DNA from: Thermoplasmatales archaeon
GTDB taxonomy: Archaea; Thermoplasmatota; Thermoplasmata; Thermoplasmatales; GCA-001856825
DNA: 64,000 nt
Assembly: GCA_026127935.1 (NCBI GenBank)
Contig: JAJSLL010000009.1
Span: forward strand, 1 to 64,000
Direction of reading: 5' to 3'
The stretch's first letter is position 1. Each line of letters starts with the position of its first letter. The position numbers were made by a program, and so were the translations under genes. A model generated the notes under the pieces. The model was not told the DNA's origin. It made no database searches and saw only the letters and a list, made by a program, of their open reading frames with translations. Positions 1 to 64,000 of this stretch are shown here, in pieces.

Positions 1-529
<529 letters not shown>

Positions 530-549
530 TTCTGATTGATTCTACCTTG

Positions 550-560
550 AAATATATAGG
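550..560 (-). promoter_or_regulatory. TATA element just upstream of 16S rRNA
   Basis: On the minus strand the sequence CCTATATATTT sits with its centre about 26 nt before the mature 16S 5' end. This is the normal TATA-to-start distance in archaea, so transcription could start almost exactly at the mature rRNA end. If so, there is little room for the 5' half of a classic 16S processing stem. Assignment rests on sequence and spacing only. Confidence 0.55.
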
Positions 561-918
561 ATTGCGGAATGGACTATCTCTTCCCATCTCAGATTCGAAA
601 ATAGTACTCGAATCCTCATTCATTTCGCCGCTCAGGAACCAGACTTTCATGCTGTCCAAAAGGACTATCTAGCCTGTCGCATGTAACGGCAAAAGACAGT
701 AAAGTCAACACGCTATATTAGCTTTCTGGTTACGTCTTTTGCTCAAAAATTTCACTCTACTTAATTCAAAAAAATTTGGATTAGTACGTTTGGCTGGAAT
801 ATGATTCAGCTTTGCTCGATCAAAGGGATTATTGTCACTCTATGATCTCTTAAATAGTGTAATATGTTCAGAAATAATTAGAAAAAAAAGAAAAATCAAA
901 TTGGTCCTGTGTGTCTTC
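561..918. other. Intergenic region between 16S rRNA and cytochrome b
   Basis: No coding potential is visible. The region has a 9-nt direct repeat, ggactatct, at 571-579 and 662-670. It also has a short dyad, attcga/tcgaat, at 593-598 and 608-613, and an A-rich stretch near 880-900 just past the cytochrome b stop codon that could act in termination. Additional upstream rRNA promoters could lie here, but none is convincing. Confidence 0.5.
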
Positions 919-2520
919 TCATTCACTGAACGCTAGGGAACGATACAGTTTCAGTGTAGCTGAACCTGTCAGAAAGATAAGACCCAAACCTACTCCATAC
1001 AAGGCTTGAGCTATTTGGGGGGTTGTTTGGAAGACGGATATCACTGACAAGATCGCAATTGCACTTATACCGAACAAGCTGCCAAAAACTACATGGCCTT
1101 TGCTCGACATCTTTTTCTGAACGGGATCGAATTTCAATCCGTATATCAGACCGTATGCCGTAAGTGTCGAGATCGCCAGTACCACGAGAAGGAATATCAA
1201 CGCCGTTAGATAATAGAAATCTGGATTTTGCAGAGTAGCGTACAGCGCAATTCCGCTCATAATGGCTATGAAAGCTATGAATGGAGTGATTGCGTATATT
1301 TTCCAGACTCTGTCCCCGAGCTTTGATTTTCCTGAATCCACGTAAACAGCTAATCGGTACACAATCGGAATGATAACTACCAATGGGACAACGAAGAACA
1401 ATAAGCCCTCGATGTTGCTCACCGGAATACCTGGTTGGAGCGCCCCCCATGCTGAGAGCCCGATCAGATAGAACACTCCAATTATTCCGGTTGAAACCAT
1501 CAGATGTCGCGGACGGATCTTCAGTGTTTGGGACCTTTCAAAGTAGGGGATTGCTAGCAGATATATCAGAGGCATTCCTGTAAATAGGACCACAGCCCAA
1601 AACGGTCCAAGCGTTGACGATATCCCGAAGTCAAGTTCCTTATAAACAAATAAAAGGAACCATGGGGGATACGGTGGTATTGAAGACGCTAGTGGACTGG
1701 AGACGGATACTGAGGGGAAAGGTGAGAAGAGCGGTGGTACATTCGGCAGAAGTGCGATGACGGAAGGGATTATGAATATGAGTGCAAGAGTGAACAGTGT
1801 CACTTGGATCATGTAGATGAGGTTGTGGGGGTACCAAGGCTTGTACATTCCATCATCTTTGTCTATTGCAGGGACCTTATAATTGACTTCCTTCGGATGG
1901 GGCATTATCGTGTTGTATTCAGCGAGGAAAAAGTGCATTGCAAAGATCAGCATTATCCCCGCAGCGAGCACAATGTGCCATCCCTCCAGTCTGGTGAACA
2001 GAGACAAATTTGTTCCGGTTCCAAGAACTATCAAGGAAAGATATTTCCCAATAAACGGAAATCCGTTTGCGATTCCTCTTCCTACATCAGTTGCATCAGC
2101 GGATAGGACGTCGCCTGTCATGGAGTAACCGAAATAGGCTACAGCTACGGTGAGGACTAGCAGCAATATCCCGCTCAACCACTGCATCTCCCTCGGCTTC
2201 TTGTATGCACCCACAAACATATTTCTGAGCAGGTGGATATACACAAGGGCAATCATTATGTACGCACCGTAGAGGTGGGTACTCAGGATCAAGCCACCGT
2301 AAGGAACCTTAAGCAATGCCTCGGTGCTTGCATATGCGTTGGAGGGTTGGTAATAGAAATATATCAGGAGCCCTGTGAGTGCTTCATAAAAGAAGGCTAT
2401 CATTATCATTGCACCGGTCCAGAACCAGATTCCCCCCTTCTTCCTCATGTAATCTGGAACTCTTCTTGGAATGGGTTGTGGTTCGTTCATCACTTTTTCT
2501 AACAGACTTTTGTCGCTCAT
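919..2520 (-). CDS. Cytochrome b of a bc1/b6f-like complex
   Basis: Membrane subunit that carries quinol electrons through two b hemes in the cytoplasmic membrane. Two histidine pairs lie at residues 82/96 and 182/196, each pair 14 apart as in the cytochrome b family, inside transmembrane helices 2 and 4. The N-terminal half (about 1-225) matches the four-helix cytochrome b6 core. The C-terminal half adds at least six further hydrophobic helices, giving about 533 residues, longer than mitochondrial cytochrome b. The start at 2520 is chosen because GGTGATC lies just before it; an ATG at 2535 overlaps the Rieske stop codon and is possible. It is the last gene of a cupredoxin-Rieske-cytochrome b operon. 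The partner oxidase is not in this window. Confidence 0.9.
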   Translation of the reverse strand: MSDKSLLEKVMNEPQPIPRRVPDYMRKKGGIWFWTGAMIMIAFFYEALTGLLIYFYYQPSNAYASTEALLKVPYGGLILSTHLYGAYIMIALVYIHLLRNMFVGAYKKPREMQWLSGILLLVLTVAVAYFGYSMTGDVLSADATDVGRGIANGFPFIGKYLSLIVLGTGTNLSLFTRLEGWHIVLAAGIMLIFAMHFFLAEYNTIMPHPKEVNYKVPAIDKDDGMYKPWYPHNLIYMIQVTLFTLALIFIIPSVIALLPNVPPLFSPFPSVSVSSPLASSIPPYPPWFLLFVYKELDFGISSTLGPFWAVVLFTGMPLIYLLAIPYFERSQTLKIRPRHLMVSTGIIGVFYLIGLSAWGALQPGIPVSNIEGLLFFVVPLVVIIPIVYRLAVYVDSGKSKLGDRVWKIYAITPFIAFIAIMSGIALYATLQNPDFYYLTALIFLLVVLAISTLTAYGLIYGLKFDPVQKKMSSKGHVVFGSLFGISAIAILSVISVFQTTPQIAQALYGVGLGLIFLTGSATLKLYRSLAFSE

Positions 2521-2531
2521 TTGATCACCTT

Positions 2532-3230
2532 TCATGTTGTGGTCACAACCGTCCCACTGGTTGTGATTGAATTGCCACCTGTAAGATCTGAAGAGTGCCC
2601 GTAGATGGTAGGTCCAACCATCATAGTCGCCGCGTAAGTGTCCGTTGAAGAATCGTACGAGAGGGTGATGCTTGGTAGCGGTGCCTTCGTTGGTCCGGCT
2701 GTAACACTGAAACCAGTATATGGATCATAAGTGCTGCCGTGGCAGCTGCAGTGAATTTTCCCCGAAAAAGTCGATGAAGTTGGGGAATAGAATCTGAGTT
2801 CAGGAGGCACACAGCCTAGATGCTGGCATATCGCAGATGCGGATACAACTGATCCGTATGGCCCTACTCCCCCAGGCGACTGGAATGAGCCTCCAGTAGC
2901 CGGAATAGGAACGGTGACTGGAGATATCTTCACATCGCTGTTGCTAGAATCACCTAATCTTAAGAGAAAGTTAGGTTCATTCTGCAGAGGATAATTGAAG
3001 GTGACTACGGCTGGATCGTTCACCGTCAAATCCGAAGTGTGAACTGAACTCCCGCTTGGCAAGACTAAGGTGAGGACTGGAAATGATGTTTCACCTCCAG
3101 ATACCGTTGGTATGACATACTGCACAACACTCCTCAGTGTCCCGATCATTCCCGCCCCTATTACCAGAACTCCCATTATCTTCAAGAAGTTCCTCTTATG
3201 TTCATCCGGTTGTCTTTCTGATGGTGTCAG
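2532..3230 (-). CDS. Rieske iron-sulfur protein, probable CUG start
   Basis: Carries the [2Fe-2S] cluster of the cytochrome b complex. The cluster boxes are CQHLGC (ligands C135, H137) and CSCHGS (C161, H164), with C140 and C163 as the usual disulfide pair. The N-terminus has KRNFLK followed by one hydrophobic helix, which fits a Tat-type signal anchor, as known for Rieske proteins. No ATG, GTG or TTG lies between the upstream gene's stop and this motif. A CTG at 3230 is preceded by GAGGGG at a 6-nt gap and gives a sensible 232-residue protein. The only standard upstream start (3380) overlaps the cupredoxin gene by 140 nt. An internal TTG would cut into the Tat motif. Its stop overlaps a possible cytochrome b ATG. 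Confidence 0.88.
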   Translation of the reverse strand: MTPSERQPDEHKRNFLKIMGVLVIGAGMIGTLRSVVQYVIPTVSGGETSFPVLTLVLPSGSSVHTSDLTVNDPAVVTFNYPLQNEPNFLLRLGDSSNSDVKISPVTVPIPATGGSFQSPGGVGPYGSVVSASAICQHLGCVPPELRFYSPTSSTFSGKIHCSCHGSTYDPYTGFSVTAGPTKAPLPSITLSYDSSTDTYAATMMVGPTIYGHSSDLTGGNSITTSGTVVTTT

Positions 3231-3240
3231 ATTCTTCCCC

Positions 3241-4473
3241 TCACGAAACGTAGACGGAACCTTCCATCCATCCGGCTGTCGACATAGCTCCTTCCCAACC
3301 CGATGAGCCTGAACCGCATGGGACCTCGCACTGCCAGGTATAGTTTCCTGAGGTGATGCTGAAGGTTGTGGATACCACACTGGATGGAGTCAAAGGAATA
3401 TTCAGTACAATCTTGTTACCTGTAGCCAGAATGGTGAGTGTGTGAGCAATGTTACTGCTGGGTACCTGAGAAACAGTAGAACCACCCGATATGTTGATGC
3501 CGTTGCTGCCTTCAGTAGAGTTCACATTTGTGTTGTTTACTATGGAGATCTGGTTGTTGGTTGTGCCTGCGACTGCTGCATACTGGGATGCAACTGGCCC
3601 TACACCGTCGTCGAAGTTAATGACCGTCAGGCTTATCTCCACCTTGGACGGCAGCTTCAACTGAGTGGTGGAATACAAACTTCCGTTCTCTAAGACATAG
3701 AAGGCAGGTTGATTCCCGACACTCTGATTAAAGAAGTTGTTTGTCGTGACCACTAAGGTCAGACTGTATGGTTGAGACGATGGTGTGGATACCGTTGGAG
3801 AAGAGTAAACGGTGCCTGCCATCCAACCTGGAGTATTCATAGCTCCTTCCCAGCCAGATGAGCCAGAGCCACAGGCAACCTCGCACTGCCAGGAGTAACT
3901 GCCAGAGCTCAGTGTGAATGATGTTTGAATAATCGAAGAGGGCGTGATCGGTATATTCACCACGACTGTTGCCCCACTAAATATAGTGAAAGTGTGAGCA
4001 ATGTTATCATTAGGGACCTGGGAAACTTTCTGGCCCCCTATAACGCTTATGTTTTGTCCGTTGTAAGTGGAATTCACATTTGTGTTATTGATTATGGAGA
4101 TCTGGTCATTAGTGGTACCTGTGACGTTGTCGTACTGTGTCGCTACCGACCCGACTCCATCGTCATAATTTATGATAGTCAGATCTATTTTTTTATTTGA
4201 CGGGAGCGTTATGTTTGCTGTAGATTGGAGCTTGCCTCCACTCAGAATATAAAAGGCCGGTTGGTCTCCAACCGAACTATTGTACTGATTGTTCGTTGTC
4301 ACTACTAATGTCAGAGAGTAGTAGTTGCTACCTCCACTGCTGTTGTTCGTCGTTCCGTGGGAACCACTCGGAGATGCTGTAGAAATGGCGTGGTCGTACG
4401 CCACTCCTATGCCTAGTCCGCCAATTATCACTATGGCGACTACAACTGCGTAAAATGTCTTTTCTGAAAGCAT
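3241..4473 (-). CDS. Membrane-anchored protein with two tandem cupredoxin domains (sulfocyanin/CuA-like)
   Basis: Probable extracytoplasmic copper electron carrier of 410 residues. Residues 7-25 form a signal anchor. Then come a Ser/Gly/Asn-rich linker and two homologous domains at about 52-225 and 235-410, which share long blocks such as VGxQPAFY, INxDDGVG and CGSGSSGWEGAM. Candidate copper ligands are H160, C197, C201, M212 in domain 1 and H344, C382, C386, M397 in domain 2. The CxxxC spacing recalls CuA sites, but the usual second histidine between cysteine and methionine is absent in both. First gene of the operon with Rieske and cytochrome b. The name sulfocyanin is based on context and fold, so the exact copper-site type is open. 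Confidence 0.75.
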   Translation of the reverse strand: MLSEKTFYAVVVAIVIIGGLGIGVAYDHAISTASPSGSHGTTNNSSGGSNYYSLTLVVTTNNQYNSSVGDQPAFYILSGGKLQSTANITLPSNKKIDLTIINYDDGVGSVATQYDNVTGTTNDQISIINNTNVNSTYNGQNISVIGGQKVSQVPNDNIAHTFTIFSGATVVVNIPITPSSIIQTSFTLSSGSYSWQCEVACGSGSSGWEGAMNTPGWMAGTVYSSPTVSTPSSQPYSLTLVVTTNNFFNQSVGNQPAFYVLENGSLYSTTQLKLPSKVEISLTVINFDDGVGPVASQYAAVAGTTNNQISIVNNTNVNSTEGSNGINISGGSTVSQVPSSNIAHTLTILATGNKIVLNIPLTPSSVVSTTFSITSGNYTWQCEVPCGSGSSGWEGAMSTAGWMEGSVYVS

Positions 4474-4611
4474 ATTAAGTCGGTAAAATAATTTTACGAT
4501 GGTATATTACGTATCGTGCACATTTAGGCGCAGAGCAATACACAAATAAGTGCAAACTTCTTCAAAAAATTACAAACATAACAATTTTAAACTTATTGTA
4601 TATAGTTATTA

Positions 4612-5175
4612 ATGGCCAGACTCAACATCTCTCTTACAAATGATCAAGCCAAGATAATTCAGGATCTAGGCAAGGAAGAGGGTAAAACAATTAGCTCTGT
4701 CATTACTGAATCGGTAGACTTGTACGCCAAGTTGAAAGAGAAGCATATCAACAGAGATCAAATCGAGAATTTGATCAGTTTTCATGAGATTTCAACTGCA
4801 ATAGGAGCGGTTCCCATATCGGCAATAATGCTGGATCTCAGCGTATCCGCTGCTCTAAAGTGTTCTGAGGATGAAGTTATGAAAATGTGGTGCGACAGGG
4901 GACACATTTTTGGTGAACTGGTAAGGGGAATCGCCAAAGACATCACCGAGCTAGCAAGATTGGTCAAGCAGTACGAAACGTTCCTTCCAACAGATCGTTT
5001 AGAAATAAGGAGTTACGAAGATGAAGTGGAACTTCTTTTGATCGGGAGTGGTTATTCGGTTGCTGCATCCAAAGTAACAGCAGAAGGGGCTAAATGCTTC
5101 CTGATGGAATATGGGTTCAAGAATTTCGAACAACAGGTCGCAGAAGGATTTGTGAGAATCAGAGGAACGCCGTAA
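4612..5175 (+). CDS. Ribbon-helix-helix transcription regulator
   Basis: The N-terminal 45 residues (MARLNISLTNDQAKIIQDL and the following helix) fit a ribbon-helix-helix DNA-binding domain: a short amphipathic strand followed by two helices with TISSVI at the turn. Residues 50-187 form a mostly helical domain I do not recognise. A TATA-like TTTTAAACTTA about 25 nt before the ATG suggests a leaderless transcript. The gene is divergent from the cupredoxin-Rieske-cytochrome b operon and precedes tatA, so it is a plausible local regulator of electron transport and export genes. That role is inference. Confidence 0.7.
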   Translation: MARLNISLTNDQAKIIQDLGKEEGKTISSVITESVDLYAKLKEKHINRDQIENLISFHEISTAIGAVPISAIMLDLSVSAALKCSEDEVMKMWCDRGHIFGELVRGIAKDITELARLVKQYETFLPTDRLEIRSYEDEVELLLIGSGYSVAASKVTAEGAKCFLMEYGFKNFEQQVAEGFVRIRGTP

Positions 5176-5280
5176 ACGTCGATACAGAACCAAATCAAAT
5201 CCCTTGATCGATTATACAATTGCCCCTGAATTCTTAGAAAAGTATTTCGTAGATCCTTTTAGTTCGGCTTCCGGAACTGA

Positions 5281-5300
5281 GTTTGCGCAAGTTTGTGCAA
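5281..5300. repeat. Tandem 10-nt repeat GTTTGYGCAA upstream of tatA
   Basis: Two adjacent copies, gtttgcgcaa and gtttgtgcaa, differ at one base. Together they are also close to a dyad (TTTGC...GCAAA). A related gtgcaaac occurs at 4550-4557 in the divergent promoter region of the RHH gene. The location 60-80 nt before tatA suggests a regulator-binding site, perhaps for the neighbouring RHH protein. Confidence 0.4.
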
Positions 5301-5358
5301 ATCGGTGTAATGCCAGTTTTTTACATAAATCACCATTATGTTAATATAGACGACTTAA

Positions 5359-5568
5359 ATGCAAACTCAGATGTTAGGTAGTCCGACAGACTGGATAATA
5401 TTGATCGTGGTCGTTCTGCTGGTTCTCGGCGGATCAAAGAAGATACCCGAAGTCGCTAAAGCACTAGGTCGCGCAATGGGTGAATTCAGGAAGGGACGGA
5501 TGGAAGTCGAGAGAGAAATTAGCGAGGCGACAAAATCCGAAGCCCCAAAACCCGAGCCCCCTAATTGA
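5359..5568 (+). CDS. tatA: Sec-independent protein translocase TatA
   Basis: Pore-forming subunit of the twin-arginine translocase, which exports folded cofactor-containing proteins. The 69-residue protein has one N-terminal hydrophobic helix (IILIVVVLLVLGG), the hinge GGSKKIPEVAKALGRAMGEF typical of TatA, then a charged amphipathic helix and a Pro-rich tail. This matches the family's usual size and order. tatC lies 800 nt further on the opposite strand, separated by a crotonase-like gene. The Rieske protein nearby carries a Tat-like signal, giving a likely substrate. Confidence 0.93.
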   Translation: MQTQMLGSPTDWIILIVVVLLVLGGSKKIPEVAKALGRAMGEFRKGRMEVEREISEATKSEAPKPEPPN

Positions 5569-5634
5569 GCACCCATTGAATTGACAGAAATCAACACACA
5601 AGAGACCATACGGATTAGAGTTGATTATTGAATC

Positions 5635-6306
5635 TTATTTTTTACATCCTTCACACCATAGATAGTAGTCTAAGAAATCAATTTCTTCTTGTAGGAGTGT
5701 TTTCTCAAATTCTGGAAATTTTTTCCGCCTTACACTGTTGTAACTTAGATTTTGCAATTGCTTTGTTTTCTCAAATACATCTTGCATCATACTATCCTTT
5801 CCCGTCTCAACACCTTTAACTGCGAGGGATCCACCCTTTAACACTATCTTCTCCGGAATCGTATAGCTTCCAAGAAGCAAGACTGGTTCTTCTTTGTCCA
5901 AGACTATCTTGCTGTTTTCCGAGAAGAATGTCTCGTCTCCTAGGAGTGCAAGAGAGAGACCGTTGTTAATAGCAGTTCCGTTTATGGCAGTGAAAATTGG
6001 TTTTTCAAGGGCTATCCAGAAAAGGACTAAGCTCTGAATTCTCTTGTAGTAATCTCTGAGGTCTGCATAGCTCTTGTTTTCTGGAACAGAAATACCCCTC
6101 GAGAAGATGTAGTTAGACCCAGTCAAGAGGACTGATGATACCTGATCATCCAGGGCTGCGATAGAGAAGACCCTGATGAGTTCCTCCAGAAGCGTGTTAT
6201 CGATGTGTCCCGGAGAGAGCAGAGTGACTACGCCAACAGTTTCCTCTCTCCAGAATGATATCTTTTTGAACCCTTCGACCGAAGGCGCTGAAGATTTGTG
6301 AGTCAT
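5635..6306 (-). CDS. Enoyl-CoA hydratase/isomerase (crotonase) family protein
   Basis: The 223-residue protein fits the crotonase fold: an early beta segment VGVVTLLSPGHIDNTL, an oxyanion-type FSRGISVPE segment near residue 68, and the ITAINGTAINNGLSLAL-like segment near 107-123 where the family usually has NGxAxGGG. The second glycine-rich turn is altered to INNG, and the expected acidic catalytic residues are not obvious, so it may not be a standard hydratase. The C-terminus is short (family usually about 260 residues) and ends in a CEGC pair. It sits between tatA and tatC, probably upstream of nothing else on its strand. Substrate unknown. Confidence 0.65.
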   Translation of the reverse strand: MTHKSSAPSVEGFKKISFWREETVGVVTLLSPGHIDNTLLEELIRVFSIAALDDQVSSVLLTGSNYIFSRGISVPENKSYADLRDYYKRIQSLVLFWIALEKPIFTAINGTAINNGLSLALLGDETFFSENSKIVLDKEEPVLLLGSYTIPEKIVLKGGSLAVKGVETGKDSMMQDVFEKTKQLQNLSYNSVRRKKFPEFEKTLLQEEIDFLDYYLWCEGCKK

Positions 6307-6378
6307 TTTTCATACCCTCTTTGTAAATTATCAGCTTATATGTTATTCAACTTATAGTTTTGTCCCGCACTGCAGTGT

Positions 6379-7209
6379 TTACGTTGAAGTTGATTTCTGC
6401 TCCACCCGGAGTCGCTTGTCCAGAATCCATTTGGCTAGGAGCGCGCCAGAAAAATAAAGGGCAATTATAATGAGCGCTATCGTTGTCTCCATAATTCCAC
6501 CTGTTGCTCCTGGTGAAATGAGCAGAGCTACGAAGAATGCACCTATGATCGCATATCTCCAGTTCTTGAACCAGAAAGATGGTGGAACTACCCCAACATA
6601 TGAGAGAGAAAACACAATTATCGGCGTCTCGAAAATTGCACCCATCCCAGCGGTTATCAATACCACTATCGAAACAAACTGCAGTATCCCAAGGGTGGGA
6701 AGCACGTCCACATCCAGGGCAAAAGCATAAATGACGTGAAAGAGAATAGGCATGATTAGCTTCAACGCAAATACGACCCCCACAACAAACAGGATCAATA
6801 TCGGTATTATCGAAAATGTTACTGCCTTCCTCTCTCTCGGATATAGGGCGGTCTTGGAGAAACTTAAAAACTGGAATGCAAGGACTGGGATGACAATAGA
6901 TATCGAGAAGGCAAGTGAAATGTAGACAACACTCACGACTATGTCAAAAGGGGCAACGTTGATCAGTACCATCTTGGGTGGCACTAGGGTAGTTTCCATC
7001 AGTTTCAGGAGAACGACAGAAAAACTGTTGTAGAATGAAGGAAACGGATAGAAGAGGTTGTAACCGTCTAGCCTGAATGGTACCGGTCCTAAAAGGAAAA
7101 GTCCGAAGAAAATTATAATGAAGACTATGATTGTTCCCTTCAGCCTCGCTAAAAGCTCGTCTACGTAAGTAAACAGCTTCCCTCCGAGTACTCCCTTATC
7201 CTGACTCAT
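6379..7209 (-). CDS. tatC: Sec-independent protein translocase TatC
   Basis: Multispanning Tat receptor subunit. Residues 12-24 hold FTYVDELLARLKG, matching the conserved HxxELRxR region of TatC with the functionally important glutamate. Six hydrophobic segments follow over 276 residues, including the conserved IPVLAFQFLSF-type helix followed by PRERKA and the GAIFETPIIVFSLSYVG segment, where the family has FxxExP. Length and topology fit TatC. Together with tatA at 5359 it completes a minimal TatAC system. Confidence 0.93.
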   Translation of the reverse strand: MSQDKGVLGGKLFTYVDELLARLKGTIIVFIIIFFGLFLLGPVPFRLDGYNLFYPFPSFYNSFSVVLLKLMETTLVPPKMVLINVAPFDIVVSVVYISLAFSISIVIPVLAFQFLSFSKTALYPRERKAVTFSIIPILILFVVGVVFALKLIMPILFHVIYAFALDVDVLPTLGILQFVSIVVLITAGMGAIFETPIIVFSLSYVGVVPPSFWFKNWRYAIIGAFFVALLISPGATGGIMETTIALIIIALYFSGALLAKWILDKRLRVEQKSTST

Positions 7210-7328
7210 CCTTATCTTTCGTAGGAGGACATTTAATACTGGTAAAATAATTATTGCAATTCTTTACCGAATTTTCCCCTCTCCCTGAATATGGACAGTA
7301 TTTTATTTTGAAACGGCATCACAGGCAG

Positions 7329-7946
7329 ATGGAAAGCAACATAATCCTTGCCCTAGATATTGAAGATAAGGAGAAGGCACTAAAAATGGCCACTGAAGTC
7401 AAGGGACTGGTAAAGGCTTACAAGGTTGGCTATCCACTCATTCTTTCAACAGGATCCAGTGTAGTCAAAGAGGTCTCAAAAATCGGCGAGGTGATCGTGG
7501 ACATCAAGATAGCTGACATACCCGATGTCTCTAGAGACATAGCCAAAAATCTGACGGAACAGGGCGCACAAGGAGTGATCATGCAAGGATTTGTGGGAAG
7601 AGATGTCGTCAGGGAAGTCAGAAAGGAGGCCAGGAACCTCTATATCGTGGCTGAGATGTCTCACCCTGGAAACACAGACTTCATATCCGGCAACTCGGAA
7701 AAGATAGCGGTGATGGCGAAGGAAGAAGGAGCTGATGGTATAGTTGCACCAGCCACGCATCCAGAGAGGATACGGGCTCTTAAGAAAATATCTGGTTTGA
7801 AAGCACTCTCCCCTGGGATCGGGACTCAAGGTGGAAGCTACAAAGTGGCTATGGACAACGGGGCAGACTACCTCATAATCGGAAGGAGCATAACTTTGTC
7901 TTCCGATCCGAAACAAAAAATTAAAGAATTATTGTCACAAAGGTGA
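7329..7946 (+). CDS. pyrF: Orotidine 5'-phosphate decarboxylase
   Basis: Last step of UMP synthesis: OMP to UMP plus CO2. The 205-residue protein has the catalytic cluster VDIKIADIPD (family D-x-K-x-x-D) at about residues 59-68. It also has a phosphate-binding end, SPGIG followed by DYLIIGRSI. ATG 7329 is preferred over an upstream in-frame ATG because a TATA-like AGTATTTTATTT is centred about 26 nt before it, fitting a leaderless start, and because the protein then begins at the first beta strand (NIILALD). The stop overlaps the GTG of the aconitase-X gene, so the two are co-transcribed. Confidence 0.93.
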   Translation: MESNIILALDIEDKEKALKMATEVKGLVKAYKVGYPLILSTGSSVVKEVSKIGEVIVDIKIADIPDVSRDIAKNLTEQGAQGVIMQGFVGRDVVREVRKEARNLYIVAEMSHPGNTDFISGNSEKIAVMAKEEGADGIVAPATHPERIRALKKISGLKALSPGIGTQGGSYKVAMDNGADYLIIGRSITLSSDPKQKIKELLSQR

Positions 7947-9124
7947 GGCAGTTGCAACTCACTAAAGAAGAAGAGAAGATATTCGAGGGGGAAATGGGAG
8001 ATGCACCGAAGCTCGCAATAAGGTTATTGTATTCTCTGGGAGAGCTGGGTGAGGCAGAGAGATTGATACCCATCAAGTCGGCTCACATTTCTGGTGTCTC
8101 ATATAAGAATGTTGGCGAAGGCGGGATACAGTTCCTCAAGAAAATGATGCACAAGGTTTCAGTTCCGACTTCTCTCAATCCACTGGGTTTTGATATCGAA
8201 AACGGTGGGCCAGTTGACATAGACGAAACGTTCCACAAGAAACAGATGGAGATAATTGAGATCTATCAGAAGATGGGAGTAATGAACAGCTTCACTTGCA
8301 CCCCATATTACTTTTACAACGAACCGAGTTTTGGAGATCACATCTCTTGGGCAGAGAGCTCCGCAATCATCTATGTGAACTCTCTCATAGGAGCGAGGAC
8401 CAACAGGGAGAGCGGTCCATCTGCTATGGCATCCGCCATAATAGGAAAGACCCCTGACAGCGGCCTCCACAGAGATGAAGGAAGAAAAGCGACAGTTGTC
8501 GTGAATGTAACGGAGAAACTTGACTATACGCGATTTGCCGCGCTCGGTCTCTTTCTCGGACCAAAATTGAACAAGAACATACCGATTATCAAGGGACAGA
8601 AAGAGACAAAAGGGATTGAACTGAAGGCTCTTTCAGCCGCCCTATCTGCAGTTTCATCCATTCCCATGTTCCACGTGGACGGGATAACGAAAGAAACGAG
8701 CCTTGTATCTGACTCCCCTGAAACGATAAACGTGGAGAAGAGTGACATAGATGAAACCATCAGTAAGAATTCAGCTCAAGAGGAACCGGAGCTCATCGCT
8801 ATAGGTTGTCCTCACCTTTCTTCTGAGGAGCTCGATTACGTAGCAAGATTGGTTAAGGGAAAGAAGAAGGTTGGACCAGACCTGTTCCTGTTTACTTCCA
8901 GAGAGGTCAAGGCACAATCGCTGGAATCCGTAAAGATCATTGAGAATTTTGGAGGAAAGGTATTTTCTGATACCTGCATGGTTGTTTCACCGCTGAGTAA
9001 TAAATACAGCAAAACTGGAACCAATTCTGGAAAAGCGACCTTCTATCTACCTCTAAAGGGATACGGGAACCAGAAGGTTGCCTTTATGGGAATATTGGAC
9101 TTGCTGAAGTGGGTGATAGGGTGA
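7943..9124 (+). CDS. Aconitase X catalytic subunit / phosphomevalonate dehydratase large subunit
   Basis: Member of the DUF521/aconitase-X family. In archaea, large and small subunits together dehydrate (R)-5-phosphomevalonate in the modified mevalonate pathway. Candidate iron-sulfur ligands are C119 (SFTCTPYY), C289 (IGCPHLS) and C345 (DTCMVVSP), the three cysteines expected. RTNRESGPSAMASAIIGKTP is the conserved substrate-site segment. 393 residues is normal for the large subunit. The GTG start overlaps the pyrF stop, and its own stop overlaps the small-subunit ATG (TGATG), so subunits are translationally coupled. Some aconitase-X proteins instead act on hydroxyproline, so the substrate is inferred. 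Confidence 0.85.
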   Translation: MRQLQLTKEEEKIFEGEMGDAPKLAIRLLYSLGELGEAERLIPIKSAHISGVSYKNVGEGGIQFLKKMMHKVSVPTSLNPLGFDIENGGPVDIDETFHKKQMEIIEIYQKMGVMNSFTCTPYYFYNEPSFGDHISWAESSAIIYVNSLIGARTNRESGPSAMASAIIGKTPDSGLHRDEGRKATVVVNVTEKLDYTRFAALGLFLGPKLNKNIPIIKGQKETKGIELKALSAALSAVSSIPMFHVDGITKETSLVSDSPETINVEKSDIDETISKNSAQEEPELIAIGCPHLSSEELDYVARLVKGKKKVGPDLFLFTSREVKAQSLESVKIIENFGGKVFSDTCMVVSPLSNKYSKTGTNSGKATFYLPLKGYGNQKVAFMGILDLLKWVIG

Positions 9125-9909
9125 TGAAAGGACGCGGACTGTCTCCGGGCAAGGCCACTTCAGATGTCGTTGTCTGTAATCAGCTCATTTCGCCTCTCGG
9201 CGAGATCAGTAGGGATGGATTCGTAACCAGCGGACCTTGCGAAAACACAAACATAACTGGAAAGGTGTTGGCGTTCAAGGGGGGACGTGGTTCCACTGTC
9301 GGATCCTACACATTCCTTGAGTTAAAGACGAGAAATATTGCGCCAACTGGACTGATAAATGAGGCTGCGGAACAGATGGTAGTTACCGGGGCAATAATAT
9401 CTGAGATACCAATGGTCGACAGAGTACCTCTAGATGTCTTCTTGAAGGGAGACAGAGTTTCAATGAATGGCTCCACCGGAGATGTTTCTATTCTTAATGT
9501 GAAGGAGAGGAGAGTAGCAACTGTCTATCTCATGCACGACGGAAATCTCCTGTTGCTTAAGAGGTCACAGGATATGCCGTCTTACCCTGGACAACTAAGT
9601 GGCATCTCAGGTTTCATTGAAGAAGGGGAAACTCCTGAACAGACTGGGAAACGAGAGATGCTAGAAGAATGTTCTATAGAAGATGCAAAGCTCAGGAAGA
9701 TTGGAAAAGAGATCTATGTCAGGAACGACGGGAATCTTTACGGTATCACACCGATGATTATGGAGACAAGAACAGCAAAAGTGAAACTGAACGAAGAAAA
9801 CTCCGAATTCCACTGGATCAAACCTGAAGATATACAATCTTACAAAACAGTTCCAAAATTTCAAGAAACTTTTCTCTCTCTTAGGCATGACTGGTACCTA
9901 GATTCCTAG
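9124..9909 (+). CDS. Aconitase X small subunit fused to a Nudix hydrolase domain
   Basis: Residues 1-128 form the DUF126/swivel small subunit of aconitase X, with the conserved GGRGSTVGSY loop at 53-62 supplying the active-site serine. Residues 130-261 are a Nudix domain. Its box starts at G163 (GFIEEGE) and continues as REMLEECSI at 177-185, with the family's G-x5-E-x7-REUxEExGU pattern intact except serine for the last glycine. Small subunits in this family are normally about 130 residues and stand alone, so the fusion is unusual. No stop or frame change separates the domains. What the Nudix part hydrolyses is unknown; a diphosphate linked to isoprenoid precursors is only a guess. Confidence 0.85.
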   Translation: MKGRGLSPGKATSDVVVCNQLISPLGEISRDGFVTSGPCENTNITGKVLAFKGGRGSTVGSYTFLELKTRNIAPTGLINEAAEQMVVTGAIISEIPMVDRVPLDVFLKGDRVSMNGSTGDVSILNVKERRVATVYLMHDGNLLLLKRSQDMPSYPGQLSGISGFIEEGETPEQTGKREMLEECSIEDAKLRKIGKEIYVRNDGNLYGITPMIMETRTAKVKLNEENSEFHWIKPEDIQSYKTVPKFQETFLSLRHDWYLDS

Positions 9910-9988
9910 GATTTCGCACATTCAAAATTCGATGCAAAACGAGACTACCTAAAATACATTATTTATACAGAGAGAAATTAGGGGATTT

Positions 9989-11275
9989 ATGCACGTGAAC
10001 GATGTACTGGATGACAGCCGCGTAGGTACCTTGGTAAACGTTCGAGGCTGGGTCTATAGGTCTAGAGAATCTGGTCAACTCATATTCTTGGTCATCAGAG
10101 ACTCGACAAATATCGTTCAGGTTGTTGTGGAGAAGGGCGCTGTCACTCCGGAAGAATTCGAAATGGCAAAGAAGTCTAACATCGAGACCTCAATCGAAGT
10201 AGAAGGGAAGGTCTCGAAGGAGCAGAAGGCGGTCACAGGCTATGAAATTCATGCGACAAAGGTCAAAGTCTACCAGTTCGCTGAAAATTTTCCGATCACG
10301 AAGGACAAGAGCGACGAGTTTCTGCTCGACATCAGACATCTCTGGCTGAGGAGTAGGGAGATGACTGCCATTATGAAAATGAGGGAAACAGTTCTCGATT
10401 CGATCCGCGATTTCATGAGAGAAAGAGGATACCACGAAGTGCAACCACCCATGTTCGTGGGTGGAATGGTAGAGGGCGGTTCCACCCTCTTCGAGGTTCC
10501 ATACTTTGGTGAGAAGGCTTATCTCACTCAATCCTCGCAGTTCTACTTGGAAGCATTCATGTATTCACTTGAAAGTGTGTACACTATATCCCCCTCATTC
10601 AGAGCAGAGAAGTCTAGGACTAGGAGACACCTCACTGAATACTCACACTATGAAGCAGAAGCTGCTTGGGTTGGAAACCAGCAGATGATGGATCTGGAAG
10701 AGGAAATGATCATAGCCATAGCCCAAAGCCTGCTTTCCTCGAACAAGGGAGAACTCGAAATCGTCAAGAGAGACCTGAAGAAGATCAAGAGCGTTGAAAA
10801 ACCATTCTACAGGTATCGCTACGAAAAGGTAATAGAAATAGGAAGACAGAAAGGTCTCCAGTTGGACGACGTAACCGACTTAGGAGAGAAGGAGGAAAGG
10901 GTTATAACAGAAGATTTTGACAAACCCATTTTCGTCTATAACTTCCCAACAGAGCTTAAACCATTCTACCATAGACCAGACCCAGCAGATCCGTCCCACG
11001 TGATGAACCACGACGTTCTGGCCCCCGAAGGGTATGGGGAAATAATCGGAGGTGGAGAAAGAATATGGAGCAAGGATGAGCTGATCTCAAGGATGAGGAA
11101 CGATAACCTGAATCCTGAAGATTATCAATGGTACGTCGACCTGAGGAGTTTTGGTAGCGTTCCTCATTCTGGTTTTGGACTTGGAGTTGACCGTCTGCTT
11201 ACCTGGCTTGCTGGATTGGATCACATTAACAAGGTCGTCCCATTTCCGAGGACAATAAGACGGCTTAAACCTTAG
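9989..11275 (+). CDS. asnS: Asparaginyl-tRNA synthetase
   Basis: Class IIb synthetase charging tRNA-Asn. An OB-fold anticodon-binding domain (about 1-100) is followed by the catalytic core. Motif 2 is SFRAEKSRTRRHLTEYSHYE near residue 204, and motif 3 is GFGLGVDRLLTW near 395. GGSTLFEVPYFGEKAYLTQS and SVPHSGFG followed by VVPFPRT are characteristic of AsnRS rather than AspRS. 428 residues is normal. A TATA-like ATTATTTATACAG centred about 26 nt upstream supports a leaderless ATG start. Confidence 0.92.
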   Translation: MHVNDVLDDSRVGTLVNVRGWVYRSRESGQLIFLVIRDSTNIVQVVVEKGAVTPEEFEMAKKSNIETSIEVEGKVSKEQKAVTGYEIHATKVKVYQFAENFPITKDKSDEFLLDIRHLWLRSREMTAIMKMRETVLDSIRDFMRERGYHEVQPPMFVGGMVEGGSTLFEVPYFGEKAYLTQSSQFYLEAFMYSLESVYTISPSFRAEKSRTRRHLTEYSHYEAEAAWVGNQQMMDLEEEMIIAIAQSLLSSNKGELEIVKRDLKKIKSVEKPFYRYRYEKVIEIGRQKGLQLDDVTDLGEKEERVITEDFDKPIFVYNFPTELKPFYHRPDPADPSHVMNHDVLAPEGYGEIIGGGERIWSKDELISRMRNDNLNPEDYQWYVDLRSFGSVPHSGFGLGVDRLLTWLAGLDHINKVVPFPRTIRRLKP

Positions 11276-11383
11276 GCTGTAGAGTTGAAGCTTCAACATT
11301 CGGGAACATTACCATCGACTGACCGATCAAAATTAGTCCTGTTGTTCTAATATAATTTTTATTCAACCTATTTATTAGCTTAC

Positions 11384-11632
11384 GTGCGGTGCATTTTTTC
11401 TGACCTAAAAGACGTTTGTCATTTCAAGTACCCGGGATACAAGTGCATACAGGAAGAGTGCGATATCTGGGGCCACCACAATGCGATTGAAAACGAGTGT
11501 GTCTACTTAGATACACATGGTTGCTCAAAACTCAACCTACTCGCTTGCAAAGGTAAGGATAACTGCGTCTTTTTCAGGGAATTTTTTGAATCTCCTGCAG
11601 AAATTCCTAAAGTAGTGGATCGGACAAAATAA
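11384..11632 (+). CDS. Small cysteine-rich protein, unknown function
   Basis: An 82-residue protein with eight cysteines and two adjacent histidines (GHH), spread across the chain and not in clean CxxC pairs. This suggests metal or Fe-S binding, or disulfide structure. The GTG start is placed about 26 nt after an AT-rich TATA-like element (near 11355), consistent with a leaderless gene. It lies on the plus strand between asnS and the NMD3 gene. I do not recognise the family. Confidence 0.6.
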   Translation: MRCIFSDLKDVCHFKYPGYKCIQEECDIWGHHNAIENECVYLDTHGCSKLNLLACKGKDNCVFFREFFESPAEIPKVVDRTK

Positions 11633-11658
11633 TTTTAGTCAAATAGTCATAATCCTTT

Positions 11659-12687
11659 ACGAAGTGCATAGTCTGCGGGAAGGAAGTCGATCGGTCGACT
11701 GTCATATGTGAAGATTGCAAGAAGGGAAGCAGTACCGAAGGGTTTGTCAAATCAATCAAGATCAAGCGGTGTCCGCATTGCGGCTCAGTGTTCTTGGGCG
11801 GATGGTCTGAGAAGTCAATAAAGGAAGATTATGTTATAAATTCGGTTATCGAGTCGGTATTCAATATTAAAGAGCCTTTGTTCGAGGTGAGCGGCGATGA
11901 ATACAACCGAAGAATATCTTACGAAGGAATCTCATCAAAAAACGGAGAGCAAAAGAAGGGGCAGTTTTTCCTTCACACATCCCTGGCCACGTGCCCTGTT
12001 TGCACGAAGAAACTGGGCAATTATCACGAGGCTATCCTTCAGCTCAGGGGAGAGAAAGGTGAACGACAGGATTTCATCCTGAGCTACCTCGTCGATCTAG
12101 TTGACAACGCTAAATCCAAAGACGTATTCCTGACCAAGACGGAACGGATCAAGGAGGGGTATGATCTCTTCCTTTCAGACAAACAGTTTGCAAGGTCCAT
12201 GGCGAGGAAGGCCATAGATCGGTTCGGAGGGTCCTTAAAGGAAACGTCGCACTTGGTGGGCATGAAGAAGGGTACCGAACTTTATAGGATAACCGTATCT
12301 GTTCGCATCCCAAATTTCCAGAAGGGAGATGTGCTTAAAACTGACAAGAACCTCTACCTAGTGGTGTCAATCAAAGCAGATCTGGTGACTCTGATAAACT
12401 TCGCCAGTCGATCGAGGTCAAAAAAGAAACTTGAGGATTTAGAAGATCGTATCGTCTACCGGAACGGTGAAGATATAAAAGAGGCTGAAATTCTGTACAG
12501 AGAGGGAAAGACAGCATACATAATGGATCCCTTCGATTTCAAGGAGAAAGCAGTTGTTGATGCTGATGGATCAGACAGGTTGAAAGTTGTCAAGGTGGAT
12601 GAAGAGCTTTTCGTCGTGCCATCGATACAGGCATCAAAAGTGACCAGTCCGATTCTTGCTTCCGATCGATCCGACAATTCTGATTGA
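11659..12687 (+). CDS. nmd3: NMD3-family ribosome-associated zinc protein, no standard start codon
   Basis: Archaeal NMD3 relates to the eukaryotic 60S export adaptor and binds the large ribosomal subunit. The in-frame region before the first GTG (11788) encodes clear zinc fingers: CIVC, then CEDC, then CPHC; another CPVC follows near residue 110. These are family features, so coding must begin upstream of 11788. The frame is open only from 11653, after TAA at 11650, and contains no ATG, GTG or TTG before the first cysteine. ACG at 11659 is used here as the nominal start because a TATA-like AAAATAATTTTAG is centred about 27 nt upstream. A sequence error is the main alternative. Confidence 0.75.
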   Translation, partial: TKCIVCGKEVDRSTVICEDCKKGSSTEGFVKSIKIKRCPHCGSVFLGGWSEKSIKEDYVINSVIESVFNIKEPLFEVSGDEYNRRISYEGISSKNGEQKKGQFFLHTSLATCPVCTKKLGNYHEAILQLRGEKGERQDFILSYLVDLVDNAKSKDVFLTKTERIKEGYDLFLSDKQFARSMARKAIDRFGGSLKETSHLVGMKKGTELYRITVSVRIPNFQKGDVLKTDKNLYLVVSIKADLVTLINFASRSRSKKKLEDLEDRIVYRNGEDIKEAEILYREGKTAYIMDPFDFKEKAVVDADGSDRLKVVKVDEELFVVPSIQASKVTSPILASDRSDNSD

Positions 12688-12721
12688 AGAGAATTAAATT
12701 TCAATTACAAGTTCTAATCTA

Positions 12722-13231
12722 ATGGGCACACAAAGCGTTGCCATCACCTCTACAAAGATGGGCTTCGTGAACATCATAATAGCTCTTGTAGTTTTGTGGA
12801 TAGTTACTTCTGTTCCTCTTTATCTTACGTCCAAGGTAATAATTCAAAATCGGTTCCGTTTCTGGTACGCTATTGGTGGGACATTTATTGGGACCATCGT
12901 TTTCTTTTGTTAGGATCTCTGTTCGATCTTATATTCCCAATTCTTGGTCTCTTCTTCGGGTTCATTGGGGTTCTGCTAGGTTCTAATGGGTGTATATCAG
13001 ATCGATCTTGGGCGAGCATTCCTGCTCGCCTTTGTCACTTTCATTGTGTACATCATCCTATCCTTTCTGTTGGCGCTCCTCGGAGTTTCATTGGCTTTCA
13101 TTCAATTTCTCCTGCTCTTATTGTGGCTGGTGAATCACGGAGCAACTTTTTCTATACTTATCTTGAGTTCGAGCCCAGATATATCCCAAACCTTGTCCGA
13201 TCCTCCAACCGATGATTTTTCCTCTGCCTGA
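12722..13231 (+). pseudogene. Small integral membrane protein gene interrupted by two frame changes
   Basis: Hydrophobic coding continues across three pieces: residues from 12722 (VNIIIALVVLWIVTSVPLYL) to about 12905, then LLGSLFDLIFPILGLFFGF in the next frame to about 12980, then back to the first frame (LLAFVTFIVYIILSFLLALL). One missing base near the T-run at 12900 and one extra base near 12960-12985 would explain it. Joined, it reads as a protein of about 110-165 residues with four or five membrane helices. The 3' end overlaps the end of ileS. Either a recent pseudogene or sequencing error. Function unknown. Confidence 0.55.
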
Positions 13232-16185
13232 GTGCTTGAAAGTATGTATTCTTTGAAAGACGAAAACGCCTCCATCAGAGATTCATCTCCCTCGATCCGC
13301 AGATAGATTCTGTCAGTATAATCCATATTCGCGTCCTTTCGCATGCTCTGAATTCTTCTCACCATCTCCCGGGCCAACCCTTCAAGATATAGCTTCTTGT
13401 CGAACTCCTTGTTTATCAGTATCCTGAGGTCTGAAGTATCGTCGGATACAAATCTCTCGTCAAGGTGTTCCTTGGTGTCGACGTTCTCATTAGTTATGGT
13501 CTTACCCAGCACAGTGACTCTTCCGGATTTCTTGAATTCTAGCTGGTTTTCACTCCTTCCGAATTCCGCTTCTGCAGCGGCTAGATCCTTTCCGAAGATT
13601 CTGCCGGTGGATTTCTTGTCCAGAAGGTGTTCCTGTCTTAGATAGGATTTCAGATCGGCTGCAAATATGTCCTTCGTGTTCAGTTCCTTCTTAATCAGGC
13701 CGCTGAACTTTTTCATCACCCTTCCATACTTAGGATCAGTCACAACGATCTCTTTGACGGGTCTTCTCAAGATCAGACCATTCTTCTGTCTTATTCTCCT
13801 GCCTGATTCTACTATTTCTTTTACCAGATTCATTTCTTCTATTACCGAACTATCAAATTCTTCTTCCGCAGGGAATTCAGAAAGGTGAACTGACTTAGCA
13901 CCATTCAATTTCATGAAAAGATATTCCGAGAAAAATGGAGTGAATGGTGCAAGCATTTTTGTAATGCTGTTCAGTGTCTCATAGGCAACAAAGTAAGATG
14001 ACTTCTTAGCATCTGTAACATCCTTACTCCAGAAAGTATCTCTGGAAAGTCTCAAATACCATTGTGATAAATCCAGCACAAGATCCTTTATGTCGTCCAG
14101 TGCAAGATGTGGATCATATTCGTCCATATGCTTTGTTACTGATGATATGCATTCCTTGGTCCTGTTGAGCATCCACTTGTCGAGGTCCGAAACTAATTTC
14201 TCCTTCTTTGGGCGCCAATTGTCCAATCTTGCATTGGTGGAGAACAATAGATAAGAATTATAAATTGTTCCTAGCAATTTCCTGGAAAACTCAACTGAAA
14301 CCTCTTCCGAGAATCTCTTTGGCTTCCACGGAGGACCTTGGAAAAAGAACAGTCTGAGTGAGTCTGTTCCTATTCTGTCCATTATCTGGAGGGGATCCAC
14401 TTGATCTCCTCTGGATTTACTCATCTTTTCTCCCTTGGAGTTCAGAACGAATTCCATCACCACGACATTCTTGTAGGCATTCCTGTCAAAGAGCAAGGAA
14501 GATATCACATGGAGTGCATAGAACCAGCCCCTCGTCTGATCCATCGCCTCAGTTATGAAATCAACTGGACTGTTCTCGTTGAATAATTCCTGATTTTCAA
14601 ATGGGTAGTGATATTGTGCAAAGAAGGCAGAACCTGAATCAAACCATGTATCGATCGGGTACGGTTCGCGTATCATTTCTGAATCGCACTCTTGACACTT
14701 TACCTTCACTTCATCAACTTTTGGCCTGTGAAGTTCAAAATTTTCTGGTACGTATGTAGAGTTGTCCAGCAACTCCTTCTTGCTTCCTGGCACGAAGACG
14801 TGATTGTTCTTGCACGTCCATACAGGAAGGGGTGTTCCCCAAAACCTGTTCCTCGACAAAGCCCAATCCTTCCCCTCGTCCAGGAAATTTCCGAACCTTC
14901 CGTCTCGTATGTAATCTGGCTTCCAATTCACCCTCTGATTGTATTCTACAACCTTTTCCTTGACCATTGATACTCCGATGAACCAGGATTCAACTGGATA
15001 GAATATCAGGCGAGTGTCACATCTCCAACAGAAAGGGTAGGAGTGAGATGTCTTTTCCGTCTTGATCATCTGGCCCCTCTCATTGAGATATTCGATGATT
15101 CTATCACTTGCAGTCTGCACATCAAGCCCTTTCCAGGGAGATTCCAGAGATATCTTTCCTGCCTCGTCGACGGTGACATAAAGCTCTCCCTTTTCCTTCT
15201 TCAAAACTGCATAGTCGTCCGCACCAAAAGCAGGCGCCTGATGCACTATTCCTGAACCATCTTCCTTTGTGACGAAATCGCCCGCCACTACATACAGTCC
15301 AGTATTGACCCTGAGTATAGGAATCAGTTGTTCGTACTTTGTTCCTACGAAAAAAGATCCAGGTTTGCTGTCAAGAATTTCGTATTTCTTTAATACTATC
15401 TTGGCTCTCTCTTCTACCACCCAGATTTTTTCCCCCTTATAGTTGACCAATAAATAATTGAAATTTGGGTTAACTGCGAGATACTCGTTTGCGGGAAGAG
15501 TCCATGGAGTTGTGGTCCAGACTAGGAAATATTCATCCTTTCCCGTTATCTTGAATTTTACGTATATCGAGAAGTCATCGACTTCCTTGTAGCCTTGAGA
15601 TACCTCGTGCGCGCTGAGAGTGGTTCCACACCTGGGACAATAAGGAGATATCCTGAAGTCCTTGAACAGTAGGCCCTTCTTGTATAGTTCCTTAAGCGCC
15701 CACCATTCGCTCTCAATGTACTCATCCTTCATGGTTATGTAGGCCCTGTCGTAATCGACCCAGAAACCCAATCTCTTGGATGCTTCTGCCCATATCTTGA
15801 CGTACTCGAATACACTCTCCTTACAGAGAGCGTTGAACTTTGAAACTCCCAGTTTTTCTATCTCCGCCTTGTTCTTAATGCCCAGTTTCTTCTCCACCTC
15901 AATCTCAACCGGCAACCCGTGGCAGTCCCATCCTGCAATACGGGGATCGATGTAGAATCCCTTCATTGTCTTGTATCTGAGGAACAGATCTTTCATCGCC
16001 CTTGTCTCTGCGTGTCCTATGTGGGGTGGACCATTTGCGGTTGGAGGCCCCTCGACAAACGAAAACCTTCGCTTCCCTCTATTAACTGCGAAGGACAGCT
16101 GCATGATGTTTTCTCTTTCCCAATATTCAGATACTTCTTTCTCTATCTGCAGCGAGTCGAAGTATTGAGGAAGTTCGTCCAACAT
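13135..16185 (-). CDS. ileS: Isoleucyl-tRNA synthetase
   Basis: Class Ia synthetase charging tRNA-Ile. HIGH motif in GPPHIGHAETR near residue 55 and KMSKS in GEKMSKSRGDQ near residue 595. The editing domain lies between them, with the WTTTPWTLPAN segment near 225. A zinc pair, CPRC, occurs near residue 180 and further CxxC pairs near 430-490. About 1016 residues fits the archaeal/eukaryotic type. The start at 16185 is chosen because an AT-rich TATA-like element (about 16211-16219) lies at the leaderless distance; an ATG at 16203 is also possible. Confidence 0.95.
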   Translation of the reverse strand: MLDELPQYFDSLQIEKEVSEYWERENIMQLSFAVNRGKRRFSFVEGPPTANGPPHIGHAETRAMKDLFLRYKTMKGFYIDPRIAGWDCHGLPVEIEVEKKLGIKNKAEIEKLGVSKFNALCKESVFEYVKIWAEASKRLGFWVDYDRAYITMKDEYIESEWWALKELYKKGLLFKDFRISPYCPRCGTTLSAHEVSQGYKEVDDFSIYVKFKITGKDEYFLVWTTTPWTLPANEYLAVNPNFNYLLVNYKGEKIWVVEERAKIVLKKYEILDSKPGSFFVGTKYEQLIPILRVNTGLYVVAGDFVTKEDGSGIVHQAPAFGADDYAVLKKEKGELYVTVDEAGKISLESPWKGLDVQTASDRIIEYLNERGQMIKTEKTSHSYPFCWRCDTRLIFYPVESWFIGVSMVKEKVVEYNQRVNWKPDYIRDGRFGNFLDEGKDWALSRNRFWGTPLPVWTCKNNHVFVPGSKKELLDNSTYVPENFELHRPKVDEVKVKCQECDSEMIREPYPIDTWFDSGSAFFAQYHYPFENQELFNENSPVDFITEAMDQTRGWFYALHVISSLLFDRNAYKNVVVMEFVLNSKGEKMSKSRGDQVDPLQIMDRIGTDSLRLFFFQGPPWKPKRFSEEVSVEFSRKLLGTIYNSYLLFSTNARLDNWRPKKEKLVSDLDKWMLNRTKECISSVTKHMDEYDPHLALDDIKDLVLDLSQWYLRLSRDTFWSKDVTDAKKSSYFVAYETLNSITKMLAPFTPFFSEYLFMKLNGAKSVHLSEFPAEEEFDSSVIEEMNLVKEIVESGRRIRQKNGLILRRPVKEIVVTDPKYGRVMKKFSGLIKKELNTKDIFAADLKSYLRQEHLLDKKSTGRIFGKDLAAAEAEFGRSENQLEFKKSGRVTVLGKTITNENVDTKEHLDERFVSDDTSDLRILINKEFDKKLYLEGLAREMVRRIQSMRKDANMDYTDRIYLRIEGDESLMEAFSSFKEYILSSTQAEEKSSVGGSDKVWDISGLELKISIEKVAP

Positions 16186-16701
16186 AAGCAACTTTATGTG
16201 CATCAGATTGATAATTTTTGTCCATAGTTTTCGATTCTCTATACAATCTTGGACCGACAATGAATATGATCTCGTTTCTAATCCTGAATCACTGTTTCAT
16301 TTTCATGGTAGTCACCTTTGCAGTAAGTGGAATCGGTTCAGCTGTAGCATTCTCAAAACTCCTGGCTTACATATCAAAGAGTTCGTCAGCAGCCCAGGCG
16401 GGTTCTATTATGAACTGTTCTTCGGGCTTGGTTTCATTTAAGGAAGTCTTGGAGGGGGGCCTGCTGTTCCAATACTTTGGCTTTTCTGGCTCCAATAATC
16501 ATATTCGAACCTTCCCTGGTATATGGAATAGTGCTTCCCGGAATATCCAAACGAGGTTCGCCCACACCGGTTTGATGGATCAATTCCCATTGATTTTTTC
16601 GTGACCCATATCAAGCAAAAAATTTAGTCATAAGATTCACCAGTTGCTTTAGGAAAATTTGCTCCTTTGTATATATGAAGCAATGAGCCAGAGTATCGAG
16701 G

Positions 16702-16723
16702 AGGTCAAATTCCATCTTGACCT
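16702..16723. other. Perfect 7-bp hairpin downstream of a TATA-like element
   Basis: AGGTCAA (16702-16708) and TTGACCT (16717-16723) form a stem with an 8-nt loop. A TATA-like TGTATATAT lies about 27 nt upstream, so a short RNA starting near 16700 is conceivable. A 17-codon ORF spans it. It could also be an operator for the following operon. Confidence 0.3.
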
Positions 16724-16768
16724 TTCGGCACGCTGACTATGTCGTATCTGGTCTCCAATGAATAAACG

Positions 16769-16778
16769 CTTAAATACG
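16769..16778 (+). promoter_or_regulatory. TATA element of the L44e-S27e-aIF2a operon
   Basis: GCTTAAATAC is the best TATA-like sequence ahead of L44e. A start near 16799 would give a short leader containing GGTGG at 16804-16808, suitably spaced before the TTG start at 16814. Confidence 0.5.
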
Positions 16779-16813
16779 CAGTCCAAATTCAGCTTGCAAC
16801 ATCGGTGGTATAA

Positions 16814-17101
16814 TTGAAGTTACCTAGAAAGATTATGAGATATTGCCCTCATTGTAAGAAACATACTCAGCAGGAAGTCGAGAGAGTAAAGAAAAAGAAA
16901 GCTAGTGAGCTGAGAAAGGGACAGAGGCGCTTCAGAAGGGTTACCTCGGGTTATGGAGGTTTCCCCAGGCCAGTCTACGAGGGAAGGGAGAAACCGACCA
17001 AGAGAATCAATATCAGATACAGATGTCTGGAATGCAAGAAGGCCTACCATTCTCCCACCTGGAGAGCAAAGAAGTTCGAACTAGCGGAGGTTGAAGCCTA
17101 A
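16814..17101 (+). CDS. rpl44e: 50S ribosomal protein L44e
   Basis: Zinc-binding large-subunit protein near the E site, found in archaea and eukaryotes. Residues 1-20 (KLPRKIMRYCPHCKKHTQ) and the later CLECKK pair give the two CxxC halves of its zinc site; length 95 is typical. The TTG start is supported by GGTGG six bases upstream and by alignment of the usual N-terminus. First gene of a five-gene translation operon, with its stop directly before the S27e start. Confidence 0.95.
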   Translation: MKLPRKIMRYCPHCKKHTQQEVERVKKKKASELRKGQRRFRRVTSGYGGFPRPVYEGREKPTKRINIRYRCLECKKAYHSPTWRAKKFELAEVEA

Positions 17102-17290
17102 GTGCCAACAATGATCAAGGGGATGGACAAGTCTTTTATCAAGATAAAATGCCCGGACTGCGGCACAGAGACCCTCACGTATGCAAGAGGTTCGACAGAG
17201 GTCAAGTGTCAGGTCTGCAACACAGTACTCGCGAAACCAACTGGCGGAAAGTACGAAGTGAATGGACAGATAGTTGGAGAATTTAAATGA
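17102..17290 (+). CDS. rps27e: 30S ribosomal protein S27e
   Basis: Small zinc-ribbon ribosomal protein of 62 residues. CPDCGTET and CQVCNTVLAKPTGG are the two zinc knuckles and the conserved C-terminal loop. GTG 17102 follows the L44e stop directly; an ATG nine bases later is an alternative start. The end overlaps the aIF2-alpha start by four bases, so the genes are coupled. Confidence 0.95.
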   Translation: MPTMIKGMDKSFIKIKCPDCGTETLTYARGSTEVKCQVCNTVLAKPTGGKYEVNGQIVGEFK

Positions 17291-18045
17291 AGAAGAGCGA
17301 TCCGGAGATTGGAGATCTCGCCGTTTGCACGGTTAAGGAAGTGCGCGATTTTGGAGTGATATGCAGTCTGGATGAATTCTCTGGAAAGGAGGGTTTCATT
17401 CACATCACGGAGATCTCGTCTGGCTGGATCAAATACATAAGGGATTACGTTAGAGAGGGAAAGAGGGTAGTCTGCAAAGTCTTGGATGCGAACCCTTCCA
17501 GGGGAAGGTTTGATCTCTCACTTAGGAGGGTAAACGACCATCAAAAGAGAGAAAAACTCAAAGAGTGGAAGAACGAGCAGAGGGCAGAGAAGATACTAGC
17601 AAATCTTTCAACCCAGTACCCTGGAAAATTGGACAAATCCGTCGCAGTAGAGGAGATGGAGGAAAAGTTCGGATCGCTTGCATATGCCTTGGACGTTGCT
17701 GCGGTTGAGCCAGAGCAGTTCTCGGCGGACCTGAAAAACAAGGAGTGGGCCACCGTCATAATAGACTATGCAAAGGAAAATCTGAAACCACCTGTGGCAG
17801 AAGTACGAGGAATTTTGAGATTGAAAGATAATTCTGGAAATGGTATAGAAGTCATTAAGAACGCGTTGAAAGCTGGGGAGAGAGAGGGTATTGAGATTAC
17901 CTATCTCGGAGCACCCCAGTACAGGATCATTTCTCGCGCTGAAGATGCGAAGATTGCGGAAGAGAACATGAAGAAGAGTGGCGAAGACATAATATCCTAT
18001 TTCAAGAAGCACGGTGGGATAGGCGAGGGACCAGTGAAAGAGTGA
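17287..18045 (+). CDS. eif2a: Translation initiation factor aIF2 alpha subunit
   Basis: Alpha subunit of the heterotrimeric factor that carries initiator Met-tRNA to the small subunit. Residues 8-80 form an S1/OB domain (VKEVRDFGVICSLDEF, GFIHITEIS, RGRFDLSLRRV), followed by a helical domain and a C-terminal alpha/beta domain. 252 residues is close to the family norm. Overlaps S27e upstream and Nop10 downstream (GTGA). Confidence 0.95.
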   Translation: MKKSDPEIGDLAVCTVKEVRDFGVICSLDEFSGKEGFIHITEISSGWIKYIRDYVREGKRVVCKVLDANPSRGRFDLSLRRVNDHQKREKLKEWKNEQRAEKILANLSTQYPGKLDKSVAVEEMEEKFGSLAYALDVAAVEPEQFSADLKNKEWATVIIDYAKENLKPPVAEVRGILRLKDNSGNGIEVIKNALKAGEREGIEITYLGAPQYRIISRAEDAKIAEENMKKSGEDIISYFKKHGGIGEGPVKE

Positions 18046-18203
18046 AAAGTCTTATTTTCAAGTGCACAGCTTGCAACAGCTATACGCTGGAAGGAAAATG
18101 TCCAAAGTGTGGTTCTTCAACCAAGTCAACAATTCCCCCGAGATTCTCGCCACAAGATAAATATGGAAAGTACAGGTTGAAGATGCTGTATGGGAAGGAG
18201 TGA
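18042..18203 (+). CDS. nop10: H/ACA RNP protein Nop10
   Basis: A 53-residue protein too short for routine ORF calling. It has CTAC and CPKC zinc-ribbon halves, then PPRFSPQDKYGKYR, the conserved Nop10 linker, and a short C-terminal helix. Nop10 supports the pseudouridine synthase Cbf5 (22066-22956 here) in H/ACA guide complexes and in rRNA modification. GTG start overlaps the aIF2-alpha stop. The gene order L44e-S27e-aIF2a-Nop10-PAC2 is a well-known archaeal arrangement. Confidence 0.95.
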   Translation: MKSLIFKCTACNSYTLEGKCPKCGSSTKSTIPPRFSPQDKYGKYRLKMLYGKE

Positions 18204-18207
18204 AAAA

Positions 18208-18960
18208 ATGGAAAGTGTAATCATTCGAATGGTAGACAACGTGAAGTTAAAGAATTCGGTATTGATAGTTGGACTCCCGGGAATTGGGAATGTCGGAAAG
18301 ATAACCGCGGATTTCCTTATAGAGAGCATTAAAGCAAAGAAGCTCGCGGACGTATTCTCTCATCACCTGCCTCCACAGGTATTGATGAACGAGGATGCCC
18401 TTGCCAGACTGGTAAGGAATGAACTGTACTACAAGAAGAGAAAGGAAGGAGACATCGTATTCTTCACCGGAGATTTCCAGGGACTCACTTCACAGGGACA
18501 GTACGAGATATGCTACAAAGTCCTGGAACTGGCGACCAAGCTAGATGTTAAGCGGATTATAACGCTTGGAGGTTACCAGATAGGCAAGCTCATGGAGCTC
18601 CCTAGAGTGCTCGGAGCATATACTTCTAAAGAAGTGAAGGAAGAAGTGGAGAAACTTGGTGTCATATTCTCAAAGAATGAACCCGGAGGAGGCATCGTCG
18701 GAGGGGCAGGTCTTTTCCTCGGAATGGGACAGGAACTGTTCGGACTGCCTGGAGTCTGCCTAATGGGAGAAACTTCGGGTTACTTCACGGACCCTAAATC
18801 AGCGAAACAGGTTACAAAGATACTGGTGGATTATCTCAAGCTGGGAACTGACACAGCAAGCTTGGACGAGCGGATAAAAGAAATAGAGGACATAACGACC
18901 AGGATGATAGAGAACCCCTCACCTGAAGAAAGAAAAGAGGACCTGGGATATTTCGGATAG
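18208..18960 (+). CDS. PAC2-family proteasome assembly chaperone-like protein
   Basis: PAC2/ATP-grasp-like protein of the family linked to proteasome assembly. The N-terminal LIVGLPGIGNVGKITADFLI and the later ITLGGYQIG and GGGIVGGAGLFLGM segments are typical. 251 residues is the normal length, with a charged coiled tail (LDERIKEIEDITTRMIE). The start is placed at 18208, just after the Nop10 stop, preceded by GGAG. Last gene of the operon. Biochemical role in archaea is inferred from eukaryotic relatives. Confidence 0.85.
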   Translation: MESVIIRMVDNVKLKNSVLIVGLPGIGNVGKITADFLIESIKAKKLADVFSHHLPPQVLMNEDALARLVRNELYYKKRKEGDIVFFTGDFQGLTSQGQYEICYKVLELATKLDVKRIITLGGYQIGKLMELPRVLGAYTSKEVKEEVEKLGVIFSKNEPGGGIVGGAGLFLGMGQELFGLPGVCLMGETSGYFTDPKSAKQVTKILVDYLKLGTDTASLDERIKEIEDITTRMIENPSPEERKEDLGYFG

Positions 18961-18980
18961 AAAAGTTCATCTGATTTATT

Positions 18981-19337
18981 TTACTCTTTTTTAAGCACAA
19001 TCTTTTCAGGAAGATTGTTTTTCTCCAAGACAACCCCTATGAGATCTGAATGCCTTGGATTTATCGAATAATAAGTGAACTTCCATTTCTCTCTTCTCAA
19101 TAGCAGTCCGACTTCGTATAATTTGTGAAGATGAGAGGTCACCGTAGGCTGTGGCAAGCCAAGGGCTATTTCTAGGTCGCAGGCACAAACCTCTCCATAC
19201 TCTAGCATAATGTCAAGTATGGCAATTCTAGAACCGTTCGCAAGTGCTGAAATCATCTCGGAGGATTTCTGATACTTCCTCGTATCGACTTTCTTGATGC
19301 CCTTGACCGTGCAGGTTCTCGAATCCTCACTTTTCAC
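18981..19337 (-). CDS. arsR: ArsR/SmtB-family metalloregulator
   Basis: Winged-helix repressor released by arsenite or a related metal(loid). The helix-turn-helix is LGLPQPTVTSHLHKLYEVGL at about residues 67-86. Just before it EVCACDLE provides the cysteine pair seen in arsenite-sensing ArsR proteins (ELCVCDL). A further Cys lies near residue 9. It follows an ACR3 transporter with an 11-nt overlap, so the repressor is the distal gene of its own target operon. Confidence 0.88.
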   Translation of the reverse strand: MKSEDSRTCTVKGIKKVDTRKYQKSSEMISALANGSRIAILDIMLEYGEVCACDLEIALGLPQPTVTSHLHKLYEVGLLLRREKWKFTYYSINPRHSDLIGVVLEKNNLPEKIVLKKE

Positions 19338-20322
19338 CCAGAATCACTCCCTTGCTTGGGTTTGTCTTCATGATGCTGTTTCTCTTGGTCAGCTGCAACC
19401 AGACGAGCAACAGCATGAGCGGAATTTCAAGCAGGGGGCCAATTGCAGTTGTGAATATCACGTACGGGTACGCCGAAAATGCCACAATCGCTATGGCTAT
19501 ACTTATCTCAAAGTCCCTCGCTGAAACTGTGAAACCTATTGCAGTCGAATCGGGATAGTCGAACTTCGCTCTCTTTGCTGCATAATATCCCAAATGAAAG
19601 AGCACGAAATAGAAGGTGAGCATGACAACGCCCACCATCCAAACCAGTGTTATGTGATCCATTATACCCGATCCCTCACTCCAGAAAATGCTGACAATTG
19701 TGAACATCAGGGCGAGTGTTTGCACAGTTCCCAGACCATTCAAGAACTTCGTAAAATATGGTTTTCGCCAAAGGAAATAACGTGTCAGCGCTCCTGCCAC
19801 CAAAGGGGTCGCGAGATACAAAATAACGCTCTTCAGGATCACCAGCGGATTGATAATCAGTTGTGTACGTGCAAGGAGATAGACCAGGAATGGAGTAGTC
19901 ATGACCTGTATTATGGAATTCCATGCAACAAACGACACTCCAGCCGCTAGGTTGCCTTTTGCTAGATCTGTCCACACCATGACCATCGCTATGCATGGGG
20001 CCACTCCGAGCAATATGATTCCCACAAGGACCTGTGACCCGACCTGTGTCCCAATTAATCCAAACCTTTCAAATATGCCGAAGAAGAATAAATAAGCCAG
20101 TCCCCCGACCAGAAAGGGAGCGATAGCATAATTGAGGAAGATCATCAGTCCTAGTTTCCTAACATCCTTCATGCCTCCAAGAATTTCCTTTAGGTGCACC
20201 TTCGTCATCGCGGGGTAAATCATGAAGAAGAGACCGATCGGAATTCCAAAGGTCGATACGGTCCCGATCAGATTACTTCCTTTGAAACTCAATCCCAACC
20301 CCAGAATCATTGAAACTACCAC
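19327..20322 (-). CDS. acr3: ACR3-type arsenite efflux permease
   Basis: Ten-helix transporter of the bile/arsenite superfamily that exports arsenite or antimonite. GVAPCIAMVMVWTDLAKGN at about residues 107-125 carries the conserved functional cysteine of ACR3. SARDFEISIAIAIVAF is the second conserved helix. The GTG at 20322 is the first standard start after an upstream stop; the family usually starts 15-20 residues earlier, and the upstream in-frame segment LPLRTTLFPVF could belong to the protein, so the true start is uncertain. Operon with arsR. Confidence 0.88.
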   Translation of the reverse strand: MVVSMILGLGLSFKGSNLIGTVSTFGIPIGLFFMIYPAMTKVHLKEILGGMKDVRKLGLMIFLNYAIAPFLVGGLAYLFFFGIFERFGLIGTQVGSQVLVGIILLGVAPCIAMVMVWTDLAKGNLAAGVSFVAWNSIIQVMTTPFLVYLLARTQLIINPLVILKSVILYLATPLVAGALTRYFLWRKPYFTKFLNGLGTVQTLALMFTIVSIFWSEGSGIMDHITLVWMVGVVMLTFYFVLFHLGYYAAKRAKFDYPDSTAIGFTVSARDFEISIAIAIVAFSAYPYVIFTTAIGPLLEIPLMLLLVWLQLTKRNSIMKTNPSKGVILGEK

Positions 20323-20449
20323 GAATACTGGAAAAAGTGTTGTTCTGAGAGGAAGTGACCTTCGAACTCTAACTGAATTCGCGGACGCCCCCTCCCTTCG
20401 GTTCTATCCCAGAATTCGCAATGTATACAAGGATTCGGAACACTCTTTT

Positions 20450-20484
20450 AAATCATATTGTCATATTAATGTTTTATGATATGA
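20450..20484. promoter_or_regulatory. acr3-arsR promoter and probable ArsR operator
   Basis: ATCATAT (20452-20458) and ATGATAT (20476-20482) form an inverted pair, with an extra TCATATT copy at 20461-20467. On the minus strand the TATA-like GATTTAAAAG overlaps the proximal arm. A dyad over the TATA element upstream of an arsR operon is the expected layout of a repressor site. Confidence 0.5.
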
Positions 20485-20578
20485 AAGCATAGAACTATGG
20501 CATCTTTACTGACGACTGCGTCCACAAAGTAGCTACAAAATTGAGTTAAAAATTTATACAGCATATTTATCAGCAGGC

Positions 20579-20743
20579 ATGGAAGAGCTACTCGTTCACT
20601 TCGATATTTATTCTGAAAATGCAAAGTTCTTTGCAAAAGTTAAGAGCGAGATGGGTGGCCTCAGAGAGTTTTCTGCAAGAAACATCGAAAAGCTGATGGA
20701 ACAAGTAATCATCGATGTCAGCGAGGAATTTGACAACTTATAG
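20579..20743 (+). CDS. Small acidic hypothetical protein
   Basis: A 54-residue ORF too short for routine calling, starting MEELLVHFDIYSENAKFF. It is charged and helical, with no recognised domain. A TATA-like AAAATTTATAC is centred about 25 nt before the ATG, the leaderless spacing used by other genes here, which supports it as real. It ends 49 nt before the antiporter gene's stop on the opposite strand. Confidence 0.55.
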   Translation: MEELLVHFDIYSENAKFFAKVKSEMGGLREFSARNIEKLMEQVIIDVSEEFDNL

Positions 20744-20791
20744 ATCAACCATCCACTTATGAGTTCGTGATTTTTCCTAAGGACTGAGCCG

Positions 20792-22024
20792 TCAGACTTC
20801 ATCTTTATGAAGCGCTTTGTAAATCCTACCCATCAACAGCGGCTGGACAGTCAATGAAGTGAATATGATGACCAGTACAAGCGCTTCTATAGCCTGTCCC
20901 CAGTATTGCAGCAGCACGTTGTTTGTCTGATCCCCCATTATGAGAATGGTCGGCGCCAGTATTGCAGGGAAGATACCTCTCGTACCCTCAAGTCCCACGA
21001 ATACGAGGTCTCCGTACTTCAGGTCAACGTCCACCGAACCCGCTAGTATGACAGCGAGTGGTCTCACGATGAATATCAGAATCAGTGCAATCAGAATGCC
21101 AGGGATGACGAATGAAATAAGGATGGAGAGATTAACGGAAGCACCCAGAAACACGAATATAAGGATCGCTGCGAATGTGGATATGTTGTCCATGAACTGC
21201 TTGTAGTTTTCGAATTCGGTATCTCTCGGCATGAAATTCCCTGAGAGAACCCCGAAGATGGCTGCAGCCATATAACCGGATCCACCCATCACGACAGTTA
21301 TCGAGTAGGCAGACAAGCCGAACAGTAGGAACATGGCTGTATAATATTCTTTGAAATCCTTCGGCAGTTTAATCCTGAGTAGGTAGAGCAGTACGAACAG
21401 GGCTCCAGCAATCAGTATCGGAAATAATCCCTGCGTGAAAAGAACGTAGAGGAACACGTTGCTGAAAGTGAATGGAGACGACTGTACCAAGGAGACGTTC
21501 TTTGGAAAGAAGATGATTATTAACGTTATTAGGAACAGGTACGAGAACGGGTCATTGAACACCGATTCTGTAATCAGCAGCGTGGATGGTACTTCAGATA
21601 CTTTCGTTTTCCTTAAGGATGTTATAACGGATGCTGGATCCGTGGAAGAGATGATGGCTCCGACCATGAACCCGACCCATATCGGTGCCCTCAGGAGGAA
21701 TACCAGAATGACTCCGGTCGTTATCCCGGTGACAAAAAGAACAAAGGTCAACAACATCGATAGTGGTTTTACTATCCTTCTCAGCAGATATCTTGGGATC
21801 TTGGACGACTCGGCGAGTATGATGAATGCCGCTCCTATTGGCCCGATGTAATTGTAGAAGAGCACTTCAGCTTCCCCTGGTTTGATGAGGTAAAGAACCG
21901 GTCCCACCAGAATACCAAGCAGCAGGAGATACGGAATGTATACAGTCCCAGTGAGCCTAGCTATCAGTGTTGCTAAGTATCCTAGAGTAAGTGCAATGAG
22001 GATGGGAGCTAGGAAGCTGTACAC
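20792..22024 (-). CDS. Na+/H+ antiporter of the CPA1/NhaP type
   Basis: Integral membrane cation/proton exchanger of 410 residues with about 12 hydrophobic segments. SSTDPASVITSLRKTKV and ITESVFNDPFSY contain the conserved aspartates of CPA1 ion-binding helices. GLEGTRGIFPAIL is a further family segment. Likely works in pH or sodium balance. Stand-alone gene, upstream of which the ribosomal superoperon ends. Confidence 0.87.
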   Translation of the reverse strand: MYSFLAPILIALTLGYLATLIARLTGTVYIPYLLLLGILVGPVLYLIKPGEAEVLFYNYIGPIGAAFIILAESSKIPRYLLRRIVKPLSMLLTFVLFVTGITTGVILVFLLRAPIWVGFMVGAIISSTDPASVITSLRKTKVSEVPSTLLITESVFNDPFSYLFLITLIIIFFPKNVSLVQSSPFTFSNVFLYVLFTQGLFPILIAGALFVLLYLLRIKLPKDFKEYYTAMFLLFGLSAYSITVVMGGSGYMAAAIFGVLSGNFMPRDTEFENYKQFMDNISTFAAILIFVFLGASVNLSILISFVIPGILIALILIFIVRPLAVILAGSVDVDLKYGDLVFVGLEGTRGIFPAILAPTILIMGDQTNNVLLQYWGQAIEALVLVIIFTSLTVQPLLMGRIYKALHKDEV

Positions 22025-22065
22025 TTGTGTGTAACAGCAAATAGATTAAAATCTTTTTTTTGAAT

Positions 22066-22956
22066 TCATTTGCCAGTTTTCCAGCCTTTCGGATAGACAC
22101 CTCTGTCTATAAGCACGACAGAAGGCTTCACGACTTCTCCCTCCCTGGTTCCCATTCCGAGAAGCTCTCCCCTGGGACTCATTATCCTGAGTGTTTTTCC
22201 CTCTCCCATGTCTTCTATGATCCCCTTCCTGAAAATACTCGCACCATGGGCCATAGCGTCTATGGCGCTCTCCTTCAGTATTATTCTTGGGTAGTCCTTT
22301 GTGACCTGCTCCGGATCGATTAGCATGCTTGAGAGCAGCTTCTCGTCACCGTCCTTGTAAAGTGTATATGCGTCCTTGAGTTTCTGCAGTGTCGATAGGT
22401 TGGATTCGTTCAGAGGTCCGCTGCGTGTCCTTCTGAGCTCAACCATGTTCCCGCCAACCAGGAGCGCATCCCCCATATCCCTGCAGAGTGTCCTGATGTA
22501 GACACCTGATTCAACGTCTGCATTGAAAAGGACATGTCTCTCTTTCATTTCCATTAATTTGAGTGAATATATCATCCTCTTTCTGAGGTTCCTTGCGACC
22601 GCTGATCTAAGCGGTGGAAATTGAAAAATCTCCCCTGTGAATTCCTTCAGCACGTCCTCGACCTTCATCCTGTCCACAGCCTTGTGAAGCAGCATTAGCG
22701 TGACATACTCCTTGCCCTGTTCGTGCAGGAAATCTGCCAGTCTCGTTGCTTTTTCCAATCCCACGGGTAATACGCCCGTCACGTTTGGGTCCAGAGTACC
22801 CACGTGACCCGCTTTTGAAATCCCCAGAATTTCCTTGACCCACGCAGACACCTGATGTGAGGTTGGGCCTCGCGGCTTGTCCAGCACGACGAAACCGAAG
22901 TTTATACGCTCTTCTATCGATCTTTCACGTGGTTCCTTGCCGAAGACTGAGACCAG
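22066..22956 (-). CDS. cbf5: tRNA/rRNA pseudouridine synthase Cbf5, probable CUG start
   Basis: Catalytic subunit of archaeal H/ACA complexes. The catalytic aspartate is in GHVGTLDPNVTGVLP; KPRGPTSHQVSAWVKEIL marks the TruB fold, and a C-terminal PUA domain includes the MSPRGELLGMG segment. The first standard start (GTG 22887) would remove the conserved N-terminal extension (KEPRERSIEERINFG), which is present in frame upstream. The frame opens after TAA and its only plausible initiator is CTG at 22954-22956, preceded at 5 nt by GGAGGTGAT (22962-22970), a full match to the 16S 3' end. This gives 296 residues, overlapping cmk by 32 nt. Confidence 0.92.
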   Translation of the reverse strand: MVSVFGKEPRERSIEERINFGFVVLDKPRGPTSHQVSAWVKEILGISKAGHVGTLDPNVTGVLPVGLEKATRLADFLHEQGKEYVTLMLLHKAVDRMKVEDVLKEFTGEIFQFPPLRSAVARNLRKRMIYSLKLMEMKERHVLFNADVESGVYIRTLCRDMGDALLVGGNMVELRRTRSGPLNESNLSTLQKLKDAYTLYKDGDEKLLSSMLIDPEQVTKDYPRIILKESAIDAMAHGASIFRKGIIEDMGEGKTLRIMSPRGELLGMGTREGEVVKPSVVLIDRGVYPKGWKTGK

Positions 22957-23479
22957 AGATTATCACCTCCGCGATTTTTTCTGCTCCTTCTGAACTTGCA
23001 TCTACAACTAGATCATATATCGATGTGTCCCTGAAATCTATTCCATAGTATTTCTTGTAGCGAGCCCACTCGCTCTCTTCCCTTTCTCTTATCTGATATA
23101 GCAGGTTGTCTCCCTTCTCTTCTTCCCTGTAATGTATGGAATTCCTGATCCTCTGGAGACGCACATCCTCCCTTGCATCTACGAAAACCTTGAAGGCCTC
23201 TATCCCATTCATATGACACAACCATCCTGAAAGTCTCGACTCAACGATTACATTGGATTTCGCTCTCAGAACATCCAGAAGGTATGAGTCTAGCACCCTA
23301 TCGTAGCTGCCCTCTTTCTCGGCTGCTATTCCCAGTTCTGCGAGTGAAATTTTCATTTCTTTTGCCTTTTCCCTGAAAATCTTTCCACCGGTGACGAGTT
23401 CGTAGGACAACCTGTTGCTGACCATTTCTGCAACAGTTGTCTTACCGCTGCCCGGTGGGCCCGATATAGTTACCCTCAT
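22925..23479 (-). CDS. cmk: Cytidylate kinase
   Basis: Archaeal-type CMP kinase phosphorylating CMP/dCMP. P-loop GPPGSGKTT at residues 7-15, then GGKIFREKAKEMKISLAEL (family G-x-I/F-R). ESRLSGWLCH is the NMP-binding part and REREESEWARYKKYYGID the lid/C-terminal segment. 184 residues is typical. It overlaps DUF106 upstream and cbf5 downstream, in the conserved SecY-AdkA-DUF106-Cmk-Cbf5 order. Confidence 0.94.
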   Translation of the reverse strand: MRVTISGPPGSGKTTVAEMVSNRLSYELVTGGKIFREKAKEMKISLAELGIAAEKEGSYDRVLDSYLLDVLRAKSNVIVESRLSGWLCHMNGIEAFKVFVDAREDVRLQRIRNSIHYREEEKGDNLLYQIREREESEWARYKKYYGIDFRDTSIYDLVVDASSEGAEKIAEVIISGLSLRQGTT

Positions 23480-24155
23480 TCCTAACTCTCCGTCTCATGT
23501 ACCATAGTTTGAGCGAGTACTGCAACGGGTATGTGAATATTAGTGAAAACAGCGAGTACAGTCCTATCCATATATAGAATCCGAAATAGCGCGTCATGAG
23601 GTCTCCCTGACCGAACGGTGAATTGATCGTTGTGAAATCGAGTTTCTGGACCTGGTACATGAATCCTATCAACCACGCGAAGATCAGCACCGTGAGTATC
23701 AGTGTTACGAAAGTTGGCTTCATCTGCTGCTGTGTCAACTTCATCGAGTCCTGCATTGACCTGGACTGCTCGGCTCTGACTGAATCCATTTCAGCCTTGT
23801 CTCTTGACCTTATTGCCTCCCTATACCTCTCCTGGAGTTTCTTGTTCTTGTGCTGCATTTCTGCCATACCGAAATAATCGGTGAAGAAATGCCTTGCAAT
23901 CGTGTTCACAAATCCGGTCAGGAGAGCTGCCCCAAGGATTGTGAATAGTGGACGAGTGTAGTCGAACCCTATGACCGGCTGAAGGATGTACGTCATGGGT
24001 ATCGAGAACAATTCCCTCAGGGTCGGGACAGTATAAACGAAGAGAAGAAGGATCATTATCAGGAAATAGAGCATCTGCGTCCTCATCGAAGATGACATGG
24101 CCTGCTGCTGTTCCCTGGTCTGAGGTGTTGGTGGAGATCGTTGTCTCTGACTCAT
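23442..24155 (-). CDS. DUF106 membrane protein (archaeal YidC/Oxa1/EMC3-like insertase)
   Basis: Archaeal relative of YidC/Get1/EMC3 membrane insertases. 237 residues: a polar N-terminus with QQQ, helix 1 near 30-48, helix 2 near 73-90, a charged coiled region (KKLQERYREAIRSRDKAEMD), then two to three C-terminal helices starting at FVTLILTVLIFAWLIG. Genomic position beside SecY and AdkA is conserved in archaea and fits a role in membrane-protein insertion. Confidence 0.88.
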   Translation of the reverse strand: MSQRQRSPPTPQTREQQQAMSSSMRTQMLYFLIMILLLFVYTVPTLRELFSIPMTYILQPVIGFDYTRPLFTILGAALLTGFVNTIARHFFTDYFGMAEMQHKNKKLQERYREAIRSRDKAEMDSVRAEQSRSMQDSMKLTQQQMKPTFVTLILTVLIFAWLIGFMYQVQKLDFTTINSPFGQGDLMTRYFGFYIWIGLYSLFSLIFTYPLQYSLKLWYMRRRVRNEGNYIGPTGQR

Positions 24156-24715
24156 TGCCCACCTTCATCGTTCGGTCTTATTACGGAGATTATCTTTAAA
24201 GAAGCCTCTTTTACCTTTCCGTTCTCGTTCATTACGACCAGCAGTGGAGAGCCTGTCATGGCAGAATAAGTTATCCCGTATTCCCTGTTGGCCTCCATGT
24301 GAGACCTAATCCTCTCGAGGGAGTCCTTGTCCCTGTTCCTTCTCGGATCGTTCTTTCTCCTTTCAAATATCTCGAGCGGGTCCGCTTCTATTGATATGAA
24401 AAGGTCCGGATGAAGTGTATCGAGTACGTTGACCGGCAACCCAGGGAGGTACCCTCCCTTGGTGTTGACTGAGAAGTGAGTGTCGATGATGACATCCTTG
24501 AACTGTGCGAGTTTCTCCGCTGCAAGCGTCTGTATCTCCTTCTGCTTGACCACCGGAAGTTTTCTCAGCTCGTCCCTACTCTTTACGTAATCCCGGGCAA
24601 TGGCTTCCTTGAGCATTGCGTCCCCGTAGTTTTCCACCCTGAATCCATCCTTCAAGAGTTCTTCGAGGACTGTGGTCTTTCCTACCCCGGGAATCCCCCC
24701 TATTATCACTTTCAT
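24152..24715 (-). CDS. adkA: Adenylate kinase (archaeal AdkA type)
   Basis: AMP phosphorylation. P-loop GGIPGVGKTT at residues 6-15, ENYGDAMLKEA for AMP contact, DTHFSVNTKGGYLPGLP as the central segment and RRKNDPRRNRDKDS as the short lid, all typical of the archaeal AdkA family, whose usual length is about 190. Lies between secY and DUF106 with a four-base overlap to the latter. Confidence 0.94.
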   Translation of the reverse strand: MKVIIGGIPGVGKTTVLEELLKDGFRVENYGDAMLKEAIARDYVKSRDELRKLPVVKQKEIQTLAAEKLAQFKDVIIDTHFSVNTKGGYLPGLPVNVLDTLHPDLFISIEADPLEIFERRKNDPRRNRDKDSLERIRSHMEANREYGITYSAMTGSPLLVVMNENGKVKEASLKIISVIRPNDEGGQ

Positions 24716-24720
24716 CTGCT

Positions 24721-26478
24721 CTACAATCCTCCAAAGAAGTCTCTCATGAAAGGATACATTTCTGTCATCTGCTCCTTGCCCATCGCTTGGTATAGCTGAA
24801 TGACAATTCCCACAGTCAGCAACACACCAGTTCCTGAGGCGTTACCGACCGTGCCGATGAGGTCTGCTCCAGCAGCCAGTGCTCCTACTGCAGCACCGCT
24901 GAAGACTGTAATTGCAGGTATGTATTTGTCCAGGACCCTCTTGAGGACCCTCGGGTCCCTTCTGAATCCGGGGATCTGCATCCCAGAGCTTTGAATCTGT
25001 CTCGCTACACCTTCAGAGTTCATGTTGGTTGTCTCAATCCAGAACTTCGCGAACATTACAGATGCCCCCACCATAAAGGTGACATAAGCCAGCACGTGGA
25101 TGCTCATCTCCCAAGGGGGATGGCTGAGAAGTTGTGTCTTGTACACCGAAGGCTGTAATATCGGGAAGAGCCAGTTGGCTATCCCGTTCGGATTTGCAAG
25201 GTACCACGCCAGTCCACCGATGGGAGTCGTCTGCTGTATGTTCAGCTGGGTGGCTAGCGATGACGATGGATATGCACCAAGCAACCAGTTGTGCCCAAAT
25301 ATCGGAACGTGGGCGAGTGTAGGATTTGTCCAGAACAGCAGTGTCCACATAGATAGGTTAGCAAGAACAGCTGCTGCGAGTATGACTGGTATGTTGGATG
25401 CGTACATCAACTGTATCGGGTATCTTCCCCTCGCACCTCTGGCCCTCTCGTGAGCCAGCGGCAGTTCCACCTTTACCGTTTGTGCCCAAACCACTAGGAA
25501 GAAAATGAATATAGTTCCCACTAGCGCGATCAGTGGATTCGGAGGCGAAAACAGAATCCTCTCTAGTCCGCCCGAGAACAGCGAAGCAGCGCTGTAGTGG
25601 CCCAGGAGATAGAATGTCTTGGGAAGCGCTCCACTTGGTGGATTGAGTACCGACAACGCAGAAGATGTGCTGACCGGCACCCAGTTCAGGGTCCCGAGAA
25701 TCAGTGCCTGCGAAACTCCTGCTGCGATGAAGAGTGAAACTCCAGAGCCTATTCCCCATTTGGATACAAGCTCATCCATGAAGAACAGCAAGTACGAGCC
25801 CATGAATATCTGAAGGATTATGGCCATTCTGGCAAGCAGCAGTCCATATCCTGGTACGGCAGCATTCAGCCCCGAAATGAGTATCGGATCTGGTGGGAGG
25901 TAACCGAATACCTGAGGTACTGCCTCCACGAATATCATTATGATCACCAAGAGTTTCTGTGCTCCTTGATAGAGGGCTTTGTCCTCTCCCTTCGTAAGGT
26001 CTATGTTGATGATCTTCGCTCCGGAGAACAGTTGCATGATGATGCTGGCCGTAACGATTGGACCTATTCCGAGATCCATTATTGAACCGGCCTGACCTGC
26101 GAATATGGTACGGAACTGGGCGAACACGTCGATTATCTGCGCCTTGTCGAGTCCGTACACGAATACGTTCGACAGTACAAAATAAATTATCAGCACCAGT
26201 GCAGTCCAGAGGAACTTCTCCTTGAACCTGACGTGCCTTCCCGGTCTCTTGACCGCGGGAAGTCTCTCGACGAGGTTCTTCCAGCCGTACAGCTTGGAAC
26301 CCTCGCCGGTGTAAGATAGAAGAAGATACGCAAGGTAATAGAGTGGTGATAGGAAGAGTGAGATTATGACCGTGTACGGTATGTTGTAATGTGCGTACCT
26401 GTAGTCTATGTACACATTAGCGGCGAATACGAGAATCAGAGGTATGGAAACTAATCTATTCCTCTTTATCTCCGCCAT
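24721..26478 (-). CDS. secY: Protein translocase subunit SecY
   Basis: Central channel of the Sec translocon. Ten transmembrane helices can be traced, starting with a plug-containing first segment and including MDLGIGPIVTASIIMQL near residue 135, the conserved helix after the plug. ERARGARGRYPIQLMYASN marks the cytoplasmic loop that binds the ribosome. 585 residues exceeds the 430-480 common in archaea; extra length is in an external loop around residues 370-440. Overlaps L15 by 23 nt, and is followed by adkA. Confidence 0.95.
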   Translation of the reverse strand: MAEIKRNRLVSIPLILVFAANVYIDYRYAHYNIPYTVIISLFLSPLYYLAYLLLSYTGEGSKLYGWKNLVERLPAVKRPGRHVRFKEKFLWTALVLIIYFVLSNVFVYGLDKAQIIDVFAQFRTIFAGQAGSIMDLGIGPIVTASIIMQLFSGAKIINIDLTKGEDKALYQGAQKLLVIIMIFVEAVPQVFGYLPPDPILISGLNAAVPGYGLLLARMAIILQIFMGSYLLFFMDELVSKWGIGSGVSLFIAAGVSQALILGTLNWVPVSTSSALSVLNPPSGALPKTFYLLGHYSAASLFSGGLERILFSPPNPLIALVGTIFIFFLVVWAQTVKVELPLAHERARGARGRYPIQLMYASNIPVILAAAVLANLSMWTLLFWTNPTLAHVPIFGHNWLLGAYPSSSLATQLNIQQTTPIGGLAWYLANPNGIANWLFPILQPSVYKTQLLSHPPWEMSIHVLAYVTFMVGASVMFAKFWIETTNMNSEGVARQIQSSGMQIPGFRRDPRVLKRVLDKYIPAITVFSGAAVGALAAGADLIGTVGNASGTGVLLTVGIVIQLYQAMGKEQMTEMYPFMRDFFGGL

Positions 26479-26896
26479 TAGTTTCTACCTCTCCCCCTGC
26501 ATTCTTGACTTTTTCAATTGCTTTCTCAGTTGCCTTTCCCACCTTGATTATGAAAGGTCTTCCGACCTGACCTCCACCCAGAAGCACTCCGTATCCCATC
26601 TTCTCCAAGTCTACCCTGATCTTATCTTCTTCAACCAGTGCCATCCCGGTTTCCACCAGCTTCTCTGAAGTCCTGTCGATGTCTCCGATGTTGATCGCCT
26701 TGATGTCGACCTTCTGTGCGTGTCTGGTAAATCCGTGGACTCCGTAGTGGTCAGGCATGTATACCTGCATCCAGATCCACCTGTGCTTTCCAAGACCGGC
26801 CATTCCATTTCCTCCTCTCTTTCCCTTTCCTCTACCGGCCTTGTGTCCTCGACCGTAAGCTCCACCTCTCAACTTTTTAGTTTTCTCCTTTACCAC
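26456..26896 (-). CDS. rpl15: 50S ribosomal protein L15 (uL15)
   Basis: Large-subunit protein with the basic Gly-rich N-terminus RGGAYGRGHKAGRGKGKRGG and the C-terminal KVGKATEKAIEKVKNAGGEV helix. The GTG at 26896 is chosen because GGTGG lies five bases before it; a longer ATG form from 26920 is possible. Between L30 and secY, with overlaps on both sides. Confidence 0.95.
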   Translation of the reverse strand: MVKEKTKKLRGGAYGRGHKAGRGKGKRGGNGMAGLGKHRWIWMQVYMPDHYGVHGFTRHAQKVDIKAINIGDIDRTSEKLVETGMALVEEDKIRVDLEKMGYGVLLGGGQVGRPFIIKVGKATEKAIEKVKNAGGEVETNGGDKEE

Positions 26897-27359
26897 TCTT
26901 GCCACCTTCCAGCATTGCATCTATGAGTTTGTTTATGTCCTTCCCTCTGTATCCCAGGGCACCCTTCATTTGGTACGTCCTCCTCGTGGAATGGTATCCC
27001 TTCCTCGGTGGATTCATCCTGAATACAGGCTTCAATCCCTCTATGTCGTTCACTTTCATGCTTCCATCTAGGAGCTTTGTAGCCATTTCCTTGATCGTCC
27101 CGAAACCAAGTTCCTTTATAGCTTCTTCTTCCAGTGGTTTGTCTCCGACGATCCTTCCCTTCTCCTCTAGCAATTTGATCAGGTGTTCCTCGTCAATCTC
27201 CCCCCAGGTGATGTAGTCCCTCGCCTTCTTCACCTGTCCAAGCTGGGATTCATCCACGAGGACTAGGTGATTGTTTCTGGTTAGCCTCAGCTGTTGGAAT
27301 GATCTCTTGATCTTGGGATCTGTTTTATTGCTTCCCCTGATTTTTATCACTGCTAACAT
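26877..27359 (-). CDS. rpl30: 50S ribosomal protein L30 (uL30)
   Basis: Archaeal/eukaryotic L30/L7 type. The N-terminal [19 protein letters not shown] and the core [15 protein letters not shown] and [15 protein letters not shown] are characteristic. 160 residues is normal for the archaeal form. The start lies within the S5 end, preceded by GGAGGTG. Confidence 0.95.
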
Positions 27360-28011
27360 TCATCACACCTCCCTTGTATATCGGTGTACTAAGATTCAGT
27401 TTTTCATTTATCTTGAATTTAGCCGTCTCCTTGAGTGCGTTGAAGGTTGCGTATGCAAAGTTGACAGTGCTCTTGGTGTGACCCTCGGAGAACCCCCAGG
27501 TATCCTGTATCCCTGCAATCGCAAGCACCTTCTTAGGTATGTCTCCGATTGCGAGTCCGACACCCTGTGGAGCAGGTTTTAGGTGGACTCTTACTGATCC
27601 GGACTTACCCATCACTCCGAACGGTACTGTGTGACTCCTTCCGCATCCGCATTCCCACGAACCGCATCCTCTCTTGATCTCGATGAGGTTGATCTTCGCG
27701 TTCTCTATTGCCTTCTCGATTGCATCCCCGGTTTCCCTTGCCTTGCCGTGTCCCATTCCGACATAGCCGTCCTTGTTCCCGACAACGACCGTCGCGGCAA
27801 ACTTCACCTTCCTTCCAGAGTCCGACATCTTCTGTACCATCTTTATCTCGATGACCTCGTCCTCGAGATTGGATACGAGCGTGTCAACGATTCCCGATTC
27901 CCTAATGGGCATACGGGTGACCAGGACCTCCGATATAGATTTGATCTTGCCTTCTTTGACCATCTTGCCGAGCCTCGTTTTCGGTACCCATTCAACTTCA
28001 TCTTTTGTCAC
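27325..28011 (-). CDS. rps5: 30S ribosomal protein S5 (uS5)
   Basis: Small-subunit protein in decoding fidelity. The double-stranded RNA-binding S5 domain contains [20 protein letters not shown]-like sequence near residue 68 and [13 protein letters not shown]; the C-terminal domain has [19 protein letters not shown]. 228 residues is typical of archaea. Overlaps L18 and L30. Confidence 0.95.
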
Positions 28012-28505
28012 TGTGATTCCTCCATCGCTTTCTTAACCTGTTCGATCGAATTCTCTTGAACGGTTTTGAGATGCTTGCCCGTGAGCCTGTCCTTGTGGGG
28101 CAGGAATTTCTTGCTGACAGGTACTTTCAGTCCGGAATCTAGCATTCCCTGCACGCTTGCCATGAGCTTGTTCCCCTTGATGACCTTCTGTCTCCCAAGG
28201 TCTACCACTACCTGCTTTATTCCCTTCTTCTTTGCCCTGATACCCACCAGGTAACCCGCGAGGTAGGAGGCTGGCATGTTCCCCGTAGGGCTCGTCCATC
28301 CGAACTTCTTCAGTTCTACGGTGGAACCGTGCGCGACGATCCTGTCCCCGTTGACTGCGTACTCAGCAATATCTACCTTCATGTTCTTGAGCGATTTCCT
28401 GATGATGGCTCTCGGGGAGTCTGACTTGATGAGTGCCAGTCTCTTCCTGTAGTCCGTCTTCTGGAGCCTTCTCCTCTTCAGCGGCATAATATATCTTGAA
28501 TTCAT
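28008..28505 (-). CDS. rpl18: 50S ribosomal protein L18 (uL18)
   Basis: 5S rRNA-binding protein. [20 protein letters not shown] matches the archaeal N-terminus and [20 protein letters not shown] the core. ATG 28505 is preferred over 28514 because GGGTGA precedes it at normal spacing and the homologous N-terminus begins there. 165 residues. Confidence 0.94.
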
Positions 28506-28506
28506 T

Positions 28507-28962
28507 TCACTCACCCTTCAGAGCCCCCTGTTCCCTCATGTGGAGGAGCAGAGCATTCTTCGTCCTGAACGTTCCTCCCTTGATCTTCTTATAGAAGAGT
28601 CTGTAGTTTGATCTAGTTATCTTCCCGGAGTCTCTCATTTCCTTGAGAGAGTTCCTCATTGCCCGGATGCTCCTGACCCATTTCCTCTTCCTAGGATCCC
28701 TCGCTTTCTTCGTACCCTTCCTTGACCCGGGACCCTTCCTCCTTCCCTTGTTCCTCTGCGCCTTTGCGACCTTGAACCTTGACCTTGAGTTTCCCTTAGA
28801 GGGTCTCTTCTGTATCACGTTCCTCCTGATCAGTTTCCTGATGTCATCCTTGGTGACCGCCTCCGCGATGTCGTCTATGCTCTTCGTGTCCATCCATACC
28901 CGTGACATCCCAGCCTTCATGAGCTGGGCAGCCATTCTCTTCTGTGGACTCAGCGTTGCCAT
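28507..28962 (-). CDS. rpl19e: 50S ribosomal protein L19e
   Basis: Archaeal/eukaryotic large-subunit protein. SPQKRMAAQLMKAGMSRVWM, then a very basic linker (KAQRNKGRRKGPGSRKGTKK) and the C-terminal helical part are diagnostic. An in-frame extension to 29178 exists only because it overlaps L32e in another frame. Of the two adjacent ATGs, the second (28962) is best spaced from GAGGTGA. Confidence 0.95.
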   Translation of the reverse strand: MATLSPQKRMAAQLMKAGMSRVWMDTKSIDDIAEAVTKDDIRKLIRRNVIQKRPSKGNSRSRFKVAKAQRNKGRRKGPGSRKGTKKARDPRKRKWVRSIRAMRNSLKEMRDSGKITRSNYRLFYKKIKGGTFRTKNALLLHMREQGALKGE

Positions 28963-29363
28963 CATTTCACCTCGTTCAGTAGCTTTATTCCAGAGGACTT
29001 GGCCTTCTCCTGGATCACTCTTCTCTTCTTCATCCCGACAGTCGAACTGATCCTGGCAGCATCCGTTTTCGGATTTATCTTTTCCAGGTCTGCGAGAGTT
29101 GAAACGTAGATCTCCTTGAATCCCGAAGGATGGAGATTCCTGACCTTTACTGGTCCTCTGTACCCTGACTCGACCCATGCATGCCTGTATCCCTTCTTTT
29201 CCCTCAGCTTAGAGTGCTTACCCCTGGGTCTCCTCCAGGAAGTTCCAAGCCTCTTGTATCTGAACCACTCCTGCCTGTGGAATTCCGGCCTCTTCCTGTT
29301 CATCTTGTTCCGGATACCAAGCAGTCTCTTTCCTTCATTGTCCATCTCAGCCTTCAACGACAT
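28962..29363 (-). CDS. rpl32e: 50S ribosomal protein L32e
   Basis: Archaeal/eukaryotic protein. RPEFHRQEWFRYKRLGTSWR and RGKHSKLREKKGYRHA are the family core; 133 residues. The GTG/ATG pair at 29366/29363 lies inside the L6 end, preceded by AGGAAGG; an ATG at 29345 is a further option. Confidence 0.94.
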   Translation of the reverse strand: MSLKAEMDNEGKRLLGIRNKMNRKRPEFHRQEWFRYKRLGTSWRRPRGKHSKLREKKGYRHAWVESGYRGPVKVRNLHPSGFKEIYVSTLADLEKINPKTDAARISSTVGMKKRRVIQEKAKSSGIKLLNEVK

Positions 29364-29880
29364 CACCCTTCCTCACAATGTAAATTCCATCCTGGAAAAC
29401 CCTCGGATCAAATCCCTTGATCTTGCTCATCTTCTCTATCTTTACAGCCGCATTTCCAGTGATTTCCAGATCACTGCCCTCCACCGTGACAAGATCTCCC
29501 TTCACTGTGACCTTTGTTTCCGGTCCAAGCGTGACCTTCCTGGGACTCTTCTCACCGAGGAAGTTGTCTAGGTGTACCTCGTTCCCCTTAACGGTGACCT
29601 TCACAGGGAAGTGAGCGTAGACTATTTTCATGGTGTAAATGAACCCCTTTGTCACGCCCGTGAAGGAGCTGTTTATTATGCTGGCCCATGTCCCGACAAC
29701 GGCTATGTCCGTCTTCTTCTCCCTCTTCGTGTATATCCTGATCTTCTTTTCTTTCATTTCAACTGCGACGAATTCGTTCTTGAAAATCTTGTTGACCTTG
29801 CCTTTTGGTCCCTGTGCCTCGTAGTTAAACCCTTCGAGTTTCACTTTCACGCCCTGCGGGACCTCTATAATTCTCTCCAT
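29347..29880 (-). CDS. rpl6: 50S ribosomal protein L6 (uL6)
   Basis: Two-domain large-subunit protein near the factor-binding site. VPQGVKVKLEGFNYEAQGPK starts the first domain, and EVHLDNFLGEKSPRKVTL with GNAAVKIEKMSKIKGFDPRV the second. 177 residues, normal for archaea. Confidence 0.95.
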   Translation of the reverse strand: MERIIEVPQGVKVKLEGFNYEAQGPKGKVNKIFKNEFVAVEMKEKKIRIYTKREKKTDIAVVGTWASIINSSFTGVTKGFIYTMKIVYAHFPVKVTVKGNEVHLDNFLGEKSPRKVTLGPETKVTVKGDLVTVEGSDLEITGNAAVKIEKMSKIKGFDPRVFQDGIYIVRKGDVVEG

Positions 29881-29890
29881 TCATATCACC

Positions 29891-30274
29891 TCAGTAGATG
29901 AAGGCAAGAGCCCTTCCTCCGGTTCCCTTCTTCTTCGCCTCAGTATTGCTCATTACTCCGGATGTGGTCGAAATAACCAGTATCCCGATATCCTGGGCAG
30001 GCAGGTATCTGGACTCCCACCTCTCCAGCTCGTCCCTCTTTATCGCGAACCTCGGCTTTATCACGCCGCAGTTATTGACCGTCTTCGCAACTTTTACCTT
30101 GAATAACCCACCCTTGCCGTTTTCCACGTACTCGTATTCCTCTATGTATCCATACTTCTGGAATACTCTCAGTACCCTTCCGACCAGGTTGGAGGCTCTG
30201 ACGTCTAGTTCTTGCCTTCCGAGCCTAGAAGCGTTCTTTATGGAAATCAGTGCATCGTTTAACGTATCTGCCAT
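29891..30274 (-). CDS. rps8: 30S ribosomal protein S8 (uS8)
   Basis: 16S helix 21 binder. DTLNDALISIKNASRLGRQE at the N-terminus and DIGILVISTTSGVMSNTEAK near the C-terminus are conserved. 127 residues, archaeal length. Preceded by S14 with a 9-nt gap. Confidence 0.95.
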   Translation of the reverse strand: MADTLNDALISIKNASRLGRQELDVRASNLVGRVLRVFQKYGYIEEYEYVENGKGGLFKVKVAKTVNNCGVIKPRFAIKRDELERWESRYLPAQDIGILVISTTSGVMSNTEAKKKGTGGRALAFIY

Positions 30275-30283
30275 TCTTTCACC

Positions 30284-30445
30284 TCACGAATATTTCTCGA
30301 AACCGAGATCGGGCGCAATCTCCCTGAAGCACTGCCTGCAGAGGTGCAGGTTGTATCTCCTTACTAGCCCCCTCTTCCTTCCGCATCTCTCGCACCCTTC
30401 ATTCCTCCCGTACTTCTTCTTTGGGGCAAGCTTGGTCTGAGCCAA
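30284..30445 (-). CDS. rps14: 30S ribosomal protein S14 (uS14), zinc type
   Basis: A 53-residue gene, short enough to be missed by ordinary ORF length cut-offs. The product reads [18 protein letters not shown] and onward, with CERC and CRQC as the zinc-binding pairs and [13 protein letters not shown] between them. The TTG start follows the L5 stop directly, with GGAGGTG eight bases upstream. It occupies the expected slot between L5 and S8. Confidence 0.95.
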
Positions 30446-30964
30446 TCACCCCACCTCCAGTATATCAACTTTGTAGTTGTCCTTCATGAACTTCATCATT
30501 TCTTCCCTTTTGATCCTGATCTTCTTCGGGATCGGTCTTGGGGTAAGCCATCTCCTGGCCACTCTGTACCCTCCCCTTCTCTTGAAAGTGACGACAACGT
30601 CCATCCCGAATATTCCTATTTCAGGGTTGTACTTCTGTCCCTTGAAATCCGTATAGTCCGCGATGCCGAAACTGTAGCTTCCCTGTTCCGAGAAAGAGTA
30701 GCTCAGGCACTTGTTGTTCTTCACCCACAGTGCCTCCTTCAGGAATCTGTCCATCTCTTCACCCTTCAGTGTTACCTTGACGCCAAGGGGCTGCCCTTCC
30801 CTGATTCCGAATTCCCTGCTCGTCCTCCTTGCCTTTGTGATAGTAGGGTTGCCAGTTGTCAGAAGCCTCAACACACTCTTTGCCTTCTCCAGTTTCTCCC
30901 CTGCCTGCCCGACTCCTATGTTTATTGTGACTTTGTCGATGACAACGTCGGTCATTTCCACCAT
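30446..30964 (-). CDS. rpl5: 50S ribosomal protein L5 (uL5)
   Basis: 5S rRNA-binding protein. VIDKVTINIGVGQAGEKLEK, FGIREGQPLGVKVTLKGEEM and GIFGMDVVVTFKRRGGYRV are the archaeal L5 blocks. The ATG at 30964 is preferred because GAGGTG lies six bases before it; a start at 30973 would overlap S4e. Confidence 0.94.
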   Translation of the reverse strand: MVEMTDVVIDKVTINIGVGQAGEKLEKAKSVLRLLTTGNPTITKARRTSREFGIREGQPLGVKVTLKGEEMDRFLKEALWVKNNKCLSYSFSEQGSYSFGIADYTDFKGQKYNPEIGIFGMDVVVTFKRRGGYRVARRWLTPRPIPKKIRIKREEMMKFMKDNYKVDILEVG

Positions 30965-30965
30965 C

Positions 30966-31670
30966 TTAAGCACCTCTGGGTATCGTTATTTCGCCCTTCG
31001 ATTTCCCTAGGACAAAAACATTTGACATCGTCGTCGTGAAATTGTCGTTGCTCTCAACGGTGTTCTCCTGGTAACTCTTCGAGACATTGATCTCCTTGAT
31101 CGTGGTGATCGTTCCCTTGTGAGCTCCGCCCGTAACATAAACGGATGTCTCTTTTGCCATCGGGAACACGTCGAGTATCTTCTGCTCTGGGATGCTGATC
31201 TTCAGGGTATCTCCCCTCTTAACACTCTTCTCCTTTGTCAGGAGAACCCTACCATCGTGGGTTGCTATCTGGATCTTGCCGCCCTTCGCAATCGATTTTC
31301 CTGTGACCTTGACGAGTTTCCAGCCGACCTCCTGCTGATTGAGATCGGAGAGCACCAGAATGCCATGCTTGTCCATTAAGACCCTTTTTGAGACTCCTGC
31401 ATCCTTTACAGACAGGACGTCCATGAAACCGACTGGTCTCTGGTAGTCCTTGACTATTCTCCCGTCCACTTCGACCTTCCCTTTCGTGATAATGTTCCTT
31501 GCTTCCTTGGCCGTATCTGCAAATTTCAGTACATCCCTTATCATGACCATTAGGGGAACGCTCCCCCACATGGGGTGTGGTCCTGCCTTTGAGCGGACAG
31601 ACCACGCGAACTTCTTCCTCGGCTGCTTCCACGTCACTGGTGAAGCAATTCTCTTGATGTGCTTACTCAT
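30966..31670 (-). CDS. rps4e: 30S ribosomal protein S4e
   Basis: Archaeal/eukaryotic small-subunit protein. KHIKRIASPVTWKQPRKKF, the S4-like RNA-binding segment (IITKGKVEVDGRIVKDYQRP) and a C-terminal KOW segment (GGAHKGTITTIKEI) are present in order. 234 residues, typical. Confidence 0.95.
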   Translation of the reverse strand: MSKHIKRIASPVTWKQPRKKFAWSVRSKAGPHPMWGSVPLMVMIRDVLKFADTAKEARNIITKGKVEVDGRIVKDYQRPVGFMDVLSVKDAGVSKRVLMDKHGILVLSDLNQQEVGWKLVKVTGKSIAKGGKIQIATHDGRVLLTKEKSVKRGDTLKISIPEQKILDVFPMAKETSVYVTGGAHKGTITTIKEINVSKSYQENTVESNDNFTTTMSNVFVLGKSKGEITIPRGA

Positions 31671-32127
31671 CTTTTTCTTCCTCCTCTTCTTTGTCTTCTA
31701 CCTTTTGTTCTTCTGCCTCTTTCTCAGGCTCAGTTGCTGCTTCCTCCCCTTCCTTCTTCTCCTCAGACTTAGCCGGCTCTGGTTCCTCCTGAACGGTGAT
31801 GTTCCTCAGCTGAGCGAGCTTTGTTAACCTCTCCTTCCTCTTCTTGTCTTCTAATATAAGCTTGGTGAGTACAATGGCCGACGGATCGATCTTCCTCGGT
31901 TTCATCTTGCCGTCTGCCTTCGAGATGTTTATGTTTTCGATTATGACTTTTCCCTTGTCGGTCAATATCTTGATTACCTTCCCTTCCTTCCCCACTATGT
32001 TAAGTTTCTCGTCCTTCTCCGCATCTCCCCTGACAATCCTTACAATGTCACCTTTTCGTATCGGGAAGTTCTTCACTCCATACTTTGAAATCAGATCCTT
32101 TGAAAGATGTACGCTGACGTTCTTCAT
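31663..32127 (-). CDS. rpl24: 50S ribosomal protein L24 (uL24) with acidic C-terminal tail
   Basis: Residues 1-108 are a normal archaeal L24 with KOW motif (IRKGDIVRIVRGDAEKDE, GKEGKVIKI). Residues 113-154 add a strongly acidic Glu/Lys tail (for example EEQKVEDKEEEEEKDE). The tail is unusual because ribosomal proteins are normally basic at extensions. No sign of frameshift: the stop falls cleanly before S4e with an 8-nt overlap. SD GAGGTGAT precedes the ATG. Confidence 0.94.
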   Translation of the reverse strand: MKNVSVHLSKDLISKYGVKNFPIRKGDIVRIVRGDAEKDEKLNIVGKEGKVIKILTDKGKVIIENINISKADGKMKPRKIDPSAIVLTKLILEDKKRKERLTKLAQLRNITVQEEPEPAKSEEKKEGEEAATEPEKEAEEQKVEDKEEEEEKDE

Positions 32128-32136
32128 GGTATCACC

Positions 32137-32535
32137 TCACACTATGGAGCTGGCAAGGGCAGCCACCCTTGGCCATCTCTCGGCGGCCTCCTTCGCCACT
32201 GGACCCTTTATCTCCGTTCCCCTCGTTTCCCCGTTGTCCTGCACGAGGACTGCCGCGTTGTCTTCAAACTCGACCATGATTCCGTCCTGTCTCCTGAATG
32301 TCTTGCGCTGCCTGATTACCACAGCGTATACTACCTTCCTCCTCATCTCTGGAGAACCCTTCTTGACGGAGGCTATTATCATATCCCCAACCGAAGCGGC
32401 AGGTATCCTGCTCTTCGTGTTGTGGTATGCCTTCACGTTGATGAGTGCGATTATCTTCGCTCCGGAGTTGTCCGCGCACTCGAGGTTGGCGCCCAGTGGG
32501 AGCCCCCTGATCTGCGTCCCTGCGAGTCCCTTCAA
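32137..32535 (-). CDS. rpl14: 50S ribosomal protein L14 (uL14)
   Basis: Large-subunit interface protein. LECADNSGAKIIALINVKAY, VGDMIIASVKKGSPEMRRKV and RGTEIKGPVAKEAAERWPRV are conserved. 132 residues, archaeal length; overlaps S17 by four bases. Confidence 0.96.
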   Translation of the reverse strand: MKGLAGTQIRGLPLGANLECADNSGAKIIALINVKAYHNTKSRIPAASVGDMIIASVKKGSPEMRRKVVYAVVIRQRKTFRRQDGIMVEFEDNAAVLVQDNGETRGTEIKGPVAKEAAERWPRVAALASSIV

Positions 32536-32858
32536 TCTGATCCCTCCCTCTCTATCACTACGAATGAGACTGATTTTGCGAGCGGTCTAGCATAAGCTAT
32601 CTTTACGACATCTCCCAGCTTCACGTGAATGCAGCCTGGCAGGTGTGCGTGATACTTCTTCCTCCTCTTCTCGTATCTCTCGTACTTCTCATTCTTCTTC
32701 ATGTATTCTCTCAATACCGTCACAGTCCCCTTCATGGATACTGAAGTGATCTTCCCCTCAATGACAGGGGACTTCACTCCAAGTTCTCCGTGGAATGGGC
32801 ACTTTGAATCGGTGCATTCTTCCTTGGGTTCGTTTACTTCTATGCCTATGTTCCTCAT
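32532..32858 (-). CDS. rps17: 30S ribosomal protein S17 (uS17)
   Basis: 16S-binding OB-fold protein. The archaeal N-terminal extension with CTDSKCPFHGEL, then GKITSVSMKGTVTVLREY and HLPGCIHVKLGDVVKIAYAR. 108 residues. Coupled to RNase P p29 upstream and L14 downstream by four-base overlaps. Confidence 0.95.
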   Translation of the reverse strand: MRNIGIEVNEPKEECTDSKCPFHGELGVKSPVIEGKITSVSMKGTVTVLREYMKKNEKYERYEKRRKKYHAHLPGCIHVKLGDVVKIAYARPLAKSVSFVVIEREGSD

Positions 32859-33112
32859 TGTCTTCCCTTTCTCCTTATTTTCTTCATCTTGTCCTCTGGC
32901 CTGAACCCCATCTTCTCGAGGTCGGCCATCTGACCGTCAATCAACAGTATTCCCTTCGTCTTGGGCAGTAACTTCCGTCCCTTTGCAGTTTCGAGAGTCA
33001 GGATGTTCTTTCTCTCGTCAACTACCTTGCCCTCCAGTCCAACCATGGTGGGATCGGAGTGCTTTATCACTCTTACCTCTGTTCCAACCACGTCGGTAAG
33101 GTACGGGTTCAT
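32855..33112 (-). CDS. rnp1: RNase P protein component 1 (p29/Pop4)
   Basis: Protein subunit of archaeal RNase P, needed for 5' maturation of tRNA. 85-residue Sm-like fold: NPYLTDVVGTEVRVIKHSDP, MVGLEGKVVDERKNILTLE. Located between SUI1 and S17, the usual archaeal place. Starts with a four-base overlap to SUI1. Confidence 0.92.
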   Translation of the reverse strand: MNPYLTDVVGTEVRVIKHSDPTMVGLEGKVVDERKNILTLETAKGRKLLPKTKGILLIDGQMADLEKMGFRPEDKMKKIRRKGRQ

Positions 33113-33399
33113 TGAGAAACCTCGACCTTGAAGCCCATGTCCTCGAGGACCTTCTTCAATTTATCCCTCTGGTCCCCCTGCAGCTCAATCTTCTCTCCCT
33201 TCAGCGTTCCGCCCGTAGCCGTTTTCTTTTTCAGGGTCTTAGTAAGCTCCTTCAGGTCTTCCGAGTGCGGGTCGAAACCGGAGACTATCGTCATCCATTT
33301 CCCGTACCGCCTCTTGTCAGTCTCTATCCTGACAACCTGTGATTCCCTTGCGATTTCGTCAAGGGGCGTGAGTTCTCTGAAAATCTTGTCATCCTTCAT
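33109..33399 (-). CDS. sui1: Translation initiation factor aIF1 (SUI1)
   Basis: Start-codon selection factor. YGKWMTIVSGFDPHSEDLKE and KKKTATGGTLKGEKIELQGD are the SUI1 core, with the conserved GG loop. 96 residues, normal. In the ribosomal superoperon between L29 and RNase P p29. Its role in start selection is of interest given non-standard starts elsewhere in the window. Confidence 0.94.
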   Translation of the reverse strand: MKDDKIFRELTPLDEIARESQVVRIETDKRRYGKWMTIVSGFDPHSEDLKELTKTLKKKTATGGTLKGEKIELQGDQRDKLKKVLEDMGFKVEVSQ

Positions 33400-33596
33400 T
33401 TCTCGGTCTCCCTCATTACTGTTTCCATTCTCGCTACCTGTCTCCTTAGCGATTCTATCTTGCCGGGACTCGGTGGAGCACCACCCATAGCTGAGATACC
33501 CCTCTCCCTCATGAGCTCTTCACGGAGCTCTCTGTATTTCTTCTTGATCTCTTCCTTATTCATTTTGCGTATTGACTTTGCCGTCATTTCCTCCAT
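33396..33596 (-). CDS. rpl29: 50S ribosomal protein L29 (uL29)
   Basis: Two-helix protein at the exit tunnel. TAKSIRKMNKEEIKKKYREL and LRRQVARMETVMRETE fit; 66 residues. The first ATG lies within the SD-like GGAGG region, so the second ATG (33587) may be the real start. Overlaps the S3 end by about 40 nt in another frame. Confidence 0.9.
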   Translation of the reverse strand: MEEMTAKSIRKMNKEEIKKKYRELREELMRERGISAMGGAPPSPGKIESLRRQVARMETVMRETEK

Positions 33597-34206
33597 TGCC
33601 CGTCACCTCCCCGAAATTTACCTTCCTGACCTGGATGTCGTCCGGCAGCTTCACGTTCTTCCTCAGAATCTTTACTGAGATGCCTATAATCCCTGGCTTC
33701 GTCATCGCAACCGCAAACCCCTTCTCTATCGATTTAGACGGATACCCAGATGAAATGACCTTGCCTGACGTGTACTTCACGCTTCTCGACCTCTCTCCGG
33801 TGAGCTTGCCCCCCATCCTTACCTGTCCTCCCCTCGCTCCAGAGTCCATTATCCTCTTCAGTATGCTGTGGCCTGCCCGTCTGAAGTGCCAACCCTTCTC
33901 GATCGATCTAGCCAGCTTTTGCGCCATGATCTGTGCGTTCAGACCAGGCTCCTCCGTCCCTTCCACTTTAATCAACGGGCTCGTTAGACCGAATTTTTTC
34001 TCGAGCATGACTTCTATTCCCTTTATCTTGGAACCCCTTCTTCCGATGACGAGACCCGGTCTTTCGACCCTCAACATCACGATGGTGTTCTGGGGCGTCC
34101 TCTGTATGGCGACTCCCCCGAATCCTGCGTCGCCGATCTCGTGGATGAGATATTCCCTGATGAGTTGCCTTCTGATGTTCTCCTTTAGAAACTTCAATTC
34201 CTTCAT
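33556..34206 (-). CDS. rps3: 30S ribosomal protein S3 (uS3)
   Basis: KH-domain protein at the mRNA entry. Conserved GFGGVAIQRTPQNTIVMLRV, RPGLVIGRRGSKIKGIEVML and RRAGHSILKRIMDSGARGGQ. 216 residues, as usual in archaea. Four-base overlap with L22. Confidence 0.96.
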   Translation of the reverse strand: MKELKFLKENIRRQLIREYLIHEIGDAGFGGVAIQRTPQNTIVMLRVERPGLVIGRRGSKIKGIEVMLEKKFGLTSPLIKVEGTEEPGLNAQIMAQKLARSIEKGWHFRRAGHSILKRIMDSGARGGQVRMGGKLTGERSRSVKYTSGKVISSGYPSKSIEKGFAVAMTKPGIIGISVKILRKNVKLPDDIQVRKVNFGEVTGNGGNDGKVNTQNE

Positions 34207-34655
34207 TCTGACTCCTCCAGTTCCTCCAGAACTATCTGGATGTGTACCCTCTCCCTGTAGAACTTTCCACTCGAACCGAATGCCTTGTATGTGAAGTACT
34301 TGATAGGCGGTGCAGGTTGTGCAACCGCGCTCTTTATTATGAGTTTCTCGGAATCGAGCTGCTTGAACTCAGCATTGTTCTCAGCGCTTGTAAGTGTTTC
34401 GAGAACATACTTTGCTGCCCTGACGGGGTATCTCCCTGGTCCAACTCCCTTCTTGTGCGATACCGAGTCCAGGAACTTCCTGTACGGGACCGCATTCTTC
34501 TTCAGGATCACGTTCTCGAGGTAGTCCTTTGCCTTCTCCAGTTTCATTCCCTTGACCGTCCTTACCACTTCGAGTGCGTCCCTCGGTGAGATTGGAGTGT
34601 TCACTGATGTCGCCCTTGCACTTTTCTTCTTGTCGGTTTCTAGTACATACTTCAT
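34203..34655 (-). CDS. rpl22: 50S ribosomal protein L22 (uL22)
   Basis: Exit-tunnel protein of the longer archaeal type. ARATSVNTPISPRDALEVVR, the hairpin region (GVGPGRYPVRAAKYVLETL) and YKAFGSSGKFYRERVHIQIV are diagnostic. 150 residues. Confidence 0.95.
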   Translation of the reverse strand: MKYVLETDKKKSARATSVNTPISPRDALEVVRTVKGMKLEKAKDYLENVILKKNAVPYRKFLDSVSHKKGVGPGRYPVRAAKYVLETLTSAENNAEFKQLDSEKLIIKSAVAQPAPPIKYFTYKAFGSSGKFYRERVHIQIVLEELEESE

Positions 34656-34664
34656 ATCAAGACC

Positions 34665-35120
34665 TCACTTCAGGGGCAAGAACTTTGAGCCCCTCGTGGC
34701 TCCAACTCCCGGTCCGGAGTGTTTGACTTCCTTCCTGGTCTGTGAATATTCACCAATGTAGTGTCCGATCATATCTTCCTTGATAGTGAAAGTCTGATAG
34801 AGGTGGCCGTTGTAGACTGAAATAGTCTTGCCAACGTACTGAGGTATGATTATGAGGTCCCTCACCCTCGTTTTGATAGAATCTTCCTCCAGGAGCCTGT
34901 CGTGGAGTCTCTGCTGCTCGATGTTATATCCCCTCTTCAGGGATCTTCTTGCCCTGGCCGGTATGAGCTTCAGGAGTTCCGGCAGTTCCAGAGCAACCAA
35001 CTGTTCCAGAGTCTTGCCCTTGTACAGTATCTCCTTTCCTCTCTCGGCTATCGCCTTCGTTGCCTTTCTCTTGGACCTCTTGATGGCTTTCTGTGATCTA
35101 ATAATCTGCTTTTCAGGCAT
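34665..35120 (-). CDS. rps19: 30S ribosomal protein S19 (uS19)
   Basis: Small-subunit head protein. TRVRDLIIIPQYVGKTISVY, NGHLYQTFTIKEDMIGHYIG and EYSQTRKEVKHSGPGVGATR are the conserved core, preceded by the archaeal N-terminal extension. 151 residues. Confidence 0.96.
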   Translation of the reverse strand: MPEKQIIRSQKAIKRSKRKATKAIAERGKEILYKGKTLEQLVALELPELLKLIPARARRSLKRGYNIEQQRLHDRLLEEDSIKTRVRDLIIIPQYVGKTISVYNGHLYQTFTIKEDMIGHYIGEYSQTRKEVKHSGPGVGATRGSKFLPLK

Positions 35121-35820
35121 TTGTCTTCACCTTCTTTCTTGGGGACAGTCTACCAACCTTTCTTCCTGGCGGGGTATTCCTGCCAACAGTCGAAGGTCTT
35201 CCAACGTGCTGGTGGTTTCCTCCACCGTGAGGATGGTTCACAGCATTCATGGCGACGCCCCTGACGGAGAATGGCCTCTTCGCCCTGCTGGAATAAGCGT
35301 GAATCTTCTTTCCTGCCTTCAAGAATGGTTTTGTGTTTCGTCCTCCCCCACCTGCGACTCCGATTGTCGCGAGGCATGACGGCTTGATGTCTCTCATCTT
35401 TCCAGAAGGAAGCTTGAGCGTAACGTTTTCTCCGTGCGCCACAACAGTGCAGAAAGACCCCGGAGTCCTTGCAATGTTCCCTCCGGAACCGGGTCTCAGT
35501 TCGATATTGTATACTATGGATCCATCGGGTATCAAACCAAGCGGAAGGGTGTTTCCAACTTTTGAAGGAGCGTCAAGTCCTCCCATGACTTTCTGTCCTG
35601 CAAACATTCCGTTGTGTGCAATGAAATGTGATGTGCTCTGATCGTTCATCCTTACCACAGCCACCGGTGCATAATGACCGGGATCCCTTACGAGTCTTTC
35701 CACTTTACCCTCCCAGTTCTTTTCGCTTGGATACCTGATCTGACCGTAATGCCTGTGGCTCGGGCTCTTGTACATAAGCCCGCCCTTTCCTCTTCTCTGA
35801 ACTAGTAATCTCTTTCCCAT
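35113..35820 (-). CDS. rpl2: 50S ribosomal protein L2 (uL2)
   Basis: Peptidyl-transferase region protein. GKRLLVQRRGKGGLMYKSPS at the N-terminus and GVAMNAVNHPHGGGNHQHVG at the conserved functional loop with the key histidine. 235 residues, archaeal length. Confidence 0.97.
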   Translation of the reverse strand: MGKRLLVQRRGKGGLMYKSPSHRHYGQIRYPSEKNWEGKVERLVRDPGHYAPVAVVRMNDQSTSHFIAHNGMFAGQKVMGGLDAPSKVGNTLPLGLIPDGSIVYNIELRPGSGGNIARTPGSFCTVVAHGENVTLKLPSGKMRDIKPSCLATIGVAGGGGRNTKPFLKAGKKIHAYSSRAKRPFSVRGVAMNAVNHPHGGGNHQHVGRPSTVGRNTPPGRKVGRLSPRKKVKTNA

Positions 35821-35829
35821 GTTTTCACC

Positions 35830-36090
35830 TCAGAATATTCCCAGCTTTGTAGCTAGTTCCTCCGCCGAGAAATCTTTTGAAATCTTCACGATCGCCTTCT
35901 TTCCTTCCTTGTCTCTCAAAATGTTGACGTTGCTAACCTTCATCTCTGAAATCTCCTCAACTGCTCTCTTGACCTGGTCTCTCGTCGCCTTCTCTTGGAC
36001 GATGAACCATATCTTGTTGTCTCTCTCGATCTGAAGCATCGACTTTTCTGTGACGAATGGCTTCAGAAGAATGTCATAAGGACTCTTCAA
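35830..36090 (-). CDS. rpl23: 50S ribosomal protein L23 (uL23)
   Basis: Exit-site protein. KSPYDILLKPFVTEKSMLQI and VKRAVEEISEMKVSNVNILR fit the family. TTG at 36090 is chosen: it overlaps the L4 stop (TTGA) and GGTGG lies five bases upstream; a GTG three codons earlier is possible. 86 residues. Confidence 0.93.
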   Translation of the reverse strand: MKSPYDILLKPFVTEKSMLQIERDNKIWFIVQEKATRDQVKRAVEEISEMKVSNVNILRDKEGKKAIVKISKDFSAEELATKLGIF

Positions 36091-36845
36091 ATCTTCCACC
36101 CCCTCACATCGTTCAAAGCTCCTTCCGTCATGACCAGCAACCTGCCGGGATGCCCTCCCGGGGCAAGCACATAAGCGTTCAACTCTTCGGGTCTGACTAT
36201 GTCCACGCCTGGAAGATTCTTCAGAGCCTTTGAGATGTGTGACTTGTCCTTGACAACGAAGAGTATGCTCTTGGGTGTCACGTACTTTCTTCCCCTGCTC
36301 TTTCCCCTTCCTGCCCTGATCTTTGTTCCTTCCTTTGATCTCACTATATCAGCGAACACTCCAACGTTCTCAAGAACGTCAGTTGCCTCGCTCGTCTTTT
36401 CGATCAACTCGAATTTGTCTTCGAGAATAACCGGAAGCGATTCGACTGTGAATTTGTGACCCCTCTGTTTCACCATTTCTGGGGAAACAGTGCAGGACAG
36501 TGCAGACAACTTTGCCTGGACTTTCTCCTTCTTGTTCACCTTCATGCTCCAGTCCTTTGCCGTTACCGGATGGTGGGCTGACCTTCCTCCCCTGGCATTA
36601 CTCAGGAGCACTCCCCTCGAGCTGCCGGAGACCCTTGGGTATCTGGAGATACCGTGGTTGGGTCCCATATTATGGCCGACCCTCCTATTACCTGCGAACC
36701 AGTAACTTCCGTAAGGTGTTCTTCCGTTCGATTGATATGCGTTTGTGAACCTGATTATCAGGTCCCTCCTTATTGGGTAATTGAAAGCTTCTGGAAGGTC
36801 AACGTTCTTCACAACCTTGCCATCCAGTGAAAATAAATTTGTCAT
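36087..36845 (-). CDS. rpl4: 50S ribosomal protein L4 (uL4)
   Basis: Exit-tunnel protein. The archaeal form shows PEAFNYPIRRDLIIRFTNAY and the extended loop RNARGGRSAHHP-like region (SNARGGRSAHHPVTAKDW). 252 residues. One base separates it from the L3 stop. Confidence 0.96.
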   Translation of the reverse strand: MTNLFSLDGKVVKNVDLPEAFNYPIRRDLIIRFTNAYQSNGRTPYGSYWFAGNRRVGHNMGPNHGISRYPRVSGSSRGVLLSNARGGRSAHHPVTAKDWSMKVNKKEKVQAKLSALSCTVSPEMVKQRGHKFTVESLPVILEDKFELIEKTSEATDVLENVGVFADIVRSKEGTKIRAGRGKSRGRKYVTPKSILFVVKDKSHISKALKNLPGVDIVRPEELNAYVLAPGGHPGRLLVMTEGALNDVRGWKI

Positions 36846-36846
36846 C

Positions 36847-37836
36847 TTACGCCCCCTGCTTGCTCTCTACGGACACGTACGTCATTCCCACTTTCTCAAC
36901 ATCTGGGACGTACTGTCTGGCCGGATCCCTCAGCTTGATCATTCTCTTTGTAGAGCCTGGAACGGTTCCATGAACAAGTATGTAGTTGTTCACGACCTCA
37001 CCATAGTTCAGGAACCCGCCCTTCGGCGTGATTGCCTTCTCCTCTGGCTTTCCGTAAAACAGGACTCTCTTATTGAATTCGGTTCTCTGGTGGAAACCCA
37101 TCTGTCCTGCTTGTGGGACTGTGTTCCTGACCCAGTCGGGGTGCCATGGTCCCAGAGTACCTATCATTCTCCTATGCTTCCTGTTCTTGTAAGGGAGGAG
37201 TTTCACTCCCCATCTCTTCACGTGACCCTGGAATCCTTTTCCCTGAGTAATCGCTATGATATCAACAAACTTTCCTGACTTTGAAAATGAATCGAAACTG
37301 ACCTCTTTACCAAGCAGAGATTTTGCGTAATCTATCCTCTCTTTTATTGACCCGCCTCCGATCCTTATTTCTGTCAGGTCAGGGGCCTTCTTTGAAATTG
37401 CCTTCACCTTTTCATTCTGTACCAAGACAAGAACGTTCACTTCAACTGCGTCAGCGCCGTCCAGTTCCTTGGGCTTGTACTCCTTGGAAATTGGAAGTAT
37501 TTTCTTGAGTTCGTTCAGCGAACCGCTGTCATAAACTTCTCCGATAGTGTGTTCCCCATATGCATCCCTTCCGTACAGCCTGATTCCAGCCACCTTGAGT
37601 GGTGGAACCTCAATGACCGTCACGGATGAAGCGACCTCTGATCCTGCGGTAGTGCTGCTCTTCCTATAATCCACGAACAGCGCGTGCGTCATTCCTGCCT
37701 TGAATCCAACAAAGCCCTGAAGTTTTGGACCCTCGTGGATTTGCGGCCAGGACCTGACGTGGGGTATTACTGATCTTGCTCTCTTCCTGGGATAGTATCC
37801 CATAGACCCATGTCTCGAATGATTTGGTGTTGCCAT
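36847..37836 (-). CDS. rpl3: 50S ribosomal protein L3 (uL3)
   Basis: First gene of the superoperon. RHGSMGYYPRKRARSVIPHV at the N-terminus, LQGFVGFKAGMTHALFVD, and the W-finger region WHPDWVRNTVPQAGQMGFHQ are archaeal L3 features. ATG 37836 gives 329 residues with the usual MATPNHSRHG start; an upstream GTG at 37845 is less likely. Confidence 0.96.
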   Translation of the reverse strand: MATPNHSRHGSMGYYPRKRARSVIPHVRSWPQIHEGPKLQGFVGFKAGMTHALFVDYRKSSTTAGSEVASSVTVIEVPPLKVAGIRLYGRDAYGEHTIGEVYDSGSLNELKKILPISKEYKPKELDGADAVEVNVLVLVQNEKVKAISKKAPDLTEIRIGGGSIKERIDYAKSLLGKEVSFDSFSKSGKFVDIIAITQGKGFQGHVKRWGVKLLPYKNRKHRRMIGTLGPWHPDWVRNTVPQAGQMGFHQRTEFNKRVLFYGKPEEKAITPKGGFLNYGEVVNNYILVHGTVPGSTKRMIKLRDPARQYVPDVEKVGMTYVSVESKQGA

Positions 37837-37947
37837 TCTTACCACTGCTGCACAGCCGTTGCGTCTTGATGTGTTCTTAATTGCAGGACCATCATTGGCA
37901 CTATGGCCAGAGACGTGTGGCTAATGCTCTTTCGACAGAACCTGTTC

Positions 37948-37959
37948 GTATATAAATGG
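37948..37959 (-). promoter_or_regulatory. TATA element of the ribosomal superoperon
   Basis: CCATTTATATAC on the minus strand is the strongest TATA-like sequence upstream of L3. A start about 25 nt downstream (near 37928) would leave a leader of about 90 nt before L3, long enough for autoregulation. Only sequence evidence. Confidence 0.55.
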
Positions 37960-38303
37960 TTCGTAATTGATGGCTTTGTCGTTAAATTGCCAATATAACG
38001 ACAGAATTTTCAAGAAAACCACACCTATAAGATATTAACTATAGATGCGCTTGTTCAACTGCGTTGATTGGAATGCTGATGAAACGTATTCGCACCGATG
38101 ACTGGAAATGTGGTTGCAAATAGGACATTTAAAATTGTTTTGTTTGTCGAACCCTGCTCTTCATTGGGTCTTTCGTGGGGGAACAGGTCACTGCCCTCTA
38201 ACGTCGCTCAGGGACGCGAGATCTGTGTCACTCTTCAGGCACTCACAGAGGAGCTGGAAAATCCCATTCCACGGCGATCTTGACCTCGGAGGTATTCCTC
38301 CTG
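37960..38303. other. Non-coding region upstream of the ribosomal superoperon, several hairpins
   Basis: No plausible gene found on either strand. Between 38215 and 38310 several short inverted pairs occur: CTGTG/CACAG arms around 38225-38250, TGGAA/TTCCA near 38258-38274 and GGAGG/CCTCC near 38289-38302. This clustering could mean a structured RNA or terminators, or a leftover of the short ORF upstream. I cannot match it to SRP RNA or RNase P RNA signatures. Confidence 0.35.
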
Positions 38304-38516
38304 CTAGTGCTTGGATGTCCTGACAAAGAGTTCCATCGTAGCTTTCTGATCGATGTGCTTAAGCCCCAGTTCCGCAGGATCCGAATAATAAGCTGCGTAT
38401 CTGGTCATCCCTTTAAACTCTGGCCCAGCACCATATCTAGCTCTAAAGTACCCATTTCTTGCCACTTCTCGAATCTGTGATTGAACTAATGAAATGTTCT
38501 TATAAGGATTATCCAG
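38304..38516 (-). CDS. Short unrecognised ORF, no standard start
   Basis: An open frame runs from a TAA near 38551 to TAG at 38304. Its product includes QSQIREVARNGYFRARYGAG and GMTRYAAYYSDPAELGLKHI, which look like real protein in composition. There is no ATG, GTG or TTG before this conserved-looking part; a CTG at 38516 lies about 30 nt after an AT-rich TATA-like stretch (38541-38551), giving 70 residues. It follows the Nudix gene on the same strand. Either a small gene with CUG start or a fragment of a decayed gene. I do not recognise it. Confidence 0.35.
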   Translation of the reverse strand: MDNPYKNISLVQSQIREVARNGYFRARYGAGPEFKGMTRYAAYYSDPAELGLKHIDQKATMELFVRTSKH

Positions 38517-38549
38517 AGGTGGGCGTTTGTAAGAACACCTTTCAGAAAA

Positions 38550-39179
38550 TTAAATTCTGACCTGTCTTTCACCTTTCGCGAAAAGCTCTCCAATTTCTAG
38601 AACTCTTTCAAAATACACAAAATTGCCGGGTACGAAAGATTTCTTTCCTATTTCGAGAAGTGTCTCATTCCTTTCCTTTTCGTCGGCAAGCGTCACTTTC
38701 AAGGGAAGACCGCTTATCTTTCCTTGAATTAGTTCTCTCCCGGATCTGAACGGAACTGCAGCAATACCATACAGTTCTGTTGGATCAGGTCGGAACGTCC
38801 TAAATTTCTTCTTCGCCTTTGTGAAGTATACTTCGGAGAACTCCCTGACTTGGACACCTTCCCCCTTGTAATCAAACTTATTTTGTCCAACAAATGTCAA
38901 TTCTGAGGTTCTTAACCTTATCCCAACTTCTTCCTCGATCTCTCTCAATAGCGCTTCTTCCGCGGATTCTCCTGCAGATATGTGCCCCCCCACTGTAGCG
39001 TCAAGCAATCCGGGAAAGGCAACATTCTTACCCCTAATCTGGAAGTAGACAGAATCTGAATCAATAAACCACCATTGTGCAGTCTTATGAAGTGAACCGA
39101 TCCGGTGGGCTGTTTCCCGTTCTGTGATTCCTGTAATTTTCAACGATTCGTCGTAGACATCAACTAACTCCGTCCTCAT
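38550..39179 (-). CDS. Nudix hydrolase family protein
   Basis: A 209-residue protein with a complete Nudix box beginning at residue 65 (GHISAGESAEEALLREIEEE) and continuing VGI. The N-terminal VDVYDESLKITGITERETAH and HKTAQWWFID resemble the Nudix subgroup that includes type 1 isopentenyl diphosphate isomerase and YfcD-like proteins. The characteristic catalytic cysteine of the isomerase is not obvious, so hydrolase activity on a diphosphate is more likely. Stand-alone gene downstream of nrdJ on the same strand. Confidence 0.8.
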   Translation of the reverse strand: MRTELVDVYDESLKITGITERETAHRIGSLHKTAQWWFIDSDSVYFQIRGKNVAFPGLLDATVGGHISAGESAEEALLREIEEEVGIRLRTSELTFVGQNKFDYKGEGVQVREFSEVYFTKAKKKFRTFRPDPTELYGIAAVPFRSGRELIQGKISGLPLKVTLADEKERNETLLEIGKKSFVPGNFVYFERVLEIGELFAKGERQVRI

Positions 39180-39232
39180 GATATGATTAAAAAGAACAAT
39201 AAGGAAGAAAAATACTTTCCCCGAATCTCAGA

Positions 39233-41554
39233 CTACTCACACTTGGAGTAACCGCAAGTCTTGCACGACAGGCATCCGTTTTCCATAGCTAGCGTGTCAT
39301 TGCTACACTTGGGACAGGTGGCAAAAGACTTTTCCTTTTTCTCTTTCTTCTCCTCTGTCTTGATTGCAGTCACCAAGAAATCTGTTGGTCCCGTAAGGGT
39401 CGCCTGCGGAGGCTCTCCTTTCATTGCTATATCGATTGCCTTGGCCACTCCGTCCGGGACTGAGGTAATCTTGGTTCCGCCCACAAAGGACGTGGACTTC
39501 CCCTTGATCCCCGTGAGTGCCCTGACAACCTTAGACACATCTCCTCCTTCCTGAAGATAGAGTGATAGCAGCCTTCCGATTGCTTCTGAGTAAGCCCTCT
39601 CTTCTGATCCCGACTTGCCCACGTTGACAAATATTTCAACGGGGTTCGCATTTTCGTCGAAGTTAATTGTGGTGTAAAGTTTGCCGGTCTCCAGCAGCGG
39701 AAAGACTATCGTCCTTCCGGTCAGTATCGTGGACCTCTCAAATTCCTTGTGTTCCTTCTTCTTTGTCGCTTCCTTCGTGAGCAGTATTCCTTCCCTCGAT
39801 CCTTCTCTGTAGACGGTGACTCCCTTGCATCCCGCCTTCCACGCCTCAAAATAGATCTTTCCGACTTCTTCTGTCGTGACAGGAGAGGCGAGATTCACTG
39901 TCGAAGATATGGAGTGGTCTACATACTTTTGTATTGTGGCCTGGAGCTTTATCCTGAACATTGGGTCAATCTTGTGGGCCTCAACGAAGTATTCGGGCAA
40001 ATCTCTGTCGTCCTTGATACCGTAGAGTTCCATGTATTCCCTCACGAGTGGATGGTAAACCTTGAAGGACTGCTTGGATAGAGACTCGCTCCTCCTGGTG
40101 TAGGAGAATGCAAAAACCGGTTCGATTCCACTAGAAGTTCCGGCCAGAGCTGAGCCACTCCCTACCGGTGGAACAGTTATCAGTGCAACATTTCTGATAC
40201 CCTTTGACTTGATCTTCTCAAGCAGTTCTGGTCCTAGTCTCTGGATGAACGGTGATTTGAGATGTTTCTCCAGATCGAAAGCCGGGAATGTTCCCTTCTC
40301 CGCTGCAATGTTCGTGCTTTCATCGTAGATTATCTTCATTATTCTTTCAAACGTTGTATCTACAAATTTTATGGACTCAGGAGTATCGTACTTGATCTTG
40401 AGCTTGATTAGCATGTCCCCAAGACCGGTGAATCCTACCCCTATTCTCCTGCTCTTCCCGGCTTCGTCTGTCTGGGTCTTCAGGGGATGTTTGTAAAGGT
40501 TGTAATCCACAACGTCGTCAAGGAATCGGACGGTATATCGGACTGCCTTTTCCAGATCTTCCCAGTCAACTTCAGCCTTTTCAAACTGATGCTTCACAAA
40601 GACTGCAAGGTTCACATTGCCTAGGTTGCAAGCTCCGTATCCTTCCAGAGGTATCTCAGAACAGGGATTGGTTGTGAGTATCTCCATACCATTGTATTCT
40701 GAAGTGCTTTCCTTTCTCATCGTGTCCCAGAAAATAAGTCCTGGTTCGGCCCAGTTTCTGGCAGAGCTTATGAGCTCGTTCCACAATTCCCTAGCCTTTA
40801 CCACTCTCTCTATTCTCTTTACCTTGCCACTCTCATAGCGGAGAGTAAAATCTTCGTCATTCTCAACTTTCTTCATGAACTCATCTGTTATTTTTACGGA
40901 GATGTTGGCGTGCCTCACGTGGTTCAAATCTCTTTTCACTTTTATGAAGTCCATTATGTCTGGATGGTCTACTCTTAAAGTGATCATCAAAGCTCCGCGT
41001 CTTCCTGCTTGTCCGATTGTACCAGTAGTTTCGGACATGATGTTCATGAAAGATACACTCCCGGTAGATTTCAGCGCAGCGTTATTGACTGGAGCACCTC
41101 TCGGTCTTAGGATGCTTATGTCCGTCCCTACCCCTCCTCCTAAAGAGTAAGTCCTTGCGGCCTCTTTTGTCCAGTCGAAAATCGACTCAAGTGAGTCGTC
41201 CCTTATTGGGATCACATAACAATTGTTGAGGGTGGCTCTCCTCTTGAATTTCTCCTGGCCCGCCCCAAACAAGATTCGACCGCCGGGGATCATCCTGAAA
41301 TTTTCCAACAGCCAGTAGAACTTGCTTTCCCACTCTGCCATTAGTTGTTCACTTTCGACGGACGATATCTCCCTGGCCACTCGTCTCCACATCTCTTCAG
41401 GTACTTTCTCAAGAAGGATGCCATCGTTGTCTTTCATTGCATATTTGTCTATAAATACTCTAGACCTAAGCTCGTCATGGTTGAATCGAACCAGCGTCTC
41501 CGCCGGAACTTCAGAAGGAGCCTCTTTTAAAATTTCGTCACCCTCAACGGTCAT
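39233..41554 (-). CDS. nrdJ: Adenosylcobalamin-dependent (class II) ribonucleotide reductase
   Basis: Makes deoxyribonucleotides using B12, independent of oxygen. NPCSEIPLEGYGACNLGNVN near residue 291 carries active-site Cys/Glu features, and GIRNVALITVPPVGSGSALA near 443 is the conserved barrel segment. The C-terminus has a zinc ribbon (CPKC, CKTC, near residues 747-768) in addition to the redox region. 773 residues fits class II enzymes without an ATP cone. Divergent from a HTH gene across a dyad-rich promoter region. Confidence 0.93.
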   Translation of the reverse strand: MTVEGDEILKEAPSEVPAETLVRFNHDELRSRVFIDKYAMKDNDGILLEKVPEEMWRRVAREISSVESEQLMAEWESKFYWLLENFRMIPGGRILFGAGQEKFKRRATLNNCYVIPIRDDSLESIFDWTKEAARTYSLGGGVGTDISILRPRGAPVNNAALKSTGSVSFMNIMSETTGTIGQAGRRGALMITLRVDHPDIMDFIKVKRDLNHVRHANISVKITDEFMKKVENDEDFTLRYESGKVKRIERVVKARELWNELISSARNWAEPGLIFWDTMRKESTSEYNGMEILTTNPCSEIPLEGYGACNLGNVNLAVFVKHQFEKAEVDWEDLEKAVRYTVRFLDDVVDYNLYKHPLKTQTDEAGKSRRIGVGFTGLGDMLIKLKIKYDTPESIKFVDTTFERIMKIIYDESTNIAAEKGTFPAFDLEKHLKSPFIQRLGPELLEKIKSKGIRNVALITVPPVGSGSALAGTSSGIEPVFAFSYTRRSESLSKQSFKVYHPLVREYMELYGIKDDRDLPEYFVEAHKIDPMFRIKLQATIQKYVDHSISSTVNLASPVTTEEVGKIYFEAWKAGCKGVTVYREGSREGILLTKEATKKKEHKEFERSTILTGRTIVFPLLETGKLYTTINFDENANPVEIFVNVGKSGSEERAYSEAIGRLLSLYLQEGGDVSKVVRALTGIKGKSTSFVGGTKITSVPDGVAKAIDIAMKGEPPQATLTGPTDFLVTAIKTEEKKEKKEKSFATCPKCSNDTLAMENGCLSCKTCGYSKCE

Positions 41555-41580
41555 TCAAATCACTGTATTTCGTAGCTAAC

Positions 41581-41618
41581 ATCAGACGTACTAAAAGGTT
41601 TTTGTGAACACGTCTGAT
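41581..41618. promoter_or_regulatory. Perfect 9-bp inverted repeat in the nrdJ promoter
   Basis: ATCAGACGT (41581-41589) and ACGTCTGAT (41610-41618) are exact inverted copies separated by 20 nt. On the minus strand the intervening AACCTTTTAG could be the nrdJ TATA element, so the arms would flank the site of TFB/TBP binding. This is a good candidate operator for nrdJ. Confidence 0.5.
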
Positions 41619-41660
41619 TCAAAATGTCCAATCAAGTTACCGGCTTATGTTGGTACATTA

Positions 41661-41713
41661 ATAGGTAAATGACCTATGTAATTTACAATAAGCTAAAATT
41701 GCACTTACCTATC
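41661..41713. promoter_or_regulatory. ATAGGT/ACCTAT dyad and third copy between nrdJ and the HTH gene
   Basis: ATAGGT (41661-41666) and ACCTAT (41672-41677) form a dyad with a 5-nt spacer, and a further TTACCTAT occurs near 41706-41713. It may be bound by the HTH protein encoded at 41821. Confidence 0.4.
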
Positions 41714-41820
41714 TCACCATTCCTGAAAATCAATTCATTTTCTGGCCTCTTAATCAAGGATAAAATACAAGCTAAATAAATTTGATAAAATATAAATATA
41801 GAATTTTTATTAACAATTGT

Positions 41821-42183
41821 ATGATAGACGGATTTACCGCTGAGGACGAGAAGCTATCTGGATTACTGATTCAGATGGGCGTGCCAAGAAACGTCTCCAA
41901 GGCACTTGTTTATATGAAAGGAAGGCTGGAGACTACCTCAGTAGAGATCGAGAAAAACGCGAACCTTCGGCAGCCAGAAGTTTCAATTGCGATGCGAATC
42001 CTGAAAGAGCACAGTTGGATAATGAAGAGAGACATAAAGAAAGAAGGGAAGGGAAGACCAGTCCATGGCTATAGACTTGCGAAACCTTTCAACGAAATTG
42101 TCAAAGAGCTGGAAGAAGAACAGAGAAGAAAAATTTCCGATATGCAGAACGTACTTGGACAGATACAGAATCTGGTGCTGTAA
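41821..42183 (+). CDS. Winged-helix transcription regulator
   Basis: A 120-residue protein with a HTH/winged-helix core: VSKALVYMKGRLETTSVEIE, NLRQPEVSIAMRILKEHSWI as the recognition part, then a wing ending GRPVHGYRLAKP. A C-terminal coiled helix (ELEEEQRRKISDMQNVLGQI) suits dimerisation. It resembles small TrmB/GntR-like archaeal regulators. The ATG at 41821 is about 25 nt after TATAAATATAG, so leaderless. Divergent from nrdJ. Confidence 0.75.
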   Translation: MIDGFTAEDEKLSGLLIQMGVPRNVSKALVYMKGRLETTSVEIEKNANLRQPEVSIAMRILKEHSWIMKRDIKKEGKGRPVHGYRLAKPFNEIVKELEEEQRRKISDMQNVLGQIQNLVL

Positions 42184-42195
42184 CCAGGCTTTACG

Positions 42196-42846
42196 CTATT
42201 TCAGTACTTTAACCTCATTTCCATCAGATACAAGAACAGTTTTCTTGCCCCCGAGGAAGAGCCCCGTTTCAACGACGCCAGTAATGAGTTTGAGTTGTTG
42301 TTCTGTCTTATTCAGATCGAGCCTTGTAAGTGGTTTACAGTCACAGATCAGATTACCATTGTCGGTCACAAAATCTCCCCTGAACTGACACGTCAACCCT
42401 AGTCCTTCGAGCTCCTTCTTTGTGGTTTCGTGCCCAAAAGGGAGCACCTCGACAGGTATCGGAAACCTGTTCCCTATTCTTTCCACCAACTTATCGTCCG
42501 ATACGATGACAAGATAGTTTTTCGACTTGTTTCTCACTTTCTTCTCCCTAGTGAGCTGGCCTCCTCCCCCCTTCAGAATGTTCAAGTTTTTGTCTACTTC
42601 ATCTGCTCCATCCACTGTGAGGCTAATCCAGTCAACTGCGTCGATGTCTACGGTTTTAATTCCCACTTCTCTGGCAAGTTTTTCAGATGCAGTTGAGGTT
42701 GCCACTCCGACAATACTGTCCTTGATGTCACTCTGCCCGAGAAGTTTGATGAACTGTGATGCTGTTGTCCCAGAGCCAAGTCCGACAACATCTCCCTTTA
42801 GAATGTAGTTGAGTGCTTCCCTTGCGACCTGATCCTTCTTATCCAT
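42196..42846 (-). CDS. rpiA: Ribose-5-phosphate isomerase A
   Basis: Interconverts ribose 5-phosphate and ribulose 5-phosphate. GLGSGTTASQFIKLL, DGADEVDKNLNILKGGGGQL with the catalytic aspartates and KKVRNKSKNYLVIVSDDKLV are all conserved. 216 residues, typical. Convergent with the HTH gene, 12 nt between stops. Confidence 0.95.
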   Translation of the reverse strand: MDKKDQVAREALNYILKGDVVGLGSGTTASQFIKLLGQSDIKDSIVGVATSTASEKLAREVGIKTVDIDAVDWISLTVDGADEVDKNLNILKGGGGQLTREKKVRNKSKNYLVIVSDDKLVERIGNRFPIPVEVLPFGHETTKKELEGLGLTCQFRGDFVTDNGNLICDCKPLTRLDLNKTEQQLKLITGVVETGLFLGGKKTVLVSDGNEVKVLK

Positions 42847-43259
42847 TCTGATACCCTTTCACTTTTGAATGTTCTAAAGGTATTACTAAGTTCCTATCTT
42901 CGACATTGCTTCTACAATCCAGCATTACCATCTCTCACGACAAGACAGAATAAGAGGCGAACATGCCTATATATGATGATATTTCAAACGATTCAATATT
43001 CTATTCCAAGTAAAAGGACAGGATCGATTTCACTTCCATCTCATTTTCTAAAAATCTTTTCTTCCTTATCCGAACCATTTGAAATTATCAAACTGCCCCC
43101 AAGAACCGCCATTTTTTAGTTTTCTGTGACCCCAAAACAAATGTCTGATTTTTTTAATGTAATTTCAGACCGAGTTGTTTAATGTGACTGCTTAAATGAT
43201 TTGAAAACAACTAGGGCTAAAGATCTTGTAAGTTATCCCGAAGTTTGTGTCTAGTTGCT
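42847..43259. other. Intergenic region between rpiA and the xerA-side palindrome
   Basis: AT-rich, no gene seen. Contains GTCTGA/TCAGAC dyad arms at 43143-43148 and 43165-43170 (the same hexamers as in the nrdJ dyad, opposite order), a TATA-like TGCTTAAATG at 43189-43198 and a 7-bp inverted pair CAACTAG/CTAGTTG at 43208-43214 and 43251-43257. A small RNA from this region is possible. Confidence 0.35.
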
Positions 43260-43261
43260 CC

Positions 43262-43289
43262 CAGAGGTACTTCTTGCAAAGTGACCGTG
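43262..43289. other. dif-like imperfect palindrome (11-6-11) beside xerA
   Basis: Left arm CAGAGGTACTT, six-base centre CTTGCA and right arm AAGTGACCGTG pair imperfectly; adding CC before and GG after extends the pairing. Total 28 bp with a 6-bp centre is the layout of Xer recombination sites, and it sits 34 nt from the xerA stop codon. The known archaeal dif inner arms are more AT-rich, so this may instead be an RNA hairpin in the xerA 3' end. Confidence 0.35.
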
Positions 43290-43322
43290 GGTTGAACAAA
43301 GATGCAAAAAAATCTCTGGACT

Positions 43323-44186
43323 TCAGTAGCTAGGGATGAACTTTTCGTATCCCATCTTCAGAGCCCTGTCGTCCATATGGGTATAGATTTGCGTCGTGCT
43401 GATGCTGGAATGACCCAGGAGGAGCTGAATTATTCTCAAGTCAGCACCGTTTCTCAATAGGGACGTGGCAAAAGTGTGTCTGAAAGTGTGTGGTGTGACC
43501 TTCTTCTGCAGGCCCGACCTTTTCACGATGTTCCGGACCACCCGTTCGACCGTGACCGGTGATACCCTCTTGCTCCTTGAAGTCGGGAACAGAAAATCGC
43601 CTCTCACTTTACCATCCTTCATCTCCATGAGATACAGCTTTAGGTCAGAGACGACCTTGTCACTGAAAACAACCAATCTGTCCTTATCTCCTTTCCCGTT
43701 CCTGATCTTGAGTGTCTTGCCGTTTACGTCTATGTCCTGGATCCTGATGGAACAGAGTTCTGAGACTCTTATTCCAGTATAGACCAGCAGTTTGATTATC
43801 AGCCTCTCTTTCAGGTTCCTGCAATTGGCTATGATTGATGAGACCTCTTCATTATTGAGATAATTGGGGACCTTCTGTGGCCTCTTTGGGGCCTTTAGAT
43901 GGCCTAGGCTCTCCATACCGATAAATGAAAGGAACGATTGCAAAGCTCTGATGTAGAGGTAGACTGTCGATTTGGAATAGCCCTTCTCAATTGAGAGGAA
44001 TTCCTTGAATGCTTCTATGTTTTCAGCAGTTATTGCCTCCTTCTGGAATTTAACAAAGTCGAGATATTGATCGACTATATACCCATACATCTTGACAGTA
44101 TTCCGACTCTTTCCGTTCGCGAACAACCTATTTCTAAAGTTGTCTGTCACGTCGGCGTTAAGTTGTTCAGAGATCATTTCACTCAT
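43323..44186 (-). CDS. xerA: Tyrosine recombinase XerA
   Basis: Chromosome-dimer resolving recombinase. An N-terminal SAM-like domain (FRNRLFANGKSRNTVKMYGY) precedes the catalytic domain with R in YTGIRVSELCSI, K in IRNGKGDKDR, H-x-x-R in HTFRHTFATSLLRNGADLR, H in LLGHSSISTTQIYTH and a C-terminal tyrosine. The ATG at 44186 is chosen because TCTTATATTT lies about 26 nt upstream; it gives 287 residues, the normal XerA length. A longer form from 44258 would add an unlikely N-terminus. Confidence 0.93.
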   Translation of the reverse strand: MSEMISEQLNADVTDNFRNRLFANGKSRNTVKMYGYIVDQYLDFVKFQKEAITAENIEAFKEFLSIEKGYSKSTVYLYIRALQSFLSFIGMESLGHLKAPKRPQKVPNYLNNEEVSSIIANCRNLKERLIIKLLVYTGIRVSELCSIRIQDIDVNGKTLKIRNGKGDKDRLVVFSDKVVSDLKLYLMEMKDGKVRGDFLFPTSRSKRVSPVTVERVVRNIVKRSGLQKKVTPHTFRHTFATSLLRNGADLRIIQLLLGHSSISTTQIYTHMDDRALKMGYEKFIPSY

Positions 44187-44277
44187 TTGTGAATATATAC
44201 ATAAGACAAATATAAGACTTTTGTCAGATTTCCCACAGTCAGGAAGATTAATTTTCATCTTCTCATACTGGAAATAA

Positions 44278-45411
44278 ATGAATCTGAGTGTTCCTGAGCG
44301 GCAAAAATTGAAGGAAGTTGAAGACTTTGCGATTTCAAGAGTGAGAGACAGAGCGACGGAGATTGATGAGAGTTCTAGGTACCCAGAGGATCTGATAAGT
44401 GAAATGGCAAAGATGGGAATATTTGCAACTTATATTCCCCGTGAATATGGAGGACTTGGATTCTCACTCTCGACGTTAATGGAAAGTATCAGGATTGTTT
44501 CGAGGGAATGTGCTTCGACTTCCCTTATTCCTGATGTTACTGTCTCCCTCTTCGGCGAGCCAGTACTCAAATACGGGACGGAATCTCTCAAGCAGAAATA
44601 TCTGTCTCGAGTTTCAAAGGGGACAATAGGCGCTCTCGCAATAACGGAACCTAGAACAGGTTCTGATGCTGTTGCCATAACGACCTCTGCAGAAAAGAAA
44701 GGAGACAGATTCATACTTAATGGCGGAAAGACATTTATCACAAACGGAGGGGAAGCTCAGTTCTTCCTTGTGTCAGCAATGACTTCCCCCGAAAAGAAGC
44801 ATCATGGAATGACACTATTCGCAGTTGACAAGGAGATGGGCGGATTGTCGATAGGCAAGGAGTTCCACAAGATGGGAATAAGGGGGACCAGCACCACAGA
44901 GGTCCTCTTGGACCATGTAGAAGTTGAAGAGGAACAGATAGTGGGAAAGGTTAACGATGGTTTCATGATCGAAATGGATACCCTCAACGTTGGCAGAATA
45001 GGAATTGCCTCTCAGGCGATTGGAATTTCGGAAGGTGCGATAAGGGATGTGATTTCTTCCAACGATGGGCAGAAGAGTTCCCGTTCGGAGAATTTTCTGT
45101 TCAAGCTGGCCGATATGGTAAACATGCTGCATTCTTCAGTCACCAAGTACAACGAGTCGATTGATCTGGTTGAAGCAGGGAAGGATTCTACCCTGCTCAG
45201 TTCGATGTCAAAGCTTCAAGCGGGCGATTCAGCCGTGAAAATCACTGAAGAGGCGATCCACCTGCTCGGTTACAGGGCCATGACAGCTGAACTCCCCGCC
45301 GAGAGGAGATTCAGAGAAGCTAAAGTTACTCAGATCTACGAGGGAACGAACGAGATACAAAGGATTATCATAGCGCGCGAAATTCTGAAAATGGGACGAA
45401 CTAGCTTTTAG
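44278..45411 (+). CDS. Acyl-CoA dehydrogenase
   Basis: FAD enzyme introducing a double bond in acyl-CoA. IPREYGGLGFSLSTLMES near the N-terminus, ALAITEPRTGSDAVAITTSA for FAD contact, and YEGTNEIQRIIIAREIL at the C-terminus, where the catalytic glutamate lies. 377 residues, normal. Substrate chain length cannot be read. Convergent with the MBL gene (4-nt overlap of ends). An acidophile could use it in fatty or branched-chain acid breakdown. Confidence 0.93.
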   Translation: MNLSVPERQKLKEVEDFAISRVRDRATEIDESSRYPEDLISEMAKMGIFATYIPREYGGLGFSLSTLMESIRIVSRECASTSLIPDVTVSLFGEPVLKYGTESLKQKYLSRVSKGTIGALAITEPRTGSDAVAITTSAEKKGDRFILNGGKTFITNGGEAQFFLVSAMTSPEKKHHGMTLFAVDKEMGGLSIGKEFHKMGIRGTSTTEVLLDHVEVEEEQIVGKVNDGFMIEMDTLNVGRIGIASQAIGISEGAIRDVISSNDGQKSSRSENFLFKLADMVNMLHSSVTKYNESIDLVEAGKDSTLLSSMSKLQAGDSAVKITEEAIHLLGYRAMTAELPAERRFREAKVTQIYEGTNEIQRIIIAREILKMGRTSF

Positions 45412-46235
45412 ACAGTTACCTTCTTGAGAGTATAGCTTTCGATGTCTACCAACTGAGCAGAAGGCGTGGCTGGATCGTGTTCAAAGAACAGAGTCCACTC
45501 TCCCTCAAACGCTTTCTCGAGGATCTCTTTCTTCTTTGAGAATGTGTCCATAGGGTAGAGGTCATAAGCCATCACGTAGGCAGGCTTGATGTGTGCCGAG
45601 GTTGGTATCAGGTCACCGAAATATATGAATGTCTTGTTCCCCGCTCTTAGTGTAACTACCTGATGTCCCTTTGTGTGCCCTCCAGACTTGATAAGTTCCA
45701 CCCCCGGGAATACCTCTTCGTCTCCTTTTAGAAGCTCGATGTGGTCATCAAGATTCTCGAAATTTAGATAATTGTAGTTTGGTTTTGTCTTCTGGTTCGG
45801 TTCCCTTATCTCTTTGAGCGTGTCCTCTTGCATGTAATATCTCGCGTTCGGGAAGGTGGGGACTATTTTGTCGTGGTTGTAAGTCGTTGCCCAGCCAGTG
45901 TGGTCTAGGTGTCCGTGTGTTATGAAGATATGAGTCACTGCTTCCCTTTCGATCTCTTTTTCACTCAGATCCTGCAGAAGAGTTTTCGTTCTGTTTATCT
46001 CGTATATGCCCTCCAACTTCTTGTCGAACTTATCACCCATACCCAAGTCCACGAGGGCAGTGTTTTTCCCGCTCTTTATAACCAAAACATTCGTACCCAG
46101 TGTGATCTTATTCCTCTCGTCGGCCTTGAAGTATTTCTCCCACACTGGTTTGGGAACTATGCCGAACATCGCTCCCCCATCTAGTTTGAATGTACCATCA
46201 CTCGCCAAGAGTAGATCAAAACCGTCTATTTTCAC
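45408..46235 (-). CDS. Metallo-beta-lactamase-fold hydrolase (lactonase-like subgroup)
   Basis: Dinuclear metal hydrolase. HGHLDH (THGHLDHTGW) near residue 109, then SGGHTKGHQVV, IYFGDLIPTSAHI with the bridging aspartate, and LFFEHDPATP near the C-terminus. This set and the length of 275 fit the N-acyl homoserine lactonase-like subgroup, whose members include lactonases and other esterases. Real substrate is unknown; quorum quenching should not be assumed. Confidence 0.85.
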   Translation of the reverse strand: MKIDGFDLLLASDGTFKLDGGAMFGIVPKPVWEKYFKADERNKITLGTNVLVIKSGKNTALVDLGMGDKFDKKLEGIYEINRTKTLLQDLSEKEIEREAVTHIFITHGHLDHTGWATTYNHDKIVPTFPNARYYMQEDTLKEIREPNQKTKPNYNYLNFENLDDHIELLKGDEEVFPGVELIKSGGHTKGHQVVTLRAGNKTFIYFGDLIPTSAHIKPAYVMAYDLYPMDTFSKKKEILEKAFEGEWTLFFEHDPATPSAQLVDIESYTLKKVTV

Positions 46236-46310
46236 GATTCTGTTAATTGAATGTTAATATAAATCGATATTCCTTTGGACGAAAGTTTTTTGCAAATGCT
46301 TAGACGTAAA

Positions 46311-47225
46311 CTACTCTAGAAAATCTATTATGCTGTCTTTTGGATCGTAGCTCTTTCCATCTAGCGTCACTCCATCATTCTTTTTTTCTATCCTTAAGAA
46401 CGGCCACGAGTTCTTATTCAACATCCGTTCAAATTTCTCCTCATCAGTCTGTGAGATGGAGACGATGAGTGCGCCAGATGAGCTAACTGAAAATAACTTC
46501 CGTCCATAGTCTTTTAGTCCTTTTGAAGCAACCGTTTTAAGGGCCGCTGTACTCACGTCAAATCCGTGATGAGTTATGTTCGCAACTTCCATGAGACCCC
46601 TGCTTAAACCTCCCTCAGAAAGGTCGTGAACATAATGAACGCTCTTTCTTATACGCAAGAATTCCCTTATGTAGATCTCAATAGAAAGTTCTGACGGAGC
46701 TTTGGTTCCCTTTCCCCTGTCTTTGAAATAAGAAAGCTCATTGCCAAGGACTCCAATGCTGTAATATAGATCGCCTTCGCGTATCCTTCTGAAATCGAAA
46801 ATTGGATCTTCAAATCCTATGAATGCGATGGAACCGGCTACTCCATAATCGAGGTTCCCGTAACTTCCAGTGTGCCCCGAAGCCACTTTTATCTTTCTCC
46901 TCCCTAGGATTTTCAGTACCCTGTCAATATATTCGAAGTAATCCTTGCCAGCCTTCGCAGGCTTTTCAAAATTTAACATTGCGATAGAGGGCCACGTTCC
47001 AGATGTGACAAAATCATTCAGTGGAAACAAAACTGATAGGAGAGCATTTTCCTCTATCGAGAGTGAGTTGTAGAAAACCATCGGTTCCACCTTGAATATG
47101 ATGTTCGATGAGGAGGCCTTCAGAAAAGAAAAGTCTGATCCGATAATGTTGCTCTTCAGCATTACTCCCCTGTTGTTCTCAAGGATCCTCTTGATCTCAA
47201 CCAGACTCGCTTTTCCAGTTTCCAC
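46311..47225 (-). CDS. PurM/AIR synthase-like protein
   Basis: ATP-binding fold shared by PurM, HypE, ThiL and SelD. An N-terminal domain is short, GHTGSYGNLDYGVAGSIAFI starts the C-terminal domain, and HDLSEGGLSRGLMEVA is the family's DGDxxGGL-like segment. The N-terminal nucleotide-binding signature (GDDAA) is not clear, so activity is uncertain. Many archaea have such AIR-synthase-related paralogues of unknown role. 304 residues. Divergent from the QueG-like gene. Confidence 0.7.
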   Translation of the reverse strand: METGKASLVEIKRILENNRGVMLKSNIIGSDFSFLKASSSNIIFKVEPMVFYNSLSIEENALLSVLFPLNDFVTSGTWPSIAMLNFEKPAKAGKDYFEYIDRVLKILGRRKIKVASGHTGSYGNLDYGVAGSIAFIGFEDPIFDFRRIREGDLYYSIGVLGNELSYFKDRGKGTKAPSELSIEIYIREFLRIRKSVHYVHDLSEGGLSRGLMEVANITHHGFDVSTAALKTVASKGLKDYGRKLFSVSSSGALIVSISQTDEEKFERMLNKNSWPFLRIEKKNDGVTLDGKSYDPKDSIIDFLE

Positions 47226-47293
47226 TACTCGCAGATGCAGACAAAGAATTAAAGGTATGGTTAACCTTTAGAATTTCTTTATAATCGCATTTC

Positions 47294-48280
47294 GTGATAT
47301 TGGACCAAGACCTCAGCGTACCACCAGACCTGAAATTCTCTTCACTAAGAGCGGGAATACAGAGTACCGAGAACTATTCCAGGTGGTTGAGTAATCGTTA
47401 TCAGGGTTCTATGTCCTACCTTTCTAAAGAGGAAAGAGTCATAAAGATAAACGACACCTCCCTGCTCGCAGCGGGCTCAAAGTCCATAATAGTATTTCTC
47501 TTGAATTACAAGAGGCATACTAGTTGGAGAGAAGGGTACGGGAAAATCGCTTCTTATGCATCGTTCAAAGACTATCACAAATTTTTCCCAGATATTATAG
47601 ACGAGTTCATGATTAAAAACGAGCTGTTCTTGAATAGCTATAAATCCTACGTAGATACTGGACCTATCTTGGAAAGAAGCCAGGCAAGAATCTCGTCTCT
47701 TGGATGGGTGGGCAAGAATTCTATGCTCATCAATCAGCAGTTGGGATCATATACCTTCATTGGAGTATCCATCAGCGATTTATCTTTAGACTCAAGTTTT
47801 GTTCCTTCCCCTGATCTTTGTGGTACGTGTACAAGATGCATTGACAGCTGCCCTACGAGCGCGATAAACAAAGATAGAACAATAGATTCAAACTTATGCA
47901 TCTCATATCACACCGTCGAGAATCGGGGCGTCATCCCTAAACTGGTTTCTGATCGGATGGGCGACATGTTATTTGGGTGTGATATTTGCAATGACGTCTG
48001 TCCCTGGAACAGGCAGACAAAGGAATCTTCCATACCACAGGTTCAAGATGATGTCTTTTCCAATAAAATGAAGCTAGAGGATATTGCATTCTTGGACAAA
48101 GAGTCATTCGACCTCAATTACAAAGGAAGCACAATCAAGAGGGCCACGTTTGAAGGTTTCGCAAGAAATGCACTGATAGCATTGCACAACACCGGCAGGG
48201 ATGAAATCGTGAAGGAATCTTCCAAGCAGTTTTCAGACTTGAGGAGGGAACAGGCTGCCCTGCTCCTGGAGAAGCGTTAA
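47294..48280 (+). CDS. queG: Epoxyqueuosine reductase-like (QueG family) iron-sulfur cobalamin protein
   Basis: Bacterial QueG reduces epoxyqueuosine in tRNA with B12 and two [4Fe-4S] clusters. SYVDTGPILERSQARISSLG carries the conserved proton-donor aspartate, and CGTCTRCIDSCP plus CDICNDVCPW supply the ferredoxin-like clusters; a HEAT-like C-terminus follows. 328 residues, close to QueG. Queuosine is not a normal archaeal modification (archaea make archaeosine), so either this organism makes or scavenges queuosine-type bases or the protein has another substrate. GTG start, leaderless promoter. Confidence 0.82.
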   Translation: MILDQDLSVPPDLKFSSLRAGIQSTENYSRWLSNRYQGSMSYLSKEERVIKINDTSLLAAGSKSIIVFLLNYKRHTSWREGYGKIASYASFKDYHKFFPDIIDEFMIKNELFLNSYKSYVDTGPILERSQARISSLGWVGKNSMLINQQLGSYTFIGVSISDLSLDSSFVPSPDLCGTCTRCIDSCPTSAINKDRTIDSNLCISYHTVENRGVIPKLVSDRMGDMLFGCDICNDVCPWNRQTKESSIPQVQDDVFSNKMKLEDIAFLDKESFDLNYKGSTIKRATFEGFARNALIALHNTGRDEIVKESSKQFSDLRREQAALLLEKR

Positions 48281-48343
48281 ACGGGTTCGATTACTGAATT
48301 CTGCGGACCTACAATATAATATATCAATTTACGTTGACGAATT

Positions 48344-48670
48344 ATGCTGAGCAAGAAGGTTATGGTAATAAATATTTCATCATATTACGATCAAGATACA
48401 AGAACAAGGGGACGGGAGATTGACCTAGATGAATATGTCACTGAAAAGGACCATCCCGTCCAGAGTTTCACTTTTGGTCCAGATTTCGTGAATGACCTGA
48501 TGAAGGGAATCTCCCAAACCGTCGGAATCCAATCTCGTCCGAACCAAAAACTTATTCTGAGGCTATCTGACGAGGAATACGAGTCACTTGGCATAAAGTT
48601 TGAAGTGAATGACATATATTCTCTCACTTTTGAGGAAGGAAGAATTGAGTTCAGGCGCGATAGCATATAG
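48344..48670 (+). CDS. Conserved-looking hypothetical protein
   Basis: 108 residues, acidic, no membrane segment. The C-terminal half (LILRLSDEEYESLGIKFEVN) has a pattern that resembles small AbrB- or ferredoxin-like beta folds, but no family is recognised. On the plus strand downstream of queG with its own AT-rich upstream region. Confidence 0.6.
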   Translation: MLSKKVMVINISSYYDQDTRTRGREIDLDEYVTEKDHPVQSFTFGPDFVNDLMKGISQTVGIQSRPNQKLILRLSDEEYESLGIKFEVNDIYSLTFEEGRIEFRRDSI

Positions 48671-48901
48671 GTCCTCTAGGAAACTCAGTTTGTTCAAAGA
48701 AATTTAATCAACCCTCCACCAAGCGAATCCGGGAAGAGTAACGTTATCCAACGAAAGAAATAGTCGACTCACTAACTTTTACTAATTCTTTCAGGCAAAC
48801 TTTTCGGTCAGTAGAAATGAAGTGTAACTTAGAAACGCAATGTGACTAAAAGTGTTTTAAGGTACGAAAGTATTTAATATCAAATTTATCATAATTCCTT
48901 A

Positions 48902-49438
48902 ATGAAAGATGGTGAGAACTCGACTTTAGCTATGGCGGTAAACGCTGAAAAAATGGAGCGTGTTCTGGATAGGGACAGACAAGAGATTGAAATCGAAAAG
49001 CAGATAGACATGCTGAGAACTCAGTTTTCTTCTCCAGAAAGTAAGAAGAACAGAACAGAAGCGATCAAGAATATCTCACAGAAGTACTACGAAATTGCCA
49101 ACGGAATGGTGGAAGACTCACTGTACTCAGAGGCCATAGACCTTTATTCAAAATCGATCGCAATGCTTAGAAAAGCAGGTAACAAAAGGGCTGTAGATTC
49201 ATACTTTAACAGAGCAATAACTCTCGCAATGATGGGTTTCCCGAAGATGGCACTGGACGATCTTAGAGTAATCTCCAGACTGAGTCCAGAAAAGGCAGAC
49301 GTCTACTTCGTGAAAGGCCAGATATTCGAGAGCCTCGGCAAAGAAAAGCTTGCTGAAAGAATGTACAAGAAGAGCCTGGATATAGATCCGACCTTCTATC
49401 GGGCAGCCCACAGTCTTGATAATATGCATCTAAGATAA
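48902..49438 (+). CDS. TPR-repeat protein
   Basis: 178 residues. The C-terminal two thirds contain at least three tetratricopeptide-like helix pairs: YSEAIDLYSKSIAMLRKAGN, FNRAITLAMMGFPKMALDDL, and FESLGKEKLAERMYKKSLDI. TPRs are protein-interaction scaffolds. N-terminal 60 residues are charged and helical. A TATA-like TATTTAATATCAAATTT lies just upstream. Partner unknown. Confidence 0.75.
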   Translation: MKDGENSTLAMAVNAEKMERVLDRDRQEIEIEKQIDMLRTQFSSPESKKNRTEAIKNISQKYYEIANGMVEDSLYSEAIDLYSKSIAMLRKAGNKRAVDSYFNRAITLAMMGFPKMALDDLRVISRLSPEKADVYFVKGQIFESLGKEKLAERMYKKSLDIDPTFYRAAHSLDNMHLR

Positions 49439-49655
49439 AGGAGATCAAATATCGCATTTTATCGGCAATTGCGGGAAGTTGGAAGACTATTATCATCTGC
49501 TTTCCTGATCTCACTTGACTCGCAACCTTGTGATAGCATTTTTTGAGATTCGTCGAACTCCACAGGAAAGGCTAGAGTAAAGTAAATCGGTCCAGAGACA
49601 CCCTATCTCATAATCATTTTATTATCGGAAGGACTATCGTAATCGGTGGACCTAT

Positions 49656-51095
49656 TTGAACAGTGTGAACTACTCGAGAGTACCTATAAAACATTTTGAT
49701 CCAGACAACAGAGTTAAGAGTCTGGACGTTCAAACACTGGTACCTTATACGATAGAAGAAGTTACCGCCGAAGCATCCAGATGCATTGGATGCGGTCTTT
49801 GTATTGAAGGATGCCCTGCAAGGATTGACGTACCGGGATTCCAGATAGCGGTAAAGAACGGAAACCTGGCGGAAGGACTGAAGATCAATTTCGAGAAACT
49901 TCCTTTTGTGGGAGTATGTGGAAGCGTCTGTCCGCATCCCTGCGAAGACAATTGCCTTCTCGATGATAACAATGGACCGGTTGCCACAAGACACATTAAG
50001 AGATTCATCTCGGAAAATTCTCCCGATTACAGGGAGATGCTGGACGTTGTTCAGAATGATCTCGGAGGTCATCCTAGGGTTGCAATTATCGGAGCTGGAC
50101 CCTCCGGTCTTTCCGCTGCATTTTATCTTTCAATCAATGGAATACAGATTGATGTTTTCGAACAGACCGAAAAACCCGGAGGGATGATGGTGCATGGAAT
50201 CCCAGATTTCAGACTATCGAGAGATACTGTCGAGAAGGAAGCAGATCATGTTCTTTCTTACGGGGCCAAAATACATTATAACACGAAGATAGGAAGGGAT
50301 GTCCAGTTTGACGAACTTGTGCAAAAGTACGATGCAGTTTATATCGCAATTGGAAACTGGAAGCCCTCGAAGACCCGCACGCCGGGAATAGGTCTTAAAG
50401 GGGTATATCACGCCCTGGATTTCCTTGGACAAGTCAATAATGGAAAGAAGATAGAAGTCGGAGAAACTGTTGCTATAATAGGAGGCGGATTCACCGCTTT
50501 AGATTCAGCGAGAATTTCTTTCAGACTTGGTGCGAAAAAAGTCATAGTTATGTACAGGAGGGCTGCTACTGACAGACCGGGTTATCCATCGAGCAACGCG
50601 AATGAAGAACTCGATGAGGCAGAAGAAGAGAGGGTCCAATTCATCTGGGAAGTGACGCCCACAGAATACGTCGGAGAAAATGGAAAAGTCAAGGGAATCA
50701 AGTATTGGAAAAATGAGATGGTTGACAAGGGAACGGGGCGAAGAGAACCGGTTCCGATCAAGGAGAAAGAATACTTGGTTGAGGTTGACACCGTAATTGA
50801 AGCGACCGGTCAGAAGGGAGATTTCTCATTTATTCCACGTGAAATGATGAAGAAAATCAACGTGACTCCTTCCGGTGATCTGATAGTAAACCAGTACAAC
50901 ATGACGAGTTTCCCAGGTATATTTGCAGGGGGGGACATAACGAACTCTAGGAAGGACATAATAAGCGGAGTAGCTGACTCGGGAAGAGCAAGTATGGGGA
51001 TGCTCTTTTACTTCAAGGACATAGGAAAAATAGATAGTGTTCCGGCCAAGTTGATCAACTTTGAAAGGGGACCCTATGGAGAGAGCTACTATTAG
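49656..51095 (+). CDS. GltD-like NAD(P)/FAD oxidoreductase
   Basis: Flavoprotein related to the small subunit of glutamate synthase, NfnB and dihydropyrimidine dehydrogenase. N-terminal CIGCGLCIEGCP and VGVCGSVCPHPCEDNC bind Fe-S clusters; VAIIGAGPSGLSAAFYLS at about residue 142 binds FAD and VAIIGGGFTALDSARISFRL binds NAD(P). TSFPGIFAGGD ends the FAD domain. 479 residues. No large glutamate synthase subunit is nearby, so it may act with another partner. TTG start with GGTGG upstream. Confidence 0.85.
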   Translation: MNSVNYSRVPIKHFDPDNRVKSLDVQTLVPYTIEEVTAEASRCIGCGLCIEGCPARIDVPGFQIAVKNGNLAEGLKINFEKLPFVGVCGSVCPHPCEDNCLLDDNNGPVATRHIKRFISENSPDYREMLDVVQNDLGGHPRVAIIGAGPSGLSAAFYLSINGIQIDVFEQTEKPGGMMVHGIPDFRLSRDTVEKEADHVLSYGAKIHYNTKIGRDVQFDELVQKYDAVYIAIGNWKPSKTRTPGIGLKGVYHALDFLGQVNNGKKIEVGETVAIIGGGFTALDSARISFRLGAKKVIVMYRRAATDRPGYPSSNANEELDEAEEERVQFIWEVTPTEYVGENGKVKGIKYWKNEMVDKGTGRREPVPIKEKEYLVEVDTVIEATGQKGDFSFIPREMMKKINVTPSGDLIVNQYNMTSFPGIFAGGDITNSRKDIISGVADSGRASMGMLFYFKDIGKIDSVPAKLINFERGPYGESYY

Positions 51096-51170
51096 TGATT
51101 GGCCAGTCCCTGCTACAGAAATATTATTAGCCTAAGATGGCATTTGCGGCCGCTAAAAAGGGGAAGAAAA

Positions 51171-51959
51171 ATGGACTGGGGAATGAGTAACCGAATTTCA
51201 AGAATGATAAAGCCTTCCACTGGACGATCCGTGATGCTCGCAGCCGACCATGGATACTTCATGGGACCGACGCACAAACTAGAAAATCCAAGGAAGATGC
51301 TCGAACCGCTGTTACCATACGCAGACACTGTCGCAGTCACTAGGGGTATCCTGAGATCTTCCATCGATCCCAAGTGGGATACTCCGATCCTGCTGAGGGT
51401 CTCTGGAGGAGCGAGCGTTCTCAAAGAGGACCTGAGCGATGAAGAGATCACTACATCCATGGAAGATGCTGTAAGACTCAACGTTTCAGCAGTCGCGTTG
51501 TCGATCTTTGTAGGGACACCACACGAGAAACAGTCACTTATCAATCTCGGAGAGCTGGTCAACCAAGGGGAAGACTTTGGTATGCCAGTCATGGCAATAA
51601 CCGCAGTAGGTAAGGAACTCGAGAAGAGGGATGCGAAGTATCTCGCCCTGGCTTGCAGACTTGCGGCTGAATTAGGTGCGCACGTTGTTAAGACTTACTA
51701 CTGCGAGAATTTCAGGAAGGTGGCCGATGGAACACCAGTACCACTGGTTGTTGCCGGTGGGCCGAAGTTAAACACCGAGACGGACGTTTTCAACCTTGTC
51801 TATAACGCCCTCCAAGAGGGAGCCGTCGGAGTGGATATGGGAAGAAACATCTGGCAAAACGAAAAACCTGTTGCAATGATAAAGGCAATCAGGGCGATCG
51901 TTCATGAAAAAGCAACCGTCAAGGAAGCCCAAAACATATTCGCTGAAAATAAAGTATAG
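51171..51959 (+). CDS. LsrF/class I aldolase-family protein (DeoC/FbaB)
   Basis: Schiff-base aldolase or thiolase. LAADHGYFMGPTHKLENPRK, VTRGILRSSIDPKWDTPILL, AHVVKTYYCENF with the Schiff-base lysine, VVAGGPKL and GVDMGRNIWQ match the LsrF family closely. LsrF acts on the autoinducer-2-derived phospho-sugar in bacteria; archaeal relatives include fructose-bisphosphate aldolase and shikimate-precursor synthases, so substrate is open. ATG 51171 is used (GGGGAAG upstream). 262 residues. Confidence 0.8.
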   Translation: MDWGMSNRISRMIKPSTGRSVMLAADHGYFMGPTHKLENPRKMLEPLLPYADTVAVTRGILRSSIDPKWDTPILLRVSGGASVLKEDLSDEEITTSMEDAVRLNVSAVALSIFVGTPHEKQSLINLGELVNQGEDFGMPVMAITAVGKELEKRDAKYLALACRLAAELGAHVVKTYYCENFRKVADGTPVPLVVAGGPKLNTETDVFNLVYNALQEGAVGVDMGRNIWQNEKPVAMIKAIRAIVHEKATVKEAQNIFAENKV

Positions 51960-52007
51960 AACGACTTACCGATATAGTGACTCTGCAGAGAGTCTGCTTG
52001 AGCAGAC

Positions 52008-53573
52008 TCAGGCTTTCTTAAGTTTTATTTCTTTTCTAAGCTCAGCGCGGAGTCTTCCAAGTTCCTCTTCATTTGTGTTCAGGAACTTGAACAGTGCATC
52101 GAGGGATGGGTTCACTTCTCTTACCTGACGGACCATTTCCCTGCTAATGTTTCTCAAATCAAAATGAGCTTGCGGAGTAGATCTCAGTTCTGTCAGATAC
52201 ACAAGCTCACGAAGACTTATCGTCACTAATGTTGGATGTTTGTAGGCAAAAATCACAACATACTGAGCTGCATTTTTGTCAACCGAATATATGTCTTCAT
52301 AGAGTTTCTTTGACTCATCGACCATTATTTTGTATTCTCTCGATAGACCCTCAAGTTTTGATATTATTGGTGGCACATCAAACCCGTGCTCTGCACTTAA
52401 ACTCTTTCTCTGTAAGGTCAAGGAACGGTGCCTTTGTAGGTCTCTGAAAGCGCCAAAATTGGTTCCAATTTCGAATGTGTAATGGACGTGCTCAAAGCTC
52501 CTGTCCAGCTTATTCCTCCTGTTCTTCCTCAAAGACGCAATCTTGTCAAGAATCTCTTTCTTCTTTGGAACGCCCAGAAACGAAAAGGTAGAATAGAGAG
52601 ATTCGTAGCTCCCATCCGTTTTTTCAAAGTAATAGCTTGAAAGCACCTTGCTGAGAACAACGTCATCATTTTCTGACTGCACCAACTTGACGGAATGATT
52701 CGACGGCATCTTATCCGCGATAATTTTTTCAGGAACAAAATTCTTCACAGATTTTAGAAATTCTATGTTATCTATACCGTGAGGATTTTCAACATTATCA
52801 ATCAACTTTGGAAAGACCAGTTTCAACTCTTCCAATAGATTCGAGTAAAGTTTTTCCGCCTCTTTCAGTCCGCTAACTCTTAATCTTTCGAGCAAATGAG
52901 AAAAAGCACGAGCGTTCCCACTAACGCCAATGTTTGTCAAAGTCGATGCAGGTAGAATGAACCTGGTTTCATCGAGAGCTCTGCTCCTTACCGCGCTTTC
53001 GTATGCCTTCCTCAGGACTTCCTCAGAAAAATCTTCATCTCCGGGTTTGACTTCTTTGCCATTCGGAAGGTTGAATTTTGTGTTCTCAAATGAATTATTC
53101 TCCTTTATATAACTCGAGACTCCCAGGAAGATTTTCTCGTACAACTCGAAGAGTGAATCGTTGAACTCGTCATATCTTTGATGGAATCTTTCTGGGATGC
53201 CAGCCTCTTGCGGGCTCAGGTACAGGTATCTGCCATCCCTCTTTTCCCTGTACGATACGTATCTCGAACTTTTCTCGAGATATGATAATCCAATTCTGCT
53301 CTCTTCTATGATCTTGGATAGGACATTACTCACATTTTGAATCCCGACCTGAGCAGTAGCAAGTTCGGCCACAGACTCATCTCCATACTCCAAAAAGACC
53401 CTCTCGTAGAACTTCTCTCCCCTGTCGGATACATTGGCGAACTCTTTGTCCCATAGGGTTCTTATATCCAGCTCCCTCGTCCTGCTGTACCGCGACATGA
53501 GAGCTCCTCGATCGACCATCTTCGCGCAGGAAATCAGAAAAACGTCCTTGTCCCTATTGGAGAATGAGTCCAT
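52008..53573 (-). CDS. thyX: Double-domain flavin-dependent thymidylate synthase ThyX
   Basis: Makes dTMP with FAD. Two ThyX-like halves lie in one chain of 521 residues (a single unit is usually 210-250). In the N-terminal half GDESVAELATAQVGIQNVSN and KSSRYVSYREK match the ThyX core and the end of its signature; in the C-terminal half FEHVHYTFEIGTNFGAFRDL leads into RHRSLTLQRKS at 381-391. The signature RHRxxSxxxxSxRY seems split: RHR only in the C-half, SRY only in the N-half. This suggests an intramolecular pseudo-dimer. No other thymidylate synthase is in the window. Confidence 0.82.
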   Translation of the reverse strand: MDSFSNRDKDVFLISCAKMVDRGALMSRYSRTRELDIRTLWDKEFANVSDRGEKFYERVFLEYGDESVAELATAQVGIQNVSNVLSKIIEESRIGLSYLEKSSRYVSYREKRDGRYLYLSPQEAGIPERFHQRYDEFNDSLFELYEKIFLGVSSYIKENNSFENTKFNLPNGKEVKPGDEDFSEEVLRKAYESAVRSRALDETRFILPASTLTNIGVSGNARAFSHLLERLRVSGLKEAEKLYSNLLEELKLVFPKLIDNVENPHGIDNIEFLKSVKNFVPEKIIADKMPSNHSVKLVQSENDDVVLSKVLSSYYFEKTDGSYESLYSTFSFLGVPKKKEILDKIASLRKNRRNKLDRSFEHVHYTFEIGTNFGAFRDLQRHRSLTLQRKSLSAEHGFDVPPIISKLEGLSREYKIMVDESKKLYEDIYSVDKNAAQYVVIFAYKHPTLVTISLRELVYLTELRSTPQAHFDLRNISREMVRQVREVNPSLDALFKFLNTNEEELGRLRAELRKEIKLKKA

Positions 53574-53692
53574 GCGACTGTAATTTCAATTCCAATTTAT
53601 CTTTTGTCTCTTAAGAAACCTGTTAATAGACTTAGAAAAGTACCTTGAAAATATATAAACATATTTTATCAGGTAGTTATTCTCAATTCATC

Positions 53693-55654
53693 ATGTTCAC
53701 CATTCCAGAACAGGAAAAGAAACTACTTGACGAAAGGGTCACTACCTCCAGATCCCTTGGATCTGACAATAGTTTGGTACTCCACGGAGGAGGAAATACG
53801 AGCGTCAAACTTAAGGTCAGAAGTCTGACGAGTAGGGATGTTTCTGCTCTATTTGTCAAAGGATCTGGATCTGATCTTGCAACCGTAAACATCGAAGATT
53901 TCACTGCCGTGAACTTGGACAACCTAAACGAGGCAAGAGTACTCGCAAACATGACCGATGAAGATATGTCATCTTTCATCAAGGGGTGTATGCTCGATAC
54001 CAGTCAGTCGTTCCCTTCGGTCGAGATCTTCATACATGCCTTCGTCAACTCCAAATTTGTGGATCATTCGCATGCAGATTTCATAGTTGCCCTTACCAAT
54101 ACAGAACTGGATGAAGCATCAATCTCGAACGTGTTCGAAGAAAAGGTTCTAGTTATACCATACGTTCAGCCAGGTTTTCGACTCGCTAGAACTTTCCTGG
54201 AAACTATTTCCAAGAAGGACATCTCTAATTTTGCAGGAATTATTTTACGAAACCACGGCCTGGTCACCTGGGGGAACACTGCCAGAGAGAGTTATGAGAT
54301 GCACATTAAACTCGTCAACCAAGCTAAGAAGTTCGTCGAGTCTAAATGGGCGGGAATACCGACAACGAAATTTGAAAAAGAAAAGGAAAATGTTTTCCTA
54401 GAATTTCTGCCAAGACTGAGGGGCATGTTAAGCAAGCAAAATAAGAAAATTCTAACTTGGGACAATTCGGATGAAGCAGTTGGCTTTTCACTCAGTACAG
54501 AAGCCAAACGGTTCGCTAATCTCGGTCCTGCAACTCCAGACATGTTGATTAGAATGAAAAAGAACTATCTCTATTCAGAAGATCTTTCCAAGCTGCAAGA
54601 CGAGATCAACAGTTTTGCAGAAGAGTACAAATCGGACTTCGAGAAGTACGTTGCTGCAGGGAGAACTATGCACGACCCATTCCCGTCCGTTATTGTTATC
54701 AAGGGTTACGGTTTAGTAACTGCGGCATCCTCCAAGAGGGAAGCCGATATAGTGCGGGATGAAGCTATACATTCCTTCCGAGTTGCGTCAGCGGCCGCAG
54801 CTATTTCGGAGAACAAGTTCATCACAGATGCAGAGTGTTTTGATATGGAGTATTGGCCCTTTCAGGAGGCCAAACTCACGAGGAAAAAGAAGGGGGCTCT
54901 GGAGGGATATATAGGACTCGTTACGGGAGCTGCCAGTGGAATAGGCAAAATTACTTTTTCAAGATTTGTGGAAGAGGGAATGGTAGGAGTAGGAGGAGAC
55001 ATAGACCAGAAAATATCTGAAGTTTCCAGAGAACTGGGACCGTCTGCATTTGGCGTGAAATTTGATATATCCAGTGAAGACTCAGTCAGGCAGGCCTATA
55101 GGGAGATAGTGAAACAGTTTGGAGGAATCGATGTCGTTTTTAACAATGCTGGTTTTCTGAAACCTTCCCCGCTTGAGGATACGTCCCTTGATGACCTGAG
55201 GAAACACGTGAACATAAACTCCATAGGAACTTTCCTGGTGACGAAAGAAGCCTTTCTGATCATGAAAAAACAGGGAATTGGAGGATCTTTTATCTTCAAT
55301 ATTACCAAAAATGTGACAAATCCCGGAGAGGGTATGATGTCTTATGGGACTTCGAAGGCATTTGCGGCACAACTTTCAAGGTACGTTGCACTCGAAGGAG
55401 GAAAGTACGGAATAAGAAGCAACGTAATCAACCCAGACAAGATTTTCAGGGAATCCAAGATATGGGAAGGAGGAGTCCTAGAGAACAGAGCGAAGGCAAA
55501 GGGGATTTCCCCGGATGAATACAAGAAGGGTAATCTGCTTCACGTGGAAGTACTCCCAGAACACGTGGCCAACATCGTTATTCAATTGATCAGGGACAAC
55601 GTATTTGGGGCTACAACCGGCACCATGATTCCAATAGATGGTGGCATTAAATAG
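53693..55654 (+). CDS. Bifunctional class II aldolase/short-chain dehydrogenase (RhaD-like fusion)
   Basis: Residues about 1-420 are a class II aldolase/adducin domain, with HSHADFIVAL and RNHGLVTWGN as the zinc-binding histidines and VKGSGSDLA for phosphate. Residues about 425-653 are a short-chain dehydrogenase, with GLVTGAASGIGK, NNAGFLKPS and the YGTSK catalytic tyrosine-lysine. Such fusions are known as rhamnulose-1-phosphate aldolase/lactaldehyde dehydrogenase-type enzymes, used for deoxy-sugar breakdown. Start at 53693 avoids an unlikely 16-residue extension; a TATA element lies near 53651-53659. Confidence 0.85.
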   Translation: MFTIPEQEKKLLDERVTTSRSLGSDNSLVLHGGGNTSVKLKVRSLTSRDVSALFVKGSGSDLATVNIEDFTAVNLDNLNEARVLANMTDEDMSSFIKGCMLDTSQSFPSVEIFIHAFVNSKFVDHSHADFIVALTNTELDEASISNVFEEKVLVIPYVQPGFRLARTFLETISKKDISNFAGIILRNHGLVTWGNTARESYEMHIKLVNQAKKFVESKWAGIPTTKFEKEKENVFLEFLPRLRGMLSKQNKKILTWDNSDEAVGFSLSTEAKRFANLGPATPDMLIRMKKNYLYSEDLSKLQDEINSFAEEYKSDFEKYVAAGRTMHDPFPSVIVIKGYGLVTAASSKREADIVRDEAIHSFRVASAAAAISENKFITDAECFDMEYWPFQEAKLTRKKKGALEGYIGLVTGAASGIGKITFSRFVEEGMVGVGGDIDQKISEVSRELGPSAFGVKFDISSEDSVRQAYREIVKQFGGIDVVFNNAGFLKPSPLEDTSLDDLRKHVNINSIGTFLVTKEAFLIMKKQGIGGSFIFNITKNVTNPGEGMMSYGTSKAFAAQLSRYVALEGGKYGIRSNVINPDKIFRESKIWEGGVLENRAKAKGISPDEYKKGNLLHVEVLPEHVANIVIQLIRDNVFGATTGTMIPIDGGIK

Positions 55655-55714
55655 AGGATACAATAAGTTCTATTTATCAGAAAAATTATTTAAATTCATT
55701 TTCTTTGAAACCTC

Positions 55715-56170
55715 ATGGAAAACGAGCTTAAAATTGGAGATGTGGCACCGGATTTTGAACTGCCTTTTGGAAGAGGCAAAGGTAGACTATCGGAGTACAG
55801 AGGAAAAGTAGTGGTCGTTTACTTCTATCCAAAGGATGATACTCCTGGTTGTACAGCGGAAGCGTGCAACTTCAGAGACAACTTTGACGACTACAAGTCG
55901 AAGGGAATAGAGGTGATAGGCGTGAGTGTGGACTCGGAAAGTTCCCATAAGAAATTTGTAGAAAAATATGACCTTCCATTTGTTCTCGCTGCAGATACAT
56001 CTAAGGAAATTTCAAAGAAATACAATGTGCTCGGAATTGGAACTGCAAAGAGAGTCACTTTCATCATCGACAAGGAGGGAAAGATAGCTCACATATACCC
56101 GAAAGTGAACCCGAAAGAGCACGCAAACGAGGTCATGGGTAAGATCAAAGAACTGGGTCTTGCCTCTTAG
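55715..56170 (+). CDS. Peroxiredoxin Q (Bcp family)
   Basis: Thiol peroxidase. DDTPGCTAEACNFRDNF gives the peroxidatic cysteine and the resolving cysteine five residues later, the PrxQ arrangement. 151 residues, normal. An AT-rich promoter (TTATTTAAATTC) precedes the ATG. Ends within four bases of the convergent membrane-protein gene. Confidence 0.95.
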   Translation: MENELKIGDVAPDFELPFGRGKGRLSEYRGKVVVVYFYPKDDTPGCTAEACNFRDNFDDYKSKGIEVIGVSVDSESSHKKFVEKYDLPFVLAADTSKEISKKYNVLGIGTAKRVTFIIDKEGKIAHIYPKVNPKEHANEVMGKIKELGLAS

Positions 56171-56991
56171 TAATTTCTTCTCCTAAACCAACCGGTCTTT
56201 TGTTGGCTACCGTCGATTATAGGCTGGTCTATAGGTGTCGGGGGGTTAGGTGGATTCTGGTCTCCGCCCTTACTCTTTTTTTGCCTCGATGTGGATAATG
56301 CCCTTGCAAAGAATGCAAACGCGAGGAAAAACAGGACCGTTATGAGAAGATAGCTGACGATCAGGTTTTCCGCAAGGAGAAACACTACATTGACTGCCGG
56401 GATCAATACGGGTCCTAGGAATTCGACCCCTTGATTCACCGTCGTGTTGTTCTTAATGAAGTGAAGGGTCATGTATATTACGTACGCGTGAGATGATAGC
56501 TGTCCAGCATTCCACGAGTATGAGTAGTTTGCACCGATAGTGTTGAAGGTCACATTCGTGGTCGTCAGAGTCGTATTTGTGAACAAGTCGATGAGCTGCA
56601 ACTTGGCAGTGTCTGTAACATTCTTCGCGGGGACAGTGAAGTTAAATGTGTAACTCCCGTTGTTGTTGTAATAACCGAAATTAACATCGTAGGTGACGGA
56701 CGACATCTTTAATACCGCTGTCGAATGGTTTGGTGGCCCCGTGATAGAAGTTGAAATCCCGGCCATTGCTATAAAGAATGCAATAACTATTGCTATAAAT
56801 CCGTAGAATGCCCTATCGGAAAACCTCCATGCCTTTGTGTAGTGGAATATAACAAGAAGCAAAACAGGTATCAGCAAATAAATAAATGAAATATAAAACG
56901 ACAGGTAGAGCAGAATGGAGGAAACAGGTATTCCTATCAGTAATCCGTAGAGTCCATTCTTCCTTCTCTTCCCAGTGAGACCTTCCCACAT
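56167..56991 (-). CDS. Membrane protein with extracellular beta-rich domain, unknown function
   Basis: 274 residues. Helices near 17-33 (VSSILLYLSFYISFIYLLIP), 36-46, 60-80, then an Asn/Thr/Ser-rich extracytoplasmic region of about 110 residues (for example NNNGSYTFNFTVPAKNVTDT), then a C-terminal double helix near 200-232 and a polar, Pro-rich tail. The N-x-S/T density suggests a surface-exposed glycosylated domain, typical of acidophilic archaea. No family recognised. Divergent from truD. Confidence 0.65.
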   Translation of the reverse strand: MWEGLTGKRRKNGLYGLLIGIPVSSILLYLSFYISFIYLLIPVLLLVIFHYTKAWRFSDRAFYGFIAIVIAFFIAMAGISTSITGPPNHSTAVLKMSSVTYDVNFGYYNNNGSYTFNFTVPAKNVTDTAKLQLIDLFTNTTLTTTNVTFNTIGANYSYSWNAGQLSSHAYVIYMTLHFIKNNTTVNQGVEFLGPVLIPAVNVVFLLAENLIVSYLLITVLFFLAFAFFARALSTSRQKKSKGGDQNPPNPPTPIDQPIIDGSQQKTGWFRRRNY

Positions 56992-57044
56992 CCAAGCAGG
57001 AAGGTGAAAACAGTTATTAATATTGTTGATGATATTAGCAGGTC

Positions 57045-58247
57045 GTGGATTTCGCTGAAATAGGGGTTTCGGACTATTATCTAGACTTAGAATGTTCCGG
57101 TGGAAAACTCAGAAAGAACTCTGAAGATTTCTACGTCGAAGAACAGTTCGACAGTCTAGAAAAGAAAGAGGACGGAAAGGTACTTGTCCTCAAATTGAAA
57201 TCTAAGAACTGGGAGCACAACAGACTCATAAGATTTCTTGCAAGGAGCAACCACATTTCGCCAAAGAGGATCCTCTTCGCTGGAACAAAGGACAGGAGGA
57301 GCGTAAAAGTTCAGTACTTCAGCATACCTGGAGCGAGATACAGAGACTTTCACCTGGACGATGTTGAAGTCCTGGAACACTTCTACCTAGACTCTCCACT
57401 TACAGTGGGGTCACACTCTAGAAATTTCTTTGAAATCAAGATATCCGATTCAGATTCTGCAATTTTCCAAACGAATTGTGGTAGTGTGAAAAAGGCAGGA
57501 ATGGTCCCTAATTTCTACGGACCTCAGAGATTTGGGTCACTTCGTCCGGTCACGCATCTGGTGGGAAAAGAGATGCTGAAGGGAAATTACAAAGAAGCAG
57601 TTAGGATCTTTGTAGGCTACCCTGGTGAAGACAGGTTTGCAGAAGTCAGAAAGCAGTATTATGAAAACCCGGACCCGGTGATGGGACTTTCTATTTTCCC
57701 TGAATCCTTGGACCTAGAAAGAATGGTCATGGAACACCTTGTAAACAACCAAGAAGATTACTCGGGTGCAATCAAGAAGCTCCCTGACAACTTGGTTTCG
57801 ATGTTTGTCCACGCATATCAGGGATACATCTTCAATAAAATACTTAGCAGGAGATTGAAAATGAAAAAGTTCCCACTTCCAGGGGATGTGTTTCATCTCA
57901 ATGATGAGTTCATTCGAATCAACAATCTGAACCTAGACAAGATGGCCCTAGCTTTCAAGAGAGGAGATGGATCTCCTACGGGATTAATCATCGGTTACGA
58001 CACGGATCTTGCTACTGGAGCAGTTGGGGACTTGGAGAATGAGGTCGTTGAGCAAGAAGGCATCAAGACTTCGGATTTTAAGCTTCCATTCGGTCTGAGT
58101 TCGAGGGGTGAGAGAAGGGACTTATTCTTGAGGTTCAAGGATTTTGATTACGACGACTCGACCGTTAGATTTGCCCTCCCTCCCGGTGGGTATGCAACTT
58201 CTGTCCTCAGGGAAATTATGAGAGTCGACGAGATGGCAAACTACTGA
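57045..58247 (+). CDS. truD: tRNA pseudouridine synthase TruD
   Basis: Pseudouridine-13 synthase family. FAGTKDRRSVKVQYFSIPG carries the catalytic aspartate. The N-terminal LRKNSEDFYVEEQ and FYGPQRFGSLRPVTHLVG are signature segments, with an archaeal TRUD insertion in the middle. 400 residues. The GTG start at 57045 lies about 27 nt after TTATTAATATTG, a leaderless promoter. Ends overlap the convergent CPBP gene by 7 nt. Confidence 0.95.
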   Translation: MDFAEIGVSDYYLDLECSGGKLRKNSEDFYVEEQFDSLEKKEDGKVLVLKLKSKNWEHNRLIRFLARSNHISPKRILFAGTKDRRSVKVQYFSIPGARYRDFHLDDVEVLEHFYLDSPLTVGSHSRNFFEIKISDSDSAIFQTNCGSVKKAGMVPNFYGPQRFGSLRPVTHLVGKEMLKGNYKEAVRIFVGYPGEDRFAEVRKQYYENPDPVMGLSIFPESLDLERMVMEHLVNNQEDYSGAIKKLPDNLVSMFVHAYQGYIFNKILSRRLKMKKFPLPGDVFHLNDEFIRINNLNLDKMALAFKRGDGSPTGLIIGYDTDLATGAVGDLENEVVEQEGIKTSDFKLPFGLSSRGERRDLFLRFKDFDYDDSTVRFALPPGGYATSVLREIMRVDEMANY

Positions 58248-59359
58248 TCTTTCTTGAAGACATTCCCGCAGTCATCGCAACGGTAAACGTCGTCATAGAA
58301 GAAAGTCACGTTTCTGGACCCGCAGTTCTTGCAGTAAGCTCCAGCTTTAGTTCGAGTTTGGCTGGAATCTTGGCTCGGTGTATCGGAAGATGAGCCAGCT
58401 GGAACAGCCACTTTTTTATTTCTGTTCTGTAATAGTTTACTAACTTCTAGGATGTATGCCATGGAAACGGCGACACCAGCCACAAGGAATATCAGTAAAA
58501 ACAACGAGTAGAGATCTGTGGTCCCGACCGAAGCAAATGGATTTCCGTAACCTTTTGTGAAAAGAATACTTGGAGAATCTATTGAGAAATGGAAGAGCAC
58601 GTCCGCATATAGACCGAATCTCATGTACAAAACACCCAGGAATACCCCTCCTAGAGCAGCCTGAGGTATCTTTGATGCATCCCAAGAGCCTGCGTGAGCT
58701 ATACCAAAAATCAGGGATGAAATTATCAGAACTGTGATCTCCGGTTTTCCAAATTTGTATCCTCCACCCCAAATGACCCTCCACCACGGGAGACTCTTTG
58801 GTTTGGAAGGCGACCTCATTCCGTGCTTACTCCATGCGTAGTAAATGAATAGCGGAATTCCGATATAGATGACCCTGGTAATCAGTTCTTCATACAGTCC
58901 AGCATTTGTGAGTTCGAAGAAATTGAATATGAAATTGGTAGCCCCAGGTGGTATCGGAGATTTGATTGGATAACCAATCATGGAAACAAATGATATGTAC
59001 GCATACGACAGAAACAGGTTTAGCGCAAAAAATTCCGAAATTCGGTAGAGACTGGAATTTTCGAACCGTGGAAGCGACTTATAAAGGGATATGATTATGA
59101 ATACTGAAACGGCGGCTGCAACTACCCCTATCCATAAGGCCCAGAACAGATACGGAGGATAGAACAATCCGATGGCCTCGGGTAACCCGATTATGATGTA
59201 TATTGGAACCCTGCTGTTCGATGTGACACTGCCGGTAATACTTGCAATTGCACCGAATCGAGAAGGATAAAGCGCCAGCGTCATAATCACGTCGATTACT
59301 AATGTTACCACCCACAATACTGCCAATACACCTATAAATGCGGTATACCCCTTGTTCAT
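58241..59359 (-). CDS. CPBP/CAAX-type membrane protease with C-terminal zinc ribbon
   Basis: Integral membrane glutamic protease-like protein. EELITRVIYIG provides the EExxxR motif near residue 157, LIFGIAHAG the second and VLFHFSIDSPSILF the third; about eight helices. A Ser/Thr-rich linker and a zinc ribbon (CKNC, CDDC, at residues 346-366) end the protein, an unusual addition. CAAX processing itself is unlikely in archaea, so the substrate is unknown. Follows hom with an ATG in its stop (TAATG). Confidence 0.78.
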   Translation of the reverse strand: MNKGYTAFIGVLAVLWVVTLVIDVIMTLALYPSRFGAIASITGSVTSNSRVPIYIIIGLPEAIGLFYPPYLFWALWIGVVAAAVSVFIIISLYKSLPRFENSSLYRISEFFALNLFLSYAYISFVSMIGYPIKSPIPPGATNFIFNFFELTNAGLYEELITRVIYIGIPLFIYYAWSKHGMRSPSKPKSLPWWRVIWGGGYKFGKPEITVLIISSLIFGIAHAGSWDASKIPQAALGGVFLGVLYMRFGLYADVLFHFSIDSPSILFTKGYGNPFASVGTTDLYSLFLLIFLVAGVAVSMAYILEVSKLLQNRNKKVAVPAGSSSDTPSQDSSQTRTKAGAYCKNCGSRNVTFFYDDVYRCDDCGNVFKKDQ

Positions 59360-60327
59360 TATGCTCCCTTTTCTGACCTCGACAGTAAGATATCATTTAA
59401 TACTGTTGCTGCTGACTCCAATGGACCATCGTGATCTGTGAACAAGGTAAGGTGGTCTAGCACGTCTGTGTTGAATCTTATGACCATTGATGGACCAACG
59501 GCATTTGAAAATACATTCTTTTCTGTGACCTTCTTGTACTCAACCTTAATTCCCTTTGCAGTCACCTCAGTGAACTGTCTCGTTCCCGATGCAATTTCGC
59601 TCTGCTTCGCAGATATATCTGCGTCCCTCAACCTTAGATTGGAACCGAAAATTCGCCTATGGAGTATGGTTCCTTTCCTCGCGGAATCAATTCCTTCCAT
59701 ATCGTCACGCTGATCTCTCTCTGCAATTCCTATCTTGATCGCCTCGCTCTTAGCAGACGCCAGACTTTTTCCAGCTTCCAATTGAGATATTACGAAAGTG
59801 CTCGTAGCATTGAATATTCCATCCACAGAGGAAATCTTCGCAGGGATCATGCAATAGTCCATCATGTTAAATACTGGAAGTCCTCCGCATACTGTTGCTT
59901 CGTACCTCAAAGTCCTTCTCATTTCCCTAGCTGTTTTGAAGAGGTTAATGTCTGAGACCAGTGCACTCTTGTTGGCAGTCACAACGTTCTTTTCATTTTC
60001 GAATGCAGAAACGATATGGCTTATCCCTGGCTTTCCGTCCTTTGTGCTCTGTGTAATCTCAACAACAATGTCTGCCTCGAGATCAGAAATTGCACTGGTT
60101 GCATTGATCTTTTCAAATGAGTCCAGCGTTTTGAGACCACCTCCTTCCTTTGCCTGGATAATCCTCGTAAGAGGCATTCCATCGGTGATCACAGTTCCAG
60201 TGGTATCGCTCACAGAAACTACCTCAATTTTTTCTCCCAATTTTTCACTTATTTCCGTTCCTTTCTGATTTATGAGTTTCAACAAATTTTTTCCAATTGA
60301 ACCCAAACCGATCAACTGGATTCTCAT
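59359..60327 (-). CDS. hom: Homoserine dehydrogenase
   Basis: NAD(P)-dependent reduction of aspartate semialdehyde to homoserine. GLGSIGKNLLKLI at the N-terminus is the nucleotide site. VVTANKSALVSD and YEATVCGGLPVFNMMDYCMI contain the family lysine and YEAxVxGGIP segment; IFNATSTFVISQLE and the GIAERDQRDDMEGIDSARK substrate region follow. 322 residues, without an ACT domain. Co-transcribed with the CPBP gene. Thr/Met pathway. Confidence 0.93.
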   Translation of the reverse strand: MRIQLIGLGSIGKNLLKLINQKGTEISEKLGEKIEVVSVSDTTGTVITDGMPLTRIIQAKEGGGLKTLDSFEKINATSAISDLEADIVVEITQSTKDGKPGISHIVSAFENEKNVVTANKSALVSDINLFKTAREMRRTLRYEATVCGGLPVFNMMDYCMIPAKISSVDGIFNATSTFVISQLEAGKSLASAKSEAIKIGIAERDQRDDMEGIDSARKGTILHRRIFGSNLRLRDADISAKQSEIASGTRQFTEVTAKGIKVEYKKVTEKNVFSNAVGPSMVIRFNTDVLDHLTLFTDHDGPLESAATVLNDILLSRSEKGA

Positions 60328-60408
60328 ATTATGAAAATGTCGAGTAGTATTACTAGTTTATTTATTTATCATGATAAAAGCTAAATTGTCGTAATTTAAT
60401 AGTCCAGT

Positions 60409-61071
60409 ATGAGCGAAGACAGAGTTCTTCCTTCACTAGCTAAGAGCACGGATGAATACATGGCTGCATTCGAACTCTCTGAAGATGGAAATCTTGAGGA
60501 AGCCGAGAAACACGCACGGAAATCCATAGAGATAAAGAAGAACATTGAAGCACTGATCCTCCTCATTGACATTCTTGAGAAACAAGGGAAGGACTCAACG
60601 ACCTTCCAGAAGATGCTCCTGGAAGAGTATCCGATTAACCCAGATACATATCGGAGACTTTTCCTTTCAAATTTTAACTCCAACAAGGAAGAAGCGCTGT
60701 CCTACATAAACAGATCGATCAACCTGCTCAAGAAGGCCGTCTATTACTTCGATAAGTCAAGGCTGCTTTATTCAATGGGAAGATATCTGGAGGCCTTGGC
60801 TTCAGTCGACACTGCAATAAAAATGGAAAGCAGGAACACTTCGTACTGGAACCAGAGGGCCGAGGTCCTGATGAAAATTTCAAGAGTGAACGACGCAAAG
60901 GAATCTTGTGAAGTCTCGCTTAAGATTGACCAGAGGGACAGAAACGCTCTCGTCCTATTATCCCGCATATACCTCAATTCTGGTGAAAAAGAGAAGGCTA
61001 AGGAACTTCTTATGAAGGTAGAGAACCGGGATGAAGAGATCAAGAAACTGTTGGAAGAAAGTCTATCCTAG
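60409..61071 (+). CDS. TPR-repeat protein
   Basis: 220 residues of stacked tetratricopeptide-like pairs: FELSEDGNLEEAEKHARKSI, SRLLYSMGRYLEALASVDTA, ESCEVSLKIDQRDRNALVLL and YLNSGEKEKAKELL. Likely a protein-binding scaffold. AT-rich promoter upstream, convergent with the phosphoglycerate mutase gene. No partner evident. Confidence 0.78.
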   Translation: MSEDRVLPSLAKSTDEYMAAFELSEDGNLEEAEKHARKSIEIKKNIEALILLIDILEKQGKDSTTFQKMLLEEYPINPDTYRRLFLSNFNSNKEEALSYINRSINLLKKAVYYFDKSRLLYSMGRYLEALASVDTAIKMESRNTSYWNQRAEVLMKISRVNDAKESCEVSLKIDQRDRNALVLLSRIYLNSGEKEKAKELLMKVENRDEEIKKLLEESLS

Positions 61072-62285
61072 GCTCCGTATTTCTCGGCCCTATTTGCAGA
61101 ACTCAGGAGGACGTTCATGAGGTCGCTTCCTTGAAGTCTCAGGTAACCATCTTTGGCCCTTATTTCATCAAATTCTCCAACTCCGTCCTTCCTGCATCCT
61201 GGATAGCGAAGTAGAATAGGAACTGGGTCTGAGGTGTGCTCCTTTACACTGGCCGGTGTTGAGTGGTCTCCCGTGAAACACACTACAATCTCGTTCCTCA
61301 CTTTCATCACAGTATCCTTTAGAGCGGCATCGATCTTTTCGATGAATTCTTTCTTGGCGACCCCATTTCCGTCATGGCCTGCGATATCTGTACCCTTTAC
61401 ATTGACAAGTACAAAATCGACCTCCTTAAGTGCTTCCACTGCAGCCACAAATTTCTTCTTCACGTCAGTGTCGATCGACCCGGTGACACCTTCGGGAGTG
61501 AAATCCTTCAGACCAACAAGTCTGCAAATCCCAGAGACTAGGGCAACACCTGCAATAAAACCCCCGTCAAGCGAATACTTTTCGTTGAAGCTTGGTAAGG
61601 ATGGTATCTCACCACCTCCCCTGTATAGGATTGCATTGGCCTCCTTTATTCCGTTGGATCTTCTTTTGACATTTAGCGGCGCATCCTTCAGGATTCTGAG
61701 CGATTGTTTGTAGAATTCGTTCAATATATGCGCAGTTTTTTTACCCTTCTCCGAAGTCGGTACAATGTCCGTGGGTTTCAGGTTATCTGCGTGGGGGTCG
61801 TTATCCGTCACTTCTGTGGAGATCCCTTCACCCCTCAAAACGAGAGCAGCTCGGTGTTCAGTACCCTCCTTGAACAATATTTCAACACCCTCAATCTTCA
61901 GATTGAGCTGTTTGGCCAACTCGGAGGTTCCTTCCCTGATTCTGCCGGCTCTTCTGTCGATTATAGTCCCCTGCTCATTGACCGTTGCAAAATTGGCCCT
62001 GAAAGCTATATCTCCGCCTCTCAGTGTAAGGCCCGTCCCCATCGCCTCAAAAGGTCCTCTCCCTGTGTAGTACTTGAATGGGTCATATCCCAGATAATTC
62101 AGATGTGAAGTGTCTGACCCTGGTATTATGCCAGGTCGGATAGGGTCCATCAGGCCGATCATCCCTTCCCTTGCCAAAGTATTCAGATTCGGTTTATCAG
62201 CGGCTTCCAACGAAGTCTTGCCGCCTAGGGAATCGAAAGGTCTGTCTCCAAGTCCATCTGCAATTATGAGGAGAATTTTCATCAA
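61068..62285 (-). CDS. apgM: Cofactor-independent phosphoglycerate mutase (archaeal ApgM type)
   Basis: Interconverts 3- and 2-phosphoglycerate. LIIADGLGDRPFDSLGGKTS at the N-terminus binds metal, IIPGSDTSHLNYLGYDPFKY contains the catalytic serine, and VCFTGDHSTPASVKEHTSDP supplies further metal ligands. 405 residues, the usual archaeal length. Preceded by the DUF92 gene with a 26-nt gap, probably one operon. Confidence 0.96.
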   Translation of the reverse strand: MMKILLIIADGLGDRPFDSLGGKTSLEAADKPNLNTLAREGMIGLMDPIRPGIIPGSDTSHLNYLGYDPFKYYTGRGPFEAMGTGLTLRGGDIAFRANFATVNEQGTIIDRRAGRIREGTSELAKQLNLKIEGVEILFKEGTEHRAALVLRGEGISTEVTDNDPHADNLKPTDIVPTSEKGKKTAHILNEFYKQSLRILKDAPLNVKRRSNGIKEANAILYRGGGEIPSLPSFNEKYSLDGGFIAGVALVSGICRLVGLKDFTPEGVTGSIDTDVKKKFVAAVEALKEVDFVLVNVKGTDIAGHDGNGVAKKEFIEKIDAALKDTVMKVRNEIVVCFTGDHSTPASVKEHTSDPVPILLRYPGCRKDGVGEFDEIRAKDGYLRLQGSDLMNVLLSSANRAEKYGA

Positions 62286-62311
62286 TTGAGATTCCTTTGA
62301 GAAAAATAAAG

Positions 62312-63043
62312 TTACCTCACAAATAGTAGAAAAGCCATAATAATAGCAAACAGGGCAGCCGAAAAGTTGACTGAGTACTTTGTCAGGTAGCCTCTGTTTT
62401 CTAGAGTCTCTCCGAGGACTGAATCAAAGAGAGAACCAGAAAATGCCAACGAGCCTGAGAGAACGGCGAATTTGAGTAGTACCGCGAGGGGTATAGATAT
62501 CAGCCCACCATAAATGATGTATCCAAAGAGTGAAAAGAAGATAGGAAAGACGAATGATACTATGGTTCCCAGAACAGAAACGCCACCATTCCTCCCCGTT
62601 TCAGCAGGCTTCAGGGTGAGTATCATGTAAGTGTTCTCATCGAGAGAACCGATCTCGGATGCAGCCGTGTCGGAGAGAATTGTTCCCAATGCGACCACAT
62701 AAATGAAGAAAATAAGCATCGGACTGAAGTTCCAGAAATTCATAAGGGAGATCGCTGCTGGAAGCGCCCCTGCTGCCACAACATTCTTTGCCCCTCTTTC
62801 TCCTTTTAGACCCTCTTGCAGGCTCCAGCTCTTCTTCTTTTCAAATCCAGAAAGGGTAGAAATGTAGGATAAGCCCAGGAATAAGAAAAGCATTACAAAA
62901 TACAGCCAACCCCCTCCTATAATGATAAGCGAGCCCACAATCGCAGAGGCTATGGCTCCCTCCCTGCTGAAGGCCTTGATTCTCAGCCCAAGTACGAATA
63001 GGACCGGAATCACCACTAGGAGGATTAGGTTGTACTCATTCAT
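62312..63043 (-). CDS. DUF92 integral membrane protein
   Basis: Hydrophobic protein of 243 residues, six to seven helices. KAFSREGAIASAIVGSLIII, GERGAKNVVAAGALPAA and SDTAASEIGSLDENTYMILT followed by PAETGRNGGVSVLGTI are diagnostic of the DUF92/VTE6 family, related to CTP-dependent polyprenol or phytyl-phosphate kinases. A kinase role on a prenyl phosphate is inferred by homology. Leaderless: TCTTATATAAT is about 27 nt before the ATG. Confidence 0.85.
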   Translation of the reverse strand: MNEYNLILLVVIPVLFVLGLRIKAFSREGAIASAIVGSLIIIGGGWLYFVMLFLFLGLSYISTLSGFEKKKSWSLQEGLKGERGAKNVVAAGALPAAISLMNFWNFSPMLIFFIYVVALGTILSDTAASEIGSLDENTYMILTLKPAETGRNGGVSVLGTIVSFVFPIFFSLFGYIIYGGLISIPLAVLLKFAVLSGSLAFSGSLFDSVLGETLENRGYLTKYSVNFSAALFAIIMAFLLFVR

Positions 63044-63463
63044 GTGTAACTTGCGGATTCTGATATTATATAAGAAATTTTAATCAAAATGGGTCTCGTT
63101 ACAGGATACTTGCATTCTCCATAATGAGACTCTTTGGACGATTTTCTCCTTGTTCTTGAAGAAAGATGTGTTGGGCTCCTGCTTTCGGTAGTTGCACTGC
63201 AGGATAACTATAGCATTACTGAAGCAATAATATGTGTAATAATATCGGTATCCGTGATCCTCTCTTCCACAAATTTTTCTAGGGGTGGGATAGGATTCCT
63301 GAAGGACCATGACAGTGATTCTGGTCATTAGAGGTGTTCCAAAGAAAAGGTATCCGTGTCCTTATACCATATTATAAGAGTCCTTAGGTAGAGGAAACTT
63401 GCATAACTTGCATTGGTTGAGAAATTTGCAAAAATGTTATAACACCATTCACAATTTCTGCTG
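63044..63463. other. Intergenic region with a possible small membrane ORF
   Basis: The plus strand from 63134 has a 65-codon frame (TTG start) with one hydrophobic stretch (AIICVIISVSVILSSTNF) and a charged end (GFLKDHDSDSGH). It has no clear promoter or SD, so it may be a fragment or chance. The 3' part holds TGTTATAAC (63435-63443), the TATA element of kptA. Confidence 0.35.
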
Positions 63464-64000
63464 GTGCCCAGTATCGAGATTCGCAAGTGCATGGTCCACG
63501 GCTACTACAGGGGACACGACTGCCCGTCCTGTGGAGAGGAAGGAAAGTTTATCCTTTCCGAAGAAGAAGTGGACTTGCTCGGAAGGGTTATCACTGGCAT
63601 TCTGAGGCACAAACCCGAAAAGTATCACCTGGAGATAACAGACAGAGGATACGTCAACATAGACGAAATGGTGCAGGAAATCAGGTTCTATTACAGACGG
63701 TTCCACTTCGTTGGTCCCTCACACATATTCGCAATAGTACTGACGGACCAAAAGGGAAGGTACCAGTTGAGCGACAACAAGCGGTACCTGAGGGCCACAT
63801 ACGGACACTCTATAGACGTTGATCTTACCGACTTGCCGACGGATGGTATCTCAGAAATTCTGTACTATCCTACAAACAAGGAAGAATTTGAGATTCTCAG
63901 GGAAAATGGAATACTTCCTTCCGACAGGAGATGGATCCATCTTTCGAGCTCAAAAGAAAAGGCATACATCGCGGGTCTCTACCACTTTGACGCCCCCCTG
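63464..64000 (+). CDS. kptA: RNA 2'-phosphotransferase KptA/Tpt1, truncated by window edge
   Basis: Removes a 2'-phosphate from RNA using NAD+. The N-terminal CMVHGYYRGHDCPSCGEEG is the archaeal zinc module, LLGRVITGILRHKPEKYHLE the RH motif (R48, H49), and YLRATYGHSIDV the second set (R111, H115). The normally conserved YHGT motif reads YYPT (residues 134-137), which may weaken NAD+ binding or reflect divergence. GTG 63464 is leaderless, about 26 nt after a TATA element. The C-terminus lies beyond the window. Confidence 0.88.
   Translation, partial: MPSIEIRKCMVHGYYRGHDCPSCGEEGKFILSEEEVDLLGRVITGILRHKPEKYHLEITDRGYVNIDEMVQEIRFYYRRFHFVGPSHIFAIVLTDQKGRYQLSDNKRYLRATYGHSIDVDLTDLPTDGISEILYYPTNKEEFEILRENGILPSDRRWIHLSSSKEKAYIAGLYHFDAPL

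Follow-up and report, generated by a model that had tools for sequence, protein, structure and literature searches.

The part of the window considered here (the window being the whole 64,000-nucleotide stretch of DNA analysed) carries, on the plus strand, the gene pyrF for orotidine 5'-phosphate decarboxylase (7254-7946, NF010386 above cut-off), which overlaps the start of acnX, encoding the AcnX large subunit (7943-9124, PF04412 E 1.4e-131), and an ORF of 261 amino acids that joins an AcnX swivel half to a Nudix half (9124-9909). The ATG of this fusion at 9124 shares one base with the acnX stop codon (TGATG), and its own TAG stop lies at 9907-9909. Given the overlaps of only a few bases, pyrF, acnX and the fusion gene are probably co-transcribed. 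The neighbouring asnS (asparaginyl-tRNA synthetase, 9989-11275, plus strand, NF003037 above cut-off) lies outside the system. An ileS-like gene for a class I tRNA synthetase (13135-16260, minus strand) served as synteny marker in the comparison of the relatives' loci; it closes the locus in many of them, including the AcnX-less ones of lineage f14. As clues to a substrate, the neighbours ileS, DUF359 and rpb7-like were set aside, as they are housekeeping genes and uninformative.

The swivel half of the fusion (amino acids 1-125, 9124-9498, plus strand), the equivalent of the AcnX small subunit, matches Pfam AcnX_swivel_put (PF01989) over amino acids 23-98 with an E-value of 1.4e-21 and 76.5 bits at a curated cut-off of 27, and its motifs GGRGSTVGSY and TGAIISEIPMVD are intact. 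The Nudix half (amino acids 126-261, 9499-9906, plus strand) matches Pfam NUDIX (PF00293) over amino acids 129-248 (E 1.8e-11, 44.6 bits, curated cut-off 21.1). The AF2 model of the whole 261-amino-acid chain, built from an input alignment of 11 sequences, has a mean pLDDT of 93 and a pTM of 0.82 and comprises two folded domains, with the last swivel strand ending at residue 123 and the first Nudix strand beginning at 127, leaving about three residues in between. In the fold search, the swivel half was superimposed on T. kodakarensis 7cnr_D with a Z-score of 24.8 (rmsd 0.9 over 125 amino acids), and the Nudix half on M. mazei 3grn_B (Z 19.8, rmsd 1.8 over 135 amino acids) and NudI 6dt3_B (Z 18.6). 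An earlier note on this DNA had described 9124-9909 as an AcnX swivel with a complete C-terminal Nudix domain, which agrees with the exact coordinates, with both Pfam matches and with the two domains of the model. It had also considered a hidden stop or frameshift between the domains; the translation contains no internal stop, and a frameshift or assembly artefact is ruled out by the recurrence of the same ORF in independent genomes across the class.

Separate large and swivel subunits in tandem (PF04412 at 7943-9124, PF01989 at 9124-9909) are the arrangement of type IIb AcnX, represented by the phosphomevalonate dehydratases (PMDh) of A. pernix (Ape_2087.1 and Ape_2089) and T. kodakarensis (TK1248, 7cnr), with which the locus shares the two-subunit organisation, the large-subunit residues and the swivel fold. 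However, the solved AcnX small subunits have about 130-140 amino acids and end where the Nudix half begins in the 261-amino-acid fusion. The large subunit matches 7cnr_A with an E-value of 6.1e-96 and contains the motifs CTPYY (C119), WAESSA (E138), GCPH (C289) and DTCMV (C345); with T. kodakarensis 7cnr_A as intermediary, these residues would correspond to Cys122, Glu145, Cys297 and Cys356, which have been studied in the A. pernix PMDh (PMC10040528). The prediction that AcnX and the swivel together constitute a PMDh is well supported, because the genome also encodes, elsewhere, mevalonate kinase (MVK), isopentenyl phosphate kinase (IPK), IDI-2 and a UbiD-family decarboxylase of 440 amino acids (TIGR00148), all above the NCBIfam curated cut-offs. 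The AMPD-type UbiD, moreover, tracks AcnX: a match at E<=1e-63 is present in 13 of 14 AcnX-containing genomes tested, the exception (G297) being 84% complete, and no match better than 1.6e-24 was obtained in any of the 18 AcnX-less genomes tested. The naming of a probable PMDh swivel in the earlier note is thereby strengthened. In the same genome (contig C9, L166), the IPK gene overlaps the type 2 IPP isomerase gene on the same strand.

The Nudix box was located by alignment at amino acids 163-185 (GFIEEGETPEQTGKREMLEECSI, 9610-9678, plus strand) and follows the consensus GX5EX7REUXEEXGU in its GX5E and REXXEE parts, with the final Gly replaced by Ser as the one deviation. Across fused, decayed, stand-alone and eIF2B-linked relatives, E181 and E182 are conserved in 100% and E178 in 99% of the sequences. 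The Nudix half is probably an active Mg2+-dependent pyrophosphohydrolase of the MutT/NudI type. NudI (6dt3) and M. mazei MutT (3grn) are the best structural and profile matches and have the same fold and Nudix glutamates; however, they share only about 20% identity with the fused domain, whose last box Gly is Ser, and their substrates are not transferable. A substrate assignment from the nearest structure was dropped, as the top Nudix matches, which include nucleotide, Ap4A and geranyl-PP enzymes, lie close together in Z-score. A role of the Nudix half as type I IPP isomerase in place of IDI was rejected, with IDI-2 present in the genome and the IDI-1 equivalog model TIGR02150 scoring the Nudix half at 13.2 bits at a cut-off of 105.8. 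In the alignment, position 200 (codon 9721-9723, plus strand) is Arg in all 79 fused and all 13 decayed-swivel proteins, in one of 15 eIF2B-linked proteins and in a minority of the stand-alone ones; Arg200 may be a mark of lineage or of substrate.

The distribution within the class was followed in a sample of 400 Thermoplasmata-like genomes, with Methanomassiliicoccales among the named relatives, in which the Nudix ortholog was called at E<=1e-15 (profile A1) and AcnX at E<=1e-20. Of the 400 genomes, 239 contain PF01989, 236 the AcnX large subunit and 239 the Nudix ortholog. Swivel, AcnX and Nudix ortholog occur together in 198 of them, a count of co-occurrence, with the fusion itself directly seen in dozens of loci and a few cases (f20, f29, G126) having all three parts without an intact fusion. 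The swivel-Nudix fusion is probably old in this archaeal class. Another 37 genomes lack the Nudix but carry AcnX and swivel; the Nudix is therefore not indispensable. Irregular copies also exist: in a genome of the same genus (G222), the locus L179 has a frameshift within the Nudix half at about 1655-2173, which may be an assembly error, and at G054:C1:441953-442342 the profile match in a fused ORF contains a single in-frame TGA.

The reverse case, a Nudix ortholog at E<=1e-15 without AcnX or a recognisable swivel, was found in 38 class genomes, some with an estimated completeness of 100%, 97% and 97%; it includes f14 and part of f15. Of the 13 decayed loci examined, 12 come from AcnX-less genomes and one, L197, from G251, where AcnX and, separately, a weaker swivel match lie at other places in the genome. 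Each of the 13 has a stretch of about 105-125 amino acids before the Nudix, which retains the start and end patterns of the swivel without its GKGSTVGSY and ATGA loops. Profile comparison of this stretch with the swivel gave a probability of 97.6% (E 4.5e-12) for f14 and 98.0% (E 2e-13) for f15; among 140 column-shuffled hhalign controls, one in the first 20 reached 99.6% spuriously, over 32 columns with 3% identity; the 120 further shuffles gave no such score, and the rest stayed below 2%. Synteny was established for five f14 remnant loci, where ileS is the convergent neighbour and matches the ileS of the window. The 50 matches listed in a fold search with the f14 remnant model (pLDDT 82.6) were filled by Nudix proteins, with no swivel chain among them. 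Judged by profile comparison, synteny and a similar order of secondary-structure elements, the decayed N-terminal half is homologous to the swivel. The N-terminal half of the f29 proteins (L202, L203) was not called a swivel remnant, since its probability with the swivel profile was 3.1%, which is no match.

The two halves of the decayed proteins evolve at different rates. In three close f14 remnant pairs, dN is 0.48-0.67 in the N-terminal half as opposed to 0.13 in the Nudix half, and f15 remnant pairs show the same direction with a smaller gap (0.08 versus 0.04 and 0.34 versus 0.21), dS being saturated in many pairs. The former swivel half thus evolves at up to five times the rate of the Nudix half, whereas in intact fusions the relation is reversed, dN of the N-terminal half being about equal to or below that of the Nudix half. 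The Nudix glutamates are retained in all 13 remnant proteins. In the Nudix tree, the decayed proteins appear in two places, beside an f33 fused protein (support 84) and among f15 fused proteins (support 98), positions that suggest at least two independent decays of the swivel. Trees of the short Nudix domain resolve poorly, and the data neither favour nor reject a single clade of fused and decayed proteins (p-AU 0.119). As to the route used instead, the majority of the f15 genomes tested that lack AcnX encode an MDD_C decarboxylase, which agrees with the haloarchaea-type mevalonate route reported for Thermoplasmatota (PMC11052028).

Taken together, we consider it likely that the fusion combines a PMDh swivel with a MutT/NudI-type Nudix, two parts with separate functions of which that of the Nudix would be independent of PMDh. 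The N-terminal half would act as the small subunit that pairs with the adjacent AcnX large subunit to form PMDh, which would convert MVA-5-P into trans-anhydromevalonate-5-P, and the C-terminal half would be a folded pyrophosphohydrolase that rides on this complex. Where PMDh is lost, or where a second, free-standing swivel is present, the attached swivel would tend to decay and the Nudix would stay under purifying selection. The Nudix outlasts the trans-anhydromevalonate route, and an action confined to an intermediate of it is therefore improbable. In most fusions of the class the two halves have remained joined, and the tether may bring some benefit. As candidate substrate, a nucleoside tri- or diphosphate or similar housekeeping nucleotide has about an even chance; IPP or DMAPP, hydrolysed to IP or DMAP next to IPK, is a considerably less probable candidate, and PRPP or ADP-ribose type compounds come slightly below it, on a level with all other substrates together.

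Among the alternatives, a minor possibility is a Nudix linked to the isoprenoid pathway as a whole, which would convert IPP and DMAPP to IP and DMAP, the reaction that IPK reverses, and thereby provide isoprenoid feedback or DMAP for the prenylated-FMN cofactor of the UbiD-type decarboxylase that acts next. NudI is the closest relative in the PDB by profile; E. coli NudI has been reported to convert IPP and DMAPP (PMC6058358), plant Nudix 1 and 3 produce IP from IPP, and plant Nudix enzymes make both IP and DMAP (PMC9936147). Such an activity would outlast a switch to another mevalonate route, and all 32 genomes examined for IPK have it, the AcnX-less ones included. However, lineages lacking this Nudix (f2, f3, f17) have IPK just the same, and the relatives of the domain pair with eIF2B-like proteins, not with isoprenoid genes. 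The geranyl-PP-hydrolysing plant NUDX1 is among the top structural matches, but tied with many others, and structural ties with Nudix enzymes acting on nucleotides are uninformative. The fuller proposal, that the Nudix hydrolyses IPP/DMAPP or another prenyl diphosphate and forms with IPK an archaeal IP/IPP control cycle, is somewhat more doubtful still; if true, this cycle would be physically tied to PMDh, the first committed step in the modified mevalonate pathway, and the Nudix, whose substrate would be downstream of every pathway variant, would persist when one route replaces another. In three f15 genomes (G009:C8, G251:C4, G257:C6), a distance of about 10-15 kb separates IPK from the Nudix gene with the swivel remnant, a proximity that may be due to chance or shared descent.

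The wider relatives, through which other archaeal phyla were sampled, are the best 80 loci of a profile search across genome contigs. The majority of them are swivel-Nudix fusions; eight are Nudix-eIF2B-like fusions from Haloferax, Haloplanus and Nitrososphaeria/Thaumarchaeota, several adjoin an eIF2B-like gene directly (Chloroflexota, Aerophobetes and one deltaproteobacterium), and the rest are stand-alone. PF01008 was confirmed in both the fused and the adjoining type of partner. The fusions of Haloferax, Haloplanus and Nitrososphaeria fall within the same Nudix subfamily, with E-values of 1e-35 to 1e-43 against the fused-Nudix profile, and likewise carry a partner domain, but here the Nudix is N-terminal, the partner is eIF2B-like and residue 200 is mostly not Arg. 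In other classes of the same phylum, the ortholog is found mostly in ORFs of 132-203 amino acids, too short to include a swivel. At L124, L133, L147, L148, L149 and L159 (Chloroflexota, Aerophobetes), a gene named CinA-like by its sequence lies immediately upstream of the stand-alone Nudix, and at L206 (G126, 2853-4345, minus strand) the stand-alone Nudix gene overlaps an mtnA-like gene of the eIF2B superfamily.

These partners in Nitrososphaeria, Haloferacaceae, Chloroflexota and Aerophobetes would fit a Nudix acting on PRPP or ADP-ribose and yielding ribose phosphate for the eIF2B-like proteins, with the Thermoplasmata fusion as an accident of gene order. We regard this as doubtful. The Aerophobetes partner has ribose 1,5-bisphosphate isomerase as its best NCBIfam match; however, matches of this kind fall below the cut-offs and the function of the partner is itself uncertain, and position 200 differs between fused and eIF2B-linked proteins, so that their substrates may differ. 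A sensor or regulator, in which the Nudix would bind a nucleotide or an ADP-ribose-like ligand and tune PMDh with hydrolysis secondary, is unlikely: the attachment looks rigid in the AF2 model and known Nudix sensor domains such as NrtR are among the fold matches, but the metal-binding glutamates, which are not invariant in many Nudix sensors, are essentially invariant here, and the domain is retained where no PMDh is left to regulate. The proposal of the earlier note, a Nudix acting on a phosphorylated intermediate or side product of the modified (trans-anhydromevalonate) route, has become very improbable in spite of the covalent tether to PMDh and the co-occurrence of all three parts in the class, as the glutamate-bearing domain persists in the 38 genomes without AcnX or swivel, the AMPD-type decarboxylase is missing from the AcnX-less genomes tested, relatives outside the class stand alone or are eIF2B-linked, and the known intermediates MVA-5-P and tAHMP are monophosphate esters, whereas Nudix enzymes normally act on diphosphates.

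The preferred reading of two separate functions thus concerns an architecture of two known families, swivel and Nudix, whose class-wide fusion is new within the literature searched, to which subscription papers largely did not belong; no paper describing a swivel-Nudix fusion was found there, in keeping with the earlier note, which knew of none. Of the possibility raised in it that the architecture is widespread and already assigned, the first half holds and the second does not. An undescribed, class-wide architecture, as far as this literature goes, is thereby placed in a recently discovered lipid-precursor pathway of archaea. Intact fusions, PMDh lacking the Nudix and Nudix proteins whose swivel is decaying all occur in the class, a natural experiment by which one can test whether the long conservation of a gene fusion implies a shared function; it is also a warning that the substrate of a Nudix should not be guessed from its fusion partner. 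For annotation, archaeal proteins of about 250 amino acids of the DUF126/Nudix type may or may not hold a working PMDh subunit here. Possible transitional states are seen at L205 (G026) and L197 (G251), where AcnX and a separate swivel match elsewhere in the genome occur together with a degenerate swivel on the Nudix.
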